Part shown: piece after piece, positions 1-64,000 of the stretch
Position numbering within the stretch: position 1 is the first letter of the stretch
Layout: each line of letters starts with the position of its first letter
From: Deltaproteobacteria bacterium
Lineage (GTDB): Bacteria; Desulfobacterota; Binatia; UBA9968; JAJDTQ01
Length of the DNA stretch: 64,000 bases
Assembly (NCBI GenBank): GCA_028818775.1
Contig: JAPPNE010000058.1
Coordinates: 1-64,000 of the forward strand
Direction: 5' to 3'
Program-made: the position numbers and the translations under genes
The notes under the pieces: model-generated
Database searches by the model: none
The model's input: the letters and a program-made list of their open reading frames with translations, nothing else
What the model was told of the DNA's origin: nothing

Positions 1-984
1 GCTTCAATGAGGCCGGGGCAACGTTGCCCCGGAATCTCGCCTTGACTAGCTCGTTGATGGACGCATACTCTCGCTTCAATGAGGCCGGGGCAACGTTGCC
101 CCGGAATCCCGGGCGCCAACTCACGGAACATCAAACCCCCCCCGAGCTTCAATGAGGCCGGGGCAACGTTGCCCCGGAATCTCCGCCCCGCCCGGTTCAG
201 CAGGGCCGTCATCGTCCGCTTCAATGAGGCCGGGGCAACGTTGCCCCGGAATCGGGCAGCACCACGGACATCGCCGGCGCGCGGGTGGGGCTTCAATGAG
301 GCCGGGGCAACGTTGCCCCGGAATCAACGCTCGCCGCGAGGCGCATGAGGCCGGATATCTCGCTTCAATGAGGCCGGGGCAACGTTGCCCCGGAATCCTC
401 GGGACGCGGCACTGAACATCGTGGACCTGTCCTAGCTTCAATGAGGCCGGGGCAACGTTGCCCCGGAATCGAGGACTTGCCCCGGGGCGTCGTGGGCGGG
501 GCGATTGCTTCAATGAGGCCGGGGCAACGTTGCCCCGGAATCGCCGTGCATCCGGTTCTCCCGCTCGATCCGGTTCCGCTGGCTTCAATGAGGCCGGGGC
601 AACGTTGCCCCGGAATCTGTTGTTGGCTTTGGCGGTCGCCGCCGGGCGAAGTTTCGCTTCAATGAGGCCGGGGCAACGTTGCCCCGGAATCGTTTTCACG
701 TTGTCTGTATGTTGGGTTTTGTGCCCGGCTTCAATGAGGCCGGGGCAACGTTGCCCCGGAATCGCCGCGTACTTCCGTGACCAGGCGCTCGCCGGCATGC
801 TGCTTCAATGAGGCCGGGGCAACGTTGCCCCGGAATCAGTACCAGGGCCCTCAGTCTCAAGCCGGCACGACTGGCTTCAATGAGGCCGGGGCAACGTTGC
901 CCCGGAATCCACATCCGGCACCGAATCCGCCACATTCGCATCCGGATCGCTTCAATGAGGCCGGGGCAACGTTGCCCCGGAATC
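1..984 (-). CRISPR. CRISPR array, subtype I-G, 14 repeats and 13 spacers in the window
   Basis: Fourteen copies of a 36-bp repeat start at 1, 73, 146, 218, 290, 362, 435, 507, 582, 656, 728, 802, 874 and 949; I see no base difference among them. The 13 spacers are 36 to 39 bp. Each repeat holds the 20-bp perfect palindrome CCGGGGCAACGTTGCCCCGG. Read on the minus strand the repeat ends in ATTGAAGC, which resembles the 8-nt 5' handle left by Cas6 cleavage, so transcription is probably right to left, in line with the cas operon. The leader would then be at 985-1211 and the oldest spacers at the left. The array begins flush with the window edge and probably continues beyond it. No degenerate terminal repeat is visible. 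Confidence 0.98.
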
Positions 985-1211
985 TGTCCCTTCCCAACTT
1001 GACTCGGGATCTCGAAAATTTCGGCCAGATGCGAGCGCTGCTTGGCTCGGGCTCTTGGCGTACCGTATGGGCGGTCCGATATTGCGCACTAGCCTTGATA
1101 TCTCCTTTCCACACAACAAGAAACCCTGTGCGAGCGCTGACCGGGTTTGGCATCCTTCGTCAGCTCTCGCAATGTCCGCGGCATGTATTCGACCCGCCTC
1201 CGTAGATCTAC
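985..1211 (-). promoter_or_regulatory. CRISPR leader
   Basis: This 227-bp stretch lies between the cas2 stop codon and the first leader-proximal repeat and has no convincing gene. It is the expected place for the array promoter and the spacer-integration signals. An 11-bp direct repeat, TGCGAGCGCTG, occurs at 1030-1040 and 1129-1139. An AT-rich patch near 1014-1022 lies close to the array. I could not assign a convincing -35/-10 pair. Confidence 0.7.
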
Positions 1212-1505
1212 TTACACGATTGTGGCACGCCGATCCGGCGCTTCATAGGTCTTGCCCAGGCTTTCGACGCGCGGGTCTACGGCGTCGGCGGGACCCAGGT
1301 CCACGATCAGGATGTGGTCCTCCGAGGGGCGGATCAGGCTCTCCAGGCGCGTCGCCAAGTCGGCGCGCTGCCGGGCCGTGAGCCGACACTGAAACACCGA
1401 CAACTGGAGCCAATGGCCGTAGCCCTTCATGGTCTTGAAGACTTGTTGCCAGCGCTTCGGGTTGGCGATGTCGTAGGTCACGATGTAGAGACGCTCGTTG
1501 GCCAT
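1212..1505 (-). CDS. cas2: CRISPR-associated endonuclease Cas2
   Basis: This 97-residue protein is a normal-length Cas2. Cas2 forms the dimeric core of the Cas1-Cas2 integrase that inserts new spacers at the leader end of the array. The ferredoxin-like first strand carries the conserved Asp in YIVTYDI (residues 7-13), followed by a typical YGHWLQLSVFQC segment. The ATG at 1505 lies 6 bp after the cas4-cas1 stop codon, so the gene is the last member of the cas operon. It is immediately followed by the leader and array. Confidence 0.96.
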   Translation of the reverse strand: MANERLYIVTYDIANPKRWQQVFKTMKGYGHWLQLSVFQCRLTARQRADLATRLESLIRPSEDHILIVDLGPADAVDPRVESLGKTYEAPDRRATIV

Positions 1506-1511
1506 GATGGT

Positions 1512-3224
1512 TCACCGCGGAAGGTAGTGGGGATACGTGCGGATTTCGCCCTGGAAATGCCGGGCCAGCAGCCGTGCCTGCACATCGATCAACCGTCTCA
1601 TGGAGACGCGGTAACCGAACACGGGATGGGTGGTTTCCTGCTCCATGCGGCGCTCGAACGCTGCCATGAAAGCCTTGCGGCCTCCCGGCCGGAGGGCGCA
1701 ACTCGGCCCGTTGAAGACGAAGTCGCCCGGTCTGACTTCGCCGTTGTTGATGACCTGGATCACGCATGAGTCGGCGACGATGGGCCGAAATGGTTCCATG
1801 ACGTCGAGGGCGAGAGCCGGGCGGCCGTGGCGCGGCCGGTGGTAAAGCCCCATGTAAGGGTCGAGCCCCGTCGCCGAGATCGCGGTGACGAAAGTCCGTG
1901 TCAGTAGCGCATAGGCCAGCGACAGCATGGCGTTGACTGGATCTGTAGGCGGACGCCGGTTGCGGGTCGAAAAGGAAAACGCTGCCACGCCTTCGTCCGC
2001 ATTGGGCGCGAGCATATTCTCGAAATGCGCGAAGTACGTTGCCGCGGCTTCACCCTCCATTCCCAACAACTGTTGAGGGCTTTCCGCAAAGGGCACGCGT
2101 TGTATCATCCGTCTCATTCGCTCCAGCGTTTCCGACTTGTCGCCGGCCTCCCGGTCGTCGCGCCAGTTGCGCCGCAACAGGGTCCGCGAGTTGCGCACCT
2201 TGGCTACGACCAGATCACGCGAGAAGGCGAGACTGCGGCCTTCATCGAAGGCGAACCGGTATTGGGCCTCGCGCACGGCCACATTGCCGTTGCCGCTTCC
2301 CACCGTGTGGCCGAGAAACCACCCTCCGGTGGTGAACCAGGAGACGGAAACCTCTGCGCGCATCAGCGCGTGCAGTGCCGGCGTGGTGACCGAGACGGGA
2401 CCGAACAGCGCCACCTGGGACACATTGATCATCGGCACTTCCACTTTCTCTTCCTCCACCTCGACGATCAATTGTTCGCCGCTCTTGCGCACCCTCGCCC
2501 CCGGCGTCTGCACGTACAGCGGCAGCGCCGGGTTGTCCGAAGGGTTGAGCGGACGCGGAGGATGACCGTTGCGGAAGAGATTGGTCTCGTCCGGCAAGCA
2601 GATCCCGGCAAGGGAGCAACGCGGGCACTTGGGGCTGTTCTGCAAGGGAGGGGGCCTGCGTCCAGACGCGGCCGCCGCGCGCAGGCCCGAAATGGCGTCC
2701 AGGGTGCGCGCCCGAAGCTCCGGGTCCAGCGTCACCCCGACGCGCTCCCGCGAGCCAGCGTACCACAGTGCCCCCTTCTCCACGCGGTAGCCGTTGTCCT
2801 CCAGGATCAGTGCCTGGGCGCATACCTGCACGCGCTCCGGCTCATAGGCCCCCGCGGCCACGTGTGGCCGCTTGCCCTTCTTGAAGTCCACCGGCGTCAC
2901 CGACTCCTCGTCCGCCTCCACGACATCCATCTTGGCGATGATGCCCAAGCGCTCCGAGGACATGGTGACCGACTTGGCCCGGGCCAGGTCCTCGTCAAGA
3001 TCTTCCGGCGCGGGCAACTGTCCGCCGCCCTCATCCACCCGCGCGTGCGCGCGCCGTCCCTCGGCCGTATCCACGCTGTCCGCCCATTCGCCCTCGACCC
3101 ATTCGAGGTAGGCGAGACGCGGGCAATAGACCCACTCATTGATCATCCGGACCGGGACGAGGGGCGCGTCGCCAGTGACGGGAGGGGGCGGAAGGCCGAG
3201 GGTGAGTTGTTGTTCGGGGGGCAT
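1512..3224 (-). CDS. cas4-cas1: Cas4-Cas1 fusion protein
   Basis: This 570-residue adaptation protein joins a Cas4 nuclease to the Cas1 integrase, a fusion characteristic of subtype I-U/I-G. The Cas4 part (about residues 25-215) shows Cys34 and the cluster Cys200, Cys203 and Cys209 for an iron-sulfur centre. Asp100 and the D113-x-K115 pair are the likely nuclease residues. The Cas1 part (about 235-570) has Glu390 in LLGMEGEAAATYF, His462 in GLYHRPRHG and Glu477 in LDVMEPFRP, the metal-binding set. Cas4 is known to select PAM-bearing prespacers before Cas1-Cas2 integration. The ATG at 3224 was chosen because homology to Cas4 starts soon after it and it lies 10 bp past the csb2 stop; the longer frame only overlaps csb2. 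Confidence 0.96.
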   Translation of the reverse strand: MPPEQQLTLGLPPPPVTGDAPLVPVRMINEWVYCPRLAYLEWVEGEWADSVDTAEGRRAHARVDEGGGQLPAPEDLDEDLARAKSVTMSSERLGIIAKMDVVEADEESVTPVDFKKGKRPHVAAGAYEPERVQVCAQALILEDNGYRVEKGALWYAGSRERVGVTLDPELRARTLDAISGLRAAAASGRRPPPLQNSPKCPRCSLAGICLPDETNLFRNGHPPRPLNPSDNPALPLYVQTPGARVRKSGEQLIVEVEEEKVEVPMINVSQVALFGPVSVTTPALHALMRAEVSVSWFTTGGWFLGHTVGSGNGNVAVREAQYRFAFDEGRSLAFSRDLVVAKVRNSRTLLRRNWRDDREAGDKSETLERMRRMIQRVPFAESPQQLLGMEGEAAATYFAHFENMLAPNADEGVAAFSFSTRNRRPPTDPVNAMLSLAYALLTRTFVTAISATGLDPYMGLYHRPRHGRPALALDVMEPFRPIVADSCVIQVINNGEVRPGDFVFNGPSCALRPGGRKAFMAAFERRMEQETTHPVFGYRVSMRRLIDVQARLLARHFQGEIRTYPHYLPR

Positions 3225-3234
3225 GGCTGCCACT

Positions 3235-4875
3235 TCAGTCCATGGCGGTAAAGAGTCCGAGCCCGAAATGGCTGCCGAATCCCAAGGCAAGCGGACCGGA
3301 AACCGGTCCAGGGAAGGTGATTCGCAGCAGCGCACCCGCGGCATCGGGCTGTTTCTCGCCACCACGTGAACGGAATCTGTGGAAGTGGTTGGCGCGGCGC
3401 TGGCTACCACCAACCGGGATGCTATTGAGTACCTCGATCTCGATTGCCTCGACGTCCCGTCCACGACGCTTGAGCAGTCGTAGCGCTTCGCCTGAATAAC
3501 CCGTTCGCTTCAGGTGCCCGGCGGCAAGAAACGGCGTCACACTCCGCCACTGCCTTGAGGTGCCGAAGATCCGCGCGCCGTGCGCGAAATCGGTGGGATT
3601 TCCGAATCCCTCCAGGGCAAGCCGCCATTCCTTGACCGCGGCTGGTCCGGTCTCGTCGCTGTCCGGGCTTTGCCTCGGCGGCAGCCAGAGGCGCGTGATT
3701 TGATCGAGCTTGACGTGAATATCATCGTCGATGCCGCTCGCAATGTATACCGAGATATGGTCGATCCACCCGTCCAGGTCGGCGTCCTCTGGTAACCAGA
3801 ACGCGTGGGCATGGGACGGTTCCGCAAGAGGTCTCCCATCCGGGTTTCTCCCGGAGATCGGCCATGGTGCGCGGGGAACGGAGCGCCTCGTCGCCTCTTT
3901 CCAGTCCCAGCCGAATTGCGCGAGCGCGGCGCGGCGCATCAACTCTCCGATCCGTACAGCGTCTTCCACGCGAGGCAGGGGGCGACCCGCCATGAGAAAG
4001 CGCGCGACAGTAGGCAGGTCCTTCCGTGCGGCACGCCGGGGGCGAGTACGGATACTGGGAATCACCCCGGGTGCCGCCTCTGCGGATCGAACATAGATAA
4101 CCTCACGGGCCGCTGGGGGGCGGCTCCAACGCCGATCCTGGTAGTCCGCGGTGTCAAGTGTCAGAGCGTCCACCAATCGTTGGGGCAGAGTATCCGCGCC
4201 GCTCCGCTTGCTGCGAAACGCCGCCTCGGCCGTCCTGCCGCGGGCTCTTGAAGACTGTCTCTGCCCGACCGGTGCGCGGGGCGAGTCGGTGAGAAGTCGC
4301 TCTCGTTCTGCGGCATACTCCTGTGGTGAGCACGATGCGAGAACACGAACCGGCATTCCGTCGCCTTCTCTGGAACCGGTGGCTCGACAGTTCGGTTCAC
4401 CGTCCCATGCGTCCGTAGCCCGGCATTCTGTCCAACTCTCGGCGCGACCGAGATAGGCGAGTGACGCGGCTACGTCGGATGCGAAGCCGAACAGATGAGG
4501 AGAAAGCGTCACGTCCGGCCATGCCGCAACGATCTCGGCATCCTTTGGCAGATGAATGAACGCGTCGAATACGAGCGCGGTCTTCTCCTTACCCTTCTCA
4601 AGTTTGCCTTGTGGCATGTAGTGGCGCGTATGAGTGTGAATTGTTCCCGGCGGCAGTCGGTATACGGGCAGTGTCTCGGCAAGTGAATCGATCAGGTCAG
4701 CAAGATCGGTCTCGGACCAACGCTCAGCGTCTCCCTTCCGCCGCCAACCGGCAATCAGCGCGCGCAGCAGTCGCCAAGGTTCGGGGGGCCAGGCCACGTC
4801 CGCCTCGTTGACGTTGCGTCCCCACGGGGTGGCATGATAGCGCCCGGCAGGGAAATTGAATATCAGAGCGAACAC
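3235..4875 (-). CDS. csb2: Type I-G Cascade subunit Csb2 (Cas5-Cas6 fusion)
   Basis: This 546-residue protein matches the GSU0054/Csb2 family, which combines Cas5 and Cas6 roles. It caps the 5' end of the crRNA and cuts the pre-crRNA within the repeat. The start (MFALIFNFPAGRYHATPWG) and the segment AWPPEPWRLLRALIAGW are typical of Csb2. The C-terminus has a glycine-rich stretch, PLALGFGSHFGLGLF, like the G-loop of Cas6 proteins, and an Arg/His-rich segment (SQRRANHFHRFRSRGG) just before it that could contact RNA. The ATG lies 4 bp after the csb1 stop, so the two are probably translated together. The likely substrate is the strong hairpin in the adjacent array repeats. Confidence 0.93.
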   Translation of the reverse strand: MFALIFNFPAGRYHATPWGRNVNEADVAWPPEPWRLLRALIAGWRRKGDAERWSETDLADLIDSLAETLPVYRLPPGTIHTHTRHYMPQGKLEKGKEKTALVFDAFIHLPKDAEIVAAWPDVTLSPHLFGFASDVAASLAYLGRAESWTECRATDAWDGEPNCRATGSREGDGMPVRVLASCSPQEYAAERERLLTDSPRAPVGQRQSSRARGRTAEAAFRSKRSGADTLPQRLVDALTLDTADYQDRRWSRPPAAREVIYVRSAEAAPGVIPSIRTRPRRAARKDLPTVARFLMAGRPLPRVEDAVRIGELMRRAALAQFGWDWKEATRRSVPRAPWPISGRNPDGRPLAEPSHAHAFWLPEDADLDGWIDHISVYIASGIDDDIHVKLDQITRLWLPPRQSPDSDETGPAAVKEWRLALEGFGNPTDFAHGARIFGTSRQWRSVTPFLAAGHLKRTGYSGEALRLLKRRGRDVEAIEIEVLNSIPVGGSQRRANHFHRFRSRGGEKQPDAAGALLRITFPGPVSGPLALGFGSHFGLGLFTAMD

Positions 4876-4879
4876 GCGG

Positions 4880-8220
<3,341 letters not shown>

Positions 8221-8234
<14 letters not shown>

Positions 8235-10788
8235 AGCGCCCCTCCCGTTCCTTGGCTGACGCACGCCAGTCAGCGAGTCGGACAACGGTCTCCATCCAGG
8301 CAAGACGGAATGGCCCAAAACGGGCCAACAGTTCTCGGGTCCGCTCGATCCAGCTTTCGCCGGTCGTTTCGTCCCAGCCAATCTCCATCACCGAGAGACG
8401 CAAGGGTCCGCCGCCCCAACGTTCCCCTGTCCCCAAATCGACCGGCGGTATCTCGTCGCCTTCCCACACGCCGCGAGCGAACCGTATAGTGTCGCGTTCA
8501 CCTTGGGGAGGCCGCTCGCGCGGCAACGCGCGAAGATTCATGCGGACCTTCCCGTGGTGCGCGGCCACCAAATAGGCGACGAGATCGGCGTCGCGTGACC
8601 ATTCTTCTTGCTCGAAAAACGCCAGGGCGGACGCAAGTTCGTGGCGGAAGTAGGGCCGCGTGTGGCGCACGTTTCCCTTCACTGTCTTGGCAAGAAGCTG
8701 CTCTCGGGGCGCCCCTTGCGGCCCGAGGCCCCGGCGCATGGTGTCCTGAAAGACCGCGTGGGCCTTGCCCAGATCGTGCCAGCGAGCCGCGCGGACAATA
8801 GCGTCACGTGTCTGGGGCTCAACAGCGAGGGCGTCGCAGAGCGCCGCGGCCTCTGTCGCGACATGGCCGAGATGATCGGTGAGTGGGACCGCCACCCCGA
8901 CGGCGCTTCGCGGATCGTCACCGTGACCTTCTTCGTCCTCTGCCGGATCACTTGTCACCCGAGCCGAATCCATCATGACCGAAATGCCTTCGACCCGCGA
9001 TCCCGGATCACCGGTGAAGCCAACGTCGGCGGAATAACCGCCAGCGCGCAAATCGACCAGAAGGGTCACCCCAGGCCAGGGGTCGTCCCGGAACGGCTGC
9101 CAACCGTTCAGATTAGGGCGCCCGGTCGTCGCATCGACATGGCGCGCCTGCGGATCACGAACGTACACCAAAACGCCTTTCGTCTTGTTACTCTTGTCCT
9201 TGCGGACCTTCGTCAACCAGTCCTTCGCAAGGCCAATGGGTGCGGTGCACAACTCTTCCGCGCGAGGCGGACGCGGTGGTTCATCAACAGCGTCGGAAAG
9301 ATCCCGCCAGAAGACCCGCACGTCCGTATCGTCGGCATCGCGCACGTAGGGCGATACATCGACATCAAAGCCGGTCAGATCGGGGTCGGTGTCAAACAGA
9401 TCGTCAAGGTCCTTTCTCCGGATGACGTGTAGCGGCGGGTCGATCGGATCCGCTGGAGGAAGGTGAACGGGAGCGGCATCCGTCAAGGACACGAGTCGCT
9501 CCCGTGCTGCCTGCAATTCCTCAATCCGGTAGGGGAGCGCAAGTTCACGTTTCGTCTTCTCGTCCGTTTCGTTGTTCGAGTCGTCGAGCAGGTCAACCCA
9601 GTGAACTTCGGCGCCATCGTCGTATTCTGCGTAACGGTTGGCTCGACCGAACCGTTGAACCATGGATGACCAAGGCGCAAGTTCAGTGAACAGTACAGCC
9701 GAAGAGATGTCGATACCGGCCTCCACGGCCTGGGTCGTCACGACGATCATGTCCCGCGTTCGAGGATCGGTGAGCTTGGCCATCTCTCTCGTCCGATCGA
9801 CCGCGCGAAAGCGTGAGTGGACAAGCGCGAGATCCGCCGGCGCATCCGATTTCTGGAGACAGCGGTATAAATCCTGAGCGCGCTTTACGCGATTGACTAT
9901 GACCAACGTCTTGTGCCCCGAACGATGCGCCGCACGAACCGCCTTTGCGAGATCCTTGATGTACGATTCGATGTCGCCGGCCTTCGCGGAGCGTGGCGGG
10001 GGGACGTCTGAACACCGCACCGCCTTCTTTGCTCGTACAAGACGCCCAAGCCGATCACCGGCGTTCTGGTCCGGTGTCACGCGCATGACCTCAGATTCCG
10101 CAGGTTTCGGGTGATCTACGGTTACGAGCCATTCTGGTTCGAGGGTAGCGGAAATCCACAGGCTGTGAACTCGGCGTCCGGGCGTGCGCCAACCCGGCTC
10201 GGCACGAGCCTCCTCGCTACAGCGAAATGCTTCGATCTGCGTCGAGGTGGCACGTCCGGCACCCATGAGTTGCACTTCGTCGAAAACCCACTGTGTGTCG
10301 TCGTGAAGTATGGCGAACTCCATGGGCCAGTTGGCTCGGGACGAGGCGTACCCGCGCATGAGCGCCCTGCTGAGCAGCATGTCCTGAGTGCCAACGATCA
10401 CCGCCGGTCGCTCCGGTCGTTCCAGCCATTTACCGCCATCCACACCGCCCATCAGGACATGCACATCGTTCCGTTCCGGCAAGACCCCTTGCGAACGGAT
10501 TTCACTCGACAGCTTGTCCATCCATTCCCGGACCGAATTTGCTGTCTGCTCGACCAAAGTACGCATGGGTAGACACCAAACCAGCCGTCGTGGCGCCACT
10601 GCCGCAGCTTGCAGGCGGCGCGCCGCCCACCCGAGGGTGACCGCCGCGGTCTTGCCCGATCCAGTGGGCGCGATCAGGACACTTGGCCACCGACGCTCCA
10701 TGAGCGTCCGCTGCCAAGGATCAGGACGCGAACCCAGCGCTATACGGTAGATTTCCTCTCCGTCCACGCCCTTGCTTTCTGAAATCAT
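8221..10788 (-). CDS. cas3: CRISPR-associated helicase-nuclease Cas3, helicase-HD order
   Basis: This 855-residue protein is the target-DNA unwinding and degrading component. The helicase comes first: Walker A APTGSGKT at about 40-47, Walker B DEVQ at 170-173, and motif VI QRFGRANRYA at about 378-387. The HD nuclease is C-terminal, with WHDLGKAH (His671-Asp672) and AAHHGK, the reverse of the usual HD-helicase order. The ATG at 10788 has AGAGG upstream; a GTG at 10821 would add 11 residues. It is the first gene of the six-gene cas operon and overlaps csx17. Confidence 0.96.
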
Positions 10789-10916
10789 GAGATGATACCT
10801 CTGCGTTCCGCCAGCAGCCACTCTTTGCCTGCAACTTTGTAACCGCGTTCCGCCTCGAACGCGACAATCATCTTGAACATCGTCACCCCATCAGGAAGTC
10901 ATGGCCCGTCGGCATG

Positions 10917-11008
10917 GATATAGCGACCACAATAACCAGCAAGCAACGCCCAAGCGGTTCACCGCCAAATATCGTCGGTGCTTCATGGTTCAACCAATGT
11001 TTCACCGC
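10917..11008 (-). promoter_or_regulatory. Candidate cas operon control region
   Basis: The 252-bp gap between the WYL regulator gene and the cas3 ATG must contain the cas promoter. A possible minus-strand sigma-70 pair is TTGCTT (10941-10946) and TATATC (10917-10922) with an 18-bp spacer. Upstream of it are an imperfect inverted repeat CATGGTTCAACCAATG (10984-10999) and a near-repeated decamer, GGTTCACCGC at 10956 and GTTTCACCGC at 10999. These could be binding sites for the adjacent WYL regulator. This is inference from sequence shape only. Confidence 0.3.
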
Positions 11009-11040
11009 AGCAGGATAGCAAACCTGAGTGACATCCGGGG

Positions 11041-12096
11041 TCACGCCCGCAAAAGACTTGTGGGCGCGTCTCGATTCCTCCGCAGCGCCCGAGGCACAGT
11101 GCGCGCGGCGAGGTCACCCTGTTCGAGAATCTTTCGAGCTTCGTCGCGAACCTTGTCGCGGAAGGTGGCGGGGCCGATGACCTGAACTCCCCCGCCGAAG
11201 TGAAGCACCCAGCCCACCAGCTCGGGAGTATCGGCGACCCGGAGCGAAAGGGCCAAGCGCCCGTCTCGGGTTTTGTGGACCTGCTGGCTGTGGTGCCAGA
11301 TACGGCCCTTCACCCATGCGGTCGTGGCCTTGTCGAACAGCAGTTCCAGCTCGATGGGCTTGCCGCGCATCACCACGAGGGAGTCCTTGACGTAGGCGTC
11401 GAGGTCGAAACACAGGGGCATCTGGCACGGGCGGTTGGTGAGAGACAGGGAGCGGATGCGATCCACGGCGAAGGTGCGCACGTCCCTTCGGAGGTGGCAG
11501 TAGCCGATGAGGAAAAGACCGCCGTCCGCGTACCACAAGCGGTACGGATCGACCTCGCGGCGCCGTGTCTGGTTGCGCGATGCGGTGTAGTAGCGCATCT
11601 GCACGGTGCGCGTACGTGAAATGGCGCGTGAGAGATGGTCGATGGTGTGGCGATGCTCGCGGTAGGTCTTGTGCGAGCCGAGCCCCACGGCGAACTGCCC
11701 TCGGAGGTTCTCGACATATGTCGCGCCTTCGGCGGGCAATGCCGCAGCGGCCTTGGTCAGTGCCGAATCGAGGGACGCCTTCATCTCCGTCCCGTCCAGC
11801 GGCTTCAGGAGATCGCGGCTGAACACCAGCGCCATGAGCTCCGTGGGCGACAGCGCCAGCGGCAGGGTCTGGCGGTAACCGTCCATCAGGCGCCACACGG
11901 TCTGGCCGTTCCGGCGTTCGATGATGAGGGGAATGTGGGCGGCTTCCAGGGCCTCCAGGTCGCGGCGAATGGTGCGAGGATGACGCGAATAGTCCTCAGG
12001 CAGAGACTCCGCCAACTCCGACAGAGTCGCGCCCCGGACGTCCTCCAGCCTTTTCAACAACAGCCACTGGCGCGTGACCTGGTCATTGCGCGGCAT
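11041..12096 (-). CDS. HTH-WYL domain transcriptional regulator
   Basis: This 351-residue protein has an N-terminal winged helix-turn-helix (about residues 5-60) with the DeoR-like recognition segment SRHPRTIRRDLEALEAAHIP. A WYL domain is centred near 185-200 (PYRLWYADGGLFLIGY) and a C-terminal WCX-type region follows. WYL domains bind nucleic acids or nucleotide ligands, and such regulators often lie beside CRISPR-Cas and other defence loci. It sits directly upstream of cas3 on the same strand, so it may control the cas operon. The true ligand and target are unknown. Confidence 0.88.
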   Translation of the reverse strand: MPRNDQVTRQWLLLKRLEDVRGATLSELAESLPEDYSRHPRTIRRDLEALEAAHIPLIIERRNGQTVWRLMDGYRQTLPLALSPTELMALVFSRDLLKPLDGTEMKASLDSALTKAAAALPAEGATYVENLRGQFAVGLGSHKTYREHRHTIDHLSRAISRTRTVQMRYYTASRNQTRRREVDPYRLWYADGGLFLIGYCHLRRDVRTFAVDRIRSLSLTNRPCQMPLCFDLDAYVKDSLVVMRGKPIELELLFDKATTAWVKGRIWHHSQQVHKTRDGRLALSLRVADTPELVGWVLHFGGGVQVIGPATFRDKVRDEARKILEQGDLAARTVPRALRRNRDAPTSLLRA

Positions 12097-12163
12097 GCCT
12101 GTATCCGGGGATCGAGACCGGCTGCGCCGGCATCGCGGTGTGCGAACCGGCGCGCCGGCGCGT

Positions 12164-12952
12164 TCAGCTTCCGTTCAGAACGGCCAACCCGGCCAGCGCC
12201 TTCTTGTGGTAGAGGCGGTCGACCGCGTTCCTCGGGGGATCCTGGACGGCATGCTTGAGTTGGTGGATCGCCTCCGCATGGTGGCGCTGCTTGTCCATCG
12301 TCAAGAGTGCGAACGCATATTCGACGCGCGCCACTTTGTCGTGAGGCACGAGTTCGATGCTGCGCCGGTAGTGCTTGCGCGCCTTCTTTGCGGTGGCGCC
12401 GTAGAGCAGCCCGGCCATGGGTCCGGCGCCCTTGACGAGCTCCGAGTGCCATGTGGCCATGCTCAGATGCGCCCCCGCCTTGTCGGGGTCCAGCCGGAGC
12501 GCCTTGTCGATGGCTTTCCGCACCTTCCGGGCGTATCCGCCCGCCACGGCCTTGACGAATCCGATGGCGCGCGCGTACCGGCCCATGGCATGGGCCAGTT
12601 GGATGTGCGCTTCCGGATTGCGCGGGTTGAGCCGGATGGCCCGCTTGGCCAACCGGATCGCGCGCTTGTAGAGCGGCTCCTTCACGCGCGTGTCGGGGGA
12701 GAGATGACCGTGCATCACCACGGCCAGCGCGGCCAATGCGTAACCCTCGGAAGTTTGAAGCTTTTCAGCGAGTTCGGCGGCGGCCGCAAAGCGGCCCTCG
12801 GCATAGGCCGCGTCCGCCTGTTCCATCGATTGCGCGGAGGCCGCGCACGCCAGCAGGAGCGCCCAAGCGAGACTCAGGAAAACCGGCAAGACGGTCTTGA
12901 TCACCGAGTGGATCTGGGAACCCGGTCGGAGACTGTGGGGCTCAATTCTCAT
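12164..12952 (-). CDS. Secreted TPR-repeat protein
   Basis: This protein of about 262 residues has a basic N-terminus followed by a hydrophobic stretch (VLPVFLSLAWALLLACAASA) ending in AQ, so it is probably exported to the periplasm. The rest is tetratricopeptide-like, with repeats around YKRAIRLAKRAIRLNPRNPEAH, ARKVRKAIDKALRLDPDKAGAH and ARKHYRRSIELVPHDKVA. TPR proteins are scaffolds; no catalytic motif is visible. The ATG at 12952 was chosen because a TATAAT box at 12987-12992 places the transcript start downstream of the alternative TTG at 12982. It reads into the WYL gene 67 bp away, but a link with CRISPR is not shown. Confidence 0.75.
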   Translation of the reverse strand: MRIEPHSLRPGSQIHSVIKTVLPVFLSLAWALLLACAASAQSMEQADAAYAEGRFAAAAELAEKLQTSEGYALAALAVVMHGHLSPDTRVKEPLYKRAIRLAKRAIRLNPRNPEAHIQLAHAMGRYARAIGFVKAVAGGYARKVRKAIDKALRLDPDKAGAHLSMATWHSELVKGAGPMAGLLYGATAKKARKHYRRSIELVPHDKVARVEYAFALLTMDKQRHHAEAIHQLKHAVQDPPRNAVDRLYHKKALAGLAVLNGS

Positions 12953-12986
12953 GCTTTGCTTCAATGATGAGAAGACAACCAACTAA

Positions 12987-13015
12987 ATTATAGGGCAAAT
13001 GAAAGAAGAGTGCAA
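12987..13015 (-). promoter_or_regulatory. Sigma-70-like promoter of the TPR gene
   Basis: On the minus strand there is a perfect TATAAT (12987-12992) preceded by 17 bp and TTGCAC (13010-13015). The predicted start of transcription is near 12980, about 28 nt before the ATG at 12952. The -35 is a poor match, but the -10 and the spacing are ideal. Confidence 0.6.
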
Positions 13016-13145
13016 CAAGGAATTTTCATCGTTGCGCTCGCGTTTGGGGAGAAGGAACGGTCGGCCTGAACGGCTAGACCATGATGCGCCTCAAGAAGAG
13101 AGGCCGCGGAAAGGACGCATGTTGGCGAGGAGCGGTCTTGAGAGC

Positions 13146-13195
13146 GGGGTCGAGACTGCCGGCTTCCACCACGGTCGCCGACAGTCTCGATCCCC
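13146..13195 (-). terminator. Long hairpin after the 93-residue gene, possible terminator
   Basis: Left arm GGGGTCGAGACTG (13146-13158) pairs with CAGTCTCGATCCCC (13182-13195) with one bulged base, giving a 13-bp stem. It lies just past the stop of the minus-strand gene at 13217. No T-run follows, so it may be a 3'-end stabiliser or a factor-assisted terminator. Confidence 0.4.
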
Positions 13196-13216
13196 ATCCC
13201 GTGTGCTCCTTGGAAC

Positions 13217-13498
13217 CTACTGGAGGGTCTTTGTGCCCGGACTCGTGATGCGCGGGTGGCGGGTCCGGGTTTTCTTGAGCTCGAACATCAGGACGCGCTT
13301 CTGAAGCGGATCGAATCGGATTCGCAGCGTGCGGCCGCCGACGTCCACGTCCGCTACGCCCTCCTCGCCGTCGTCGAGCTTGTGCAGGGCCGAGAGCACC
13401 GACAGGCCCACCAGCGAGGCGTCCACCTCGACCCACTTTTTCGGAACTTCGCGGCCTCCGTCCACCGGTCTCAGATGTCGTCTTGTCTCACGTGGCAT
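13217..13498 (-). CDS. Small hypothetical protein
   Basis: This 93-residue frame has an ATG at 13498 preceded by AAGGGA at good spacing. The product is rich in alternating charged and hydrophobic residues (GGRTLRIRFDPLQKRVLMFELKKTRTRHP), which suggests a small mostly beta domain. I do not recognise the family. It is divergent from the S24 repressor gene, whose promoter-operator at 13541-13598 lies just upstream, so the two may share control. It is possible but not certain that it is translated. Confidence 0.5.
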   Translation of the reverse strand: MPRETRRHLRPVDGGREVPKKWVEVDASLVGLSVLSALHKLDDGEEGVADVDVGGRTLRIRFDPLQKRVLMFELKKTRTRHPRITSPGTKTLQ

Positions 13499-13540
13499 TG
13501 CTTCCCTTTCTTGATCCTGGAAGTCGCGTCATGACTGCGC

Positions 13541-13598
13541 TTGACGGGAAGTTATCAATTGACTACTATGATGTCAAGCTTTTTTTCAACTGAGAACT
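13541..13598 (+). promoter_or_regulatory. Promoter and operator of the S24 repressor gene
   Basis: TTGACG (13541-13546), a 17-bp spacer and TACTAT (13564-13569) make a strong sigma-70 promoter. An inverted repeat overlaps it: AGTTATCAATTGA (13550-13562, inside the spacer) and TCAACTGAGAACT (13586-13598), matching at 11 of 13 positions when one arm is inverted. This is what an autorepressed phage-type repressor gene would show. The ATG follows at 13608 with no clear Shine-Dalgarno. Confidence 0.7.
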
Positions 13599-13607
13599 AT
13601 ATACACC

Positions 13608-14243
13608 ATGCCGAGGAAAAAGACAAGACTTCCCAAGACCGCCCTCGCCCGCCGCCTGACGCTCGCCATGTCGGAACGCGACCCCATGGACATAGCGCGG
13701 CGCGCGGGCATCTCCAAGACCGCCGTCTACAACTACATGGCCGGCGACCGGGCGCCGCAGTCCGCCATCCTGCACCGGTTGGCTTCGGTGTGCGGGGTGT
13801 CGCTGGAATGGCTGCTGGCCACCAACGACCAGGTCCGCGACGTGTCCGGGCACGTGCCCGACGACCTTCCCGTCGTGGGGCGGGCCGGCGCGGGCCGGGG
13901 CGAGTTCTCCGAGGACGGCTTCCCCGTGGGCGAGGGATGGCGGCGGGTGTCGCGCCCCTACGACCTCAAGGACGCCAACGCCTTCGGAGTCGAGGTGCGC
14001 GGCCACTCCATGAGCCCGCGCTATGAAGACCGGGAAATCGTGGTATGCTCGCCCGACAAGGAGTGGCACTCCGGCGACTACTGCGTTGTCAAGACCGTGG
14101 GCGGCGAGTACCTGATCAAGCGGATCAAGCGGGAGAACGGCAACCTGGTCCTCATCAGCATCGCCCACGGCTACGATCCCATCATCATGCCGCTGTCCGA
14201 GATCGCTGGCATCTACCGCATCGTCTGGAAGAAGGAAAGATAG
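13608..14243 (+). CDS. XRE-type LexA/S24-like repressor
   Basis: This 211-residue protein has an N-terminal helix-turn-helix (about residues 26-70; DIARRAGISKTAVYNYMAGD) and a C-terminal S24 peptidase domain. Ser134 in GHSMSP and Lys171 in YLIKRIK are the expected Ser-Lys dyad. An Ala-Gly site in GRAGAGRG (91-98) is a plausible self-cleavage point. Such proteins are LexA- or CI-like regulators inactivated by RecA-stimulated autoproteolysis. No phage structural genes are nearby, so the regulon may be host genes or a lost element. The promoter directly upstream contains an inverted repeat that suggests autoregulation. Confidence 0.88.
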   Translation: MPRKKTRLPKTALARRLTLAMSERDPMDIARRAGISKTAVYNYMAGDRAPQSAILHRLASVCGVSLEWLLATNDQVRDVSGHVPDDLPVVGRAGAGRGEFSEDGFPVGEGWRRVSRPYDLKDANAFGVEVRGHSMSPRYEDREIVVCSPDKEWHSGDYCVVKTVGGEYLIKRIKRENGNLVLISIAHGYDPIIMPLSEIAGIYRIVWKKER

Positions 14244-14263
14244 GTAGGAAAGAGGGAGACCCC

Positions 14264-15142
14264 ATGGGAGACTACACCGAGATCCTTTACGAGAAACGCG
14301 GCGCCGCGGGGTTGATCACGCTCAACCGGCCGCAGGTGATGAACGCCATCAGCCCGACGGTGCAGGACGAGATGTCGGCGGCCCTGGACGACGCCGTGGA
14401 TGACCCCGAGGTGCGCGCCATCATCATTACCGGCGCCGGCCGCGCCTTCTCCGCGGGCATGGACCAGGGTCCCAAGCCCGGCCGCCGGCGCGACCTGCAG
14501 TGGCCCTACGGCGTCCCCACGGGCCAGTCCGCCTCCGACTGGATCGACTCCTGGCGCGGTCGCGAGGGCAACCACTTCCTGCGCCTGTGGGAGCTGGACA
14601 AGCCGGTCATCGGCGCCATCAACGGCTGGGCCATGGGCGCGGGCTCGTGGCTGGCGCTGTGCACGCACATCACCATCGCCTCCGAACAGGCCGTCTTCGC
14701 CCAGCCCGAGGTACGCCACGGCTCCAACACGAGCTTCCTCTGGACCATGCTCGCCGGCGTCAAGAACTCGCTGCGCTACGGCCTGGTGGGCGACCACATC
14801 GACGCCCAGGAGGCCCTGCGCATCGGCCTCGTCATCAAGGTGGTGCCGCACGAACGGCTGCTGGACGAATGCTTGGAGCTGGCGGAGCGCATCGCCCTGG
14901 TGCCGCCCGAGACGGTCAAGATCAACCTCGCCATCGCCACCCTGGGCATGGAGATGATGGGGCTGCGCGACGCCCTCATGCTCGATTCGCAGCTCTCGGC
15001 CCCGGCCCACGTGATGCTGCGCGAGGAACACCGGCGCCCGCTGAACGAGGCGCGCGAGAAGAACATCCGCGAGTACCTGCAACTGCGCGACGGCCCGTTC
15101 CAGCCAGAGCCCTTCGGCCCGCGGTCGAAGCCCAGGGATTAG
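14264..15142 (+). CDS. Enoyl-CoA hydratase/isomerase family protein
   Basis: This 292-residue crotonase-fold protein probably acts on an acyl-CoA thioester. The oxyanion-hole segments GAGRAFSAGMD (about 64-74) and INGWAMGAGSWLAL are visible. The ATG at 14264 follows an AGAGGGAGA Shine-Dalgarno and lies 20 bp after the repressor stop. It is followed 16 bp later by a clearly related paralogue with the same C-terminal ending (EPFGP), so the two are a tandem duplication in one operon. The exact substrate cannot be read from sequence. Confidence 0.9.
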   Translation: MGDYTEILYEKRGAAGLITLNRPQVMNAISPTVQDEMSAALDDAVDDPEVRAIIITGAGRAFSAGMDQGPKPGRRRDLQWPYGVPTGQSASDWIDSWRGREGNHFLRLWELDKPVIGAINGWAMGAGSWLALCTHITIASEQAVFAQPEVRHGSNTSFLWTMLAGVKNSLRYGLVGDHIDAQEALRIGLVIKVVPHERLLDECLELAERIALVPPETVKINLAIATLGMEMMGLRDALMLDSQLSAPAHVMLREEHRRPLNEAREKNIREYLQLRDGPFQPEPFGPRSKPRD

Positions 15143-15158
15143 TGCAAGGAGACACCCC

Positions 15159-16043
15159 ATGTCCGCGTACCAGAACCTTCTCTACGAGAAACAGCGCAAC
15201 GGCGCGCTCATCACCCTCAACCGCCCGGACCGGCGCAACGCCCTGAGCGAGGCGCTGCTGGCGGAGCTCGACACGGCCCTGGCCGAGGCCAAGGACGACC
15301 CCGAGGTGCGGGGCGTGATCCTCACCGGCGCGGGCGACTGCTTCTCCAGCGGCGAGGACATGTCCGGGGACGGCGTCCTGGATACCGTATGGCCCCAGGC
15401 CCTGCCCGAGGGCGTGCCGCTCTACAAGGAGTTCGACGAGGTCCGCGACAAGGACCGCGAGGAGATCCTGCGCCGGCGCCTGTACCGCTGGGAGTACCCC
15501 AAGCCCATCATCGGCGCGGTCAACGGCTGGTGCCTGGGCACCGCCTCGTGGCTCGCCCTCACCTGCCACCTGACCGTGGCCGCGGACGACGCGGTCTTCG
15601 GCCAGCCCCAGGTGCGCCATGCCTCCGGCACCGACTTCATCTGGGTGCTGCTGGCCGGTCCCAAGAACGCCCTGCGCTACGCCCTCACCGGCGACCACGT
15701 CGACGCCGCCGAGGCCCTGCGCATCGGCCTGGTGAACAAGGTCGTGCCACGGGACGACCTGCTTGAGGAATGCTTCCGCATGGTCGAGCGCGTGGCCCTG
15801 GTGCCGCCCGAGACCGTCAAGATCAACCTCGCCATCGCCACCCAGGGGCTGGAGATGATGGGCCTCCACAAGGCCTGGCTCCTCAACTCCGAACTGAGCG
15901 CCATGGCCCGCCTCTCCAAGCGCGAGGAGTTCAACAAGCGCCTGGAAGACGCCCGCAAGCAAGGCGGCCTGCGCGCCTTCTTCGAAGCCCGCGACAAGCC
16001 GTTCCGCCCGGAGCCCTTCGGGCCGTTTTCAAAAGGGGATTAA
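15159..16043 (+). CDS. Enoyl-CoA hydratase/isomerase family protein, tandem paralogue
   Basis: This 294-residue crotonase-superfamily protein shares with its upstream neighbour the opening YEKxxxGxLITLNRP, the segment GDHxDAxEALRIGLVxKVVP and the run LVPPETVKINLAIAT. Its oxyanion segment is GAGDCFSSGEDMSGD and it carries a longer insert around residues 68-100. Two diverged copies side by side suggest either different substrates or a hetero-oligomer. The start has AAGGAG upstream. Confidence 0.9.
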   Translation: MSAYQNLLYEKQRNGALITLNRPDRRNALSEALLAELDTALAEAKDDPEVRGVILTGAGDCFSSGEDMSGDGVLDTVWPQALPEGVPLYKEFDEVRDKDREEILRRRLYRWEYPKPIIGAVNGWCLGTASWLALTCHLTVAADDAVFGQPQVRHASGTDFIWVLLAGPKNALRYALTGDHVDAAEALRIGLVNKVVPRDDLLEECFRMVERVALVPPETVKINLAIATQGLEMMGLHKAWLLNSELSAMARLSKREEFNKRLEDARKQGGLRAFFEARDKPFRPEPFGPFSKGD

Positions 16044-16054
16044 CGGGCGACCCG

Positions 16055-16083
16055 TTGACTCACGTTTACAATAGGCGATACTC
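16055..16083 (+). promoter_or_regulatory. Candidate promoter of the DUF433/DUF5615 pair
   Basis: TTGACT (16055-16060), a 16-bp spacer and GATACT (16077-16082) form a plausible sigma-70 promoter 26 bp before the TTG start. A small hairpin AACGGG-CGA-CCCGTT (16042-16056) overlaps the upstream stop codon and the -35. Confidence 0.45.
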
Positions 16084-16107
16084 AGAGGGAGCGGGAGAAA
16101 CGTCATA

Positions 16108-16806
16108 TTGGCCTTGGCAAGGAAACATAAGGACCCACTGCGTGCGGGGTTTTACACCGTAAGGGAAGCAGCGCGGCTCCTCAGGATTGACAATCAGCAC
16201 CGGATTTACAGGTGGGTGCGCCAAGCCGACGGTCATTTGCCCTCGGTAATCGAGCGCGATCATCAACCGCTGGCGAAGTTTCAGGAACTGAGCTTTTGGG
16301 ATCTCATTGAGGTTCGGTTCGTTGAGCATTTTCGACGCCAAAAGATCAGCCTCCAGTATCTCCGGAAGGTGGCGGAAAAGGCCCGCCTCGAGCTTCGGAC
16401 GCAGCATCCCTTTGCACTCTCGAACGCAGAGTTTCTCACGGACCGCAAGAGAATTTTTGAAAAGGTCGCAGAGGAGGATGGGGATGCGCGGATTTGGGAA
16501 CTTCTGACCGGCCAGTACGAGATGTACGCAACCATCGAGAATGTGCTGGCCAAGGGGATCACCTTTAGTCCACAGACGTATTTGGCCGAAGAATGGCGTC
16601 CCCTGGAGACGTGTCCCCATGTAGTGGTGAACCCGCAGTACGACTACGGACGCCCCGTCATTGGAGATACGCACGTACCGACCGCCGCTGTATTCCGTCA
16701 GTGGAAAGCCGAGAATGGAGATCTGGCGCGCGTAGCGAATTGGTGGGGCATCAACGAAGATGAGGTTCGTGAAGCCGTAGAATTTGAAGTTGGGATGGCG
16801 GCTTGA
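16108..16806 (+). CDS. DUF433-type antitoxin with N-terminal MerR-like HTH
   Basis: This 232-residue protein has an N-terminal MerR-like helix-turn-helix (GFYTVREAARLLRIDNQHRIYRWV, about 14-37) and a C-terminal DUF433 domain (PVIGDTHVPTAAVFRQWKAE and the wHTH-like end ARVANWWGINEDEVREAVEF). DUF433 proteins are commonly the antitoxin partner of DUF5615 PIN-like toxins. The start is a TTG with GGGAGAAA upstream; no ATG is available. Its stop overlaps the toxin start by 3 bp. Base composition here is visibly less GC-rich than in the flanking genes, suggesting recent transfer. Confidence 0.8.
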   Translation: MALARKHKDPLRAGFYTVREAARLLRIDNQHRIYRWVRQADGHLPSVIERDHQPLAKFQELSFWDLIEVRFVEHFRRQKISLQYLRKVAEKARLELRTQHPFALSNAEFLTDRKRIFEKVAEEDGDARIWELLTGQYEMYATIENVLAKGITFSPQTYLAEEWRPLETCPHVVVNPQYDYGRPVIGDTHVPTAAVFRQWKAENGDLARVANWWGINEDEVREAVEFEVGMAA

Positions 16807-17267
16807 GGATAAGGGCTGACGAACATATCTCAGTGAAAATCGTACGCAGCATCAAGGACATCTGTGGCCAAGGGCAATTTGGCGATATTGAACTGTCAAG
16901 CGTCTACGACGAACACCATCAAGGATCCTCGGACGAATACTGGATCACAGAATTCGCCAATAAGGACGGTAACGCCATTCTAACAGCGGATACCGACTTC
17001 TTCCGGAAACCGAATCAGATCGTCGCCATCCACCAGACCCGCTTGACCGTATTTCACCTGCCGCCTCGGTGGGCAAATGCGCAAGCCCATCTTCAAGCAG
17101 CCCATCTCCTGATATGGTGGCCGAGAATCGTGGCTACGCTACGTGAAGACAAGCGGGGTGAGGTGTGGACGGTTCCCTGGAACATAAAGGACAGCGGGGA
17201 ACTCAAGCAAAGGAAGATCGACTACCAAGAAGCCTATAAGAAATTGGGGCGATCAAGACGCCGCTAG
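16803..17267 (+). CDS. DUF5615-like PIN-like toxin
   Basis: This 154-residue protein begins MRIRADEHIS, the conserved acidic opening of DUF5615 PIN-like proteins, and has AILTADTDFF (about 58-67) for the second acidic motif. These acidic residues would bind metal in an RNase-like site. The start is a TTG that overlaps the DUF433 stop, so translation is coupled and the pair is probably a type II toxin-antitoxin system. Activity is inferred from family and layout. Confidence 0.75.
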   Translation: MRIRADEHISVKIVRSIKDICGQGQFGDIELSSVYDEHHQGSSDEYWITEFANKDGNAILTADTDFFRKPNQIVAIHQTRLTVFHLPPRWANAQAHLQAAHLLIWWPRIVATLREDKRGEVWTVPWNIKDSGELKQRKIDYQEAYKKLGRSRRR

Positions 17268-17302
17268 CTGGACCAACCATCTGTCGTTTCTCTCATCTGT
17301 AT

Positions 17303-19711
17303 TTACTTAATCGCCTCCATCTCCTCCAGCGCAGCGATTTGCTCTTCGCTCAAGCCCAGCACCTCGCCCAGGACGTAGGCGTTGTGGGCGCCGATCCAGG
17401 GGGCGGGGAGGGCGGCGCTGGCCTTGGAGCGGGAGGGGATGCCGGGGAGGCCGTGGTGGGCGACGCGGCCCCAGGGGGGTTCGTCGATGTCGACGATGTG
17501 GCCGCGCTCGCGCAGGTGGAGGTCGTAGTAGAGGTCCTCGCCGGACATGGGGATGCCGGCGGCGACGCCGGCTTCCTGGAGGCGGCGGAAGGCTTGGCGG
17601 GCGGTCTGGGTGCGGGTCCAGCCGGTCAGCTTCTCGTCAAGTTCGTCGCGGTGCCGGCGGCGCCCTTCCCTGGCCGCGAAGCGCGCGTCTTCGGCCCATG
17701 AGCCGGCGCCGATGACCTCGACCATGGCCCGCCACTCGTCGTCGGTCTCGCACGCGATGATGATCCAGTCGTCGTTGCCGGCGCAGGGGTAGCAGCCGTA
17801 GGGGGCGTAGGGGTCGCCCAGGATTTCCCGGTAGCCCAGGGTGTCCCACTCGTTGCCGTTGACCGTGTAGTCGAGGATGGCGGGGCCCAGCATGGCGCCC
17901 TGGGCTTCGAGCATCGAGGCCTCGATGAACTGCCCTTCCCCGGTGCGCTCCTGGTGCTCCACCGCCGCTATCACGCCCAGGGTCATGGTGATGGCGCCGA
18001 CGCGGTCTGGCCAGGCGATCTTGCAGCGCGCGCGCATGGGCGACTCGGGGTAGCCCCACAGGCGCATGAGGCCGGTGTAGGCCAGGAGTTGCCAGCCCCA
18101 GGCCACCCAGGAGCGCAGCGGCCCTTCCCTGCCCCAGCCGGGCATGGACACCTGGATGATGCCGGGGTTCACCTTGCGCAAGGACTCGTAGTCGAAGCCG
18201 AGCCGCTCCATGACCCCTACGCTGAAGTTCTCCACCACCAACTGGGACCGCTCCACAAGACGCCGGAACAGCTCCTTGCCCTGGTCATGACGCAGGTTCA
18301 GGGTGACGCCCAGCTTGGCCCGGTTCATGTCGGCGTGGATGGCGGCGCGCCGGCCCCGGGCGGCCACGGTGTTGGACTCGATCTTGAGGACCTCCACGCC
18401 GTAGTAGCCGAGGATTTCGGTGCCGAGGGGTCCGGCGAACTGCTGCGTCAGGTCGGCCATGCGGAGCCCCGACATCATGCCGTCGCCCGGGTCCGCTTCC
18501 GGTTGCGACGGTACCGTGCACGGTTCTCTGCCCTGCTCCAGCTCGGCCAGCACCTCGTCGCGGTGCTGGTCCAGCAGCGGCGCCGGCCGGCGCACCCGCA
18601 TGGGCGTCCCGGAGAGTCGCATGGGGAAGCCCGGCGCCCGGTAGCGGCCGATGACGGGGTGCTCCATCTCCTGCATCCAGCCGCGGGCGGCCAACTGTTC
18701 CCCGTCCACGAACTGCCCCACGGTGTTGAGCGGGGCGGCGGAAAGATGCCGCCGCTGCGCTTCGGCCACGAACTCGTCGGCGGTGAAGCCGCTGATGAAC
18801 TCCGCCGCCACGGCGGAGGCTTCGTCGCTCCGGGAGTCGCGGTAGTTCATGTCCTCCCATTGCGGCTCGGACAGAATCGTCCCCGTCATCCAGTTCTGGG
18901 TGAACTCGCGCCACATGTGGGGCAAGTTGGCGGTGAAATGAACGTAGCGGCCGTCCTTGCAGCGGTAGATGTTGGTCACCGAGCCGCCGTAGGTCTTCGC
19001 CCCGGGCCGGCGCCCCATGCGGTTCTCCAGGGTGTAGCGCGCGATGGAGCTGCTGTTGGTGAAGGTCAACGCCTCCTGCAGCGACACGTCCAGACGCTGG
19101 CCTGCGCCGCTGCGCCGCCGGTGCCGCACCCCGGCCACCGCCAGCGTCGCGGCCACGCAGCCGGCCACCTGGTAGGCCGAGTGGGAGGGCGCCGTGCACG
19201 GCCCGCGCTGGTCATCCCCCTGGCCGTAGAGAAAGCCGCCGGCGCCGTTGGTGATGGCGTCGCTGGTCTTGTAGTGCCGGTACGGACCGGTGCGGCCGAA
19301 GGGCGTCATGGACACCGTCACGAGCGCGGAGCAGTTCTCCTCCAGCCACGCGTCGGTGTATCCCCAGGACTCCAGCCGGCCCAGCGGAGTGGCCTCGACG
19401 AAAACGTCCGAGGACAGCAGCAGCCTGGTGAACGTGTCGCGGTCGCCTTCGGCGGAGAGGTCCAGCACCAGGCTGCGCTTGTTGGTGTTGGCGTGGATGG
19501 AGGTCAGGCTGCGCTCGGCGTCCTCGATGCCTCCGGCAAAGGGCGGGAGCCTCCGTTCGGGCGCGCCGCCCGGCGGCTCCACCTTGATGACGTCCGCGCC
19601 GAGATCTGCCAGCAGCCGGCCCGCGTAGGCCGCGGGCACGTCTCCCAGCTCCACCACGCGCAGGTGCGCGAGCGCGGCGGGCGCCTCCGGGGCGTTGTCT
19701 CGATCCGCCAT
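17303..19711 (-). CDS. Double-domain CaiB/BaiF (family III) CoA-transferase
   Basis: This 802-residue protein contains two successive family III CoA-transferase domains (about 12-400 and 412-800). Such enzymes move CoA between carboxylic acids through an aspartyl-CoA intermediate. The first domain starts with LRVVELGDVPAAYAGRLLADLGADVIKVEPP; the second with LRMADLTQQFAGPLGTEILGYYGVEVLKIE. The second keeps an Asp in AWPDRVGAITMTLGVIAA at the expected catalytic position, whereas the first has APSHSAYQVAGCVAATLA and appears to lack it. Only the C-terminal half may therefore be catalytic. The gene starts 21 bp after the LVIVD-protein gene stop. Confidence 0.9.
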   Translation of the reverse strand: MADRDNAPEAPAALAHLRVVELGDVPAAYAGRLLADLGADVIKVEPPGGAPERRLPPFAGGIEDAERSLTSIHANTNKRSLVLDLSAEGDRDTFTRLLLSSDVFVEATPLGRLESWGYTDAWLEENCSALVTVSMTPFGRTGPYRHYKTSDAITNGAGGFLYGQGDDQRGPCTAPSHSAYQVAGCVAATLAVAGVRHRRRSGAGQRLDVSLQEALTFTNSSSIARYTLENRMGRRPGAKTYGGSVTNIYRCKDGRYVHFTANLPHMWREFTQNWMTGTILSEPQWEDMNYRDSRSDEASAVAAEFISGFTADEFVAEAQRRHLSAAPLNTVGQFVDGEQLAARGWMQEMEHPVIGRYRAPGFPMRLSGTPMRVRRPAPLLDQHRDEVLAELEQGREPCTVPSQPEADPGDGMMSGLRMADLTQQFAGPLGTEILGYYGVEVLKIESNTVAARGRRAAIHADMNRAKLGVTLNLRHDQGKELFRRLVERSQLVVENFSVGVMERLGFDYESLRKVNPGIIQVSMPGWGREGPLRSWVAWGWQLLAYTGLMRLWGYPESPMRARCKIAWPDRVGAITMTLGVIAAVEHQERTGEGQFIEASMLEAQGAMLGPAILDYTVNGNEWDTLGYREILGDPYAPYGCYPCAGNDDWIIIACETDDEWRAMVEVIGAGSWAEDARFAAREGRRRHRDELDEKLTGWTRTQTARQAFRRLQEAGVAAGIPMSGEDLYYDLHLRERGHIVDIDEPPWGRVAHHGLPGIPSRSKASAALPAPWIGAHNAYVLGEVLGLSEEQIAALEEMEAIK

Positions 19712-19732
19712 GACGGTGCGGCGAACCCTCGG

Positions 19733-20854
19733 CTACACCCGCGGCTCAAGTATCTCGAACCCGTCGAGTCGGTCGATCAAGTACAGGAGCCCGTCGTCGT
19801 CCTGGAAGACGTCGTTGCTCTGGACGGCGTTCTGCCCCTTGCCGGGCTCGGGCACGTAGTAGCCCACCTCCTTGGGTTGGTAGGGATTGGACACGTCCAC
19901 CGCGCGCAGGCCGCCGCTGAACCAAGTGACGTAGAGCACGTTGCCGTGGACCTGCTCGTTGGGCTGGTGCGCGCCGTAGCGGTCGGCGGGCTCCTCGTCG
20001 AGATCCGGCATGAACGTGGAGATGGGCACGGGGTGTTTCTCGTCGGAGATGTCCACCACCCACATGAAGGCGTAGGGCAGCGGCGCCGCCTTCTGGGCTT
20101 CCTCGTCCACCACCACCAGGATCTCCCGGCCCATGAGCTTCTCCGGCATGGGCAGGGTGGTGTGCGTGGGCGACGGGTAGGGAGGGCTCGTGTCGAGATG
20201 GCTCACCAGCGTGGGCTTGCTCATGTCGGAGATGTCGAGGATCACGAAGCCGCCGTGCCAGTAGCTCACGTAGAGGCGGTCGCCCCGGCGGATGGGGTGA
20301 TGGCAGCGGTGCATGGTACCCGGCCAGGTGGGTTCCTCGCCGCCTGCGACCCACTGGCCCGGCATCCACCAGCGGCCTACCTCTTGCGGGTTGGCCGGGT
20401 CCGCCAAATCCAGGATCATGCAGATGTTGCCCACGTATCCCTCCGGAACGGGCGAGAAGTAGGCGTAGCGCCCGTCGAAGGTGAAGCGGTGCACGCCCTT
20501 GGCCGACGCCTTGAAGAACGACACCTCGCGGGGTTTGGCCGGATCCGACACGTCGAAGACCTTGAGGCCTCCCTGGGCGTCCTGGTTGTTCTCGTAGCGC
20601 TCGTAGTTGACGATCATCACACCGTCGCTCACCGCGGCCTTGTGCGAATGGATCCCCGGAGGCACCTCGAGCTGGGCGACGAGCCTGGGATTCTTGGGGT
20701 CGCGCACGTCGATGACGGACGTGCCGTAGGGCGGGTCCATGTGGCCCACGTAGGCGAAACCCTTGTCCACCTCGACCTTGCCGCCCCCGGGAAGGTCCAA
20801 GCGCCCCACCAGCTTGATCCCGCTGGCCGTTCCGAATCCGTTGCCTGTCGCCAT
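19733..20854 (-). CDS. LVIVD-repeat beta-propeller protein
   Basis: This 373-residue protein is built of LVIVD-type repeats (SVIDVRDPKNPRLVAQLEVP, KVFDVSDPAKPREVSFF, MILDLADPANPQEVGRW, VILDISDMSKPTLVSHL, RAVDVSNPYQPKEVGYY), which form a beta-propeller. Histidines in GIHSHK and HRCHHP could bind metal. No signal peptide is evident. The ATG at 20854 has AAGGAGAAG upstream; the longer frame has no support. Its function is unknown; it precedes the CoA-transferase in a likely operon. Confidence 0.85.
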   Translation of the reverse strand: MATGNGFGTASGIKLVGRLDLPGGGKVEVDKGFAYVGHMDPPYGTSVIDVRDPKNPRLVAQLEVPPGIHSHKAAVSDGVMIVNYERYENNQDAQGGLKVFDVSDPAKPREVSFFKASAKGVHRFTFDGRYAYFSPVPEGYVGNICMILDLADPANPQEVGRWWMPGQWVAGGEEPTWPGTMHRCHHPIRRGDRLYVSYWHGGFVILDISDMSKPTLVSHLDTSPPYPSPTHTTLPMPEKLMGREILVVVDEEAQKAAPLPYAFMWVVDISDEKHPVPISTFMPDLDEEPADRYGAHQPNEQVHGNVLYVTWFSGGLRAVDVSNPYQPKEVGYYVPEPGKGQNAVQSNDVFQDDDGLLYLIDRLDGFEILEPRV

Positions 20855-20957
20855 GGCGTCTTCTCCTTTCGCGCTCGCGCCCGCGTGTGCCGGGTCATGG
20901 CCTACATGCACTATTCGCGGTGCAATGGCAATGGCGCCTGAATGGAGGGCGGGGTGG

Positions 20958-21001
20958 GTCGAAATGAAACGAGCCGCGAGGCGCTCAGGCCCCGCGGCTC
21001 G
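20958..21001 (-). terminator. Probable terminator of the RRM gene
   Basis: CGCGGCTCG and CGAGCCGCG (arms at 20993-21001 and 20970-20978) form a 9-bp stem on the minus strand, followed by TTTCATTT. It lies 76 bp after the RRM gene stop. The T-tract is interrupted, so strength is uncertain. Confidence 0.55.
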
Positions 21002-21076
21002 CGGGTTTGGCATGGGGCGACCGAACGTGCGCCCCTTGTGAGTATGTCGTGTCGAACCGGCAGTGCGGCGGTCCAC

Positions 21077-21349
21077 CTAGCGGCGGCCGAAGTCGCGGCG
21101 CTGGGGCCGGGCCTCGTTCACCGTGATGGTGCGTCCGCCGAGGTCGGTCTCGTTGAGAGCGTTGACCGCGGCCTCCGCCTCGTCCGGCGTCCCCATCTCC
21201 ACAAAACCGAAGCCGCGCGAACGGCCCGTGAACTTGTCGATGATCACCTGCGCGGATTCAACCGAGCCGTGTGCCGAGAAAATCTCCTCGAGCTGCATGT
21301 CCGTCGTCGAGTACGGCAACCCGCCGACGTAGAGTCTCCTGCCTTCCAT
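21077..21349 (-). CDS. Small RRM-domain RNA-binding protein
   Basis: This 90-residue protein is a single RNA recognition motif. RNP2 is LYVGGL (residues 6-11) and RNP1 is RGFGFVEM (about 46-53); the C-terminus is basic (RPQRRDFGRR). Bacterial single-RRM proteins bind RNA and are often cold- or stress-induced. AGGAGGAG lies 5 nt before the ATG. It has its own upstream gap of 177 bp and a downstream hairpin, so it is probably monocistronic. Confidence 0.93.
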   Translation of the reverse strand: MEGRRLYVGGLPYSTTDMQLEEIFSAHGSVESAQVIIDKFTGRSRGFGFVEMGTPDEAEAAVNALNETDLGGRTITVNEARPQRRDFGRR

Positions 21350-21526
21350 ATGTTCTCCTCCTGGTCAATTTGGCCATACACCCTGGGCTCTGACCTCGAA
21401 GGAGTCGAACAGGCAAGATTTTGTTCTGAACCACGATCTCGGTCGGTTCGCAAGGTGAGACTTACGACGGTCGTCCCCCATGGGACGCTTTCATCGTAGC
21501 CCTTCCATCCGGGGCCGTCAAGCGCG

Positions 21527-22555
21527 TCAGATCTTGTAGAACTTGCGCGCGTTGTCGCCGAGAATCGCTTCCTTCTGCGCGTCGGTCAGCTCGTCCCGCT
21601 CGAGGATCTCGTCGATCTCCTCCATGCAGTTGTCCATGGTGATCTCGTGCGGGAAGTCGGAGCAGAACATGAAGATCTCGTGTCCCACCCGGTTCACACA
21701 GTAGGACAGCACGTCCTCGTTGCCCTCGCAGCCGACGAAGACCCGACCGCCACGGAAGTAGTCGATGGGGTCCCGCTTGAGCTGCAGCCCACCGTACTCC
21801 GCCTCGCGGTTCAGCCGGTCCAGCACCAGCGGGATCCACGCGGTGCCTCCCTCGAGAAAGCCCACGCGCAATTCCGGGAAGCGGTCGAAGATGCCTTCCG
21901 ACATCATCCCGGTCATGTGGATGGCGAGCGGGAAGGGCATGCCCAGCGCGCGCGTGGCCGGGAACACCTTGAACGAGTTGAAGCCGAGATCGCCGTAGCA
22001 GCCGCCGTGGACCGCGAGCGCGCAGTCGAGCTTCTCCGCCTCCTCGTAGAGCGGCCAGAACTGGTCCGAGCCGTAGTGCCGGTCGAGGCCGTTGGACGGG
22101 AGCATGGCGCACACCATGCCCAGGTCCTTGACCGCCCGGCGCAGCTCTTCCACCGCCGCCGGCACGTCCTGCACCGGGATGAGCGCCACCCCTTTGAAGC
22201 GGTCGCTGACCTTCAGGTACTTCTCCGACAGCCAGTCGTTGTAGGCGCGTGCATACGCCGCCGCCCACTCGGGAAAGTGCACCTGGCCGTAGGATAGACC
22301 CGCCGTGGGATAGAGCACCGAGGCCTCGATCCCGGTCTTCTTCAGGAACTCGAGCCAGCGCTCGGGTCCCACGGAAGCGTCGAAGATCCCCTCCGGCTCG
22401 ATATGCCGGCTCCGCGGCGTGTGGAACTTGTCGAGGCTCGGCAGCATCTGGCGGAAGCTCAGGCTGCCCCGGCCCAGGTACTCGTTGTTGATGTACTCGT
22501 TGATCTCGTTCTCGCGCTCCATGATATGCCCGTCGGCATCGATGTATGCACCCAT
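21527..22555 (-). CDS. Amidohydrolase-2 (ACMSD-like) family metal hydrolase
   Basis: This 342-residue TIM-barrel protein belongs to the amidohydrolase-2 family of decarboxylases and hydrolases. The N-terminal metal motif is YIDADGHIMERE, with DxH instead of HxH. Further motifs are LAVHGGCYGD, GFLEGGTAWIPLVLDRL and FCSDFPHEITMDN. It is clearly related to the genes at 28605 and 29633. The ATG at 22555 has GGGGGA upstream; the longer frame upstream has no domain. The substrate cannot be assigned. Confidence 0.88.
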   Translation of the reverse strand: MGAYIDADGHIMERENEINEYINNEYLGRGSLSFRQMLPSLDKFHTPRSRHIEPEGIFDASVGPERWLEFLKKTGIEASVLYPTAGLSYGQVHFPEWAAAYARAYNDWLSEKYLKVSDRFKGVALIPVQDVPAAVEELRRAVKDLGMVCAMLPSNGLDRHYGSDQFWPLYEEAEKLDCALAVHGGCYGDLGFNSFKVFPATRALGMPFPLAIHMTGMMSEGIFDRFPELRVGFLEGGTAWIPLVLDRLNREAEYGGLQLKRDPIDYFRGGRVFVGCEGNEDVLSYCVNRVGHEIFMFCSDFPHEITMDNCMEEIDEILERDELTDAQKEAILGDNARKFYKI

Positions 22556-22712
22556 TGGCTGTCCCCCTTTCAGACTACCGGAATGACTTGATCGTGACGC
22601 ACCGCACCAGATTATTCTTTCGCCGTTTCTCCTGTCAATCGGTATCGAAGCCCGTGGCCGGCCGGCCAACCGCGTTGACGCCCCCAGCCGGGACACGTAG
22701 ACTGCCGGCTTC

Positions 22713-24269
22713 ATGTTCGGGTTCGGGTCGCTGCTCGGGTTGTCGCTCCTCGGCGGGGCGCTCATCGCCGCTCCCTTCCTCTGGCCGGTCCTCTTTCCAC
22801 TGACCTGGTTGGCCCCTGTCCCATTGCTGGCGGCGATCGAAGGCGCCCGCGACTGGCGGCAAGCCCTGTGGGCCGGAGCGCTCGCGGGCGCGGCCACCAT
22901 CGCCTTGGGCTTCCACTGGCTCGTCTACACCGTGCACGTGTTCGGCGGGGTGAACTACGCCGTGGCCACGGCGGCGTTCGCTCTCTTCGTGGCCTACGGG
23001 GCCGTTCCGTTCGTCGCGTTCGCGGCCCTGGTGCGCGCGTGCGGGCTGGGGCCGCTGGCGCTCTTCCCGGCGGCGTTCTGGGTCGCGGTCGAGTTCTGGT
23101 ACCCCAACCTCTTCCCCTGGTACCTCGCCACGAGCCAGAACCCGTTCACGCTCCTGATCCAATCGGCGGACCTGACCGGACACTACGGCGTCACCTTCCT
23201 GTTGCTGTGGTGCGGCACCGCGCTCTACCAGTGGCTGCGCGCCCGCCGCGGCGCCGGGAGCCCGCGGCGGGCGGCGTGGTCCGCGGCCGCCGCGGCTGCC
23301 GTGCTGGCCGCGACGCTGACCTACGGACAGGTGCGGCTGGCCCAGGTCGACGCTGCGTCGAAGGCAGCCGCAGCCCTCGACGTCGCGGTCGTGCAAGGCA
23401 ACATCTCCATCGAGCGGAAGGGCAAGAACGCCTTCCTCAAGGCCAACCAGGATACCTACAAGGCCCTGTCCCTGAAGAACGCGGACGCCGACGTGGTCAT
23501 CTGGCCCGAGTCCGCCATGGAAACGTGGCTGCGCGAGAACGGCCGGCGCATCCCCCGCGCGCTCCTGCCCGCGCGCCATCCGCACATGATCGTCGGCGCC
23601 ATCAGCTACCGGCGCCGGCCGGACAACCGTTTCAGCCGCTACAACAGCGCGGTGGCGGTGGACCCCGCCGGCACTGTGTCGGGCCGCTATCACAAGCAGG
23701 TGCTGCTCGCCTTCGGCGAGTACGTTCCGCTGGCGTGGCTCATCGGCTGGGTCCCGGGAGTACAGGCCATCGGCGACGGCTTCACCGCGGGCGAGATCGC
23801 GACCGCGCTCACCCTGCCCAAGGGCGCCCGGGCGGCGCCCCTCATCTGTTACGAGGACCTGATGCCCGCGCTCTCCCGCCGCTTCGTGAGGAACCAGCGT
23901 GCCAACCTGCTGGTCAACCTGACCAACGACGCTTGGTACGGGGACACCGTCGCGCCGTGGCAGCACGCCTGGCTGGCGCAATGGCGCTCCATCGAGACGC
24001 GCCGGGCCATGGTGCGGGCCACCAACACCGGCCTCACCGCGGTCATCGATCCGGCCGGGCGCATGTCCGAGCCGCTGCCGGTGTTCACCGAAGGGGTGCT
24101 GCGCGCCACCGTGCCTTTGCTGGAGATGGAGACCTTCTACGTGCGCTACGGCGACTGGTTCCCGTGGCTGATGACGGTGGTGACCGCGGGCGCGGCGTTG
24201 GCCGCGGGGATCGCCCGCGGGCCGGCCCGTCGCCGGGAAACGCGAGCACAGCGGCGGCGGAGAGCGTAG
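22713..24269 (+). CDS. lnt: Apolipoprotein N-acyltransferase
   Basis: This 518-residue inner-membrane protein matches Lnt, which adds the third acyl chain to lipoproteins. About six N-terminal membrane segments (1-205) precede a nitrilase-fold domain. The catalytic triad is visible as Glu266 (WPESAM), Lys328 (YHKQVLLAFGEYVP) and Cys379 (PLICYEDL). A C-terminal membrane helix is followed by a basic tail. It supports a Gram-negative host. It converges on the LOG-family gene. Confidence 0.93.
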   Translation: MFGFGSLLGLSLLGGALIAAPFLWPVLFPLTWLAPVPLLAAIEGARDWRQALWAGALAGAATIALGFHWLVYTVHVFGGVNYAVATAAFALFVAYGAVPFVAFAALVRACGLGPLALFPAAFWVAVEFWYPNLFPWYLATSQNPFTLLIQSADLTGHYGVTFLLLWCGTALYQWLRARRGAGSPRRAAWSAAAAAAVLAATLTYGQVRLAQVDAASKAAAALDVAVVQGNISIERKGKNAFLKANQDTYKALSLKNADADVVIWPESAMETWLRENGRRIPRALLPARHPHMIVGAISYRRRPDNRFSRYNSAVAVDPAGTVSGRYHKQVLLAFGEYVPLAWLIGWVPGVQAIGDGFTAGEIATALTLPKGARAAPLICYEDLMPALSRRFVRNQRANLLVNLTNDAWYGDTVAPWQHAWLAQWRSIETRRAMVRATNTGLTAVIDPAGRMSEPLPVFTEGVLRATVPLLEMETFYVRYGDWFPWLMTVVTAGAALAAGIARGPARRRETRAQRRRRA

Positions 24270-24308
24270 TGCGGTGTCCGGCTAATGCGAATCAACCGGA
24301 AACCGCAC
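24269..24308. terminator. Bidirectional hairpin between convergent genes
   Basis: GTGCGGT (24269-24275) pairs with ACCGCAC (24302-24308), and inner CCGG (24278-24281) with CCGG (24296-24299). It sits between the convergent lnt and LOG genes and could end both transcripts, though it lacks T-tracts. Confidence 0.4.
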
Positions 24309-24312
24309 CGGC

Positions 24313-24861
24313 TCACGACAGACGGAATTCGCCGAGCGCCCGCACCATGCCCTCCACGGTGTCGGCGACGAGCAGCTTGTCCCGATGCTTTTTCTTGAGG
24401 AATCCCTGGTCCACCGCGTGGTCGAGAAAGCCGATGAGGTGGGAGTAATATCCCCGCACGTCGAGCAGGCCGCAGGGCTTGGTGTGGAACCCGAGCTGCA
24501 GCCAGGTGATCATTTCGGCGATCTCCTCGAGCGTTCCGTAGCCGCCCGGCAGCGCGATGAACCCATCCGAAAGACTCTCCATCAAGGCCTTGCGCTCGTG
24601 CATGGAGTCCACCACCCGGAGGTCGGTGAGGTTCGAGTGCACCACCTCCTTGATCATCAGCGCCTCGGGAATGATGCCGATGACCTCGCCGCCCTCCTCC
24701 AGGGCGGCGTCGGCCACGCATCCCATGAGCCCGATGGAGGCGCCGCCGTAGACTACGCCGATGCCGCGGCGCGCCAGCTCGCGGCCCAGCGACGCGGCCG
24801 TGTGCGCGTACTCCTCCAGCACGCCGGTGCCGGAACCCGAGAAGACACAGATTCGATTCAT
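24313..24861 (-). CDS. LOG-family nucleoside-5'-monophosphate phosphoribohydrolase
   Basis: This 182-residue protein has the LOG-family motifs SMHERK (86-91) and PGGYGTLEE (about 105-113), plus the N-terminal Rossmann segment VFSGSG. Family members cleave cytokinin riboside monophosphates or other nucleotides to the base and ribose 5-phosphate; older annotation calls them lysine decarboxylases. It starts 13 bp after the SMR exporter stop on the same strand, so they are probably co-transcribed. Confidence 0.9.
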   Translation of the reverse strand: MNRICVFSGSGTGVLEEYAHTAASLGRELARRGIGVVYGGASIGLMGCVADAALEEGGEVIGIIPEALMIKEVVHSNLTDLRVVDSMHERKALMESLSDGFIALPGGYGTLEEIAEMITWLQLGFHTKPCGLLDVRGYYSHLIGFLDHAVDQGFLKKKHRDKLLVADTVEGMVRALGEFRLS

Positions 24862-24874
24862 TCAAGCCCCCGGA

Positions 24875-25240
24875 TCATGCCGCCCTGCCCGCCCGCGGCG
24901 CGTTGTCCGTCGCGCCAAGTGTTTCCGAGACCAGCCGCAGCCCGACGATACCGGCGATGATCAGCGCGATGCACGCGAGCCGCAGGACGTCCCTCGATTC
25001 CCCGAAAAGGACCATTCCCAGGATCACCGTGCCCACGGCGCCGATGCCGGTCCACACCGCGTAGGCCGTTCCCACGGGCAAGGTCTTCACCGCCTGCGAC
25101 AGGAAATAGATGCTCACCCCCATGACCACGAGCGTCACCACGCTCGGCCACAGGCGGGTGAACCCCGCCGTGTACTTGAGCCCGACGACCCAGAACACTT
25201 CGAACACGCCGGCGATGCAAAGGTAGGTCCAACCCATCAT
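24875..25240 (-). CDS. SMR-family exporter, SugE/Gdx-like
   Basis: This 121-residue protein has four membrane helices. The SugE/Gdx hallmarks are the helix-1 Glu in [18 protein letters not shown] and the segment [19 protein letters not shown]. Gdx members export guanidinium with proton antiport; others export quaternary amines. A short hydrophilic tail follows helix 4. Two ATGs are adjacent (25240, 25237), preceded by GGAG. An unusual pair of overlapping hairpins lies just upstream. Confidence 0.88.
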
Positions 25241-25243
25241 GCT

Positions 25244-25273
25244 ACTCCAACGGATTGCCTCCGTTCAGGCAAA
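25244..25273 (-). promoter_or_regulatory. Two mutually exclusive hairpins before the SMR gene
   Basis: On the minus strand TTGCCT-GAACGG-AGGCAA (25256-25273) forms a 6-bp stem. AACGGA-GGCAA-TCCGTT (25250-25266) forms a different 6-bp stem that uses the loop and 3' arm of the first, so both cannot exist together. The GGAG ribosome site follows immediately. This looks like a small translational switch, but no known riboswitch class fits. Confidence 0.35.
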
Positions 25274-25292
25274 TGCCAATAATACCGCCGTC

Positions 25293-25892
25293 ATGCTCAA
25301 CCCCGCTGCTCATTCCGAGCACTGCCGCGCGTGCAAGACCCGGCTGCGCGAGCTGCTCACCGTGCTTTACCCGGACGCGTGCCACCGGGACCGATCGTTC
25401 CCCTGGCCCAGCAGGCCCGAGGCGTACCGCGGCACGCCGATCGGCGCGGTGTTGCAGCGGATCTTCGAGGCGCTGCGCGACCACCGGGGCTACGGGGATT
25501 TCATACGGACGCCGTGGATGCCGCCGTGCGACTACCATCTGGACAATATAGCAAGCCCCGGATTCATTCTGGAGTTCGACGAGCGCCAGCACTTCACCCG
25601 GCCCCGCGCCATCGCCCTGGGCCTCTATCCGGAGGACCTGCGCATGGGCTTCCCCGTCGGCGAATGGCTTCGGCTGTGCGCGGCGCTGGACGCGCGCGAC
25701 CCGGAGCCGCCGGACCGGGACGAACGCCGGGCGTGGTACGATACGCTGAGGGACCTGCTCCCTACCGTCCACGGACTCCGTCCCACCGTGCGCCTCTACG
25801 AGGGGGCGCTGCGCTGGTGCGAGCTGCGCCCGGACGCCCCCGCCGACGTCGCCCGATTCAAGTCTTTTCTCGAAGGAGGCGCCATAGTATAG
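25293..25892 (+). CDS. Hypothetical protein with nuclease-like motif
   Basis: This 199-residue protein is not one I can name. It has a CxxC in EHCRACKTRLRELL (about 9-22) and the segment GFILEFDERQHFTRPRAIAL (about 88-107). The ExD-x-x-QH pattern resembles the core of DUF559/Vsr-like PD-(D/E)xK nucleases. That similarity is my reading of a short motif, not proof. The ATG at 25293 was chosen as the first ATG after the divergent gap; a start at 25239 would overlap the SMR gene. Its end lies 65 bp before the ComD-like gene. Confidence 0.6.
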   Translation: MLNPAAHSEHCRACKTRLRELLTVLYPDACHRDRSFPWPSRPEAYRGTPIGAVLQRIFEALRDHRGYGDFIRTPWMPPCDYHLDNIASPGFILEFDERQHFTRPRAIALGLYPEDLRMGFPVGEWLRLCAALDARDPEPPDRDERRAWYDTLRDLLPTVHGLRPTVRLYEGALRWCELRPDAPADVARFKSFLEGGAIV

Positions 25893-25957
25893 AGGGCGAA
25901 GGGTCGTCCCGTGCGACGGACGGGACGACGCCCGGCAACAACGGAAGGAGCAACAGC

Positions 25958-26479
25958 GTGGCGGGAGACAACGACGCCGACAGGCTCAAGGCGCGGGACC
26001 TCATCCGCGAGATCAAACGGGCCGGCATCCGCTTCATCGTGGCCCTGCCCGACCGTACCACCAGCGAGCACCTGCTCAAGACCATGATCAAGGACCCGGA
26101 CTTCCAGGTGGTGCAGGTGTGCAAGGAAGACGAGGGCGTGTCCATCTGCAGCGGCCTCTACGCCGCCGGGCACCGGTCGCTGCTGCTGATGCAGTACACG
26201 GGTCTGCTGGACTCCATCAACGCGGTGCGCGGCGTCGCCGTGCAGGGGAAGAACCCGGTGTGCATGATGGTGGGGATGCTCCAGAAGGAGCCCGGCGTCC
26301 CCCCCAGGCAGTCCAAGCGCTACGGCCTGCGCATCGTCGAGCCGATCCTGGAGGCGATGGAGGTCGAGTACCACAACATCGAAGCCCCGGGCGAGGCCGA
26401 CAAGGTCGTGCCCGCGGTGGAGGCGGCCTACGCGGAGTCGAGGCCGGTGGCCATGCTGATCGGACGGGAGCCCATCTGA
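25958..26479 (+). CDS. ComD-like thiamine-diphosphate decarboxylase alpha subunit
   Basis: This 173-residue protein is the pyrimidine-binding half of a two-subunit ThDP decarboxylase of the sulfopyruvate/phosphonopyruvate decarboxylase type. The conserved Glu is in CKEDEGVSICSGLYAAG, and PRQSKRYGLRIVEPILEAM is typical of the alpha chain. The start is GTG with GGAAGGAG upstream. The beta chain follows after 2 bp. No sulfonate- or phosphonate-specific gene is beside it, so the true 2-oxoacid is uncertain. Confidence 0.85.
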   Translation: MAGDNDADRLKARDLIREIKRAGIRFIVALPDRTTSEHLLKTMIKDPDFQVVQVCKEDEGVSICSGLYAAGHRSLLLMQYTGLLDSINAVRGVAVQGKNPVCMMVGMLQKEPGVPPRQSKRYGLRIVEPILEAMEVEYHNIEAPGEADKVVPAVEAAYAESRPVAMLIGREPI

Positions 26480-26481
26480 CC

Positions 26482-27048
26482 ATGATGAAACGCGACGAAA
26501 TGCTCAAGGTTCTGGCGCGCCACCGCACCGACGAGATCGTGGTGGCGGTCTACAAGGCGGCGCAGGACTGGATCCACATCGCGCCGTCCGACCTCAACTA
26601 CACCTTCACCGGCGCCATGGGACAGGGCTCGTCCCACGCGTTGGGCCTGGCCCTCGGCCGGCCGGACAAACGCGTGGTGCTGCTGGACGGCGACGGCAGC
26701 CTGCTCATGAACCTGGGCACCCTCGTCACCATCGCCAACGCCGCGCCGAAGAACCTCGTGCACTGCGTATGCGAGAACGGCACCTACGAGACCAACGGCG
26801 GTGTCCCCATCCCGCGCCACGAGAGCTTCACTTTCACCGGCGTCGCCCGCGAGGCCGGCTACGTGAACACCTACACCATCGACGACCTGGAGGACTGGGA
26901 CCGGAACCTCGACGCCATCCTCAAGGAAGACGGCCCCATCATGGTGGACCTCAAGGTGGAGCCGGGCGAAGACTACCCCGAGAACTTCCCCCGCCTCTAC
27001 AACACCGAGTACCGCGACCGCTTCGCCAAGGCGCTGGCGGAGTCGTAA
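26482..27048 (+). CDS. ComE-like thiamine-diphosphate decarboxylase beta subunit
   Basis: This 188-residue protein is the diphosphate-binding half. The ThDP motif is LLDGDGSLLMNLGTLVTIAN (about 71-90), with the Asn of the metal site in ENGTYETNGG. The segment FTGAMGQGSSHALGLALG is typical. It follows the alpha chain with a 2-bp gap, so the pair forms one enzyme, probably an alpha-beta complex that decarboxylates a 3-substituted pyruvate. The convergent dehydrogenase next door could act on related 2-hydroxyacids. Confidence 0.88.
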   Translation: MMKRDEMLKVLARHRTDEIVVAVYKAAQDWIHIAPSDLNYTFTGAMGQGSSHALGLALGRPDKRVVLLDGDGSLLMNLGTLVTIANAAPKNLVHCVCENGTYETNGGVPIPRHESFTFTGVAREAGYVNTYTIDDLEDWDRNLDAILKEDGPIMVDLKVEPGEDYPENFPRLYNTEYRDRFAKALAES

Positions 27049-27063
27049 AGAGGTGGCGGGGTC

Positions 27064-28038
27064 CTACGCCTCCGGATTGATCACATTGACCGGCGCGCCT
27101 TCGGTGAACGCGACCACGTTGGCGAACGCGGCCTGGTAACGCTGGTACAAAATCCGGTCCACCGCGTAGCCGCGGTGCGACGCCAGGATGACGTTGTCGA
27201 AGCGCCGCAAGGGGTGGTCCGGAGGCAGCGGCTCCTCATCGTAGACGTCCAGACCCACCCCGCCGGGGCGCCCGCGCCCCAGTGACTCGACCAGCGCTTC
27301 CTCCGAGATGATCGGCCCGCGCGCGGTGTTGATGAGCAGCGCGCCCGGCTTCATGCGCTCCAGCGCGCGCTGGCCGATGAGCCCGCGGGTCTCGGCGTTC
27401 AGGCGGCAGTTCACCGACACGACGTCCGACTCTTCGAGCAGCGCGTCCAGTGACACCCTCCGCGCCCCCGCCTCCACGGCGCGCTCGTCGGTCAGGGTCT
27501 TGCCCGTGGCCAGCACCTTCATGCTGAAGGCGCCCGCGATGCGCGCCACCTTGCCGCCGATGCGGCCCAACCCGATGACGCCCATGGTCCGTCCCTCCAG
27601 CAACAGCCCCACCGACGGCGGCCACCCGCCTTCGCGCATGCCCTGGCTCACCGAGGGAATCTGCCGCGCCAGCGCCAGCAGCAGCGCGAAGGTCAGCTCC
27701 ACCGTGGACGCGCCCGAGTCGTTGGGAGTGCACGACACCGGGATGCCCCGGCGCGTGGCCTCGGCCACGTCCAGGTGCGGGATGCCGCGGCCGATCTGCG
27801 AAATGAAGCGCAGCGACGGCGCCAGCGCGAACTCGCGCTCCCGGAACGGCGAGCGCTCGCGCATGAGCACCACCGCGTGGGCGTCGCCCACCGCAGCCGC
27901 CCACTCCTCGTCCGTGGTGAGCTTGCGCTCCACCACCCGGACGTCGGCCACGGCCGAAGCCTCCTGGTAGGCCGGAACCGTCGTCGAGAACTTTTCGTAG
28001 TCGTCCAGCACCACCACGCGGAAACGATCGTCTTGCAT
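27064..28038 (-). CDS. D-2-hydroxyacid dehydrogenase, NAD-dependent
   Basis: This 324-residue protein has the nucleotide site [17 protein letters not shown] (about 152-168), the catalytic Arg region [27 protein letters not shown], and the Glu/His region [24 protein letters not shown]. It would reduce a 2-oxoacid to the D-2-hydroxyacid. The ATG has GGGAGG upstream. It converges with the ComE-like gene 15 bp away. Confidence 0.92.
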
Positions 28039-28123
28039 GAAACCTCCCGTCGCGAACTCGTTGCCCTTCTCGTATCAATCGGCAACACTCTTGGCTAGCG
28101 AGATGGGAAACGGAGGAAATTCC

Positions 28124-28471
28124 ATGAGCCAATTGACCGAAGAGAAGTGCGTTGCGTGTCGGGCGGATGCGCCGGTGGTGACGTCGCAGGAAATCCAGGA
28201 ACTCAAGCCGCACATGCCCGACTGGGCCATGATCGAAGAGGACGGCATTCCCAAGCTCGACCGGCTGTTCAAGTTCAGGAACTTCGCCCAGGCGCTCGCG
28301 TTCACGGCCGCGGTGGGCGACATCGCCGAGGAGGAAGGGCACCACCCGAGGATCGTCACCGAATGGGGCCGCGTGCGCGTTACCTGGTGGACCCACAAGA
28401 TCCGCAACCTGCACCGAAACGACTTCATCATGGCGGCCAAGACCGACGGTGTCTACGACGAAGCCGGGTGA
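28124..28471 (+). CDS. 4a-hydroxytetrahydrobiopterin dehydratase
   Basis: This 115-residue protein matches pterin-4a-carbinolamine dehydratase (PhhB/PCD), which regenerates pterin cofactor after aromatic amino acid hydroxylation. The signature [18 protein letters not shown] (about 68-85) is clear, and the N-terminus [12 protein letters not shown] is typical. The ATG has GGAGGAAA upstream. No phenylalanine hydroxylase is adjacent, so it may serve molybdopterin or another pterin. Confidence 0.92.
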
Positions 28472-28604
28472 TCGACTACACCGGTCTCCGCGCCGTCCGG
28501 CGGTCGGGACTCGCTCACCCCGCGCGCTCTTCCCCCGATTGACACGCGGCAACGTCTTGCCGTATTGACTGGGCTACCAACGCCCGTTCGTGGAGGTAAC
28601 GCAC

Positions 28605-29618
28605 ATGGCAGACTATCCCATCCTGGATGCCGACTCGCACATCCGCGAGACCATCGACGACTACCGCTCGCGTGTACCCGAGGTGTACCAACGCATCCGC
28701 CAGGGGTTCTTCCCCAGCGATACCTGGGACCGCTTTCTCGGCCGCATGGGCAAGCAGACCATCGGTACGAACGGATACGTAGCGGACATGGACGTGGAGG
28801 GCATCAACCTCAGCGTCACCTACCCGACCATGGGGCTGAGCCTGAGCCTCGTGCCCCAGAGCGATCTCCAGAAGGCGCTGGCGCGCGCATGGAACGACTA
28901 CATCGGCGAGGTCCAGCAGCAGAACCCGCGCATGAAGGGCATCGCCACGGTGTCCCTGAAGGACGTGCCCGCCGCGGTCGAAGAGCTGAACCGCGCCGTG
29001 AACAAGTGGCACCACCCGGGCGTGATGCTCCACACCCATGGCCACAAGAAGAACCTCGGCGCCGAGGAGTTCTGGCCCATCTACGCCGAGGCCGAGCGCC
29101 TGGGCGTCCCGGTGTGCTTCCACGGCAACTCCTGGGGCGCCGAGGGACAGGAGCGCTGGGAGTGCTTCCTCCAGGCCCACACCGTCAGCTTCTCCTTCGA
29201 GATCATGCAGGCCTTCCTGGGCATCACCACCTGCGGGGTGCTGGAGCGCTATCCCAAGCTCAAGGTAGGTTTCTTCGAGGCGGGATGCGGCTGGCTACCC
29301 TACTGGCTCGACCGCATCGACGAGCACTACGAGCGCCGCAGCGAGGAAGCGCCGCTGCTCAAGGGCAAGCCCAGCGACTACGTGAAGAGCGGCCGGGTGT
29401 ACGTGAGCTTCGACCCCGACGACGCCATGCTGCCCTACTGCATGGACCGCTACGGCGACGACATGTGGCTGTTCGCCGCCGACTACCCGCACTGGGACAC
29501 CATCTGGCCCAACGCCACCAAGGAGGTGCGCGAGCGCACCGACATCTCCGAGGACCAGAAGCGGAAGGTCTTCTTCGACAACTGCAACCGGTTCTACAGT
29601 CTCGGACTGGAAGCGTAG
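28605..29618 (+). CDS. Amidohydrolase-2 family metal hydrolase
   Basis: This 337-residue protein is the second amidohydrolase-2 member. Its N-terminal metal motif is ILDADSHIRE and later motifs are VCFHGNSWG, GFFEAGCGWLPYWLDRID and FAADYPHWDTIWPN. The ATG at 28605 has GGAGGT upstream. It converges with the third member, 14 bp downstream, so the two arose separately or one was inverted. Substrate unknown; probably an aromatic or carboxylate compound. Confidence 0.88.
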   Translation: MADYPILDADSHIRETIDDYRSRVPEVYQRIRQGFFPSDTWDRFLGRMGKQTIGTNGYVADMDVEGINLSVTYPTMGLSLSLVPQSDLQKALARAWNDYIGEVQQQNPRMKGIATVSLKDVPAAVEELNRAVNKWHHPGVMLHTHGHKKNLGAEEFWPIYAEAERLGVPVCFHGNSWGAEGQERWECFLQAHTVSFSFEIMQAFLGITTCGVLERYPKLKVGFFEAGCGWLPYWLDRIDEHYERRSEEAPLLKGKPSDYVKSGRVYVSFDPDDAMLPYCMDRYGDDMWLFAADYPHWDTIWPNATKEVRERTDISEDQKRKVFFDNCNRFYSLGLEA

Positions 29619-29632
29619 CGGAGGCGCCGGGT

Positions 29633-31066
29633 CTACAACCCCAGCTCCTCCGCCACGGCCTCTCCCACCGCCGTGCCCTTGAAGAAGTCGGGGTTGTTGC
29701 GCGTGTGCAGGCGCGCGGCGTTGGTGAAGGTGAACTCGCGGAAGTCCTGCTCGGTCACGTGGCCCTTCTCCACCATCTCGTGGGCCTCGGGAATGACTTC
29801 CTTGAAGTCGGGCACGTCGAAGTGCGTGAAGTCCGAGCTGAAGACCGGCTGGAGGCGCACGCCCATGCGCGGGTCGAACGCCCACATGGTGGCGCGGTCG
29901 TCGGCCTCGCAGCCGAAGAAGAAGTTCGTGGCGAACACCGCTTCGACGTCCTCCTCGGACTGGATCCCCGCGGCCTCGAAATCGTCCACTACGTGCTCGG
30001 GCCTGGATAGCTCTTCGACGCTGCAGTTGGGCCGGAAGGCGTCGAGGTTGTTCATGAGGGCGTCGGCGTTGGCTTTGAGCCGCTCGTCACCATAGCGCTC
30101 GATGAACCCCTTCAACTCCTCGACGTCGGTGTCGGCGGGGTACTGCAACCCGGCGCGGCGGCGCTTCTCCCAGTGCTCGATGAGATCGAAGCACATCTGG
30201 CAGGCCCAGCTTATGCCGCCTTCCATGAACCCGAAATTGAGGCTCGGGTAGCGGTTCACCAAGCCGCCGAGGAAGACGCCGCGGGCGAAGGCGTGGTTCG
30301 ACTCGGCGAAGTGGCCCACGTGGTTGAAGGTGAAGTTGCTGATGGAGGCGCGGTCGTGCCAGCGGCCGCTGCCCGAGTGCTGGGTCACGGCCACGCCCAG
30401 CTCGACACAGCGGCGCCACACGGGCTCGTAGTCGTAGGGGCTGTCCAGGGCGATGTTGTCGCAGTACCAGGCGGCCTTGCGCGGATCGATGCCCTCGGCA
30501 GCCCCCGGGATCTTCCGCTCCTGGTTGCCTCGCATCATGATGGCCCGGTAGCCGCGCTGCACCACCGCGTACTCCAGCTCTTCCAGGGCTTCGTCCGGGT
30601 TGTGCGCCGGGATGATGGCCACCGGACAGAAGCGCTCGGGGTACGGCCCGAACATGTCGGCCGTCATCATGTTGTAGGCGCGCACCCCGGCCCGGTGCAG
30701 GTCGTCGTCCTGAATGCCGTTCACGCTCAGTCCGAAGCTCGGATAGATCATCGCGAAGTCGATGCCGAGTTCGGGAAGCCGCTCGTTCAGCAGACCCGGC
30801 AGGAGGCCCGTGGCCTTGTCGAGGGTATCCGCGGTGACGCCCCACCAGATGGTGCGGCGCATGCGGTGGTGCTGGCGCTCCTGCGGAGTCGCCCGGTACC
30901 AGGACTGGTTCCGGCGCCAGAGGTCCTTGATCTGGTCGACGGCTCCGGGGCCGCCGGCTTCGCTCAGGTATTCCAGGAAGACCGGGATCGGCTCGATCCA
31001 ATGTCCGTCGCCGTCGATCACCGGGTGCTTCAGGCCGTCGTGAATCCTTTGCGCTTCGCTTGCCAT
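29633..31066 (-). CDS. Long amidohydrolase-2 family metal hydrolase
   Basis: This 477-residue protein is the longest of the three amidohydrolase-2 genes. The N-terminal motif is PVIDGDGHWIEPIPVFLEYL; later motifs are AVTQHSGSGRWHD, NFGFMEGGISWACQMCFDLIEHW and FSSDFTHFDVPDF. An extra region of about 100 residues (330-430) separates the barrel from the end motifs. The ATG has AGGAG upstream. Confidence 0.87.
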   Translation of the reverse strand: MASEAQRIHDGLKHPVIDGDGHWIEPIPVFLEYLSEAGGPGAVDQIKDLWRRNQSWYRATPQERQHHRMRRTIWWGVTADTLDKATGLLPGLLNERLPELGIDFAMIYPSFGLSVNGIQDDDLHRAGVRAYNMMTADMFGPYPERFCPVAIIPAHNPDEALEELEYAVVQRGYRAIMMRGNQERKIPGAAEGIDPRKAAWYCDNIALDSPYDYEPVWRRCVELGVAVTQHSGSGRWHDRASISNFTFNHVGHFAESNHAFARGVFLGGLVNRYPSLNFGFMEGGISWACQMCFDLIEHWEKRRRAGLQYPADTDVEELKGFIERYGDERLKANADALMNNLDAFRPNCSVEELSRPEHVVDDFEAAGIQSEEDVEAVFATNFFFGCEADDRATMWAFDPRMGVRLQPVFSSDFTHFDVPDFKEVIPEAHEMVEKGHVTEQDFREFTFTNAARLHTRNNPDFFKGTAVGEAVAEELGL

Positions 31067-31142
31067 GGTCGGGCTCCTGTCGTTGTGGAAGGTCGAACGA
31101 TCACGCGACAACCTACCACACTACCCGGCCGCGTGCACCGTT

Positions 31143-32408
31143 TCAGCGCCTGGACCTTCTCCGGGACTTGGTCGCGGCCTTCCGTTGAGAGGCGTGCAGC
31201 TCTTCGTTCACGGCTCCCTGGACCAGCTCGGCCTGCCAACGCAACAGGCCCGAACACGCCATGGTTTCGTCCTCGGACCGCGGGCGGGTTCGGGCGATGT
31301 TTTCGAGGGCGGCCTTGGGCGCCAAGGTCCATGGAGCGATCCCCAACCCGGTGGCGATCCGGGCGCACTCGGTGCGCAACGCGTCGAACTCCCTGTCGTT
31401 GAAATTCGGAACGTCGGGGCGCGCGGCGCGCCGGGGCTCCGGCCACTCGCTCTCCGCCATGGTCGCGGCCCGATGGAGCGCATGCCCGAGCGCCCTCCGG
31501 CGCGAGCCGACGATGTCGCGCGGCAATTTCGGACCTTGGTCCAGCGCCACGCCCGGATGCGCGTCGGCCCATTCCACCAGCTCCAGTATCCGCTGATTCT
31601 GGAGCACCTTGAAGGACGGCCGGTTGACGCGCCGGGCCAACGTGTCGCGCCAATGCCAGATCTCCCGCAGATAGGCCAGTTGGCGACGCGACAGGCGCCC
31701 CGCGCCCTTGATGCGCCAGATGTCCTCCGGATCGCGGGCACGGTCCTGTCCTGCGGCCTCCACCATCGCGCGGCAGCTCTCCCGATGCCATGCCACCCGC
31801 TCCCAGTGGAGCAGCTCCCCGTGCAGGCGCTCGGCAAGGGCTTCCAGATAGCGCGTGTCGTTGACCGCGTAGCGCAACTGCGTTTCGCTGAGGGGCCGGC
31901 GAGACCAGTCCGATTTCTGCGAATCCTTGACGAGCGCGATGTCCAGGAGTTGCTCGACAAGGGAGGCCAGCCCGATCTGTTCGATACCGAGCAGTTGCGC
32001 CGCGATCATCGTGTCGAAGACCTCCCCGCGGGGCCTGAAGCCCTTCCAGGCGCGCAGAAGCCGCAGGTCGTAGTCGGCGCCGTGCAGGATCAGCCGCTTG
32101 TCCGACAGGACCTCGACGAAACCGGCCAGGTCCAAATCCGACAAGGGATCGACGACGAAGTGCGCGTCCCCGACGGTTAGCTGAATCAGGCAGACCTTTT
32201 CCGCGTAGTTGTGCAGGCTGTCCGCCTCGGTATCCAGCGCCACCGACCGCGTCGCGCGGAGGCGCTGCATCAACTGCTCCAACGCTCCGGGCTCACGGAC
32301 GTAGACGTAGTCCGCGGACTCTCCCTTGCGCGCACCTCTTGCTTCGGCAACATCGATTTTGTCATCAAACTTCTCAGGCACGGGTCTGTTCTTCCCCCTC
32401 CGCTCCAC
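31143..32408 (-). CDS. rnd: Ribonuclease D
   Basis: This 421-residue protein matches RNase D, a 3'-5' exonuclease that trims tRNA and other RNA. The DEDD residues are visible in ALDTEADSL (about 56-64), ILHGADYDLRLL and LRYAVNDTRYLEAL, and an HRDC-like region follows (residues about 240-310). The C-terminus is a basic tail (RKAATKSRRRSRR). The start is GTG at 32408; another GTG 9 codons later is possible. It is divergent from the M19 peptidase across a 40-bp AT-rich gap that must hold promoter elements for at least one. Confidence 0.92.
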   Translation of the reverse strand: MERRGKNRPVPEKFDDKIDVAEARGARKGESADYVYVREPGALEQLMQRLRATRSVALDTEADSLHNYAEKVCLIQLTVGDAHFVVDPLSDLDLAGFVEVLSDKRLILHGADYDLRLLRAWKGFRPRGEVFDTMIAAQLLGIEQIGLASLVEQLLDIALVKDSQKSDWSRRPLSETQLRYAVNDTRYLEALAERLHGELLHWERVAWHRESCRAMVEAAGQDRARDPEDIWRIKGAGRLSRRQLAYLREIWHWRDTLARRVNRPSFKVLQNQRILELVEWADAHPGVALDQGPKLPRDIVGSRRRALGHALHRAATMAESEWPEPRRAARPDVPNFNDREFDALRTECARIATGLGIAPWTLAPKAALENIARTRPRSEDETMACSGLLRWQAELVQGAVNEELHASQRKAATKSRRRSRR

Positions 32409-32448
32409 TCAACTTTATCATTAATTCAACAATTGAGCATCGCAATTT

Positions 32449-33807
32449 ATGAAATTTTGTGCAGTGTCGGTTCAGTTTTTGTTCACTATGGTTTCACGGT
32501 CCGTCGAACGGACGAACGAGCACCGCGGCGGGGTTCGCCCGAGCGAGACCGACATTGCGCGCGGACGGCTGTACAGATACGCTGATGCCATTGAACGGCT
32601 TGGTTCCCGACCCGTGAAGTCCCTGTCCGCACACACCGACGCCGACCTGCTGGACCGCGCCCGCGCCATCCATGCGCGTATCCTGACCTTGGACACGCAC
32701 GTCGACATTCCGCCCGATTTCGGCACCGAGACCTATGACCCCAGGGAGGCGAAGAGAGGACGGGGGCAGATCGACCTGGTGGGGATGGAGCAAGGCGGGT
32801 TGGACGCGGTGTTCTTCATCGTCTACGTGGGGCAAGGGGAACGCAACGCGGCGGACTATGCCAGGGCCATGGCGGACGCCTTCGCCAAGTTCGCGGCCAT
32901 CCGCCGGATGACCGACGTGCAGTATCCCGAGGCCATCGCCCTGGCGCGCTCGGCTGCGGACGTGCGCCGCATTCACGGCCAAGGGAGGCTTGCGGCGCTC
33001 ATCGGCATCGAGAACGGCCATGCCCTCGGGCGCGACCTGCGCCTCCTCGACACCTACCACGGCTTCGGCGCGCGCTACCTGGGCCTGCTGCACAACGGCC
33101 ACAACGACCTCGGCGACTCGGCCGTGCCCTACCCGCGTTTCAAGGACGCACCCGCCGAGCACGGCGGCCTGACGGACTTCGGCCGCGCCTCGGTCGCGCG
33201 CGCCAACGACCTGGGCATCATGGTGGATGTCTCCCACGCGGCCATGACCACGGCGCTGGACGCCATCCGCGCCTCCCGCGCGCCCGTGATCGCGTCCCAC
33301 TCCAGTGTCAAGGGCGTCTACGACCATCCGCGGAACCTGTCCGACGAGGCGCTGGCGGCCATCCGCGACAACGGCGGCGTCGCCCAGATGGTGGCCTTCG
33401 ATGCGTATCTGCGGCCCGTGTCCGGCGAGCGGCAGTCGGCGCTCCGTGGCCTCAGGACCGCGATGGGCATCAAGGGCTTCGCCGACTTCCAACGGTTGAG
33501 CGACGAGAAGCGCGACGAATGGCACACCCGCCGGCAGGAGATCGACCTCAAGTGGCCCAAGGCGTCCGTTAGAGATTTCGCCGACCACATCGACTACGCG
33601 GTCAACCTGGCGGGCATCGACCACGTCGGCATCGCGTCGGACTTCAACGGCGGCGGCGGCATCGCCGGCTGGGACAACGCACGCGACACCCTCAACGTCA
33701 CCGTCGAACTGGTGCGCCGGGGTTACGGCGAGGATCAAATCGCCCTGCTGTGGGGCGGCAACCTGTTGCGGGTGATGGAGGCGGTGGAGGCGTTTTCAAT
33801 ACGTTGA
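32449..33807 (+). CDS. Membrane dipeptidase (peptidase M19)
   Basis: This protein of up to 452 residues is an M19 renal-dipeptidase homologue. Metal and active-site motifs are DTHVD (about 82-86), GIENGHALG, HNGHNDLGDS, VDVSHAAM, ASHSSVKGVYDHPRN and GIASDFNGGGG. Family members hydrolyse dipeptides, some with D-residues. The first ATG at 32449 gives a weak N-terminus with no signal peptide; the conserved part begins near residue 65, so the start could be downstream (for example ATG at 32488). Confidence 0.9.
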   Translation: MKFCAVSVQFLFTMVSRSVERTNEHRGGVRPSETDIARGRLYRYADAIERLGSRPVKSLSAHTDADLLDRARAIHARILTLDTHVDIPPDFGTETYDPREAKRGRGQIDLVGMEQGGLDAVFFIVYVGQGERNAADYARAMADAFAKFAAIRRMTDVQYPEAIALARSAADVRRIHGQGRLAALIGIENGHALGRDLRLLDTYHGFGARYLGLLHNGHNDLGDSAVPYPRFKDAPAEHGGLTDFGRASVARANDLGIMVDVSHAAMTTALDAIRASRAPVIASHSSVKGVYDHPRNLSDEALAAIRDNGGVAQMVAFDAYLRPVSGERQSALRGLRTAMGIKGFADFQRLSDEKRDEWHTRRQEIDLKWPKASVRDFADHIDYAVNLAGIDHVGIASDFNGGGGIAGWDNARDTLNVTVELVRRGYGEDQIALLWGGNLLRVMEAVEAFSIR

Positions 33808-33835
33808 GGGCCACCGCGCTGCCGCATCATCCGAA

Positions 33836-34252
33836 TCACGCTTTGGCCACACGGCTCAGGGCTTCACGGGCAGTCACGACAGGAATACCTTCCACCACTC
33901 CAAGCGCGAGCAAGTGTTTCTTGTCGCCAGTGACGAGCAGGTCGGCCTTTCCGTCGATTGCGGTAGCCAGAATAGGGTTGTCGTCGGGATCGGCGGACAA
34001 GTCCACTACAGGAAGTTCGCGCTGGACAACGGCCCTTGCGCCGATGTTCTCGACGATCGCGGCAGCTTCGTCGGCGTCGACGAACCGACGAAGACGAGGC
34101 CGGGCAAGAACTTGGGCCATCTCGCTCAATTGCGCAAGCGAGGTGACGAGTTCGATCTCGCCACGCAGCCACGCCTGGTACAGCAAATCGGGCGGAGTGC
34201 CCTTGGTGATGAGGGCGCTGATGAGGATGTTGGTGTCAAGAACGATCCGCAC
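33836..34252 (-). CDS. PIN-domain toxin
   Basis: This 138-residue protein is a PIN-domain RNase. Its acidic residues appear in IVLDTNILISAL, in the Glu of AQLSEMAQVL and in DPDDNPILATAI. The GTG at 34252 matches the usual PIN opening; an upstream ATG would add 8 residues. It overlaps the antitoxin gene by 17 bp, the normal layout of a type II pair in which the antitoxin comes first. Confidence 0.88.
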   Translation of the reverse strand: MRIVLDTNILISALITKGTPPDLLYQAWLRGEIELVTSLAQLSEMAQVLARPRLRRFVDADEAAAIVENIGARAVVQRELPVVDLSADPDDNPILATAIDGKADLLVTGDKKHLLALGVVEGIPVVTAREALSRVAKA

Positions 34253-34472
34253 GTCTAGCCGCCACCTCGTCATCAATCAGGTTAAGAATCGCTCGCTGGT
34301 CACACGCAGCATTGCGGTCCTTGACCTGATCGACGGTAAGGTCCAGAACGCGACGGCGCACAGCTTCGTCGACGAACCGGGACAGATCGCCCTTCTTGCC
34401 GCCGTTGCGCGCGAGAAAGGTGCGGACCACCCTGTCCGTCTCTTCAGGAATGGAGAGGTTCCAACGAGTCAT
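34236..34472 (-). CDS. Ribbon-helix-helix antitoxin of the PIN toxin
   Basis: This 78-residue protein starts MTRWNLSIPEETDRVVRTFLA, a ribbon-helix-helix-type opening, followed by KKGDLSRFVDEAVRRRVLDL and an acidic C-terminus that probably binds the toxin. It is the first gene of the pair. A perfect inverted repeat at 34495-34516, 22 bp upstream of the ATG, is a likely autoregulatory operator. Confidence 0.85.
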   Translation of the reverse strand: MTRWNLSIPEETDRVVRTFLARNGGKKGDLSRFVDEAVRRRVLDLTVDQVKDRNAACDQRAILNLIDDEVAARRADRS

Positions 34473-34494
34473 ACTTCAATTCCCCAGTTAGACA

Positions 34495-34516
34495 TATAAA
34501 CATCTACGCGTTTATA
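34495..34516 (-). promoter_or_regulatory. Operator of the PIN/antitoxin pair
   Basis: TATAAAC (34495-34501) and GTTTATA (34510-34516) are a perfect 7-bp inverted repeat with an 8-bp centre, extended by an outer AC/GT pair after one mismatch. The AT-rich arms also resemble -10 elements. The site fits a ribbon-helix-helix autorepressor. Confidence 0.65.
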
Positions 34517-34581
34517 CGTCCACCGTATCCCGAGTCAGCCCGTCCGGTCAACGTCACCTCAGGGAGGCCATTCCCGAAGTC

Positions 34582-34609
34582 TTGACTTATATGTTTCTAC
34601 ATGTATTTT
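34582..34609 (+). promoter_or_regulatory. Promoter of the Xre/RES pair
   Basis: TTGACT (34582-34587), 16 bp, then TATTTT (34604-34609) give a plausible sigma-70 promoter in a strongly AT-rich stretch. The spacer carries TACATGTA, a palindrome that could be an Xre operator. The likely start codon is at 34676. Confidence 0.55.
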
Positions 34610-34675
34610 GATTGAAACAATAAAGTCAAAGACGTGACGGCTATAAGCCGATCCAGACACCGAATGGAGTCCCGC

Positions 34676-35035
34676 ATGGACCAGGTACAAGTGAAGGCGG
34701 TCAAACCAGTGGTGCAGTTCATCGAACGGCTGCAACAGACCGGTGGGTTGAAGGGAACCGACATCGCGAATTTCACCGGCGTTTCCAAAGCGACCGTGTC
34801 CCGCTGGACGACCGGTCGGAAGTCGCCGCATCCGAACACACAACTCATCATCTCCGATTTGTCCTATGTGGTGCTGCGGCTCAGCGAGTACTACAGCCGG
34901 GAAGAGGTACGTGTCTGGCTCTACGCGCGCCATCCGCAGTTGGACGGGGAGCGGGCCATCGACCTTGTACGTGGCGAGCGGACCGAGGAAGTGATCGCGA
35001 TCCTCGATCGCCTCGACGCGGATGCGTACATCTAA
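34676..35035 (+). CDS. Xre/MbcA-type antitoxin
   Basis: This 119-residue protein has a helix-turn-helix (GTDIANFTGVSKATVSRWTTGRKSPHP, about 27-53) and a C-terminal segment (EVRVWLYARHPQLDGERAIDLVRGERTEEV) typical of the DUF2384/MbcA antitoxins that partner RES toxins. The ATG at 34676 has GGAG 8 nt upstream; an upstream in-frame ATG at 34664 is possible. The RES gene starts 5 bp after its stop. Confidence 0.88.
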   Translation: MDQVQVKAVKPVVQFIERLQQTGGLKGTDIANFTGVSKATVSRWTTGRKSPHPNTQLIISDLSYVVLRLSEYYSREEVRVWLYARHPQLDGERAIDLVRGERTEEVIAILDRLDADAYI

Positions 35036-35040
35036 GCGCG

Positions 35041-35610
35041 GTGCAAGGGAACATCTCTCAAACCCGTCGTCGCATACGCGATCAGCAGTTGCTCGATACG
35101 CTGGAATCCGTCGAGCTGGCTCCCTATTCGGAAACGGTGTGGCGGTCGGTCCGAGAGGGCCACGATCCGCTTGCCTGCTGGCGGTCCGGCGGCCGCTGGG
35201 ACGACGGGACGCTCGACGTGCTTTATACCTCGGAAACGCGCGAGGCCGCCGTCGCCGAGCGACGGTTTCATCTCTATCAGGGCCAACCCATTCCGCCTTC
35301 CAGGGTCCGATATGAACTATACGAACTCACCGTATCTCTTGAAGCGGTCATGCGCTTCCCCGATCTTGAAGCACTGTCTTCCATCGGGTTCGATACGGCG
35401 CGCTACGGCCAATTGAGCTATCTTGAGCGGGAAAAGGAGTATCCCCGTTCTCAGGAGGTGGCCGAGACTTGTGCGTTCCTGGGCGCTGACGGACTGTTGG
35501 TCCCGAGCGCTCGCGTCCCGGCGTCGAGCAATTTGATCGTCTTCTGCGAACAGGAGACGCAGATCGTGAAGGAAATCGTCCGGAACCACGGGGTGGTCGA
35601 TTTCAGTTGA
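35041..35610 (+). CDS. RES-domain toxin
   Basis: This 189-residue protein is a RES toxin. The conserved Arg lies in VWRSVRE, the Glu in SETREAAVAE and the Ser in ASSNLIVF; RWDDGTLDVLYTSE is the typical family segment. RES toxins deplete NAD. The start is GTG at 35041, 5 bp after the Xre antitoxin stop. Together they form an Xre-RES type II system. Confidence 0.9.
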   Translation: MQGNISQTRRRIRDQQLLDTLESVELAPYSETVWRSVREGHDPLACWRSGGRWDDGTLDVLYTSETREAAVAERRFHLYQGQPIPPSRVRYELYELTVSLEAVMRFPDLEALSSIGFDTARYGQLSYLEREKEYPRSQEVAETCAFLGADGLLVPSARVPASSNLIVFCEQETQIVKEIVRNHGVVDFS

Positions 35611-35682
35611 ACTGTGGTCGCCCCCCGATCGGCGGGCGTTCATAGAAGGGGAGCCGCTGGCAGACCAGCGGGACAAGGCCGT

Positions 35683-36288
35683 CTATCCGTCCGAACCGCG
35701 CCTGCGCAACTCGAACGGCGGCTCTTCCCCCGCCAGCAGCCGCCGGATGTTCTCCCGGTGGCGCACCACCACCAGGAATCCGATGACGAGGCTCATCCAG
35801 AACGTTTCCACCGGATAGGACAGCGCCCAGGCAGCGACCGGACCTGCCGCGGCCGCGGCCATGGAAGCCGGGGAGACCCGCCGGCTGGCCAGGACCGCCA
35901 GGGCGAACGCCCCAAGCAGGGCCAGGAGGCCCAGGGGCATGACTCCCAGGTAGACGCCGGCGGCGGTGGCCACGCCCTTGCCTCCCTTGAATCCCAGGAA
36001 CACCGGGTAGAGATGGCCCGCGAACGCGGCCAGACCGGCGGATGCGGCCGCGGCCGGGCCGAGGTCCAGCAGGTGTGCCGCCAGCACGGGGAGGAAACCC
36101 TTGGCGACATCGGCCAGCAGCGTGACGAGGCCCTTCTTCCAACCCAGGGTCCGGGCCACGTTGGTGGCGCCGATGTTGCCGCTCCCGGCGCTGCGCACGT
36201 CCACGCCCGAGGAGGATCCCACCAGAAAGCCCGCGGGGATCGATCCCAGGAGATAGGACAGTATTGTCAGGATGATCGCAGCCGCCAT
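35683..36288 (-). CDS. plsY: Acyl-phosphate:glycerol-3-phosphate acyltransferase
   Basis: This 201-residue integral membrane protein makes lysophosphatidate from acyl-phosphate and glycerol-3-phosphate. The PlsY motifs GSIPAGFLVG (about 15-24), RSAGSGNIGATNVAR (about 32-46) and GFKGGKGVATAAGV (about 98-111) are all present. Five membrane helices are evident. The ATG at 36288 starts at the first helix; no strong ribosome site is seen. Confidence 0.95.
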   Translation of the reverse strand: MAAAIILTILSYLLGSIPAGFLVGSSSGVDVRSAGSGNIGATNVARTLGWKKGLVTLLADVAKGFLPVLAAHLLDLGPAAAASAGLAAFAGHLYPVFLGFKGGKGVATAAGVYLGVMPLGLLALLGAFALAVLASRRVSPASMAAAAAGPVAAWALSYPVETFWMSLVIGFLVVVRHRENIRRLLAGEEPPFELRRRGSDG

Positions 36289-36307
36289 GGCATCGGATCG
36301 GGTCGGA

Positions 36308-36341
36308 CAAAAAAAGGGAGGAAGCCCCAAGGCCTCCTCCC
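36308..36341 (-). terminator. Rho-independent terminator of the bicupin gene
   Basis: On the minus strand AGGGAGGAGGCC pairs with GGCTTCCTCCCT (11 of 12 positions) around a short loop, directly followed by seven T residues (36308-36314). It lies 21 bp after the bicupin stop codon. Confidence 0.92.
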
Positions 36342-36361
36342 TCCGTCAAAAGGCCTCTATC

Positions 36362-37459
36362 CTACGCGGCGGGCTTGACGTAGACGTTGGGATCCATGCG
36401 CGACTCGGCTCCCAGCCTGGTCATGTCCGACTCGAACATCTCGCGGATGTACGCCGGCTGGTCGTAGTACTCGATCTGGTTGCCGCCGGACTTCACGTCC
36501 TTGTCGACCTTGGAGATGTCTCCGTAGCCCTCGCCCATGCTGTGCTTGATGCCGCCGAAACGCAAGGGCAGATAGCGCGCGCCGGTGGGGCCGAGGTTGA
36601 AGTGCTGGTGGAACATCATCTCCGGCGGCACGAACACGCTGCCGTCCTGCCAGTCGTAGCGCTTGGGCTCCTCGCCTTCCCACCAGAACAACGAGAAACC
36701 CTGCCCCTTGATGATGATGACGTTGAAGCCCGGCCCGTGGCGGTGGGCCTTCTTGTAGGTCCCCACGGGGAACTCGGAGATGTGCGCCGCCATGGTGCCG
36801 TCGCACATTTCGAGAAAGACGTTCTTGCCGCCCGCGCCCCGCTCCTTCCACTCCTGGAGGTTGAAAGTGCGGGTGTCGGCGATGAAGTTGGTCTCCCAGA
36901 TCCGGCCGGGATGCTGCGTGCCCTGGCTGGAGAAAAAGTCCGGCCGCCCGTCGAAGCGGTCCCGGAAGTCGTAGGGCGTGTTGAAGATAAAGTCGTCGTT
37001 GTGGAACAGGCTGAAGACGATGGGCATGTTGTTGACCGAGAACAGCCGCGCCGGCTTGTCGCCCTGGCCGTTGAAGTGCTGGTGATGCACGTTCAACGGG
37101 ACCGAAATGAGGCTCCCTTCCTGCCACTCGAAGGTCTGCTTGGCGCCGTTGTCGTTCCAGATGGTGGTGGCGCCGCGGCCCTGCACCACCAGGATCAGCT
37201 CCTCGTAGAGGTGGCGCATGGGGTTCAGGCTCTTGCCCGGCGCGATCTCGACGATGTAGGCGCCGGTGGCGTCGCCCGCTCCCTCCATGTTGAAGAGCGT
37301 CCCGTCACCGCCCATGCGGTCCCACCACTTGAGCGGCACCTCCTTCAGGTCCTTGATGAAGAACGTGTCGACAACGTCCACTCCCTCGCCCTTCTGCCAC
37401 TTGTAGAAGAAGGGGATGTTGTCCATCGTGGTTTCGATCTCTTCAGCGGGCTTGGCCAT
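36362..37459 (-). CDS. Bicupin-domain protein
   Basis: This 365-residue protein has two cupin domains (about 60-160 and 220-320). The first carries MRHLYEELILVVQGRG and VHHQHFN; the second carries KKAHRHGPGFNVIIIKGQG and MMFHQHFNLG, with the His and Glu residues expected to bind a metal such as Fe or Mn. Bicupins include dioxygenases and decarboxylases; the reaction is not evident. The ATG has GGAGGAG upstream. A strong terminator follows, so it is a single-gene unit. Confidence 0.85.
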   Translation of the reverse strand: MAKPAEEIETTMDNIPFFYKWQKGEGVDVVDTFFIKDLKEVPLKWWDRMGGDGTLFNMEGAGDATGAYIVEIAPGKSLNPMRHLYEELILVVQGRGATTIWNDNGAKQTFEWQEGSLISVPLNVHHQHFNGQGDKPARLFSVNNMPIVFSLFHNDDFIFNTPYDFRDRFDGRPDFFSSQGTQHPGRIWETNFIADTRTFNLQEWKERGAGGKNVFLEMCDGTMAAHISEFPVGTYKKAHRHGPGFNVIIIKGQGFSLFWWEGEEPKRYDWQDGSVFVPPEMMFHQHFNLGPTGARYLPLRFGGIKHSMGEGYGDISKVDKDVKSGGNQIEYYDQPAYIREMFESDMTRLGAESRMDPNVYVKPAA

Positions 37460-37565
37460 GGGCTCCTCCGAATCTCAAGAAAATTCAAGGGGTAACTCTT
37501 ACATGAGGTGTGTCGAAAAAACAACAACCGTCACGCCGCCAACCCGCTACGGGCCGCGGATCCTC

Positions 37566-37605
37566 TTGACATGCAACAAATACTAATTCATTTATGAATT
37601 AGTAT
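37566..37605 (+). promoter_or_regulatory. Promoter and palindromic operator of the Fic gene
   Basis: A consensus -35, TTGACA, lies at 37566-37571. Overlapping the -10 area is a perfect inverted repeat: ATACTAATTCAT (37580-37591), two T, and ATGAATTAGTAT (37594-37605). A protein bound here would block transcription of the fic gene starting at 37623. A related palindrome occurs just after the gene. Confidence 0.75.
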
Positions 37606-37622
37606 TTGCTTGAAATCAGACG

Positions 37623-38948
37623 ATGAAAATTCCACAAACCCCGCCGAGCCTCGCGGAGATACTGAAGGAACCCGACCAGATAATGCGGATCGTCACGCAC
37701 GAAGGGATCGGTCCGTCGCAGGGGAAGCAGTATCGGCACTGGGAAAACCTCAGGCGCATCCAGCCTCCGACCGGACTGTCTTCCGAAGAATGGTGGGCGG
37801 CGGTGAAATTGGCCCGTAGCCAGACACGCAGGACCATTCCTCTGAAGGACACGAACGGGAACGCCTTTGGCTACTGCCTCGCGGATCCCGTGCTCGAATC
37901 CCTGTATGAAATCGACCGGAACGTAAGCGGGAGAATCACGACAACCGACCAGCTCCTGAATCCACAAACAAGGGACCGCTACGTCGTGAGTTCCCTGATC
38001 GAAGAGGCCATCACCTCAAGCCAGCTTGAAGGGGCGTCCACAACGCGCGACGCTGCGAAGCAAATGATTCGCTCCGGCCGAAATCCGATGAATCGAAGCG
38101 AGATGATGATCCTCAACAACTACCGGGCGATCCAGCAGGTCAAGGAACTCACCGCCCAGCCGCTCACCCCTGAGATCGTGTTCACGATCCACGGGACACT
38201 GGTCGAAGGGACCCTTGAGGAAGGCCAGACCGGCCACCACCTGCGGAAACCTGGGGACGGTGTCGCCGTCTACCACGACGGGGACGGAACCCTGCTCCAT
38301 ACTCCACCGCCCGCGCGGGAAATCGCCCGTCGAATGGCCGCCATGTGTAGTTTCGCGAACAAGACCCCGACCGACACCTTTCTGCATCCCATCCTCAAGG
38401 CGATCATCCTGCATTTCTGGCTTGCCTACGACCATCCGTTCGTCGACGGCAACGGCCGGACCGCCAGGGCCTTGTTCTACTGGTCGGTACTCTCACAGGA
38501 TTTCTGGATGTTCGAGTTTCTTTCAATTTCGGCCGTCATTCGGAGATCGCCCACCAGGTATGCCAAGTCGTTCCTCTACACCGAGACCGACGAGAACGAT
38601 CTGACCTACTTTCTCCTGGCCCAGCTTCAAGTCATCCGGCAGGCGATCAAGGCCTTGTACGCGTACCTCGACAAGAAAGCCCTGGAAATTCAAAGCATCG
38701 AGAAGATTCTTCAAGCCCACGTCTCGATCAACCACCGGCAACTGGCGCTGCTCGGGCATGCCCTCCGGCACCCAGGGGCACGCTATACGATAGACACACA
38801 CAAGAAGACTCACCGAGTCACCTATCAGACGGCACGGACCGACCTTCTCGATCTTGCCTCACGGAACCTGCTCGTCAGGACGAAGACCGGGCAGTATTTC
38901 ACCTTCACCGCGCCCGCGGACTTGGCGAAGCGGCTGAAGGTCCTGTGA
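37623..38948 (+). CDS. Fic-family AMP-transferase, autoinhibited, with C-terminal winged helix
   Basis: This 441-residue protein has the Fic motif HPFVDGNGRTAR (271-282), which transfers AMP or another nucleotide part to a protein target. An N-terminal inhibitory helix is visible as SSQLEG (132-137; S/TxxxEG type), so activity is probably self-restrained. The C-terminal 110 residues look like a winged helix (RQLALLGHALRHPG, THRVTYQTARTDLLDLASRNLLV) that could bind the flanking palindromes. It stands alone, without a separate antitoxin gene. The ATG has no strong ribosome site. Confidence 0.92.
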   Translation: MKIPQTPPSLAEILKEPDQIMRIVTHEGIGPSQGKQYRHWENLRRIQPPTGLSSEEWWAAVKLARSQTRRTIPLKDTNGNAFGYCLADPVLESLYEIDRNVSGRITTTDQLLNPQTRDRYVVSSLIEEAITSSQLEGASTTRDAAKQMIRSGRNPMNRSEMMILNNYRAIQQVKELTAQPLTPEIVFTIHGTLVEGTLEEGQTGHHLRKPGDGVAVYHDGDGTLLHTPPPAREIARRMAAMCSFANKTPTDTFLHPILKAIILHFWLAYDHPFVDGNGRTARALFYWSVLSQDFWMFEFLSISAVIRRSPTRYAKSFLYTETDENDLTYFLLAQLQVIRQAIKALYAYLDKKALEIQSIEKILQAHVSINHRQLALLGHALRHPGARYTIDTHKKTHRVTYQTARTDLLDLASRNLLVRTKTGQYFTFTAPADLAKRLKVL

Positions 38949-38952
38949 TCAA

Positions 38953-38987
38953 TTACTAATTTGCAGATGAATTAGTAGCAATTAGTA
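38953..38987. promoter_or_regulatory. Downstream palindrome related to the fic operator
   Basis: TACTAATT (38954-38961) and AATTAGTA (38970-38977) form an inverted repeat of the same 26-bp layout as the upstream operator, followed by a third half-site AATTAGTA (38980-38987). It starts 5 bp after the fic stop codon and may be a second binding site. Confidence 0.6.
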
Positions 38988-39096
38988 TCTGGAAGGGCAC
39001 GCGGTCTTCCATACCCTTGTTTGACACCCCGGATTCGGCTTCCCTATAGTCAGTGTCTTCACGACATCGTAATTCTTGCCCCCAGGGAGCTCACCA

Positions 39097-40284
39097 ATGT
39101 GGATCAACGAACCGCGGGCCAAGCGGGTGCTGGCCGCTCATGACCTCGACGGCCTGCTGGCCGCCAGCAACATTCCCAACGTCTTCTACCTGAGCGGCGT
39201 ATGGCGGAGGCAGGACATCGCCGCCATCGTCACCCGGGACGCGGTGACCGCGCCCTGGATCGTGATTCCCCGGGGCGAGGTGGACTACATGGTGGACACG
39301 GTGCCGCCGGCCGGCGTGGTCACCTACGGCACCTTCTTCCGCGTGATGGAGGACAACGGGCCGTTGACCCCTCGCGAGCAACGCATCCGCGAGCTGGGCA
39401 TCGACCCGGAGCCGGTGGCCAACTTCTTCGAGGGCCTCGTGCGCACGCTGGAGAACGCGGGCCTTGACCGGAGCCGGCTCGGCTACGACGAACGAGGCCT
39501 GGACCCGGCGCTGGCGGAACGCCTTCGGGAACGGTTCCCGCACCTGGAGCTGGTGCCGGCCATGGCCGTGTTCCGCGAGATCCGCATGGTCAAGAGCGCG
39601 GCCGAGATCGAGCGCATGACCGAGGCGGTGCGCATCACCGAGCAGTCCATCTACGAGGCCGCCCACGAGGCGCGCGAGGGCATGACCGAAGCGGAGATGT
39701 GCCTGGCCTTCGACCTGGGACAGGTGCGGCGCGGCGCCGAGCCCAACATGAACCACGTGGGCTTCGGCCGGAGCGCGGCCCTGGGCATGACCAACGTTCC
39801 CGAAGACACCCTCAAGGTCGGCGACATGATCCGCTTCGACGTGGGATGCCTCTACAAGGGCTACCTCACCGACATGTCGCGTACCTTTTCGTTCGGTCCG
39901 CCGGACGAGAAATTCTCGTTATATTACAACGCGATACTCAAAGGCCAAGATCTGGCCCTCAGCCTCGTCAAGCCGGGCAAGGTCGCCTCGGAGATCTTCA
40001 ACGAGACGGTCGCCGAAGTTCGCGAAACCGGCATCCCGCACTACGGCCGCCAGCACGTGGGACACGGCATCGGCCTGGGCCTCGGCGGCTACGACCGGCC
40101 CACCATCGCGCCCAGCGACGACACCCCGCTGGAGGCGGACATGGTGCTGTGCATCGAGACCCCCTACTACGAGATGGGCTGGGGCAGCGTGCAGGTGGAG
40201 GACATGATCGTGGTCACCGAGGACGGCTACCGCCGCCTCACTTCGGTGCCCCGGCACCTCCAGGTGCTGGAGCCGCGTTCGTGA
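39097..40284 (+). CDS. M24-family Xaa-Pro peptidase-like protein
   Basis: This 395-residue protein has a creatinase-type N-domain and a C-terminal pita-bread domain. The five metal ligands are visible: two Asp in IRFDVGCLYKGYLTDMS, His in HVGHGIGLGLGG, Glu in LCIETPYYEMG and Glu in VQVEDMIVVTEDG. It would cleave Xaa-Pro bonds or hydrolyse a creatine-like amide. The ATG at 39097 has GGGAG upstream. It begins a plus-strand run of five genes. Confidence 0.92.
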   Translation: MWINEPRAKRVLAAHDLDGLLAASNIPNVFYLSGVWRRQDIAAIVTRDAVTAPWIVIPRGEVDYMVDTVPPAGVVTYGTFFRVMEDNGPLTPREQRIRELGIDPEPVANFFEGLVRTLENAGLDRSRLGYDERGLDPALAERLRERFPHLELVPAMAVFREIRMVKSAAEIERMTEAVRITEQSIYEAAHEAREGMTEAEMCLAFDLGQVRRGAEPNMNHVGFGRSAALGMTNVPEDTLKVGDMIRFDVGCLYKGYLTDMSRTFSFGPPDEKFSLYYNAILKGQDLALSLVKPGKVASEIFNETVAEVRETGIPHYGRQHVGHGIGLGLGGYDRPTIAPSDDTPLEADMVLCIETPYYEMGWGSVQVEDMIVVTEDGYRRLTSVPRHLQVLEPRS

Positions 40285-40313
40285 CCGTGTGCCCCGCCCC
40301 AGCGTAGTCCCGC

Positions 40314-41582
40314 ATGAGCCACCTCACCGGCCTCACGTGCATCCGTTGCGGCGCGTCCTTTGGCATCGAGCCCCGTTTCGACGGGTGTCCTGAATGCCGG
40401 GCGCAGGCGCCTGCCAACCTGACGCCCCGCTACGACCTCGACGCCGCCGCCCGGACCCTCTCCGTCGAGTCGCTCGGGGACCGGCCTTCGGACATGCGGC
40501 GCTACCGCGAGCTGCTCCCTCCAGATGTCCAGGACGCCGCCACTCTGCGCGAGGGCGGGACGCCGCTGCTGTACTGCGAGCGCTATGGCCGGCGGCTCGG
40601 ACTCGAACGGCTCTTCGTCAAGGACGAGTCCCGGAACCCCTCGGGCTCCTTCAAGGACCGGCTGGCGTTCACCGCCTTGGCCATGGCCGGGCGTTTCGGC
40701 GCCCGGGCGGTGGGGGTCAGCTCCACCGGCAACGCCGGCGCCGCGGCCGCGTCCTATGCCGCCCGCGCCGGGCTCCCCTGCATCGTGCTCACCGTCCAGG
40801 GCGCGGCCTCCGCCATCGTCACCCAGATGCAGGCCTACGGCGCCATGGTGGTGGCCACCCGCACCAAGGCCGCCCGCTGGAAGCTCCTGCAAACCGGGGT
40901 GTCGGAGTGGGGCTGGTATCCGACCTCGCCCTACTTCGGCCCGCCGGTGGGCAGCAACCCCTACGGCGTGGACGGCTACAAGACCATCGCCTACGAGGTG
41001 TGCGAGCAACTGGACTGGGAGCCGCCCGACTGGTGCGTGCTGCCGGTGGCCTACGGCGACGCGCTGTTCGGCATGTGGAAGGGCTTCGAGGAGCTTGCCG
41101 CCTTGGGCTTCATCCGCAAGACCCCGCGCATGGTGGCCGGCGAGATGGCCGGCTGTCTGTTGGCGGCGCTGACCTCCGGCGACGACGCCATCCCCGAAAT
41201 CGCGGCGCCGTCCCCCTACGTGGCCGGCTCCATAAGCGTGAACCAGAGCACGTACCAAGCACTGTACGCCTTGCGCGCATCCGGCGGCACCGCACGTGTA
41301 GCGCGGAATGACGAACTGCTGAGACTGCAACGGGATGTCGCGGCCGACGAAGGCATCTACGCCGAGCCCTCATCCCTGGCCGCCCTTGCCGCGTTGCACC
41401 GGCTGTGCGAAGAAGGCCGCATCGCCCGGAACGACACGGTGATGGTGCTGAATACCGCCAGCGGCCTCAAGGACACCGCCGCCACCGCCGCGGCCGCACC
41501 CGAGATCCCCACCGTGGACGGCGACACAGCGCAATTCCTGGAGACATTGAATGATGCCTACGGCTATCGCGCGGAGGACTAA
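40314..41582 (+). CDS. Threonine synthase-like PLP enzyme
   Basis: This 422-residue fold-type II PLP enzyme has an N-terminal zinc-ribbon (CIRCGASF...CPEC, about residues 7-27). The PLP lysine is in NPSGSFKDRLAFTAL and the phosphate loop in SSTGNAGAAAA. It resembles threonine synthase but a dedicated role in another amino acid reaction is possible. The gene lies between an M24 peptidase and luciferase-like genes, not with thr biosynthesis genes. Confidence 0.88.
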   Translation: MSHLTGLTCIRCGASFGIEPRFDGCPECRAQAPANLTPRYDLDAAARTLSVESLGDRPSDMRRYRELLPPDVQDAATLREGGTPLLYCERYGRRLGLERLFVKDESRNPSGSFKDRLAFTALAMAGRFGARAVGVSSTGNAGAAAASYAARAGLPCIVLTVQGAASAIVTQMQAYGAMVVATRTKAARWKLLQTGVSEWGWYPTSPYFGPPVGSNPYGVDGYKTIAYEVCEQLDWEPPDWCVLPVAYGDALFGMWKGFEELAALGFIRKTPRMVAGEMAGCLLAALTSGDDAIPEIAAPSPYVAGSISVNQSTYQALYALRASGGTARVARNDELLRLQRDVAADEGIYAEPSSLAALAALHRLCEEGRIARNDTVMVLNTASGLKDTAATAAAAPEIPTVDGDTAQFLETLNDAYGYRAED

Positions 41583-41593
41583 GGCAACTTCAT

Positions 41594-42598
41594 ATGAAAT
41601 TCAGCATCCAACTCCCTACCTGCACCGAGGGCCTCGTCAACCCGGTGCCTTTCGTGGAACCCGCAGAGTTCGTGCACATGGCCCAGGAAGCCGAGCGGCT
41701 GGGGTACGACGCGGTCTGGGGCAACGATCACATCACCCCCGCGGCCTACGCGCGGCAGAAGTGGTCGGAGCCGCCGAACTTCTACGAGGTGCTGGTGACT
41801 CTGGCCGCGGTGGGCGCCCGCACCACGCGCATCCGGCTAGGCACCGCCGTGCTGGTGCTGCCGCTGCGCGACCCGGTGCTGCTGGCCAAGCAGGTGAGCA
41901 CGCTGGACCGGTTCACGGGCGGCCGGGTGATCCTGGGCACCGGCATCGGCGCCTACCGCGAGGAGTTCGACGCCCAGTGGCCGAAGCGCAAGGCGGAGCG
42001 GCGCGGCGACCTGCTGGACGAGAGCCTGGAGGCGCTGCGGTGCCTGTTCCGGGACACGGACGCCACTTTCGAGGGCCGGCACATCGCCTTCCGTAACATC
42101 GCCATGCGCCCCAAGCCGGTGCAGGACCCTCTGCCCATCTTCGTGGGTGGTCACAACGAGGCCATGATCCGGCGCGCGGCCCAAGTCGGACAGGGATGGC
42201 TGCCCGGCTGGCGCCCCTTCGATCAGATCGTGGAGCGCGTGGCGCTGCTGCGCCGGCTCACCGAGGAGGCGGGACGGGAAACCGGGGCGGTGGAGGCCTG
42301 TTCCCAGTTCACCCTATGCATCGGCAAGACCGTGGAAGAGGCGCGCGCCCGCTACCGCAAGACGGGCATGGTGCAGCACCGCGTGTCTCTGGCGCACACC
42401 GGCCGCGACCCGGCCCTGGCCGAGACCCACAACCTCATCGGCAGCCCCGCCAGCATCCTGGAGCAGGTGGCGTTCCTGGAAAAGGCCGGCATCGACCACG
42501 TATGCGCATTGCAGTTCCCATCGGACACCGGCGCCGAGATGCTGGAGCAGATCCAGTGGCTGGCCGAAGAGGTAATGAAGCCGTTCAACAGCGGGTAA
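41594..42598 (+). CDS. Luciferase-like monooxygenase (LLM class), first of three
   Basis: This 334-residue TIM-barrel flavin enzyme starts MKFSIQLPTCTEG and has the LLM segments RLGYDAVWGNDH, RIRLGTAVLVLPLRDPVLLAKQ, RVILGTGIGAYREEF and PIFVGGHNEAMIRRAA. Such enzymes use reduced FMN or F420 to oxidise small substrates. It starts 11 bp after the PLP enzyme stop, so it is in the same operon. Confidence 0.9.
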   Translation: MKFSIQLPTCTEGLVNPVPFVEPAEFVHMAQEAERLGYDAVWGNDHITPAAYARQKWSEPPNFYEVLVTLAAVGARTTRIRLGTAVLVLPLRDPVLLAKQVSTLDRFTGGRVILGTGIGAYREEFDAQWPKRKAERRGDLLDESLEALRCLFRDTDATFEGRHIAFRNIAMRPKPVQDPLPIFVGGHNEAMIRRAAQVGQGWLPGWRPFDQIVERVALLRRLTEEAGRETGAVEACSQFTLCIGKTVEEARARYRKTGMVQHRVSLAHTGRDPALAETHNLIGSPASILEQVAFLEKAGIDHVCALQFPSDTGAEMLEQIQWLAEEVMKPFNSG

Positions 42599-42628
42599 CT
42601 AACTGATATACCTCCATTTCCTTACATC

Positions 42629-42648
42629 ATTCCCGCGCAAGCGGGAAT
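42629..42648. repeat. Short intergenic REP-like hairpin
   Basis: ATTCCCGC (42629-42636) and GCGGGAAT (42641-42648) form a perfect 8-bp stem capped by GCAA, a GNRA-type tetraloop. The same style of intergenic repeat is widespread in proteobacterial genomes. It lies between two LLM genes and may stabilise the mRNA. Confidence 0.65.
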
Positions 42649-42675
42649 CCAGGAGCAGGGAGAGGAGACAGCTTC

Positions 42676-43638
42676 ATGACCCAGACAAGAACCGCGGTAG
42701 GGTACCTGCTGCCCACGCGCGAAATCGTGATGGCGCAGGCGACCCCCGACTGCAACCGCATCATGGAATTGGCGGCGAGCGCCGAGACCCTGGGCTTCGA
42801 CTCCATCTGGGTCGGGGACAGCATCCTGGCGCGGCCGCGGCTGGAGCCGTTGACCACCCTGGCCGCGGCCGCATCCCGCACCAACCGCGTGAAGCTCGGC
42901 ACCGCCGTGCTGCTCCCGGCCCTGCGCCACCCCGTGGTGCTCGCCAACGAGGTCGCCAGCCTCGACCTCCTGTGCGGCGGCCGGCTCATCCTCGGCCTCG
43001 GCATCGCCGGCAACAACCGGCTCATCGAGCGCGAGTTCGCCGGCTGCGGCGTGGATTTCCGCCGCCGCATCGGCATCTTCGAGGAGGGCGTCACGCTCAT
43101 GCGCCGCCTGTGGACCGAGGATGAGGTCACCTTCCACGGACGCCACTTCCAACTCGACGAGGTGCGCCTCGGGCTCCACCCGGCGCAGCCCTCCGGCATC
43201 CCGCTGTGGCTCGCCGGCAGCGTGGACAACGCGCTCCGCCGGGTGCTGCGGTTGGGCGACGGCTGGTTCCCGCTGCCCAATTCCCCGGAAAGCTTCGCCC
43301 GCAACTGGCATCGGATCGAATCCCTGGCGCAAGAAATGGAGCAGGACGCGTCCCGGCTCGCCCGCGCCGTCTACGTCACCGTCAACCTGAACGACGACAC
43401 CGCCCAGGCCGAGCGCGAGATGCGCGCGTTCATGGAGGGTTATTACAAGGTGTCCTACGAGACCATGGTGGCCGTGCAACCCCCGTGCAACGGCCCGGCC
43501 GCCCGATGCATCGAATGGCTCCAGGCCTTCGTCGAGCGGGGCGCCGAAACCATCGTCGTGCGCTTCGGCAGCCCCGACCAGACCGCGCAGCAGGAACGCT
43601 TCGCCGCCGAGGTGCTGCCCGCGCTCCGCGCGGGGTGA
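42676..43638 (+). CDS. Luciferase-like monooxygenase (LLM class), second of three
   Basis: This 320-residue protein opens with TAVGYLLPTREIVM and carries TLGFDSIWVGDS, RVKLGTAVLLPALRHPVVLANE, RLILGLGIAGNN and GIPLWLAGSVDNALRR, all typical LLM barrel segments. The ATG has GGAGAGGAG upstream. It differs enough from its neighbours to suggest a separate substrate. Confidence 0.9.
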   Translation: MTQTRTAVGYLLPTREIVMAQATPDCNRIMELAASAETLGFDSIWVGDSILARPRLEPLTTLAAAASRTNRVKLGTAVLLPALRHPVVLANEVASLDLLCGGRLILGLGIAGNNRLIEREFAGCGVDFRRRIGIFEEGVTLMRRLWTEDEVTFHGRHFQLDEVRLGLHPAQPSGIPLWLAGSVDNALRRVLRLGDGWFPLPNSPESFARNWHRIESLAQEMEQDASRLARAVYVTVNLNDDTAQAEREMRAFMEGYYKVSYETMVAVQPPCNGPAARCIEWLQAFVERGAETIVVRFGSPDQTAQQERFAAEVLPALRAG

Positions 43639-43754
43639 CGGGGAATTCTCCGCCAACGGCCCGTGCGGCATCCGCGGACCCCGCCTGCCGGGCCGGCCAA
43701 GCAAGATCCGAACGGCGGGGTTTCGGCCCGTAACAACGCCATCGGAAGGAACGC

Positions 43755-44792
43755 ATGCCCGACATCCAGTTCGACCTCGGTTTCAGCTCGCGCACCGTCG
43801 CCGCCTACCCTCTCGCCCGGCGCATCGCCATCATCAAGAGCGCGGAGGCCCTGGGCTTCGACCGCCTTTGGCACTCCAACGAGAAGTTCGGCCGCGACAT
43901 GGTGGCCAACATGACCCTGAGCGCCGCTCACACCGAGCGCATCGGCATTGGCGCCGCGGTGACCGACCCCTACAGCGTCCACCCCGCCCTCACCGCCGCC
44001 GCCATGGCCACGGTGGACGACATCTCCTCGGGCCGCGTCATCGTCGGCATCGGCGCCGGCGGTTCCGGCTTTCCCGCCATGGGCATCCAGCGGGAGCATC
44101 CGGTGGCCGCAACGGCCGACGCCATCGCCATCATGCGCGGCATGTGGGCCAACGAGCCCGCGACCGTGGACGGCAAGGTCGTGAGCGTGCGGAGCGGCGT
44201 CCTCGGGTTCAAGGCCCGCGCCGACATCCGCATCGTGATTGCCACCCGCGGCCCGGCGATGTTCCGCCTGGCCGGCCGGATCGCCGACGGCGCCATGATC
44301 GCCACCATGGCCACGCCCGAAGGCGTCGGCATCGCCCGGGACTTCGTGCGGCAAGGCGCGCAACAGGCCGGCCGCGACCCGGACGAGATCGAGATCATCT
44401 CGCGCGTCGATACCTGCGTCGACCGGGACCGCGACAAGGCCCGCGCCGGGGTCAAGCAGATGATCGCCTTCCTGTTGTGGAGCAGCTACCCCAACCGCGA
44501 CTTCGTCGCCCAGTTGGGCATGGAGGTCCCCGCCGACCTCGAGGCTATGATCGCCAAGCGCGACTACGAGCTCATGTTCGAGGCCGGCCCCCTGGTCCCC
44601 GAGGAGTTCGTCGACGCCTTCGCCTGGGCCGGTACCCCCGAGGAAGTCGCCGCCAAGATCACGCGCATCGTCGAGATGGGCATCCGCCGCTTCGGCACCT
44701 GGGTGCTTGCCCCGCCGGGAGGCGGGATCGAGTCTGCGATTCGGCTCATCGCGGAGGAAGTGATGCCGCGGGCGCGGGCGGCCTTCTCATAG
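43755..44792 (+). CDS. Luciferase-like monooxygenase (LLM class), third of three
   Basis: This 345-residue protein has EALGFDRLWHSNEKFGRD, RIGIGAAVTDPYSVHPAL, RVIVGIGAGGSGFPAMG and IVIATRGPAMFRLAGRIADG. The last pattern resembles F420-dependent tetrahydromethanopterin reductase-like members. The ATG has GGAAGGAA upstream. Its end overlaps the convergent DUF1611 gene by 6 bp. Confidence 0.9.
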   Translation: MPDIQFDLGFSSRTVAAYPLARRIAIIKSAEALGFDRLWHSNEKFGRDMVANMTLSAAHTERIGIGAAVTDPYSVHPALTAAAMATVDDISSGRVIVGIGAGGSGFPAMGIQREHPVAATADAIAIMRGMWANEPATVDGKVVSVRSGVLGFKARADIRIVIATRGPAMFRLAGRIADGAMIATMATPEGVGIARDFVRQGAQQAGRDPDEIEIISRVDTCVDRDRDKARAGVKQMIAFLLWSSYPNRDFVAQLGMEVPADLEAMIAKRDYELMFEAGPLVPEEFVDAFAWAGTPEEVAAKITRIVEMGIRRFGTWVLAPPGGGIESAIRLIAEEVMPRARAAFS

Positions 44793-45902
44793 CCCCCGCA
44801 ACGCCGCAAGGACCATCTCGACCAGAATCCGCGGCGGGCGGGTCAGGGGGTCGGTGGCCGGGATGCCGAGCTCGTCCTGGTACCGCGCAATGGCGGCGCT
44901 GACATCGGCGTCGGTCATGTTCTCGTGGTTGATGGTGAGGCCGATGACCTTTGTGTCGGAGAAGGTCTGGATGAGGTGGATCTCGTCGGCCGGTTCCGGC
45001 ATCGGCATGTGTTCGAAGTCGGCACGATGGGGTCGCGCGGGCGCGTGCTGCAGCACGACGCCGTCGGGGCAGCAGCCGCGGAGGATCAAGGCCGAGGTCG
45101 GGTAGGCGGGGTGACTGAGCGCGCCTTGTCCTTCGACGATGATCACGTCGGGTTTCTCGGCTTCGAACGCTTCGATGATCGCCGCTTCCAGCTCGCCGGC
45201 GCAGAACTGGGAAGGAACGGCGTCGAGGGCGACCCCGTAGCGGGCGCCCTGGATCAGGCCGGTCTGGCCGGTGCCGATCATGACCGCCTTGATGCCACGG
45301 TCATTGAGTGCCCGGGTCAGGACGGTTGCGGTGGTGCGCTTGCCGACGGAGCAATCGGTGCCGAGAACGGCGATGCGCAAACAGGCGACCTCCGCGATAC
45401 GGCCGCTGAAGGTTCGCAGGCTCTCCTTGGCGGGGGGCTTTCGGACATCGAGAATCCTTACGTTCCGTACGGCGCTTGCCGCCACGAACTCCGGGTCGTC
45501 GCTCAGGAACTCGTGAAGCCCGCTTACGATGTTCATTCCCAGGTCGATGGCCTCCAGCAGTATCCTCCGATCGCGGGACGACAACATGCCGCTCGCGGGC
45601 GCCATCCCGAAGATAAAGTAGTCGGGCGTGGCGCCGGCGCGCGCCAGTGCATCGGCCAGGTCACGGCAGACGGGAATTCCTTTCGGCAGCTCACCGAGCA
45701 CGACGCCGGCATCGAGACCGGCCTTCTCGCTGTCGATGACCGAGAGGATTTCGTACAACTCGGAGTGACGGACGAGGCCGTTTGCGGTCTTTCCGTCGAT
45801 GGCGCCGAAGTTCGCTTCGCAGTACACGATTGCCGTCGCGACTTCGGCCGGCGATTTTACGGTCCTATGAACGGCCAATGCGATATGTTCCCTTTCCCGC
45901 AA
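44787..45902 (-). CDS. DUF1611 (DgcN-like) P-loop protein
   Basis: This 371-residue protein has the N-terminal segment AIVYCEANFGAIDGKTANGLVR and the P-loop AVLGTDCSVGKRTTATVL (about 178-195), both typical of DUF1611. Family members include DgcN, linked to D-glutamate or D-amino acid metabolism. The apparent TTG start at 45902 is uncertain; similarity begins near residue 20. The 114-bp upstream gap separates it from the TRAP permease end. Confidence 0.85.
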   Translation of the reverse strand: MREREHIALAVHRTVKSPAEVATAIVYCEANFGAIDGKTANGLVRHSELYEILSVIDSEKAGLDAGVVLGELPKGIPVCRDLADALARAGATPDYFIFGMAPASGMLSSRDRRILLEAIDLGMNIVSGLHEFLSDDPEFVAASAVRNVRILDVRKPPAKESLRTFSGRIAEVACLRIAVLGTDCSVGKRTTATVLTRALNDRGIKAVMIGTGQTGLIQGARYGVALDAVPSQFCAGELEAAIIEAFEAEKPDVIIVEGQGALSHPAYPTSALILRGCCPDGVVLQHAPARPHRADFEHMPMPEPADEIHLIQTFSDTKVIGLTINHENMTDADVSAAIARYQDELGIPATDPLTRPPRILVEMVLAALRGL

Positions 45903-46016
45903 GGTTGAAATGAAAGCCGAGCGCTTCTCCGAGAGACCGGCCCCTGTAAACGCCGTAAAATCTAGGTCCAGGATAGGGGGGCGACCGTCCGGTCACAGTT
46001 TCTGCGGCGCAAGTTC

Positions 46017-47918
46017 TTAGGCCGCAGCCGCCATCCGCCCCCGCGCCCGTAACCACTCCCACCCGGTCAGGGCCACGCCCACCACCAGGCCGACGAGGTT
46101 CCACTCGAGCCATGGGGTAACCATGCCCAGGCTGGCGGCGAGGAAGAGAAGGCGGGTGATGGAATCGAGGTTCCTGAAGCAGTAGCCCTGCACGGCCATG
46201 CCCATGGCGATCATGCTCAGCACCGCGAAGACGATGGTCACGGTAACCTCCACGGCGCCTCCGATGGTGATGAGCGCGGAGTTGGCCACGAACGCGTAGG
46301 GGAGCACGAAGGCGGGCAGGGCCAGCTTCACGGCTTCGATGGACGTGGGCACCACCGGCGACTGGGCGATGGCCGCGGCGGCGTAGCTCGTGGGCGCGGT
46401 GGGCGGGGTGATGGCCGAGATGGCGCAGAAGAAGATCACGAACAGGTGCGCCTGGGGCACGATGGCGTCGGCGTCGAGACCCATGTTCCTGAGCATGACG
46501 ACCAGTGCCGGGATGGCGATGCCCACCTGCACGATGTAGGCCGACGACAGCGGCAGGCCCATTCCGAGGATGATGGCGGTGATCATGACGAAGACCAGGG
46601 CCAGCAGGAGGTGCCCCCCCGCCAAATCCACGATGACCCCGGAGAACTTGATGGCGACGCCGGTGAGGTCGAAGATGCCCACCATGATGCCGGACGTGAT
46701 AATGGCCACGGCCACCACGGTGGACTGGATGCCGCCCTGCACCAGAGCGTCCCAGATGTCCTTGAGGCCCATGCGCGTGGCCTTGCGGAACCAGCTCACG
46801 ATCACGATGCCGACGATGCAGCGCACCACCGCGTAGCCGGGGCTGAACCCGGCCACCAGGAGATAGATCAGGATAATGAGCGGCAGCGCCAAGTGGCCCC
46901 GTTGTATGATGGCATTCTTGAGGCTCGGCAGCTCCTCCCGCGGCACCGTGGGGATATTCTCCTTGACCGCGTAGATGTGCACCATGATGCCCACGGCGAG
47001 GAAGTACAGCACCGCGGGGACCAGGATGTACTGCATCACGTTGACGTAGGGAATGCCGGTGTACTCCGACATGAGGAAGCCGGCGGACGCCATCACCGGG
47101 GGCATGATGAGGCCGCCGGTGGAAGCCGACGCTTCCACCGCGCCGGCCATGTAGTCCCTGAAGCCGATTTTCTTCATCATCGGGATGCTGAAGGAGCCGG
47201 TGATGACGGCGTTGGCCGTGCTGCTGCCCGAGATGGAGCCCATGAGGCCGCTGGACACCACCGCGATCTTGGCCGGCCCGCCCCGGAACCGCCCCGCCAG
47301 CGCGGTGGCGAACTCAATGGTGAACTGGCCGAAGCCCGACTTCTCGAGGAAGGCGCCGAAGACGATGAACAGGAAGATGAAGTTGGCCGAGATGTGGGTA
47401 GGCAGGCCGAACAGCCCGTCGGTGAGGAAGTACTGGTTGTCCGCCACCTCCGACGCCGAGTAACCCAGGTGGTTGAGAAAACCGGGCAGGTAAGGCCCCA
47501 GGAACGCGAACAGGAAAATGATCAAGGCCAACGCCGCCAGCGGCCAGCCGACGGCCCGGCGGCACGCCTCCAGCGTCAGCCCCACTGCACCGAACGCCAG
47601 CACGAACTGGAAGAAGGCGAAGTCCTCGGTGTAGCCGATGTGCTGGATGATCCACTCGTACTCGTAGAAGAGATAGCCCATGGAAACGAGCCACAGGCCG
47701 ATGATGACGACGTCGTACCAGGGAAGCTTGCCGTCATCCGGCCGGCGGAACGCCGGGAAGCTCAGGAAGGTAATCACGACCATCAGCGTGACGTGGAGCA
47801 CGCGATGCAGGTACGCTTCCGGTTGCCCGAAGAAGCCGGTGTAGATGTGGTAGGCCGAGGTCGCGAAAGCCACCAGGGTCAGGATGATCCCGGCGGGGCC
47901 TGTCAGTTTGCGCTCCAT
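46017..47918 (-). CDS. TRAP transporter fused small and large permease (4TM/12TM)
   Basis: This 633-residue membrane protein fuses the DctQ- and DctM-type subunits, as is usual for TAXI-type TRAP systems. The N-terminal part has about four helices; the DctM-like part carries GSISGSSTANAVITGSFSIPMMKK and MGLPLSSAYIVQVGIAIPALV, typical of the family. It uses an ion gradient to import an organic solute delivered by the TAXI protein encoded just upstream at 48051. Confidence 0.93.
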   Translation of the reverse strand: MERKLTGPAGIILTLVAFATSAYHIYTGFFGQPEAYLHRVLHVTLMVVITFLSFPAFRRPDDGKLPWYDVVIIGLWLVSMGYLFYEYEWIIQHIGYTEDFAFFQFVLAFGAVGLTLEACRRAVGWPLAALALIIFLFAFLGPYLPGFLNHLGYSASEVADNQYFLTDGLFGLPTHISANFIFLFIVFGAFLEKSGFGQFTIEFATALAGRFRGGPAKIAVVSSGLMGSISGSSTANAVITGSFSIPMMKKIGFRDYMAGAVEASASTGGLIMPPVMASAGFLMSEYTGIPYVNVMQYILVPAVLYFLAVGIMVHIYAVKENIPTVPREELPSLKNAIIQRGHLALPLIILIYLLVAGFSPGYAVVRCIVGIVIVSWFRKATRMGLKDIWDALVQGGIQSTVVAVAIITSGIMVGIFDLTGVAIKFSGVIVDLAGGHLLLALVFVMITAIILGMGLPLSSAYIVQVGIAIPALVVMLRNMGLDADAIVPQAHLFVIFFCAISAITPPTAPTSYAAAAIAQSPVVPTSIEAVKLALPAFVLPYAFVANSALITIGGAVEVTVTIVFAVLSMIAMGMAVQGYCFRNLDSITRLLFLAASLGMVTPWLEWNLVGLVVGVALTGWEWLRARGRMAAAA

Positions 47919-48002
47919 AGGACCGTTCTCTGCCGCGTGTCCGATGCGGCGCGGACACTCGGGCGTGCGCTCACGTCAGGTTTGGTTGGAGGTTGTGGAG
48001 GC

Positions 48003-48037
48003 GGAAAGGAGGGCCGGCGTCCGGGCCGGCCCTCCTT
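48003..48037 (-). terminator. Hairpin between TAXI and permease genes
   Basis: AAGGAGGGCCGG (48006-48017) and CCGGCCCTCCTT (48026-48037) are a perfect 12-bp stem, followed on the minus strand by TTTCCGCC. It lies 13 bp after the TAXI stop and before the permease. It probably acts as an attenuator or mRNA stabiliser that raises binding-protein level over permease. Confidence 0.75.
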
Positions 48038-48050
48038 CGTGGGGGTCCGT

Positions 48051-49004
48051 CTAGTTGACGCCCTTCTCCTTCAGGTACTTGTCCAGGCCGGCGTGCCGCG
48101 GCGCGCCCACGTTGAGCGTGGCGTTGGACAGCTTGACCCGCTCGAAGGCCTTCACGGCTCCGGCGAAGTCGCCCAGGTTGTCGTAGACGTTCTTCACGAG
48201 CTTGTAGACGCGCTCCTCCGGAACGTCCTCGTTCGTGATGATGAGCAGGAAGGTCTGAACCGTGTTCACGTCGTTCTTCTGATCGTAGTTCTTCTTGTCC
48301 AGCGTGAACGGGACGACACCGGCATTGGCCGCGTTCATCTTCGCCACGTCCTCCTTGGAGAACGAGAGAATTCGGATCGGCGCGTGCGCCGCCAACTGGA
48401 CGATGGGCGCGTAGTTCTCCTCGCCGGGTCCGAGGTAGGCGTCGATGTGGTTGTCCTTCATCTGGGCCACGGCGTCGTTGAAGCCGAGGTAGTTGACCTT
48501 GGAGAAGTCATCGTAGGTTATGCCGAGGGCGCCGAGCATCTGCTGGTTCAACGCCTGAAACGAGAACCGCTTGGGCATGACGTTGACTCTCTTGCCCTTC
48601 AGCTGCTGGTACGACGTCACGTCGGACTTGGCCCACACCAGCCAGAACAGGTAGTTGGGGTAAAGCACCGCGGCCACGCGCACCTTCTTCGCCTGCGCCT
48701 CCTTCCCCTTGAACATCTTCGCCCCCTTGAGGGCTTCCTGGATGCTCGTTGCGCTGGAGAGGCCGAAGCTCATCTTGCCGGCCATGACGTTCAGCAGGTT
48801 GGACGTACCGCCGCCGATCTCGACGGTCACCTTGTCGCCATCGTTCTTTTCGGCCAACCGCTGCACCACGGTCCCGATGGGATACCAGGAGCCGCCCGGC
48901 TTCGAGGCGCCGAACTTGTAGCTCTCCGCCAGCGCCGCCGGCGCGAGCGTCGCGACAAAAACAGCGACCAACGAAACTGCCAGAAACCTTTGAACTCGAC
49001 TCAT
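48051..49004 (-). CDS. TAXI-family TRAP solute-binding protein
   Basis: This 317-residue periplasmic protein has a signal peptide (FLAVSLVAVFVATLAPAALA, cut near 26) and TAXI features SKPGGSWYPIGTVVQRLAEK and IGGGTSNLLNVMAGKMSFGL. It binds the substrate for the fused permease. The ATG at 49004 has AAGGAG upstream; the longer frame is not supported. The gene is divergent from the amine oxidase. Confidence 0.93.
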   Translation of the reverse strand: MSRVQRFLAVSLVAVFVATLAPAALAESYKFGASKPGGSWYPIGTVVQRLAEKNDGDKVTVEIGGGTSNLLNVMAGKMSFGLSSATSIQEALKGAKMFKGKEAQAKKVRVAAVLYPNYLFWLVWAKSDVTSYQQLKGKRVNVMPKRFSFQALNQQMLGALGITYDDFSKVNYLGFNDAVAQMKDNHIDAYLGPGEENYAPIVQLAAHAPIRILSFSKEDVAKMNAANAGVVPFTLDKKNYDQKNDVNTVQTFLLIITNEDVPEERVYKLVKNVYDNLGDFAGAVKAFERVKLSNATLNVGAPRHAGLDKYLKEKGVN

Positions 49005-49064
49005 CGTGATCTCCTTTCGCTGCTCTTCCGGCACGCCGTGCGGGCGCGGGTGCCCGGACAATGG

Positions 49065-49081
49065 AAGTAGCGAAGCTACTT
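49065..49081. promoter_or_regulatory. Inverted repeat in the TAXI/amine oxidase gap
   Basis: AAGTAGC (49065-49071) and GCTACTT (49075-49081) are a perfect 7-bp inverted repeat with a 3-bp centre. It sits in the 198-bp divergent gap and could bind a regulator shared by the TRAP genes and the amine oxidase. No regulator gene is next to it. Confidence 0.35.
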
Positions 49082-49202
49082 GCGTTGCCCCCAAATGTCA
49101 AGAACGATGGCACCGGGCGGAAGCGGAGGATTTTGAGCCCGGGAGGTGGACGGATATACACTGGTGGGGACAACCCGATCCCCAGAGGACGAGGCAACGA
49201 AC

Positions 49203-50744
49203 ATGACCATGACCCGACGGAATTTCATCCAGTCCCTGGGCGCCGTTGCCGGGGTCGAAGCGGTTTACCGGACCATGCAGGCCCTGGGCCTGTCGGGGGC
49301 CGGCGAGGCCCACGCGGCCATTCTCGACCTGCCTCCCGGCTCCGGCCGGGGGAAGAGCGTCGTCATTCTCGGAGCCGGCATCTCCGGCATGACTGCGGCC
49401 TACGAGCTGTCGAAGGCCGGTTACGACTGCACCATCCTGGAGGCCACCGGCCGCGCCGGCGGGCGCAACCTCACGGTGCGCGGCGGCGACGTGATCGAGG
49501 AGACCGGCGGCCGCCAACGCGTGGACTTCGACCGCGGCGACCACCTGTACGCGAACCTCGGCCCGGCGCGCATCCCCTATCACCATCGAGCGCTCCTCGG
49601 TTACTGCAAGGAGTTCGGCGTCGAGCTGGAAGTCTTCACCAACGACAACCGCGCGGCCCTCTTCCACAACCGGGAGCGCTTCGGCGGCAAGCCCCTGACG
49701 GCCCGCCAAGTCACGACCGACACCCGCGGCTACATCGCCGAACTCCTCGCCAAGGCGTTGGACCGAAACGCCCTGGACGGCCACCTGACGGGCGAGGACA
49801 AGGAGCGCATCCTGCAAATGCTGGTCTCGTACGGCGGCCTGGATGCGGACCGGCTCTACAAGGGCTCCAACCGTGCCGGCTACCGCGGCGCACAACTCCA
49901 CGCGGGCCTCAAGGCCGGAGACCCGGAGTCCCCGCTGGACCTGAGCGAACTCCTCAAGGCGGACTTCTGGCAGTACAAGCTCCACTTCAGCCAGTTCCTC
50001 AATCAGAACCCGACGCTGTTCCAGCCCGCCGGCGGCATGGACGCCATCGCCAGGGCCTTCGAGCAACGCGTCCGTCCGCTCATTCGGTACAACAGCCCGG
50101 TCAAGGAGATCCGCAAGACCTCCGCGGGGGTTCGCGTGGTGACCGGACGGGAAGCCGTCGACGCCGACTTCGCCGTCTGCACGGTGCCCGCGCCCGTGCT
50201 GAAGGACATCCCCAACGATTTCTCGCCGGAGACCCGGGCGGTGATCGAATCGATCAAGTTCGTGTCCGCGGTGAAGGTGGCCTTCCAGAGCCGCCGCTTC
50301 TGGGAGGAGGACCACGCCATCTACGGCGGGATCTCGTGGACCGACCAGGACATCACCCAGATCTGGTATCCGCCCTACGGCTATCATCGGGACAAGGGGA
50401 TCCTCGTCGGCGCCTACATCTGGGACGAAGAGCCCGGATTGCGCTTCAGCGCCATGACTCCGGCGGAGCGTCTGCGCGCCGCCGCCGCCGAGGGCGAAGG
50501 CATCCACCCCGGGTATACCGCCGAGATGGAGACCGGGGTCAGCCTGGCCTGGCTCAACGCGCCGTTCCAGAAGGGCGGCTGGCCGGGAGACCGCCACGCG
50601 TCGCCCGAGGCCCTTCAGAAACCCGACGGGGCCATCCACTTCGCCGGCGACCAGGTCACCGGCCTGCCTGGATGGCAGGAAGGCGCCGTGCTCGCGGCGC
50701 ACCTGGCGGTGAATGCGATCCACGAGCGGGTTACGGCGGGGTGA
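49203..50744 (+). CDS. Tat-exported FAD amine oxidase
   Basis: This 513-residue flavoprotein opens with a twin-arginine signal (TRRNFIQSLGAVAG), then the FAD-binding VVILGAGISGMTAAYELSKAG (about 57-77) and the ending HFAGDQVTGLPGWQEGAVLAA. It would oxidise an amine outside the cytoplasm with release of hydrogen peroxide. The ATG at 49203 was preferred because the RR motif follows it directly. Divergent TRAP genes may import a related compound. Confidence 0.9.
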   Translation: MTMTRRNFIQSLGAVAGVEAVYRTMQALGLSGAGEAHAAILDLPPGSGRGKSVVILGAGISGMTAAYELSKAGYDCTILEATGRAGGRNLTVRGGDVIEETGGRQRVDFDRGDHLYANLGPARIPYHHRALLGYCKEFGVELEVFTNDNRAALFHNRERFGGKPLTARQVTTDTRGYIAELLAKALDRNALDGHLTGEDKERILQMLVSYGGLDADRLYKGSNRAGYRGAQLHAGLKAGDPESPLDLSELLKADFWQYKLHFSQFLNQNPTLFQPAGGMDAIARAFEQRVRPLIRYNSPVKEIRKTSAGVRVVTGREAVDADFAVCTVPAPVLKDIPNDFSPETRAVIESIKFVSAVKVAFQSRRFWEEDHAIYGGISWTDQDITQIWYPPYGYHRDKGILVGAYIWDEEPGLRFSAMTPAERLRAAAAEGEGIHPGYTAEMETGVSLAWLNAPFQKGGWPGDRHASPEALQKPDGAIHFAGDQVTGLPGWQEGAVLAAHLAVNAIHERVTAG

Positions 50745-50834
50745 GACGGGCGGGTGCATTCTTGACAACCCTGGGGTAATCGTCTAGGCAGCCCGAAGAA
50801 AGTCGTCCGCATCCAGAAAGTACCATCCACACGT

Positions 50835-51710
50835 ATGAAACCCGCACCCTTCGAATATTTTTCCCCGGAAACCCTGGACGAGGCGGCCGGCCTGCTGGAC
50901 GAGCACGGCGACGACGGCAAGGTCCTGGCGGGCGGCCAGAGCCTCATGCCGCTCATGAGCCTGCGGCTGGCGCGCCCTTCGGTGATCGTGGACCTCAACC
51001 GGGTATCCGGCCTCGACGGCGTCGGCGCCAACGGCGACGGCGGCCTTCACATCGGCGCGCTCACGCGCCAGCGGGCGCTGGAACGGGACGCCGACCTCCC
51101 CGCGCGGAACCCGCTGCTGGCTGCCGCGGTGCCGCTGATCGGCCATTTCCAGATCCGCAACCGCGGCACGGTGGGCGGCAGCCTGGTGCATGCCGATCCG
51201 GCGGCGGAACTGCCGGCGGTGACCGTGGCCCTGGGCGCCGAGTTCGTCCTCGCCAGCGCCGGCGGCGAACGGGTGGTGAGCGCGGACGACTTCTACCTGG
51301 GCTACATGGCCACGGCCATCGAAGCCAACGAGGTGCTCACCGGGATCCGCGTGCCGGCCTGGAAAGCAGGGCGCCTGTGGGCCATCGACGAGGTGTCCCG
51401 GCGCAAGGGCGACTTCGCCATGGTGGGCGTGGCCCTGTGGGCGGACATGGACGGCTCCACCTGCACGGACTCCCGCATCACCCTGTTCGGCGTCGGCGGC
51501 CGGCCCGTCCGGGTGGAGAAGGCCGAGCAGCGGCTCCAGGGCGCGGCCCTGGACGACGCCACCCTCAAGGAAGTCGAGCGCATCGTCTTCGAGGAACTGG
51601 AACCCGACTCCGACATCCACGCATCGGCGCTCTACCGCAAGGAGGTGGGCGGCGTGCTCACCCGGCGCGCGCTGCGCGCGGCCGCGGAACGAGCCACGGA
51701 GGGCGCATGA
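50835..51710 (+). CDS. Molybdenum hydroxylase FAD subunit (CoxM-like)
   Basis: This 291-residue protein is the FAD subunit of a xanthine dehydrogenase-family enzyme. The FAD motifs VLAGGQSLMPLMSLRLARP (about 34-52) and RNRGTVGGSLVHADPAAE (about 114-131) are clear. It passes electrons from the 2Fe-2S subunit to an acceptor. Its stop overlaps the small-subunit start (ATGA), showing coupling. Confidence 0.93.
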   Translation: MKPAPFEYFSPETLDEAAGLLDEHGDDGKVLAGGQSLMPLMSLRLARPSVIVDLNRVSGLDGVGANGDGGLHIGALTRQRALERDADLPARNPLLAAAVPLIGHFQIRNRGTVGGSLVHADPAAELPAVTVALGAEFVLASAGGERVVSADDFYLGYMATAIEANEVLTGIRVPAWKAGRLWAIDEVSRRKGDFAMVGVALWADMDGSTCTDSRITLFGVGGRPVRVEKAEQRLQGAALDDATLKEVERIVFEELEPDSDIHASALYRKEVGGVLTRRALRAAAERATEGA

Positions 51711-52198
51711 GCACCAAGAGCATCCTCAACCTGACGGTGAACGGCAAGGCGTACGAGAAGCTCGTGGAAGTGCGCATGACGCTGGCGGACTTCCTGCGCA
51801 ACGAGCTGGACCTCACCGGCACCCACCTGGGCTGCGAGCACGGTGTGTGCGGCGCCTGCACGGTGATCATGAACGGCGAGGCGGTGCGCTCCTGCCTGTT
51901 GCTGGCGGTGCAGGCGGAAGGGGCGACCCTGGAGACCGTCGAGGGACTGGCGGACGGCGACCGGCTGCACCCCTTGCAGGCGGCGTTCCAGGACCGCCAC
52001 GCGCTCCAGTGCGGCTTCTGCACTCCGGGTTTCCTCATGACCGCGTCGGCGTTCCTGAAGGAAAACTCCGACCCGACGGATGCCGAGATCCGCGAAGCCA
52101 TCTCCGGCAACATCTGCCGCTGCACCGGCTACCAGCCCATCATCGAAGCCATCGCCCAGGCGGCCCCGGAGGTGGGCGGCAAGTCCGACACGGACTGA
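51707..52198 (+). CDS. Molybdenum hydroxylase 2Fe-2S subunit (CoxS-like)
   Basis: This 163-residue protein carries the plant-type 2Fe-2S site GCEHGVCGACTVIMNG and the second cluster motif CGFCTPGFLM with ICRCTGYQPI. It links the molybdenum site to FAD. The start overlaps the FAD subunit stop by 4 bp and the large subunit follows after 42 bp. Confidence 0.94.
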   Translation: MSTKSILNLTVNGKAYEKLVEVRMTLADFLRNELDLTGTHLGCEHGVCGACTVIMNGEAVRSCLLLAVQAEGATLETVEGLADGDRLHPLQAAFQDRHALQCGFCTPGFLMTASAFLKENSDPTDAEIREAISGNICRCTGYQPIIEAIAQAAPEVGGKSDTD

Positions 52199-52240
52199 CG
52201 CCCCCCACGACGTCCCGGAGCGAACGAGAGGCTCTCTGAC

Positions 52241-54553
52241 ATGGCGGAAACATACATCGGCGCTCCCATCAAGCGGCGCGAGGACGTGCGGTTCATCACC
52301 GGCACGGGCACCTACGTGGACGACATCAAGCTGCCCCACATGGTCCACGCCGCCATCCTCCGCAGCCCCCACGCCCACGCGCGCATCCGCGACATCGACA
52401 CGAGCCGGGCCGAGGCCATGCCCGGAGTCGTTTCGGTCTTCACCCTGAAGGACATCGGCGAACTGGACGCCACGGTTCCCATCCGCATGTACAAGATCCC
52501 GGGGCTGGACAAGTACCTGCAGCCGTCGCTGGCGCGGGACGTGGTGCGTTACGTGGGCGAACCCGTGGCGGTGGCGGTGGCCGAGAGCCGCTACCTAGCC
52601 GAGGACGCGCTGGACGCCATCGACGTCGACTACGAGGTGCTCCAGGAAGTGATGGACGTACGCGAAGCCATGGAGGACAAAGTGCTGGTGCACGAAGACA
52701 ACGGCACCAACCTGGCCGGCGTGCACCACGTCTCCATCGGCGACGCCGAAAAGGCGTTCGAGGAGGCCGACTACACCCGCCGGGAGGAGTTCCGGGTGCA
52801 CCGCTTCACCGGCAACCCCATGGAGACCCGCGGCATCGTCGCCCACTTCGACCGCGGCAAGGGCGAGCTGCGAGTCTACGGCGCCACCAAGCTGCCGCAC
52901 CTGAACCGCCAAACCATCGCCGCCTTCCTGCAACTGCCCGAGCACAAGTGCCACTTCGAGGAGAACGACGTCGGCGGCGGTTTCGGCATCCGCGGCGAGC
53001 TCTATCCCGAGGACTTCCTGATCCCGTTCGCCTCCGTGCGCCTCGGGGTGCCGGTCAAGTGGATCGAGGACAGGCGCGAGCACCTGCTGGCGGCCAACCA
53101 CTCGCGCCAGGTGACCTGCGAACTGGAGATCGCCGCGCGCAAGGACGGCACCCTGCTGGCCGTGCGGGCGCAGATCTACGGCGACATGGGCGCCTACGTA
53201 CGCACCCACGGCGGGCTGGTGCCCTGCTCCACGGCGGCGCTGCTGACCGGACCCTACCGGATCCCCAACTACGAGGCCAAGATCCACTGCATCATGACCA
53301 ACAAGACCGGCCTGGGCACGCTGCGGGCGCCCGGCCGGGTGGAGTCGTGCTTCTACCGCGAGCGCATGCTGGACATGATGGCACGGGACCTGGACCTGGA
53401 CCCGGTGGAGCTGCGGCGGAAAAACCTGGTCAAGCCGGAGGAGATCCCCTACGAGATCGGCTTCACCCGGCCCAGCAAGCACCCCACCATCCTCGACAGC
53501 GGCGACTACCCGAGCGCCCTCAGGCAGGCCCTGGAACGGTTCCGGTACGACGAGATGCTGGAGCACCAGGGGCTCCGGGAGGACGGCCGCTACTACGGCG
53601 TCGGCCTGTCGTACTTCGTCAAGAACACCGGCGGGCTGGAGCCTTACGAAGGCGCCCGCATGGTGGTGGGCGAGGGCGGCGGGGTCACCGTGTTCCTTAG
53701 CATCGCGCAGCTCGGCCAGGGCCACGAGACCGCCATGGCGCAGATCTGCGCGGACGCCCTGGGCGTTCCCATGGACGCCATCTCCGTGTTCCACGGCAAC
53801 ACCGACCTCTCGCCCTTCGGCTGGGGCACCTTCGCCAGCCGCGGCACGGTCATGGCCGGCAACGCCGTGCACATCACCGCGCTGCAGTTGAAGGACAAGA
53901 TCCTTGCGGCGGCCGCCCGCCATCTCGACGCGGACGCGGCGAGCCTGTCGCTGGAGGACGGCAACATCATCCAGCCGGGCACCGAGGCGCCGGCGTTGCC
54001 GCTGGGCGAGCTGGTGGCCCACATGCGGGAGTCCATCACTCCCGAGCAGGGCGTCCCCGAGCTGGAGGCCACCGCCTACTACAACTCCGACAACATCACC
54101 CACACCTACGGCGTGCACCTGGCCCAGGTGGCCGTGGACCCCGAGACCGGCATGCTGGAAGTGCTCAAGTACCTGGTGGTGGAGGACGTGGGCCGGATGG
54201 TCAACCCGCTGATGGTGCACGGCCAGACCGTGGGCGCCGCGGTGCAGGGCATCGGCGGCGTGGTGTTGGAAGAGCTCGTGTACGGCGAGGGCGGCCAGCT
54301 CCTCACCACCACGTTCCTGGACTACCTGCTGCCCACCAGCACCGACGTCCCCCCCATCGACGACCTCGTGCTGGAAGAGGCGCCTTCGCCCTACAACCCC
54401 TTGGGCGTCAAGGGCGCCGGGGAAGGCGGCATCGTCGGCACCGCCGGCGCCCTCGGCAACGCCGTCAGCAACGCCCTCGGCATCGAAGTCAAGGACCTCC
54501 CCCTCAGCCCCGACCGCATCCGCGCCTGGATCCGGGCGCGCGCGGACGGCTAG
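52241..54553 (+). CDS. Molybdenum hydroxylase molybdopterin subunit
   Basis: This 770-residue protein is the large subunit of the three-part enzyme. Visible motifs are GAPIKRREDVRFITG, RYVGEPVAVAVAE, DVGGGFGIRGELYPED and GVKGAGEGGIVG, the last holding the catalytic Glu. The CO-dehydrogenase form I AYxCSFR loop is absent; the matching stretch is LRAPGRVESCFYRERM. It is therefore probably a hydroxylase of an unknown substrate rather than a CO dehydrogenase. Confidence 0.92.
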   Translation: MAETYIGAPIKRREDVRFITGTGTYVDDIKLPHMVHAAILRSPHAHARIRDIDTSRAEAMPGVVSVFTLKDIGELDATVPIRMYKIPGLDKYLQPSLARDVVRYVGEPVAVAVAESRYLAEDALDAIDVDYEVLQEVMDVREAMEDKVLVHEDNGTNLAGVHHVSIGDAEKAFEEADYTRREEFRVHRFTGNPMETRGIVAHFDRGKGELRVYGATKLPHLNRQTIAAFLQLPEHKCHFEENDVGGGFGIRGELYPEDFLIPFASVRLGVPVKWIEDRREHLLAANHSRQVTCELEIAARKDGTLLAVRAQIYGDMGAYVRTHGGLVPCSTAALLTGPYRIPNYEAKIHCIMTNKTGLGTLRAPGRVESCFYRERMLDMMARDLDLDPVELRRKNLVKPEEIPYEIGFTRPSKHPTILDSGDYPSALRQALERFRYDEMLEHQGLREDGRYYGVGLSYFVKNTGGLEPYEGARMVVGEGGGVTVFLSIAQLGQGHETAMAQICADALGVPMDAISVFHGNTDLSPFGWGTFASRGTVMAGNAVHITALQLKDKILAAAARHLDADAASLSLEDGNIIQPGTEAPALPLGELVAHMRESITPEQGVPELEATAYYNSDNITHTYGVHLAQVAVDPETGMLEVLKYLVVEDVGRMVNPLMVHGQTVGAAVQGIGGVVLEELVYGEGGQLLTTTFLDYLLPTSTDVPPIDDLVLEEAPSPYNPLGVKGAGEGGIVGTAGALGNAVSNALGIEVKDLPLSPDRIRAWIRARADG

Positions 54554-54591
54554 TCAGCGCACATCAATACGCCGCGAAAGGACGAACAGGC

Positions 54592-54909
54592 ATGGACGAG
54601 TTCTTGCGGGGATGGACCGTAGCCAGGGAAATCCCCCCTGATGTGATCGATGGTATCAACCGGGGTATCTATGAGGTAGGCGGCGGTGTGATCCGCATGG
54701 CGCCGGGCACGGACGGAGCCGGCCAAATCATCCGACACCTCATACCCGCCGGACAAGACCCGAACGTACCGCTTGGAGGGACCCTGAACCTGCCGCTCGC
54801 CAGCACGGAACACCTGCTACAAAATGGCGACGGGCGCCATGTTCCTGTCGGGTCTCAACCTGGCGGTCAGCGCCGCCGGATTCGCGGTCCTCTACAAGAA
54901 ACTGACTGA
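54592..54909 (+). CDS. Upstream fragment of a probably frameshifted gene
   Basis: This 105-residue frame starts at an ATG with AAAGGA upstream. Its sequence up to LNLPLASTEHLLQ makes sense, but the rest is out of frame with the next gene. Removing one A from the run at 54821-54824 would join LLQ directly to MATGAMFLSGLNLAVSAAGF of the next frame. I do not recognise the domain. Confidence 0.45.
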   Translation: MDEFLRGWTVAREIPPDVIDGINRGIYEVGGGVIRMAPGTDGAGQIIRHLIPAGQDPNVPLGGTLNLPLASTEHLLQNGDGRHVPVGSQPGGQRRRIRGPLQETD

Positions 54910-55729
54910 CCTCGAAAAGAGGCTGATAGAGATCAAAGACGCGGTGGACGGAATCGCACAACTGCTGGAGCTGAAGGAGAGATCCAAACTCGCGTCGGCT
55001 CTGGACTTCCTTTCCACGGTCATGCAGGGGGGCGGCACAAAGGCACACGACTTGCTCAACTCGGCCTTGACCGTCTTGAATCCGGCCAAAATGAAGTACC
55101 GACTTTTACTGCCTGACGCGCAGGCAGAGACGGCCATGGCGTGCCAGAGGTACTTCGCCTTGACGTCACTGGCGGTCGCAGCGTGCTTCGCGGAACGAGG
55201 GATGGTGCTTGAGGCAAAGCATCAACTGGATAAAGATTTCGCCTTCTGGGCACAGCAGGCTCGACAAATCGCCAGCGATCTCCTGGGCGAGCACCCTGAA
55301 CGGTTTGTCGCGGGTGAGTTCGTGTCCGAGGTGTCGCTGCGCGAGGTGGCCACGTGGCTCAACTTTGCCGCCGGCGAGGACAGGAGCGAAGCGGAGCGTA
55401 TTGACGAGTTGCGGAGCCGCATCCACTTGTCCACCAATAAGGACGGAAACTTGTTCAGAATCCCCTTGCCCGTCAAAGATGACAAGCCAGCGGTCGCCCA
55501 GGCTATCGAGGCCGACAAAAAAGAGACGATTCCCGCTCTCCGGGAACTCGTGGCCCGGCACGGCGTGCTTCGGGGATATGCGGATCAATACGCGCTGCTC
55601 GACGAGAACGGAATGACGCCATCGGAGTTCCAACGGCGGGTGGACGGACTCGATCAGGACATGTTGGTCGACGGTTACGTGATTCTTGAACCCGCACAAG
55701 CGGACCTCGCAACTCGTCCAACCGGTTAA
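54824..55729 (+). CDS. Hypothetical protein, probably the C-terminal part of the preceding frame
   Basis: This 301-residue frame begins with a hydrophobic stretch (AMFLSGLNLAVSAAGFAVLY) followed by a coiled-coil-like segment (KKLTDLEKRLIEIKDAVDGIAQLLELKER). The rest is helical with no motif I know. Together with the upstream frame it would give about 379 residues. It lies between the molybdenum hydroxylase operon and a Doc toxin pair, so it could be an accessory or defence-related gene, but that is speculation. Confidence 0.6.
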   Translation: MATGAMFLSGLNLAVSAAGFAVLYKKLTDLEKRLIEIKDAVDGIAQLLELKERSKLASALDFLSTVMQGGGTKAHDLLNSALTVLNPAKMKYRLLLPDAQAETAMACQRYFALTSLAVAACFAERGMVLEAKHQLDKDFAFWAQQARQIASDLLGEHPERFVAGEFVSEVSLREVATWLNFAAGEDRSEAERIDELRSRIHLSTNKDGNLFRIPLPVKDDKPAVAQAIEADKKETIPALRELVARHGVLRGYADQYALLDENGMTPSEFQRRVDGLDQDMLVDGYVILEPAQADLATRPTG

Positions 55730-55840
55730 ACCGTCCGGGCCGTCGGATCGCGGATGGGGGCGCCTCGCCTCGCTGTCAGCGGATACAGGCCGCTCCCAGG
55801 AGCGGCAAGCCTCTTCACCCCATTTCCATCAAGCGATTTC

Positions 55841-55869
55841 TTGACGCCGCTCCACGATAGCTGCATAAT
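55841..55869 (+). promoter_or_regulatory. Promoter of the Doc toxin-antitoxin pair
   Basis: TTGACG (55841-55846), exactly 17 bp, then CATAAT (55864-55869), 21 bp before the antitoxin ATG at 55890. This is one of the best sigma-70 matches in the window. Confidence 0.75.
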
Positions 55870-55889
55870 GGACAGGAATCGGAGGAAAC

Positions 55890-56117
55890 ATGCCCGTACC
55901 TCGAGAAAAATTCTCCAGTCAGGCCTCACCGGAACTGCTGGCAGCCGTGCGCGAGATCGCACGCCAGGATGGCCGTCATTTCCAGGCGGTTCTGGAGGAT
56001 GCCCTGCGAACGTACGTCGAGAACCGAGCCCTGGACAAGCCCCGCGCTGCGGTCATGGCCCATTTCCAGGCCAGCATGGAAAGAAACCGTCGCTTGGGCG
56101 AGTTGCTGGCCAAATGA
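55890..56117 (+). CDS. Small antitoxin of the Doc toxin
   Basis: This 75-residue protein has a probable ribbon-helix-helix core (QASPELLAAVREIARQDGRHFQAVLEDALRTYV) and a basic C-terminal helix. GGAGGAAAC precedes the ATG. Its stop overlaps the toxin ATG (ATGA), as in many type II pairs. The family is assigned from shape and position. Confidence 0.8.
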   Translation: MPVPREKFSSQASPELLAAVREIARQDGRHFQAVLEDALRTYVENRALDKPRAAVMAHFQASMERNRRLGELLAK

Positions 56118-56503
56118 ATCATGACTTCCCAACCATCCAGGAAGTCATCGCCATGCACGACGCCCTGATCGGCGAATTCGGCGGGACCATGGGCATCCGT
56201 GACGAAGGTGCCTTGGCCGCCGCGCTCATGCGACCCCAACTTGGGTACTACGACACACTCATCCAGGAAGCGGCGGCGCTCATGGAGAGTCTGGCCAACA
56301 ATCACGCCTTCGTGGACGGCAACAAACGGATCGCCTTCTTTGTCACCGACACCTTTCTGCGCATGAACGGCCGGTTCATCGACTGCGAAAACGAGGAAGC
56401 ACACGCTTTCTTCATGCACCTCTTCGAGACCGGCTCGTTCCGGTTCACTGAATTGCACTCCTGGCTCGAGGAGAAGGTCCGCCCCCTCACCCCTCCTCCC
56501 TAA
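56114..56503 (+). CDS. doc: Death-on-curing (Doc) Fic-fold toxin
   Basis: This 129-residue protein has the Doc motif HAFVDGNKR (64-72), matching HxFx[D/N]GNKR. Doc proteins phosphorylate elongation factor Tu and stop translation. The ATG overlaps the antitoxin stop. Its 3' end overlaps the convergent hydroxylase gene by 17 bp, so insertion next to that gene was tight. Confidence 0.9.
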   Translation: MNHDFPTIQEVIAMHDALIGEFGGTMGIRDEGALAAALMRPQLGYYDTLIQEAAALMESLANNHAFVDGNKRIAFFVTDTFLRMNGRFIDCENEEAHAFFMHLFETGSFRFTELHSWLEEKVRPLTPPP

Positions 56504-58772
56504 GCGCCCGCCACACCCGTTCCGGCGTCAGCGGAAGGTCGCGGATGCGCACGCCGGTGGCGCGGGCCAGGGCGCTCACCACGGACGGGGCCACGGAGAA
56601 GATGCCGCCTTCGCCCATGCCGCGGCTGCCGTAGGGGCCGATGCCGTCGCGGTTCTCCACCAGGAGGGTGTGGAACTCGGCGGGCAGGTCCTCGAACTTG
56701 GGGACGCGGTAGTCGACCAGGTTCGGGTTCAGCAACTGGTGGTCGTCGTGGACCATCTGCTCCATGAAGGTGTGGCCGATGCCCATCATCGCCGCCCCCT
56801 CCTCCTGCCCGATGCAGTGCTGCGGGTGGATGGCCTTGCCCACGTCGGCCACGGAGACGTAGCTCACCAGGTTCAGCGCGCCGGTGTCGCGGTCGATGTC
56901 CAGCTCGGCGACGCCCATGCCCACTTCCCAGAGCACCGGTGTCTGCCACCGGACCATGTTGGGGTCCATGGTGCCGCGCCCTACGATCTCGCCGGCGACG
57001 GCGCCAAAACGGCGCTCCAGGGCATCGGTGAAGGACATGGCCTGCTCGCCCGCCACGAGCTGCCCTTGCGACAAGCTCACCTTGCCGGTGGTGACGCCGA
57101 ACGCCTTGGCGGCGATGGCGCGCAACTGCCGCTTGAGGTCCCGAGCCGCGGCCTGGACCGCGCGGCCCATGACCGTGGTGGAACGGCTGGCGCCGGTGGA
57201 GTGGTCGTAGGGGGTGACCGTCGTGTCCACGGAAACCGCCCGCACCCGGTCGAGCGGCAGCGCCAATTCCTCGGCGACGATCTGGGTGAATGTCGTCCTG
57301 ACGCCCTGGCCCATCTCCGTGCTCCCGGCCATCACCGCCACGTAGCCGTCGGGCCCCAGGCGCACCAGCGCCACGGACACCGGCAACACGCCGCCGGCGT
57401 TGGTGGAGCCGCAGGCCATGCCCAGGGGCGGGCCGCCGGGCTCGCGTCCGCCAGTCTCCGTTCCGCTGCCCGTTCCAGCGCCTTTCACACGCCCCTTCCC
57501 GGCGTCATTCCCGCGGCCGGCGCGACGGTGCCAGCGGGCGCCCGCGACCAGCCGCCGGAGGCTCGAACGAAGGTTCACGTCCACCGGCCGCAGCCTTGGC
57601 TGAAGCGTCTCGCCGCGCTTGAGCAGGTTCCTGTCCCGCAGCTCCACCGGGTCCATGCCCAACTCCGCCGCTATCTCGTCCATCTGCGACTCGCAGGCGA
57701 AGATGGTCTGGGGAGCGGCCACGGAACGGAACGAGCCCGCGGAGCCGGCGTTGGTGTGCACCGAGTAGACGTCGCTTCTGAGATGAGGGATACGGTACGG
57801 CCCCAGCACGCGGGTGGCGGCGAGCTGCGCCACCATGCGCGTGTTCTCCGTGAACGCGCCGGTGTCGAGCCGGATCTCGGCCTGCCGCGCCACCAGCGTG
57901 CCGTCGTTCTTCACTCCGGTCCTGAGTTCCACGACGGCGCCGTGGCGCCGCACCGTCACCATCGCCTCGGGGACGGACAGGCAAAGCCGCACGGGACGGC
58001 CCGCCTTGCGCGACAGCACTACCACCAGCGGCTCGAACTTGGTGTAGGACTTGCCGCCGAAGCCACCGCCGAGATAGGGCACCCGCAGCCGCACTTGGGA
58101 GCGGGTCATGCCGAAGATGCGCGCGATGTCCCCCTCCACGAGGAACGGATGCTGCGCCGAGGACCACAGGTCGATGCCGTCGGCGCCGTACCGGGCCACC
58201 GCGGCGTGGGGCTCCATGCTGTAGTGGTAGACCATGGGGAAGGTGTAACGTCCCTCGAAAACGCGGTCCGAGGCGGCGAAGCCCTCCTCCACGTCGCCCT
58301 GCTCCACCCGCTCGTGGGCGCACACGTTGCCGGGCGCGTCGTCGTGGATCAGCGGCGCCCCCGGGGCCAGCGCGGCATCCATGCCCAGAGCCGACGGCAA
58401 CTCCTCGTAGTCCACGTCGATGAGCGCCAGCGCCGCCTCCGCGGTGTGCTCGTCCTCCGCCGCTACCGCCGCCACGGGCTCGCCCACGTAGCGCACCTTT
58501 TCCAGGGCCACCACCGGGCGGCCGTTGTAGAAGGGGTCGAGGCCCGCGAGGTCACCCGCGGTCACCACCGCGCGCACGCCGTCCAGGGCCTCCGCCTTGG
58601 ACGTGTCGACGGCACGGACGCGCGCGTGCGGCAACGGGCTTCTCAGGATCCGGCCTTCAAGCATCCCGTGCAGTACGATGTCGCCGGTGTATTTGGCGCG
58701 CCCCGTCACCTTGTCAAAGCCGTCCACCCGCGGGACATCCCGGCCGACGTGCTGGAACCTTGATTGCGGCAT
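56487..58772 (-). CDS. Solitary molybdenum hydroxylase large subunit with internal insert
   Basis: This 761-residue protein has the large-subunit motifs RYVGEPVAAVAAEDEHTAE, YLGGGFGGKSYTKFEP and GSRGMGEGGIFS. No FAD or 2Fe-2S gene lies beside it. Around residues 415-455 it carries a Gly/Arg-rich insert (AGRGNDAGKGRVKGAGTGSG) not expected in the family; the matching DNA contains TCATTCCCGCG (57505-57515), shared with the REP-like hairpin at 42629. It may use subunits encoded elsewhere. Confidence 0.9.
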   Translation of the reverse strand: MPQSRFQHVGRDVPRVDGFDKVTGRAKYTGDIVLHGMLEGRILRSPLPHARVRAVDTSKAEALDGVRAVVTAGDLAGLDPFYNGRPVVALEKVRYVGEPVAAVAAEDEHTAEAALALIDVDYEELPSALGMDAALAPGAPLIHDDAPGNVCAHERVEQGDVEEGFAASDRVFEGRYTFPMVYHYSMEPHAAVARYGADGIDLWSSAQHPFLVEGDIARIFGMTRSQVRLRVPYLGGGFGGKSYTKFEPLVVVLSRKAGRPVRLCLSVPEAMVTVRRHGAVVELRTGVKNDGTLVARQAEIRLDTGAFTENTRMVAQLAATRVLGPYRIPHLRSDVYSVHTNAGSAGSFRSVAAPQTIFACESQMDEIAAELGMDPVELRDRNLLKRGETLQPRLRPVDVNLRSSLRRLVAGARWHRRAGRGNDAGKGRVKGAGTGSGTETGGREPGGPPLGMACGSTNAGGVLPVSVALVRLGPDGYVAVMAGSTEMGQGVRTTFTQIVAEELALPLDRVRAVSVDTTVTPYDHSTGASRSTTVMGRAVQAAARDLKRQLRAIAAKAFGVTTGKVSLSQGQLVAGEQAMSFTDALERRFGAVAGEIVGRGTMDPNMVRWQTPVLWEVGMGVAELDIDRDTGALNLVSYVSVADVGKAIHPQHCIGQEEGAAMMGIGHTFMEQMVHDDHQLLNPNLVDYRVPKFEDLPAEFHTLLVENRDGIGPYGSRGMGEGGIFSVAPSVVSALARATGVRIRDLPLTPERVWRALREEG

Positions 58773-59075
58773 GCTGCTCGTTTCTCCTCCGCTCCTTACA
58801 ACACACTAACACCGCCGGCCGGACCGTCGCCACTTCTCCGTGGATCGCCCGACTTGTTCGTGGCGTACCGGGCGTTTTCCCATTCGAAGGACCATCGCCC
58901 TCCGCGAAATAGTGGCTTCAAATCACAAGGTGTGATATTGCGAATTTACGATCCCATTCCGAGAATCGAGCGGAGTGCCAGGAAGCGGATACGCTGCCGG
59001 CGGTTGCGTTTCCCGCGACTCCGACACAGGTACGAACCACCAACGCACGCTTTTCATAGCTGGCGAGGATGAGAG
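58773..59075. other. 303-bp gap upstream of the efflux operon, with an inverted repeat
   Basis: No convincing gene is seen; the single open frame here is Arg-rich and unlike any family. ATCACA (58922-58927) and TGTGAT (58931-58936) are a perfect inverted repeat with a 3-bp centre in an AT-richer patch. It could be an operator for the efflux genes. The gap is divergent between the hydroxylase and adaptor genes and so should hold both promoters. Confidence 0.4.
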
Positions 59076-60233
59076 ATGGCACAATCAAGTGAATCCGGCC
59101 GGCCTCAATGGCTCGGTATCGTTCAACTGGCCGCGATACTCCTCATAGTCGTGATCGCTCTCTACTTCGCGCGCGCACCTGGTCGCGTGGCCCTCGACGC
59201 CACGCCGGACCTGAACGCGGAGGAGGGCAAGCCCACCGTCAGCGTGATCCAGCCCAAGCCGACCAAGCAAGCGCTGACCGTCCAGTTGACGGGTTCCGTC
59301 CGGGTCGAACAGCAGGCGCGGCTGATGTCCGAGGTAACGGGTCGCGTGGTATGGATTTCACCGAAGTTCAGCAACGGGGGATCGATACCGGCCAACGAGA
59401 CGTTCATCAAGATCGATACCGCCGAACACGAGATCCGGGTGGAAAGGGCGGAGATGGCGGTGAAGGCAGCGGAAGCCCGGGTGTGGGTCGAGAAGGCCGG
59501 CGGCGAAGAGGACGCGAGGGAATTCTTGCGCGCGAACCCGGGCGCCGAGGTTTCCGACTCGGTGCGCCGCTTGCCGTCGATAGCGGAAATGGAAGCCGAG
59601 CTGGCGCAGGCGCGGGCGGTGCTGAAGCTCGCGAAGCTGCGGCTGGAACAGACGAACATCTCCCTGCCGTACGACAGCCGCGTGCTGGCCACCGAGCTGG
59701 AGGTGGGCGAGTTCGTAGGGCCCGCCAGATCGGTGTCTGGCCGCGCGGGGAGGCTGGGCACCGTGTACCGGACCGATGCGATCAGGGTGAGAGTGCCGGT
59801 GGACCCCAAGGACCTGGCGTACCTCTTCCCTGTGATCGGCCGCTCCGCCCGCGTTCGGACCCAGTTGGGAGCGTACGACGCAACGGTGGAGCGCGTGTCA
59901 TCGGCGGTGGCCCCGGGCACGCGCCTCGCCGGGATGTTCCTCAAGTTCTCGGATGACATCCCCAAGGAAAGGTTACCCCTGCCGGGCATGTTCGCGCACG
60001 TCCGGATCGAGGGCCCCTCGTACGACAATGTCTACGTGCTGCCGGAATCCGTTCTGCAGGAAGGCAGCAGCGTCTGGGTGGTCGACAAGGGCGCGCTGAA
60101 GTCGGTCGCACCCAAGACCCTCGGACGCACGGACGCAGGCTGGATCGTGGAGGCGTTCGACGCGGGCGAGGGCGTGGTCGTGGGCGCGCCGCCGGGAGCC
60201 AGGAAAGGCTTGGCGGTGGCGGTGGCGGAATAA
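59076..60233 (+). CDS. RND efflux periplasmic adaptor (HlyD/MFP family)
   Basis: This 385-residue protein has an N-terminal membrane anchor (LGIVQLAAILLIVVIALYFA), a lipoyl-like half (VQLTGSVRVEQQARLMSEVTGRV), a long helical hairpin (about 125-200) and a beta-barrel. It links an RND pump to the outer-membrane channel. The pump gene follows after 12 bp. No outer-membrane channel gene is in the window. Confidence 0.92.
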   Translation: MAQSSESGRPQWLGIVQLAAILLIVVIALYFARAPGRVALDATPDLNAEEGKPTVSVIQPKPTKQALTVQLTGSVRVEQQARLMSEVTGRVVWISPKFSNGGSIPANETFIKIDTAEHEIRVERAEMAVKAAEARVWVEKAGGEEDAREFLRANPGAEVSDSVRRLPSIAEMEAELAQARAVLKLAKLRLEQTNISLPYDSRVLATELEVGEFVGPARSVSGRAGRLGTVYRTDAIRVRVPVDPKDLAYLFPVIGRSARVRTQLGAYDATVERVSSAVAPGTRLAGMFLKFSDDIPKERLPLPGMFAHVRIEGPSYDNVYVLPESVLQEGSSVWVVDKGALKSVAPKTLGRTDAGWIVEAFDAGEGVVVGAPPGARKGLAVAVAE

Positions 60234-60245
60234 AGGAGTCCGGAC

Positions 60246-63200
60246 GTGAGCACCACCGACGCTGGAGCCGCCACCAACAAGGGACCGATCGCCTGGTTCG
60301 CCCGCAATCCGGTCGCCGCCAACCTGCTGCTGTTGTTCCTGATCATCGGCGGCGTGGTCGCCGGACGGCACCTCGCGGTTCAACTCTACCCCTACTTCGA
60401 TCTTCGGACGATTACCGTGACGGTGCCGGCGCCCGGTTCGTCGCCCAAGGAGGTGGAAGAAGACATCAACCGCCGCATCGAGGAAGCCATCGTCGGGCTC
60501 AGAGGGGTGGAAAGGGTCGTGGGGACGGCCACCCAGGGGCTCGGCCGGCTCAGGGTCGAACTGGAAACCTTCGCCGATCCCGACACCGTCCTGAACGATG
60601 TCCAGAACGCCGTGGACGGCATCGAGAACTTCCCGCCACTGAACGCGGAAAGACCGGACGTCACGCTCCACCGCATCGCCATCGAGGTCTTGACGCTGGC
60701 AGTGTCGTCTTCCCACGCCTCCGAGAACGAGCTGCGTCTCGCCGCCGAGAACGTGCGCGACGAGCTGCTGGCCTTGCCGTCGGTTTCACAGGTGACGCTG
60801 CACGGCACCCGCGACCGCGAGATCACCATCGAGTTGAGCGAGGAAGAGCTGCGGCGGCACAATCTCTCCATCGCCCAGATCTCCCGTCTCGTGAGACGCG
60901 CTTCCCTCAATCTCACTTTCGGCGAACTGCGAACCGAGGCCGGCGGCGTGGTCTTGCAGACCATCACCAAGCGCCGCACCGGCGACGAGTTCAAGGACAT
61001 CCCTCTGATCACGCGGCTCGGCGGCGCCATCGTCACCCTTGGCGACGTCGCGACCATCCGCGACGGGTTCGTGGACGAGGACATCGTCTCCGAGGTCAAC
61101 GGCCAAGCCACCGTGTTCGTCCGAATCAATGCCGTCGAGCAGGAGTCGGTGGTCGAGATCGGCGACGAAGTCAAGACGTGGCTCGCCGGCCGCAAGGCTC
61201 CCGGGAACGTCACGGTCGGCATCTGGAACGACCGGGCGACCCCCGCCCTGGACAGGCTGCAGGAGATCATCCGCAACGGCATCCTCGGTGCATTGCTGGT
61301 TTTCCTGACCCTGGTCCTGGTGTTCGACCTGCGCGTCGCCACCTGGATCACCATAGGGATTCCACTGTCCTTCATCGGCTCGCTGATCTTCTTCGGCGCC
61401 GCCGACCTGACCCTCAACATCGGCACCATCTTCGCCTTCTTCCTCCTCATCGGCATCGTCGTGGACGACTCCGTGGTGGTGGGCGAGAGCATCGCGGCGG
61501 AACGCGCGAACGGGAAGAGCGCGGCGGACGCGGCCATCTCCGGCGCCAGGGCGATGGTCGGTCCGATCACCGTGGGGGCGGCCACCACCTTGCTCGCCTT
61601 CGCGCCGCTTCTCTTCGTCACCTCGGGCGGCTACCAGCTCACCACCGTCTTTCCCTACGTGGCGGTCTTCGTCCTCCTGGTCTCGCTGGTGGAGTCCTTC
61701 TTCGTCCTGCCCGCGCACCTGTCACACGAGCGCCCGTGGAGCGCGCCGCCGTTGAGCGACATCCAACGCCGGATGGACGACGTGATCGACCGGGCGCGGG
61801 ACTCCATCGTGGCGCCGTCGGTGGCGCGCGCCGTACAACATCCCTGGCTCACCCTGGCGATCGGGGCGGTGGTGGTGCTCATCGGGGCACTGCTCCTGCG
61901 ATCCGGCAACGTCCGGGTCGTCATCATCGACCAGGATGCGCTCGCCTCCGACAGCATTCAGGCGGACCTGCATCTGCCGCCGGGGACGCCGTTCGAACAG
62001 ACTCTCGCCGCGGCCGAGCGTTTCGCGAACGCCGCCCGCTCCATCAACGATCAACTCGACGGCACCTCGATCAAGTCCGTGGCCATAACCGCCGGCAATC
62101 TCATGCAGATCCGGACATCGGACATCGGCACCAACCGCAGCAACGTGGGTTCGGTGCGGATACATCTCAACCCGCGTCCGGTGCGCACCGCCTCGTCCAG
62201 GGATATCGAGCGGGTCTGGCGCCGGAACGTCGGCGACACGTCGGAACTGGAGAGCGTTGCTTTCCAGAGCGCACGCGTGCAGGCCAAGCCGCCGGTCTCT
62301 TATGCGCTGGTGCACCCTGACACGGACGTGCTGAAAAACGCCGCCGCGGAGTTGAAAGCCTCCCTGGCCACCGTGCCGGGGGTCTTCGGCATCTCCGACA
62401 GCCTGTCCGCCGGCAAGCGGCACTTCGAGATCCAGCTCACGCGGGCCGGGAAGGCGGCGGGATTGACGCCGGCGGGCATCGGCGCCCAGTTGCGCGCCAG
62501 CTTCCACGGGGTGGAAGTCCAGCGCATCCAGCGCGGCCGGGAGGAAGTCAGGGTCGTGGTGCGGTATCCGGCCGAGCGGCGGCAAAGCCTGGGAGACCTG
62601 GCCAACGAGCGGATCCGCCGGCCCGGGGGCGGAAATGGGGGACGAGGACGGGACCGCGGCGCGCCCGGCGGCGGCGAGGTGCCGCTGTCCACGGTGGCCA
62701 CGCTCACCGAGAACCGCGAATTGACCACGCTGACGCGTATCGACGGCAAGCAGGCCGCGTTCGTGGACGCGCGTATCGAAGCCGTCGTGACCACCCCCCG
62801 CCAGGCCAGGCGGGAGGTCGGGGAAAGGATCATCCCCGATCTGCTCGCCAAGTACCCCGGCCTCAAGGTTGAACCCGACGGGGCGGCCCGAGACGAGAAG
62901 GATTTGTTGGGCACGCTCGGGCTGTTGGTTCCCCTCGTGCTGCTGGCCATGTACGCGCTGATGGCCGCGTTCCTGCGCAGCTACTGGAAACCTTTGGTGG
63001 CCGTGGTGGGCATTCCGATTTCGTTCGCCGGAGCGGTGCTGACCCACTGGATCCTCGGGTGGGACTTCGCCGCCATGTCGCTGTTCGGAATCGTCGCGGT
63101 GGGCGGGATCATCGTGAACGACGCCCTGGTGCTGCTGGACCGCTACAACCTTCTCCGCAGGGAAAACGACATGATGCCGGCCATCGCGGCGGCGTCCGCG

Positions 63201-63407
63201 GCGACCCGCCATCGCTTCCGCGCGGTGATGCTGACCAGCCTCACGACCGTGGTGGGACTGTCGCCATTGCTCTACGAACGCAGCGACGAGCTGATCTTCC
63301 TGGTGCCGTTCGTGGTCAGCATGCTGGGCGGGCTCATCCTGTCGACGATCTTCATCCTGTTCCTCCTGCCGGCCTTGGTGATGATCGTCGACGGCCGCTA
63401 CGATTAG
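60246..63407 (+). CDS. RND-family efflux permease
   Basis: This 1053-residue inner-membrane pump has the usual double layout: one helix, a large periplasmic loop, six helices, then the same again. Helix 4 carries FLLIGIVVDDSVVVGE, whose Asp pair is the proton relay. The second loop has a Gly/Arg-rich patch (RRPGGGNGGRGRDRGAPGGG). The start is GTG with AAAGGAG upstream. Substrate unknown; resembles the multidrug (AcrB/MdtB) branch more than the metal branch. Confidence 0.94.
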   Translation: MSTTDAGAATNKGPIAWFARNPVAANLLLLFLIIGGVVAGRHLAVQLYPYFDLRTITVTVPAPGSSPKEVEEDINRRIEEAIVGLRGVERVVGTATQGLGRLRVELETFADPDTVLNDVQNAVDGIENFPPLNAERPDVTLHRIAIEVLTLAVSSSHASENELRLAAENVRDELLALPSVSQVTLHGTRDREITIELSEEELRRHNLSIAQISRLVRRASLNLTFGELRTEAGGVVLQTITKRRTGDEFKDIPLITRLGGAIVTLGDVATIRDGFVDEDIVSEVNGQATVFVRINAVEQESVVEIGDEVKTWLAGRKAPGNVTVGIWNDRATPALDRLQEIIRNGILGALLVFLTLVLVFDLRVATWITIGIPLSFIGSLIFFGAADLTLNIGTIFAFFLLIGIVVDDSVVVGESIAAERANGKSAADAAISGARAMVGPITVGAATTLLAFAPLLFVTSGGYQLTTVFPYVAVFVLLVSLVESFFVLPAHLSHERPWSAPPLSDIQRRMDDVIDRARDSIVAPSVARAVQHPWLTLAIGAVVVLIGALLLRSGNVRVVIIDQDALASDSIQADLHLPPGTPFEQTLAAAERFANAARSINDQLDGTSIKSVAITAGNLMQIRTSDIGTNRSNVGSVRIHLNPRPVRTASSRDIERVWRRNVGDTSELESVAFQSARVQAKPPVSYALVHPDTDVLKNAAAELKASLATVPGVFGISDSLSAGKRHFEIQLTRAGKAAGLTPAGIGAQLRASFHGVEVQRIQRGREEVRVVVRYPAERRQSLGDLANERIRRPGGGNGGRGRDRGAPGGGEVPLSTVATLTENRELTTLTRIDGKQAAFVDARIEAVVTTPRQARREVGERIIPDLLAKYPGLKVEPDGAARDEKDLLGTLGLLVPLVLLAMYALMAAFLRSYWKPLVAVVGIPISFAGAVLTHWILGWDFAAMSLFGIVAVGGIIVNDALVLLDRYNLLRRENDMMPAIAAASAATRHRFRAVMLTSLTTVVGLSPLLYERSDELIFLVPFVVSMLGGLILSTIFILFLLPALVMIVDGRYD

Positions 63408-63425
63408 TGTCCTGTTCGGTTGATT

Positions 63426-63450
63426 CGCACGATTACGTGCGGATGATTTT
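63426..63450 (+). terminator. Weak terminator after the efflux operon
   Basis: CGCACG-ATTA-CGTGCG (63426-63441) is a 6-bp stem followed by GATGATTTT. It lies 18 bp past the pump stop. The T-run is short and delayed, so strength is modest. Confidence 0.45.
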
Positions 63451-63512
63451 CGTCGTCGGGATCGGGCCAGGCCAGGTCCCGACGATACGGGTTTGACCCT
63501 CCGGTCGCGATC

Positions 63513-64000
63513 ATGACCTCGTTGACCCCCATCCGACTCATCCAGTTCCGAGCCGCCTACAACCTGCCTGTGCACGCGGCCATGGAGAACGGCATCTTCG
63601 CCGGCGCGGGGCTCGCCGTGGAGATCGAGTACACACCGGGCTCCGCGTATCTCGTCGAAGCCGTGCGCACGGGCCGCTCCACCATCGGCCACGCGGCCGC
63701 GGATGACGTGGTTTGCGACGTGGAGAACCAGCCCGGCTCGGACCTGTTCGCGTTCATGGGGCTCCACAGCGGCCTGCTGAGCCTCGTGGGCGCGCCCGGG
63801 TGTCCCGACATGGAGTCCCTGCGCGGCAAACCCCTGGCGGTGGACGCGCGCGACAGCGGCTTCGTCTTCATCCTGGAGAAGGCGCTGCGCGACCACGGTT
63901 TCGGCGCGCACGAATACGAGCTTGTGGAGGTGGGCGGCTGGGAGAGCCGCTACCAGACGCTCATCGAGGGCAGGCTCTTCGCCACGCTGCTCACCCCGCC
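63513..64000 (+). CDS. NMT1/SsuA-like ABC substrate-binding protein, partial
   Basis: This frame runs off the right edge; 162 codons are visible. It opens MTSLTPIRLIQFRAAYNLPV and has AAMENGIFAGAGLAVEIEY and EAVRTGRSTIGHAAADDVVC, the pattern of NMT1/SsuA-type binding proteins. No signal peptide is seen, so either the start is upstream or the protein is cytoplasmic or an enzyme relative. No transporter gene is visible in the window. Confidence 0.75.
   Translation, partial: MTSLTPIRLIQFRAAYNLPVHAAMENGIFAGAGLAVEIEYTPGSAYLVEAVRTGRSTIGHAAADDVVCDVENQPGSDLFAFMGLHSGLLSLVGAPGCPDMESLRGKPLAVDARDSGFVFILEKALRDHGFGAHEYELVEVGGWESRYQTLIEGRLFATLLTP

Follow-up and report, generated by a model that had tools for sequence, protein, structure and literature searches.

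Results

The palindromes flanking a fic gene are probable operators of its own product

We found that two related palindromes at the ends of a fic gene in a deltaproteobacterium are very probably operators of the Fic protein itself, bound by its winged helix in negative autoregulation, with the downstream array as a second binding place. The gene (37623..38948, + strand; stop codon TGA at 38946-38948) lies in the 64,000-nt stretch of DNA that was analyzed, hereafter the window, between a divergent cupin gene on one side and a co-directional M24 peptidase gene on the other. It encodes a Fic protein of 441 aa with a C-terminal winged helix (Pfam Fic, E 9e-21). A -35-like hexamer, TTGACA (37566..37571, + strand), read from the sequence and also present in genus members, marks the fic promoter. 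The predicted upstream operator, the dyad CAAATACTAATTCAT-TT-ATGAATTAGTATTTG (37577..37608), begins 5 nt past TTGACA and lies between this hexamer and the fic start; it was recognized from the sequence, and its architecture is kept in homologues. The original prediction had placed a perfect 26-bp palindrome on the fic promoter. A palindrome is indeed present, but it is 32 bp long, with 15-bp perfect arms around a 2-nt centre that makes it less than strictly perfect. Its half-sites are TACTAAT (37581-37587) and ATTAGTA (37598-37604), and no third half-site accompanies this dyad in the window species. A promoter scan did not return the TTGACA of the fic promoter because no good -10 element follows it; the fic -10 is not recognisable in the window, and any -10 at normal spacing would fall within the upstream dyad.

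The predicted downstream operator (38954..38987), located by sequence and pattern search, begins 6 nt past the fic stop and is kept in all genus members examined. It contains three half-sites, TACTAAT (38954-38960), ATTAGTA (38971-38977), and a third ATTAGTA (38981-38987), with the dyad part spanning 38954-38977, and thus agrees with the related palindrome and third half-site that had been predicted just past the stop codon. The pattern ACTAATTC-N5-TGAATTAGT with at most three mismatches matches at these two places alone in the window, with 0 matches expected by chance. The search for the palindrome elsewhere in the genome, which the original prediction had proposed, yielded no further match in 4.1 Mb, and ACTAATT-N8-AATTAGT occurs at the two fic-flanking places only. 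The looser pattern ACTAA-N11/12-TTAGT also has its sole genomic matches at these two places, but with 3 hits on each strand for its reversed control, chance could account for matches to this looser form taken by itself.

Three other assignments of the palindromes were ruled out. A wider regulon is ruled out by the lack of any other site in the genome, and a regulatory site of the cupin gene by seven cupin orthologues in other genera that lack the dyad. A transcription terminator or structured RNA is ruled out by the lack of a terminator-like site at the downstream palindrome and of any Rfam match.

The wider neighborhood contains further toxin-like genes. About 2 kb from fic, an Xre/MbcA/ParS-type gene is followed by a RES-domain gene (34634-35610, + strand; Pfam RES, E 1.5e-19), likely a RES-Xre toxin-antitoxin pair, and a PIN-domain gene (33836-34276) likely forms a VapBC-type pair with the small reading frame that overlaps it upstream (34236-34472; together 33836-34472, - strand). 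There are thus three toxin-like loci within 5 kb.

The Fic protein carries a Fic core, an inhibitory-type motif, and a winged helix

Sequence and alignment place the Fic core motif HPFVDGNGRTAR at residues 271-282 (38433..38468, + strand), with H271 as the catalytic histidine; it agrees with the Fic/Doc (Fido) superfamily core HPFx[D/E]GN[G/K]R, and its invariant residues are found in 51 homologues. N-terminal to this core, SSQLEG (residues 132-137; 38016..38033, + strand) fits the inhibitory-helix-type motif (S/T)xxxE(G/N), and S132, E136, and G137 are invariant in the 51 homologues. We take this motif to be that of class II Fic proteins, in which the inhibitory helix is N-terminal to the core. 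With a Fic core and an S-xxx-E-G motif, the protein looks like a restrained AMP-transferase of the self-inhibited class.

The C-terminal winged helix of the original prediction is present in an AlphaFold model built on a 51-sequence alignment (mean pLDDT 87, pTM 0.83), at residues 371-429 (38733..38909, + strand). It consists of helices 371-382, 390-397, and 401-413 and strands 418-422 and 425-429. Together with Foldseek matches to 3zcn and 8cil, the model places an HTH/wHTH of the CccR type at the C terminus. Helix 401-413 is the third helix of the winged HTH, its recognition helix, and residues 401 and 402 are the first two residues of this helix.

Operator architecture is kept across homologues from many phyla

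The homologue set comprised eighty full-length homologues from many phyla with 48-94% identity, supplemented by genus relatives and by another 57 loci from two phyla. In almost all homologues, fic is preceded by two inverted 7-bp half-sites that span 23 bp overall (24 in the window) and lie 16-17 bp apart start to start, with a spacer of 9-10 bp. Of the 82 upstream regions, 43 contain a perfect 7-bp dyad of 23 bp, where dinucleotide shuffling predicts 1.5. A third half-site is frequent, one turn outside one arm at a distance of 11 bp (10 when the dyad is 24 bp); the outermost spacing of the three-half-site array is constant at 27 bp, and the spacer of the outer pair is 20 bp. Three-half-site scores of at least 17/21 were reached in 51/82 upstream regions, 0/82 coding controls, and 0/82 shuffled controls.

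Dyads formed by each locus's own half-site are found in 91 of 94 upstream regions, in 0/94 coding controls, and nowhere in the 328,865 bp of flanks. Because a half-site could be called in just these 94 of 129 loci, 91/94 should not be read as an unbiased frequency; the score of 102 out of 110 loci with codable residues gives a fairer estimate. Half-site calling needs AA at positions 5-6 to set the register, and many of the loci are MAG contigs. Two or more dyads are present in 43 of the 94 loci, most often 46-51 bp apart. The farther dyad tends to have its third half-site upstream and the nearer dyad downstream, so that the two arrays face each other, and TTGAC begins 1 nt past the upstream dyad in 11 of the 43 two-dyad loci. 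Judged from sequence, this layout of dyads and arrays is an operator geometry over a -35/-10 pair.

The half-sites differ between lineages (TACTAAT, TACCAAT, TATCAAT/TATTAAT, GGCTAAT, TGCTAAT, TCCTAAT, TCTCAAT, and TTATAAT), and the dyad is kept throughout. Close homologues of the locus also have the palindromes, as dyads upstream of fic and as the downstream operator in all genus members examined, as would be expected if the original prediction were right. Relatives on Vibrio plasmids (35% identity) were ruled out as members of the TACTAAT system: their wHTH differs and they lack an operator of this kind, which bounds the system to the nearer subfamily.

Half-site bases change together with two residues of the recognition helix

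The specificity residues in the window Fic are Y401 and Q402 (38823..38828, + strand), identified by covariation and the AlphaFold model; residue 401 follows base 2 of the half-site, and residue 402 follows bases 3-4. The pairs YQ and YE go with TACTAAT, YD with TACCAAT, YA with TATCAAT/TATTAAT, RQ with GGCTAAT, NQ with TCCTAAT, and YN with TCTCAAT. The code is thus Y-A, R-G, and N-C at base 2, and Q/E-CT, D-CC, A-TC/TT, and N-TC at bases 3-4. Pairing of Arg with G and of Asp with C fits ordinary base-contact chemistry. Among 441 alignment columns, residue 401 ranks first in mutual information with base 2 (0.56 bits; next column, 0.36), and residue 402 ranks first for base 3 (0.49 vs 0.28 for the next) and for base 4 (0.62 vs 0.30).

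We corrected for shared ancestry with a tree built from residues 1-365 only, that is, without the wHTH, and counted the branches with both changes; this test excluded five loci that were divergent or ambiguous. Base 2 and residue 401 change together on 8.0 of 11 branches, against about 0.6 expected, and bases 3 and 4 change together with residue 402 on 6.5 of 8 branches, against about 0.7 expected. In both cases the residue is the best column. Some manual half-site assignments were used when the proteins were first sorted by half-site, while the mutual information, tree test, dyad counts, and final code score used automatic assignment.

The code was written down before the second locus set was fetched, and in this set it held for YQ, YA, and NQ and failed for HQ: the rule H401 to G2 was rejected because L152 and L166 have TCCTAAT, not TGCTAAT. 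With the final code, the coded half-site is the best of nine types in 102/110 loci, a score partly fitted to the data scored, as RQ-GGCTAAT and a second half-site for HQ entered the code only once the second set had been examined. Exceptions are L023 (NQ with TACTAAT), L055 (YQ with TACCAAC), L127 (RQ with TGCTAAT), and HQ itself, which goes with either TGCTAAT or TCCTAAT. Three YQ loci lack a clear site: the start codons of L124 and L135 look misassigned, and L089 (72%) has a degenerate AACTAAT-type dyad just under the threshold. At L051, one TCTCAAT-type dyad and one TACTAAT-type dyad lie upstream of the fic gene for a YN protein, and this hybrid promoter is perhaps an intermediate in a specificity switch.

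Because the half-sites change together with residues 401 and 402, both at the start of the recognition helix, Fic itself almost certainly reads its palindromes and autoregulates. Sites at a gene's own promoter could in principle be read by a different regulator encoded elsewhere, which we consider very unlikely here: fic is the only gene of its genome with these sites, they travel with fic across phyla while the neighbors change, and they change together with residues of Fic. Binding by the C-terminal winged helix, as the original prediction had proposed, is strongly supported by this protein-operator covariation and by the precedent of CccR (PMC9755527).

Autoregulation by Fic is most likely repression, judged by analogy. 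Fic, as a dimer or a higher oligomer, would use its C-terminal winged helix for binding, with recognition helix 401-413 entering the major groove at each TACTAAT half-site. With Fic on the dyad that covers the -10 region, transcription from the fic promoter would stop, and this negative autoregulation would keep a normally self-inhibited AMP-transferase, acting on a putative target, scarce.

The downstream operator may strengthen repression

Every genus member examined (L003, L085-L091) retains the downstream operator, at a distance from the stop that ranges from 5 to about 90 nt. The gene that follows is the M24 gene in the window and in L005-L008 and a different one in L009, where a 433-aa reading frame (L009, 4482-5783) that by eye looks like a secreted transporter substrate-binding protein stands behind the operator. 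L089 shares the leader of this frame, and L010 has the leader without an intact frame, which reads as a recent local deletion that left the operator in place. A comparison of the three closest genomes shows almost identical half-sites around a dyad spacer that has diverged. Among homologues at large, a downstream operator is found in 11 of 93 only, with only a few outside the genus, one of them between convergent genes (L146).

The simplest reading of the sequences is that the downstream array is a second Fic-binding site that aids repression. The three-half-site operator would give Fic a second binding place and most likely strengthen repression, either by local concentration or by looping over 1.37 kb. 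Looping, with Fic bridging the upstream and downstream operators like the auxiliary operators of other repressors, is a possibility that we put forward tentatively. It fits an operator that is kept in the genus although the next gene differs and its distance from the stop varies, the conservation of half-sites beside a diverged spacer, and the site in L146, which between convergent genes cannot serve a next promoter; moreover, Fic-HTH proteins of this kind dimerise (PMC10628234, PMC9755527). The restriction of a downstream operator to 11 of 93 homologues, however, means that looping cannot be a general mechanism, and in L009, L089, and L010 the operator abuts the TTGACA of the next promoter and so has another possible job.

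That job would be to serve the next gene, the transporter-type protein in L009/L089 or the M24 peptidase in the window, a reading that we regard as rather doubtful. The third half-site of L009, L089, and L010 leads directly into the TTTGAC(A/G) of a promoter-like sequence, the same layout as that of the upstream operators in other phyla where TTGAC begins 1 nt past the dyad. However, the promoter-like site of the M24 peptidase gene (ATG 39097), TTGACA-18-TATAGT (39021..39050, + strand; found by promoter scan and conserved in relatives), lies 33 bp past the operator in the window, and the next promoter lies roughly 100 bp past it in L008. The next gene also varies across the genus, and no downstream gene is shared across phyla. 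A second Fic-binding site remains our preferred reading of the downstream operator, which in L009, L089, and L010 may also control the promoter that it abuts.

A mobile unit bounded by the palindromes is not supported

The original prediction had also raised the possibility that the palindromes mark the ends of a small mobile unit, and we considered them both as ends and as targets of a unit with fic on it. Similar sequences do lie at both ends of the gene, and the Fic family is sporadically distributed (26/392 genomes in the phylum of G097 and 31/388 in that of G098). Beside the orthologous cupin gene of seven order-level relatives, fic and the dyads are absent; the other flank differs there as well. 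A mobile element would be expected to have matching ends around the gene in most copies, whereas most homologues have sites upstream only. In addition, cupin and fic keep their order within the genus, the spacing and promoter placement are those of operators, no other copies are present in the genome, and the sites covary with the recognition helix of Fic, a private binding protein. A mobile unit is thus not supported by these data and is extremely improbable. Horizontal transfer of the fic gene itself is likely and needs no such ends.

Discussion

The closest functional precedent is CccR, a Fic-HTH protein of Yersinia pseudotuberculosis that represses its own promoter via palindromes (PMC9755527). 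Its HTH protects an inverted repeat at the cccR promoter, a dimer is needed for binding, and deletion raises expression 3.3-fold; CccR is also a secreted T6SS effector (PMC9755527). The window Fic resembles CccR in its Fic domain with a C-terminal HTH, in its inhibitory S-xxx-E motif, and in the inverted repeats at its own promoter, which, to judge from the covariation with recognition-helix residues, would likewise be read by the HTH. However, CccR has about 380 aa, compared to 441 aa with an extra N-terminal region for the window Fic. The CccR footprint, AGATAATCAT-N26-ATGATAATCT, has two 10-bp boxes 26 bp apart, whereas the window family has 7-bp half-sites 16-17 bp apart, a third half-site, and often two arrays; its spacers of 9-10 bp, or 20 bp for the outer pair, differ from the widely spaced CccR-type boxes.

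SoFic of Shewanella oneidensis (PDB 3eqx/3zcn) is a fold match (Foldseek E 1e-12, TM 0.64-0.75) and shares the class II inhibition motif and the C-terminal wHTH, but its identity is about 20%, the N-terminal ~90 residues of the window Fic are uncovered, and the score against the SoFic equivalog NCBIfam NF046030 is 54.1 bits, compared to a curated cut-off of 550. DNA binding by SoFic had not been tested according to PMC10628234. SoFic is also the name of a PADLOC anti-phage model, whose profile matches the window Fic (E 1e-38, residues 94-430), and this match makes a defence or toxin-like role possible. The best PDB match in both fold and sequence is CbFic2 of Coxiella burnetii (PDB 8cil), which has a wHTH, forms a dimer, and binds DNA (PMC10628234). 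It differs in that it is a host-directed effector that binds DNA without a known specific site and is stimulated by DNA (PMC10628234). The autoregulated toxin-antitoxin operons phd-doc and abiE also keep a toxin-like enzyme scarce by multi-half-site operators at their own promoters, but there the antitoxin is the repressor, whereas in the window family the enzyme, the inhibitory motif, and the predicted repressor domain are one polypeptide.

By-eye inspection of more distant Fic genes suggests that private operators are common among Fic proteins with a winged helix. Four distant, shorter Fic-wHTH genes (L096, L097, L098, and L101; about 26% identity) are preceded by a different palindrome, TGCGGAG(A)-n-(T)CTCCGCA, which is 28-29 bp long and often present in two copies; after the last copy comes a third half-site that extends into the start codon. 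Another distant Fic gene (L103) has a GAGCGATAGGAGGAGCCCCTATCGCTC palindrome upstream, and additional GAGCGAT half-sites lie close to where its reading frame begins. The paralogous Fic gene of the window's own genome (L004, G000:C183) has a different palindrome with further half-sites, CTATTGTAA...TTACAATAG...CTATTGCAA, upstream, and because this palindrome differs from that of fic, the two Fic genes of this genome would not cross-talk.

Autoregulation by a Fic-HTH protein is already known, with CccR as the single experimental case found in the literature searched. Neither three-half-site operators, nor breadth across phyla, nor a recognition code turned up in the open-access literature searched; all three, the code being a natural specificity code, are new here. 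More speculatively, winged-helix Fic proteins may form a large set of self-contained modules of an enzyme and its own repressor, in each of which two adjacent recognition-helix residues dictate the sequence of a private operator with three, and often twice three, half-sites. As the enzyme and the repressor would be one chain, operator occupancy may in such modules also gate the AMP-transferase, with DNA-bound copies inactive or modification of the wHTH freeing the promoter.

Our results point to autoregulation in a pan-bacterial Fic family, with a code that links two recognition-helix residues to three operator bases. The code offers testable specificity swaps and naturally orthogonal repressors, and it offers a way to ask if the DNA-bound state controls Fic catalysis.
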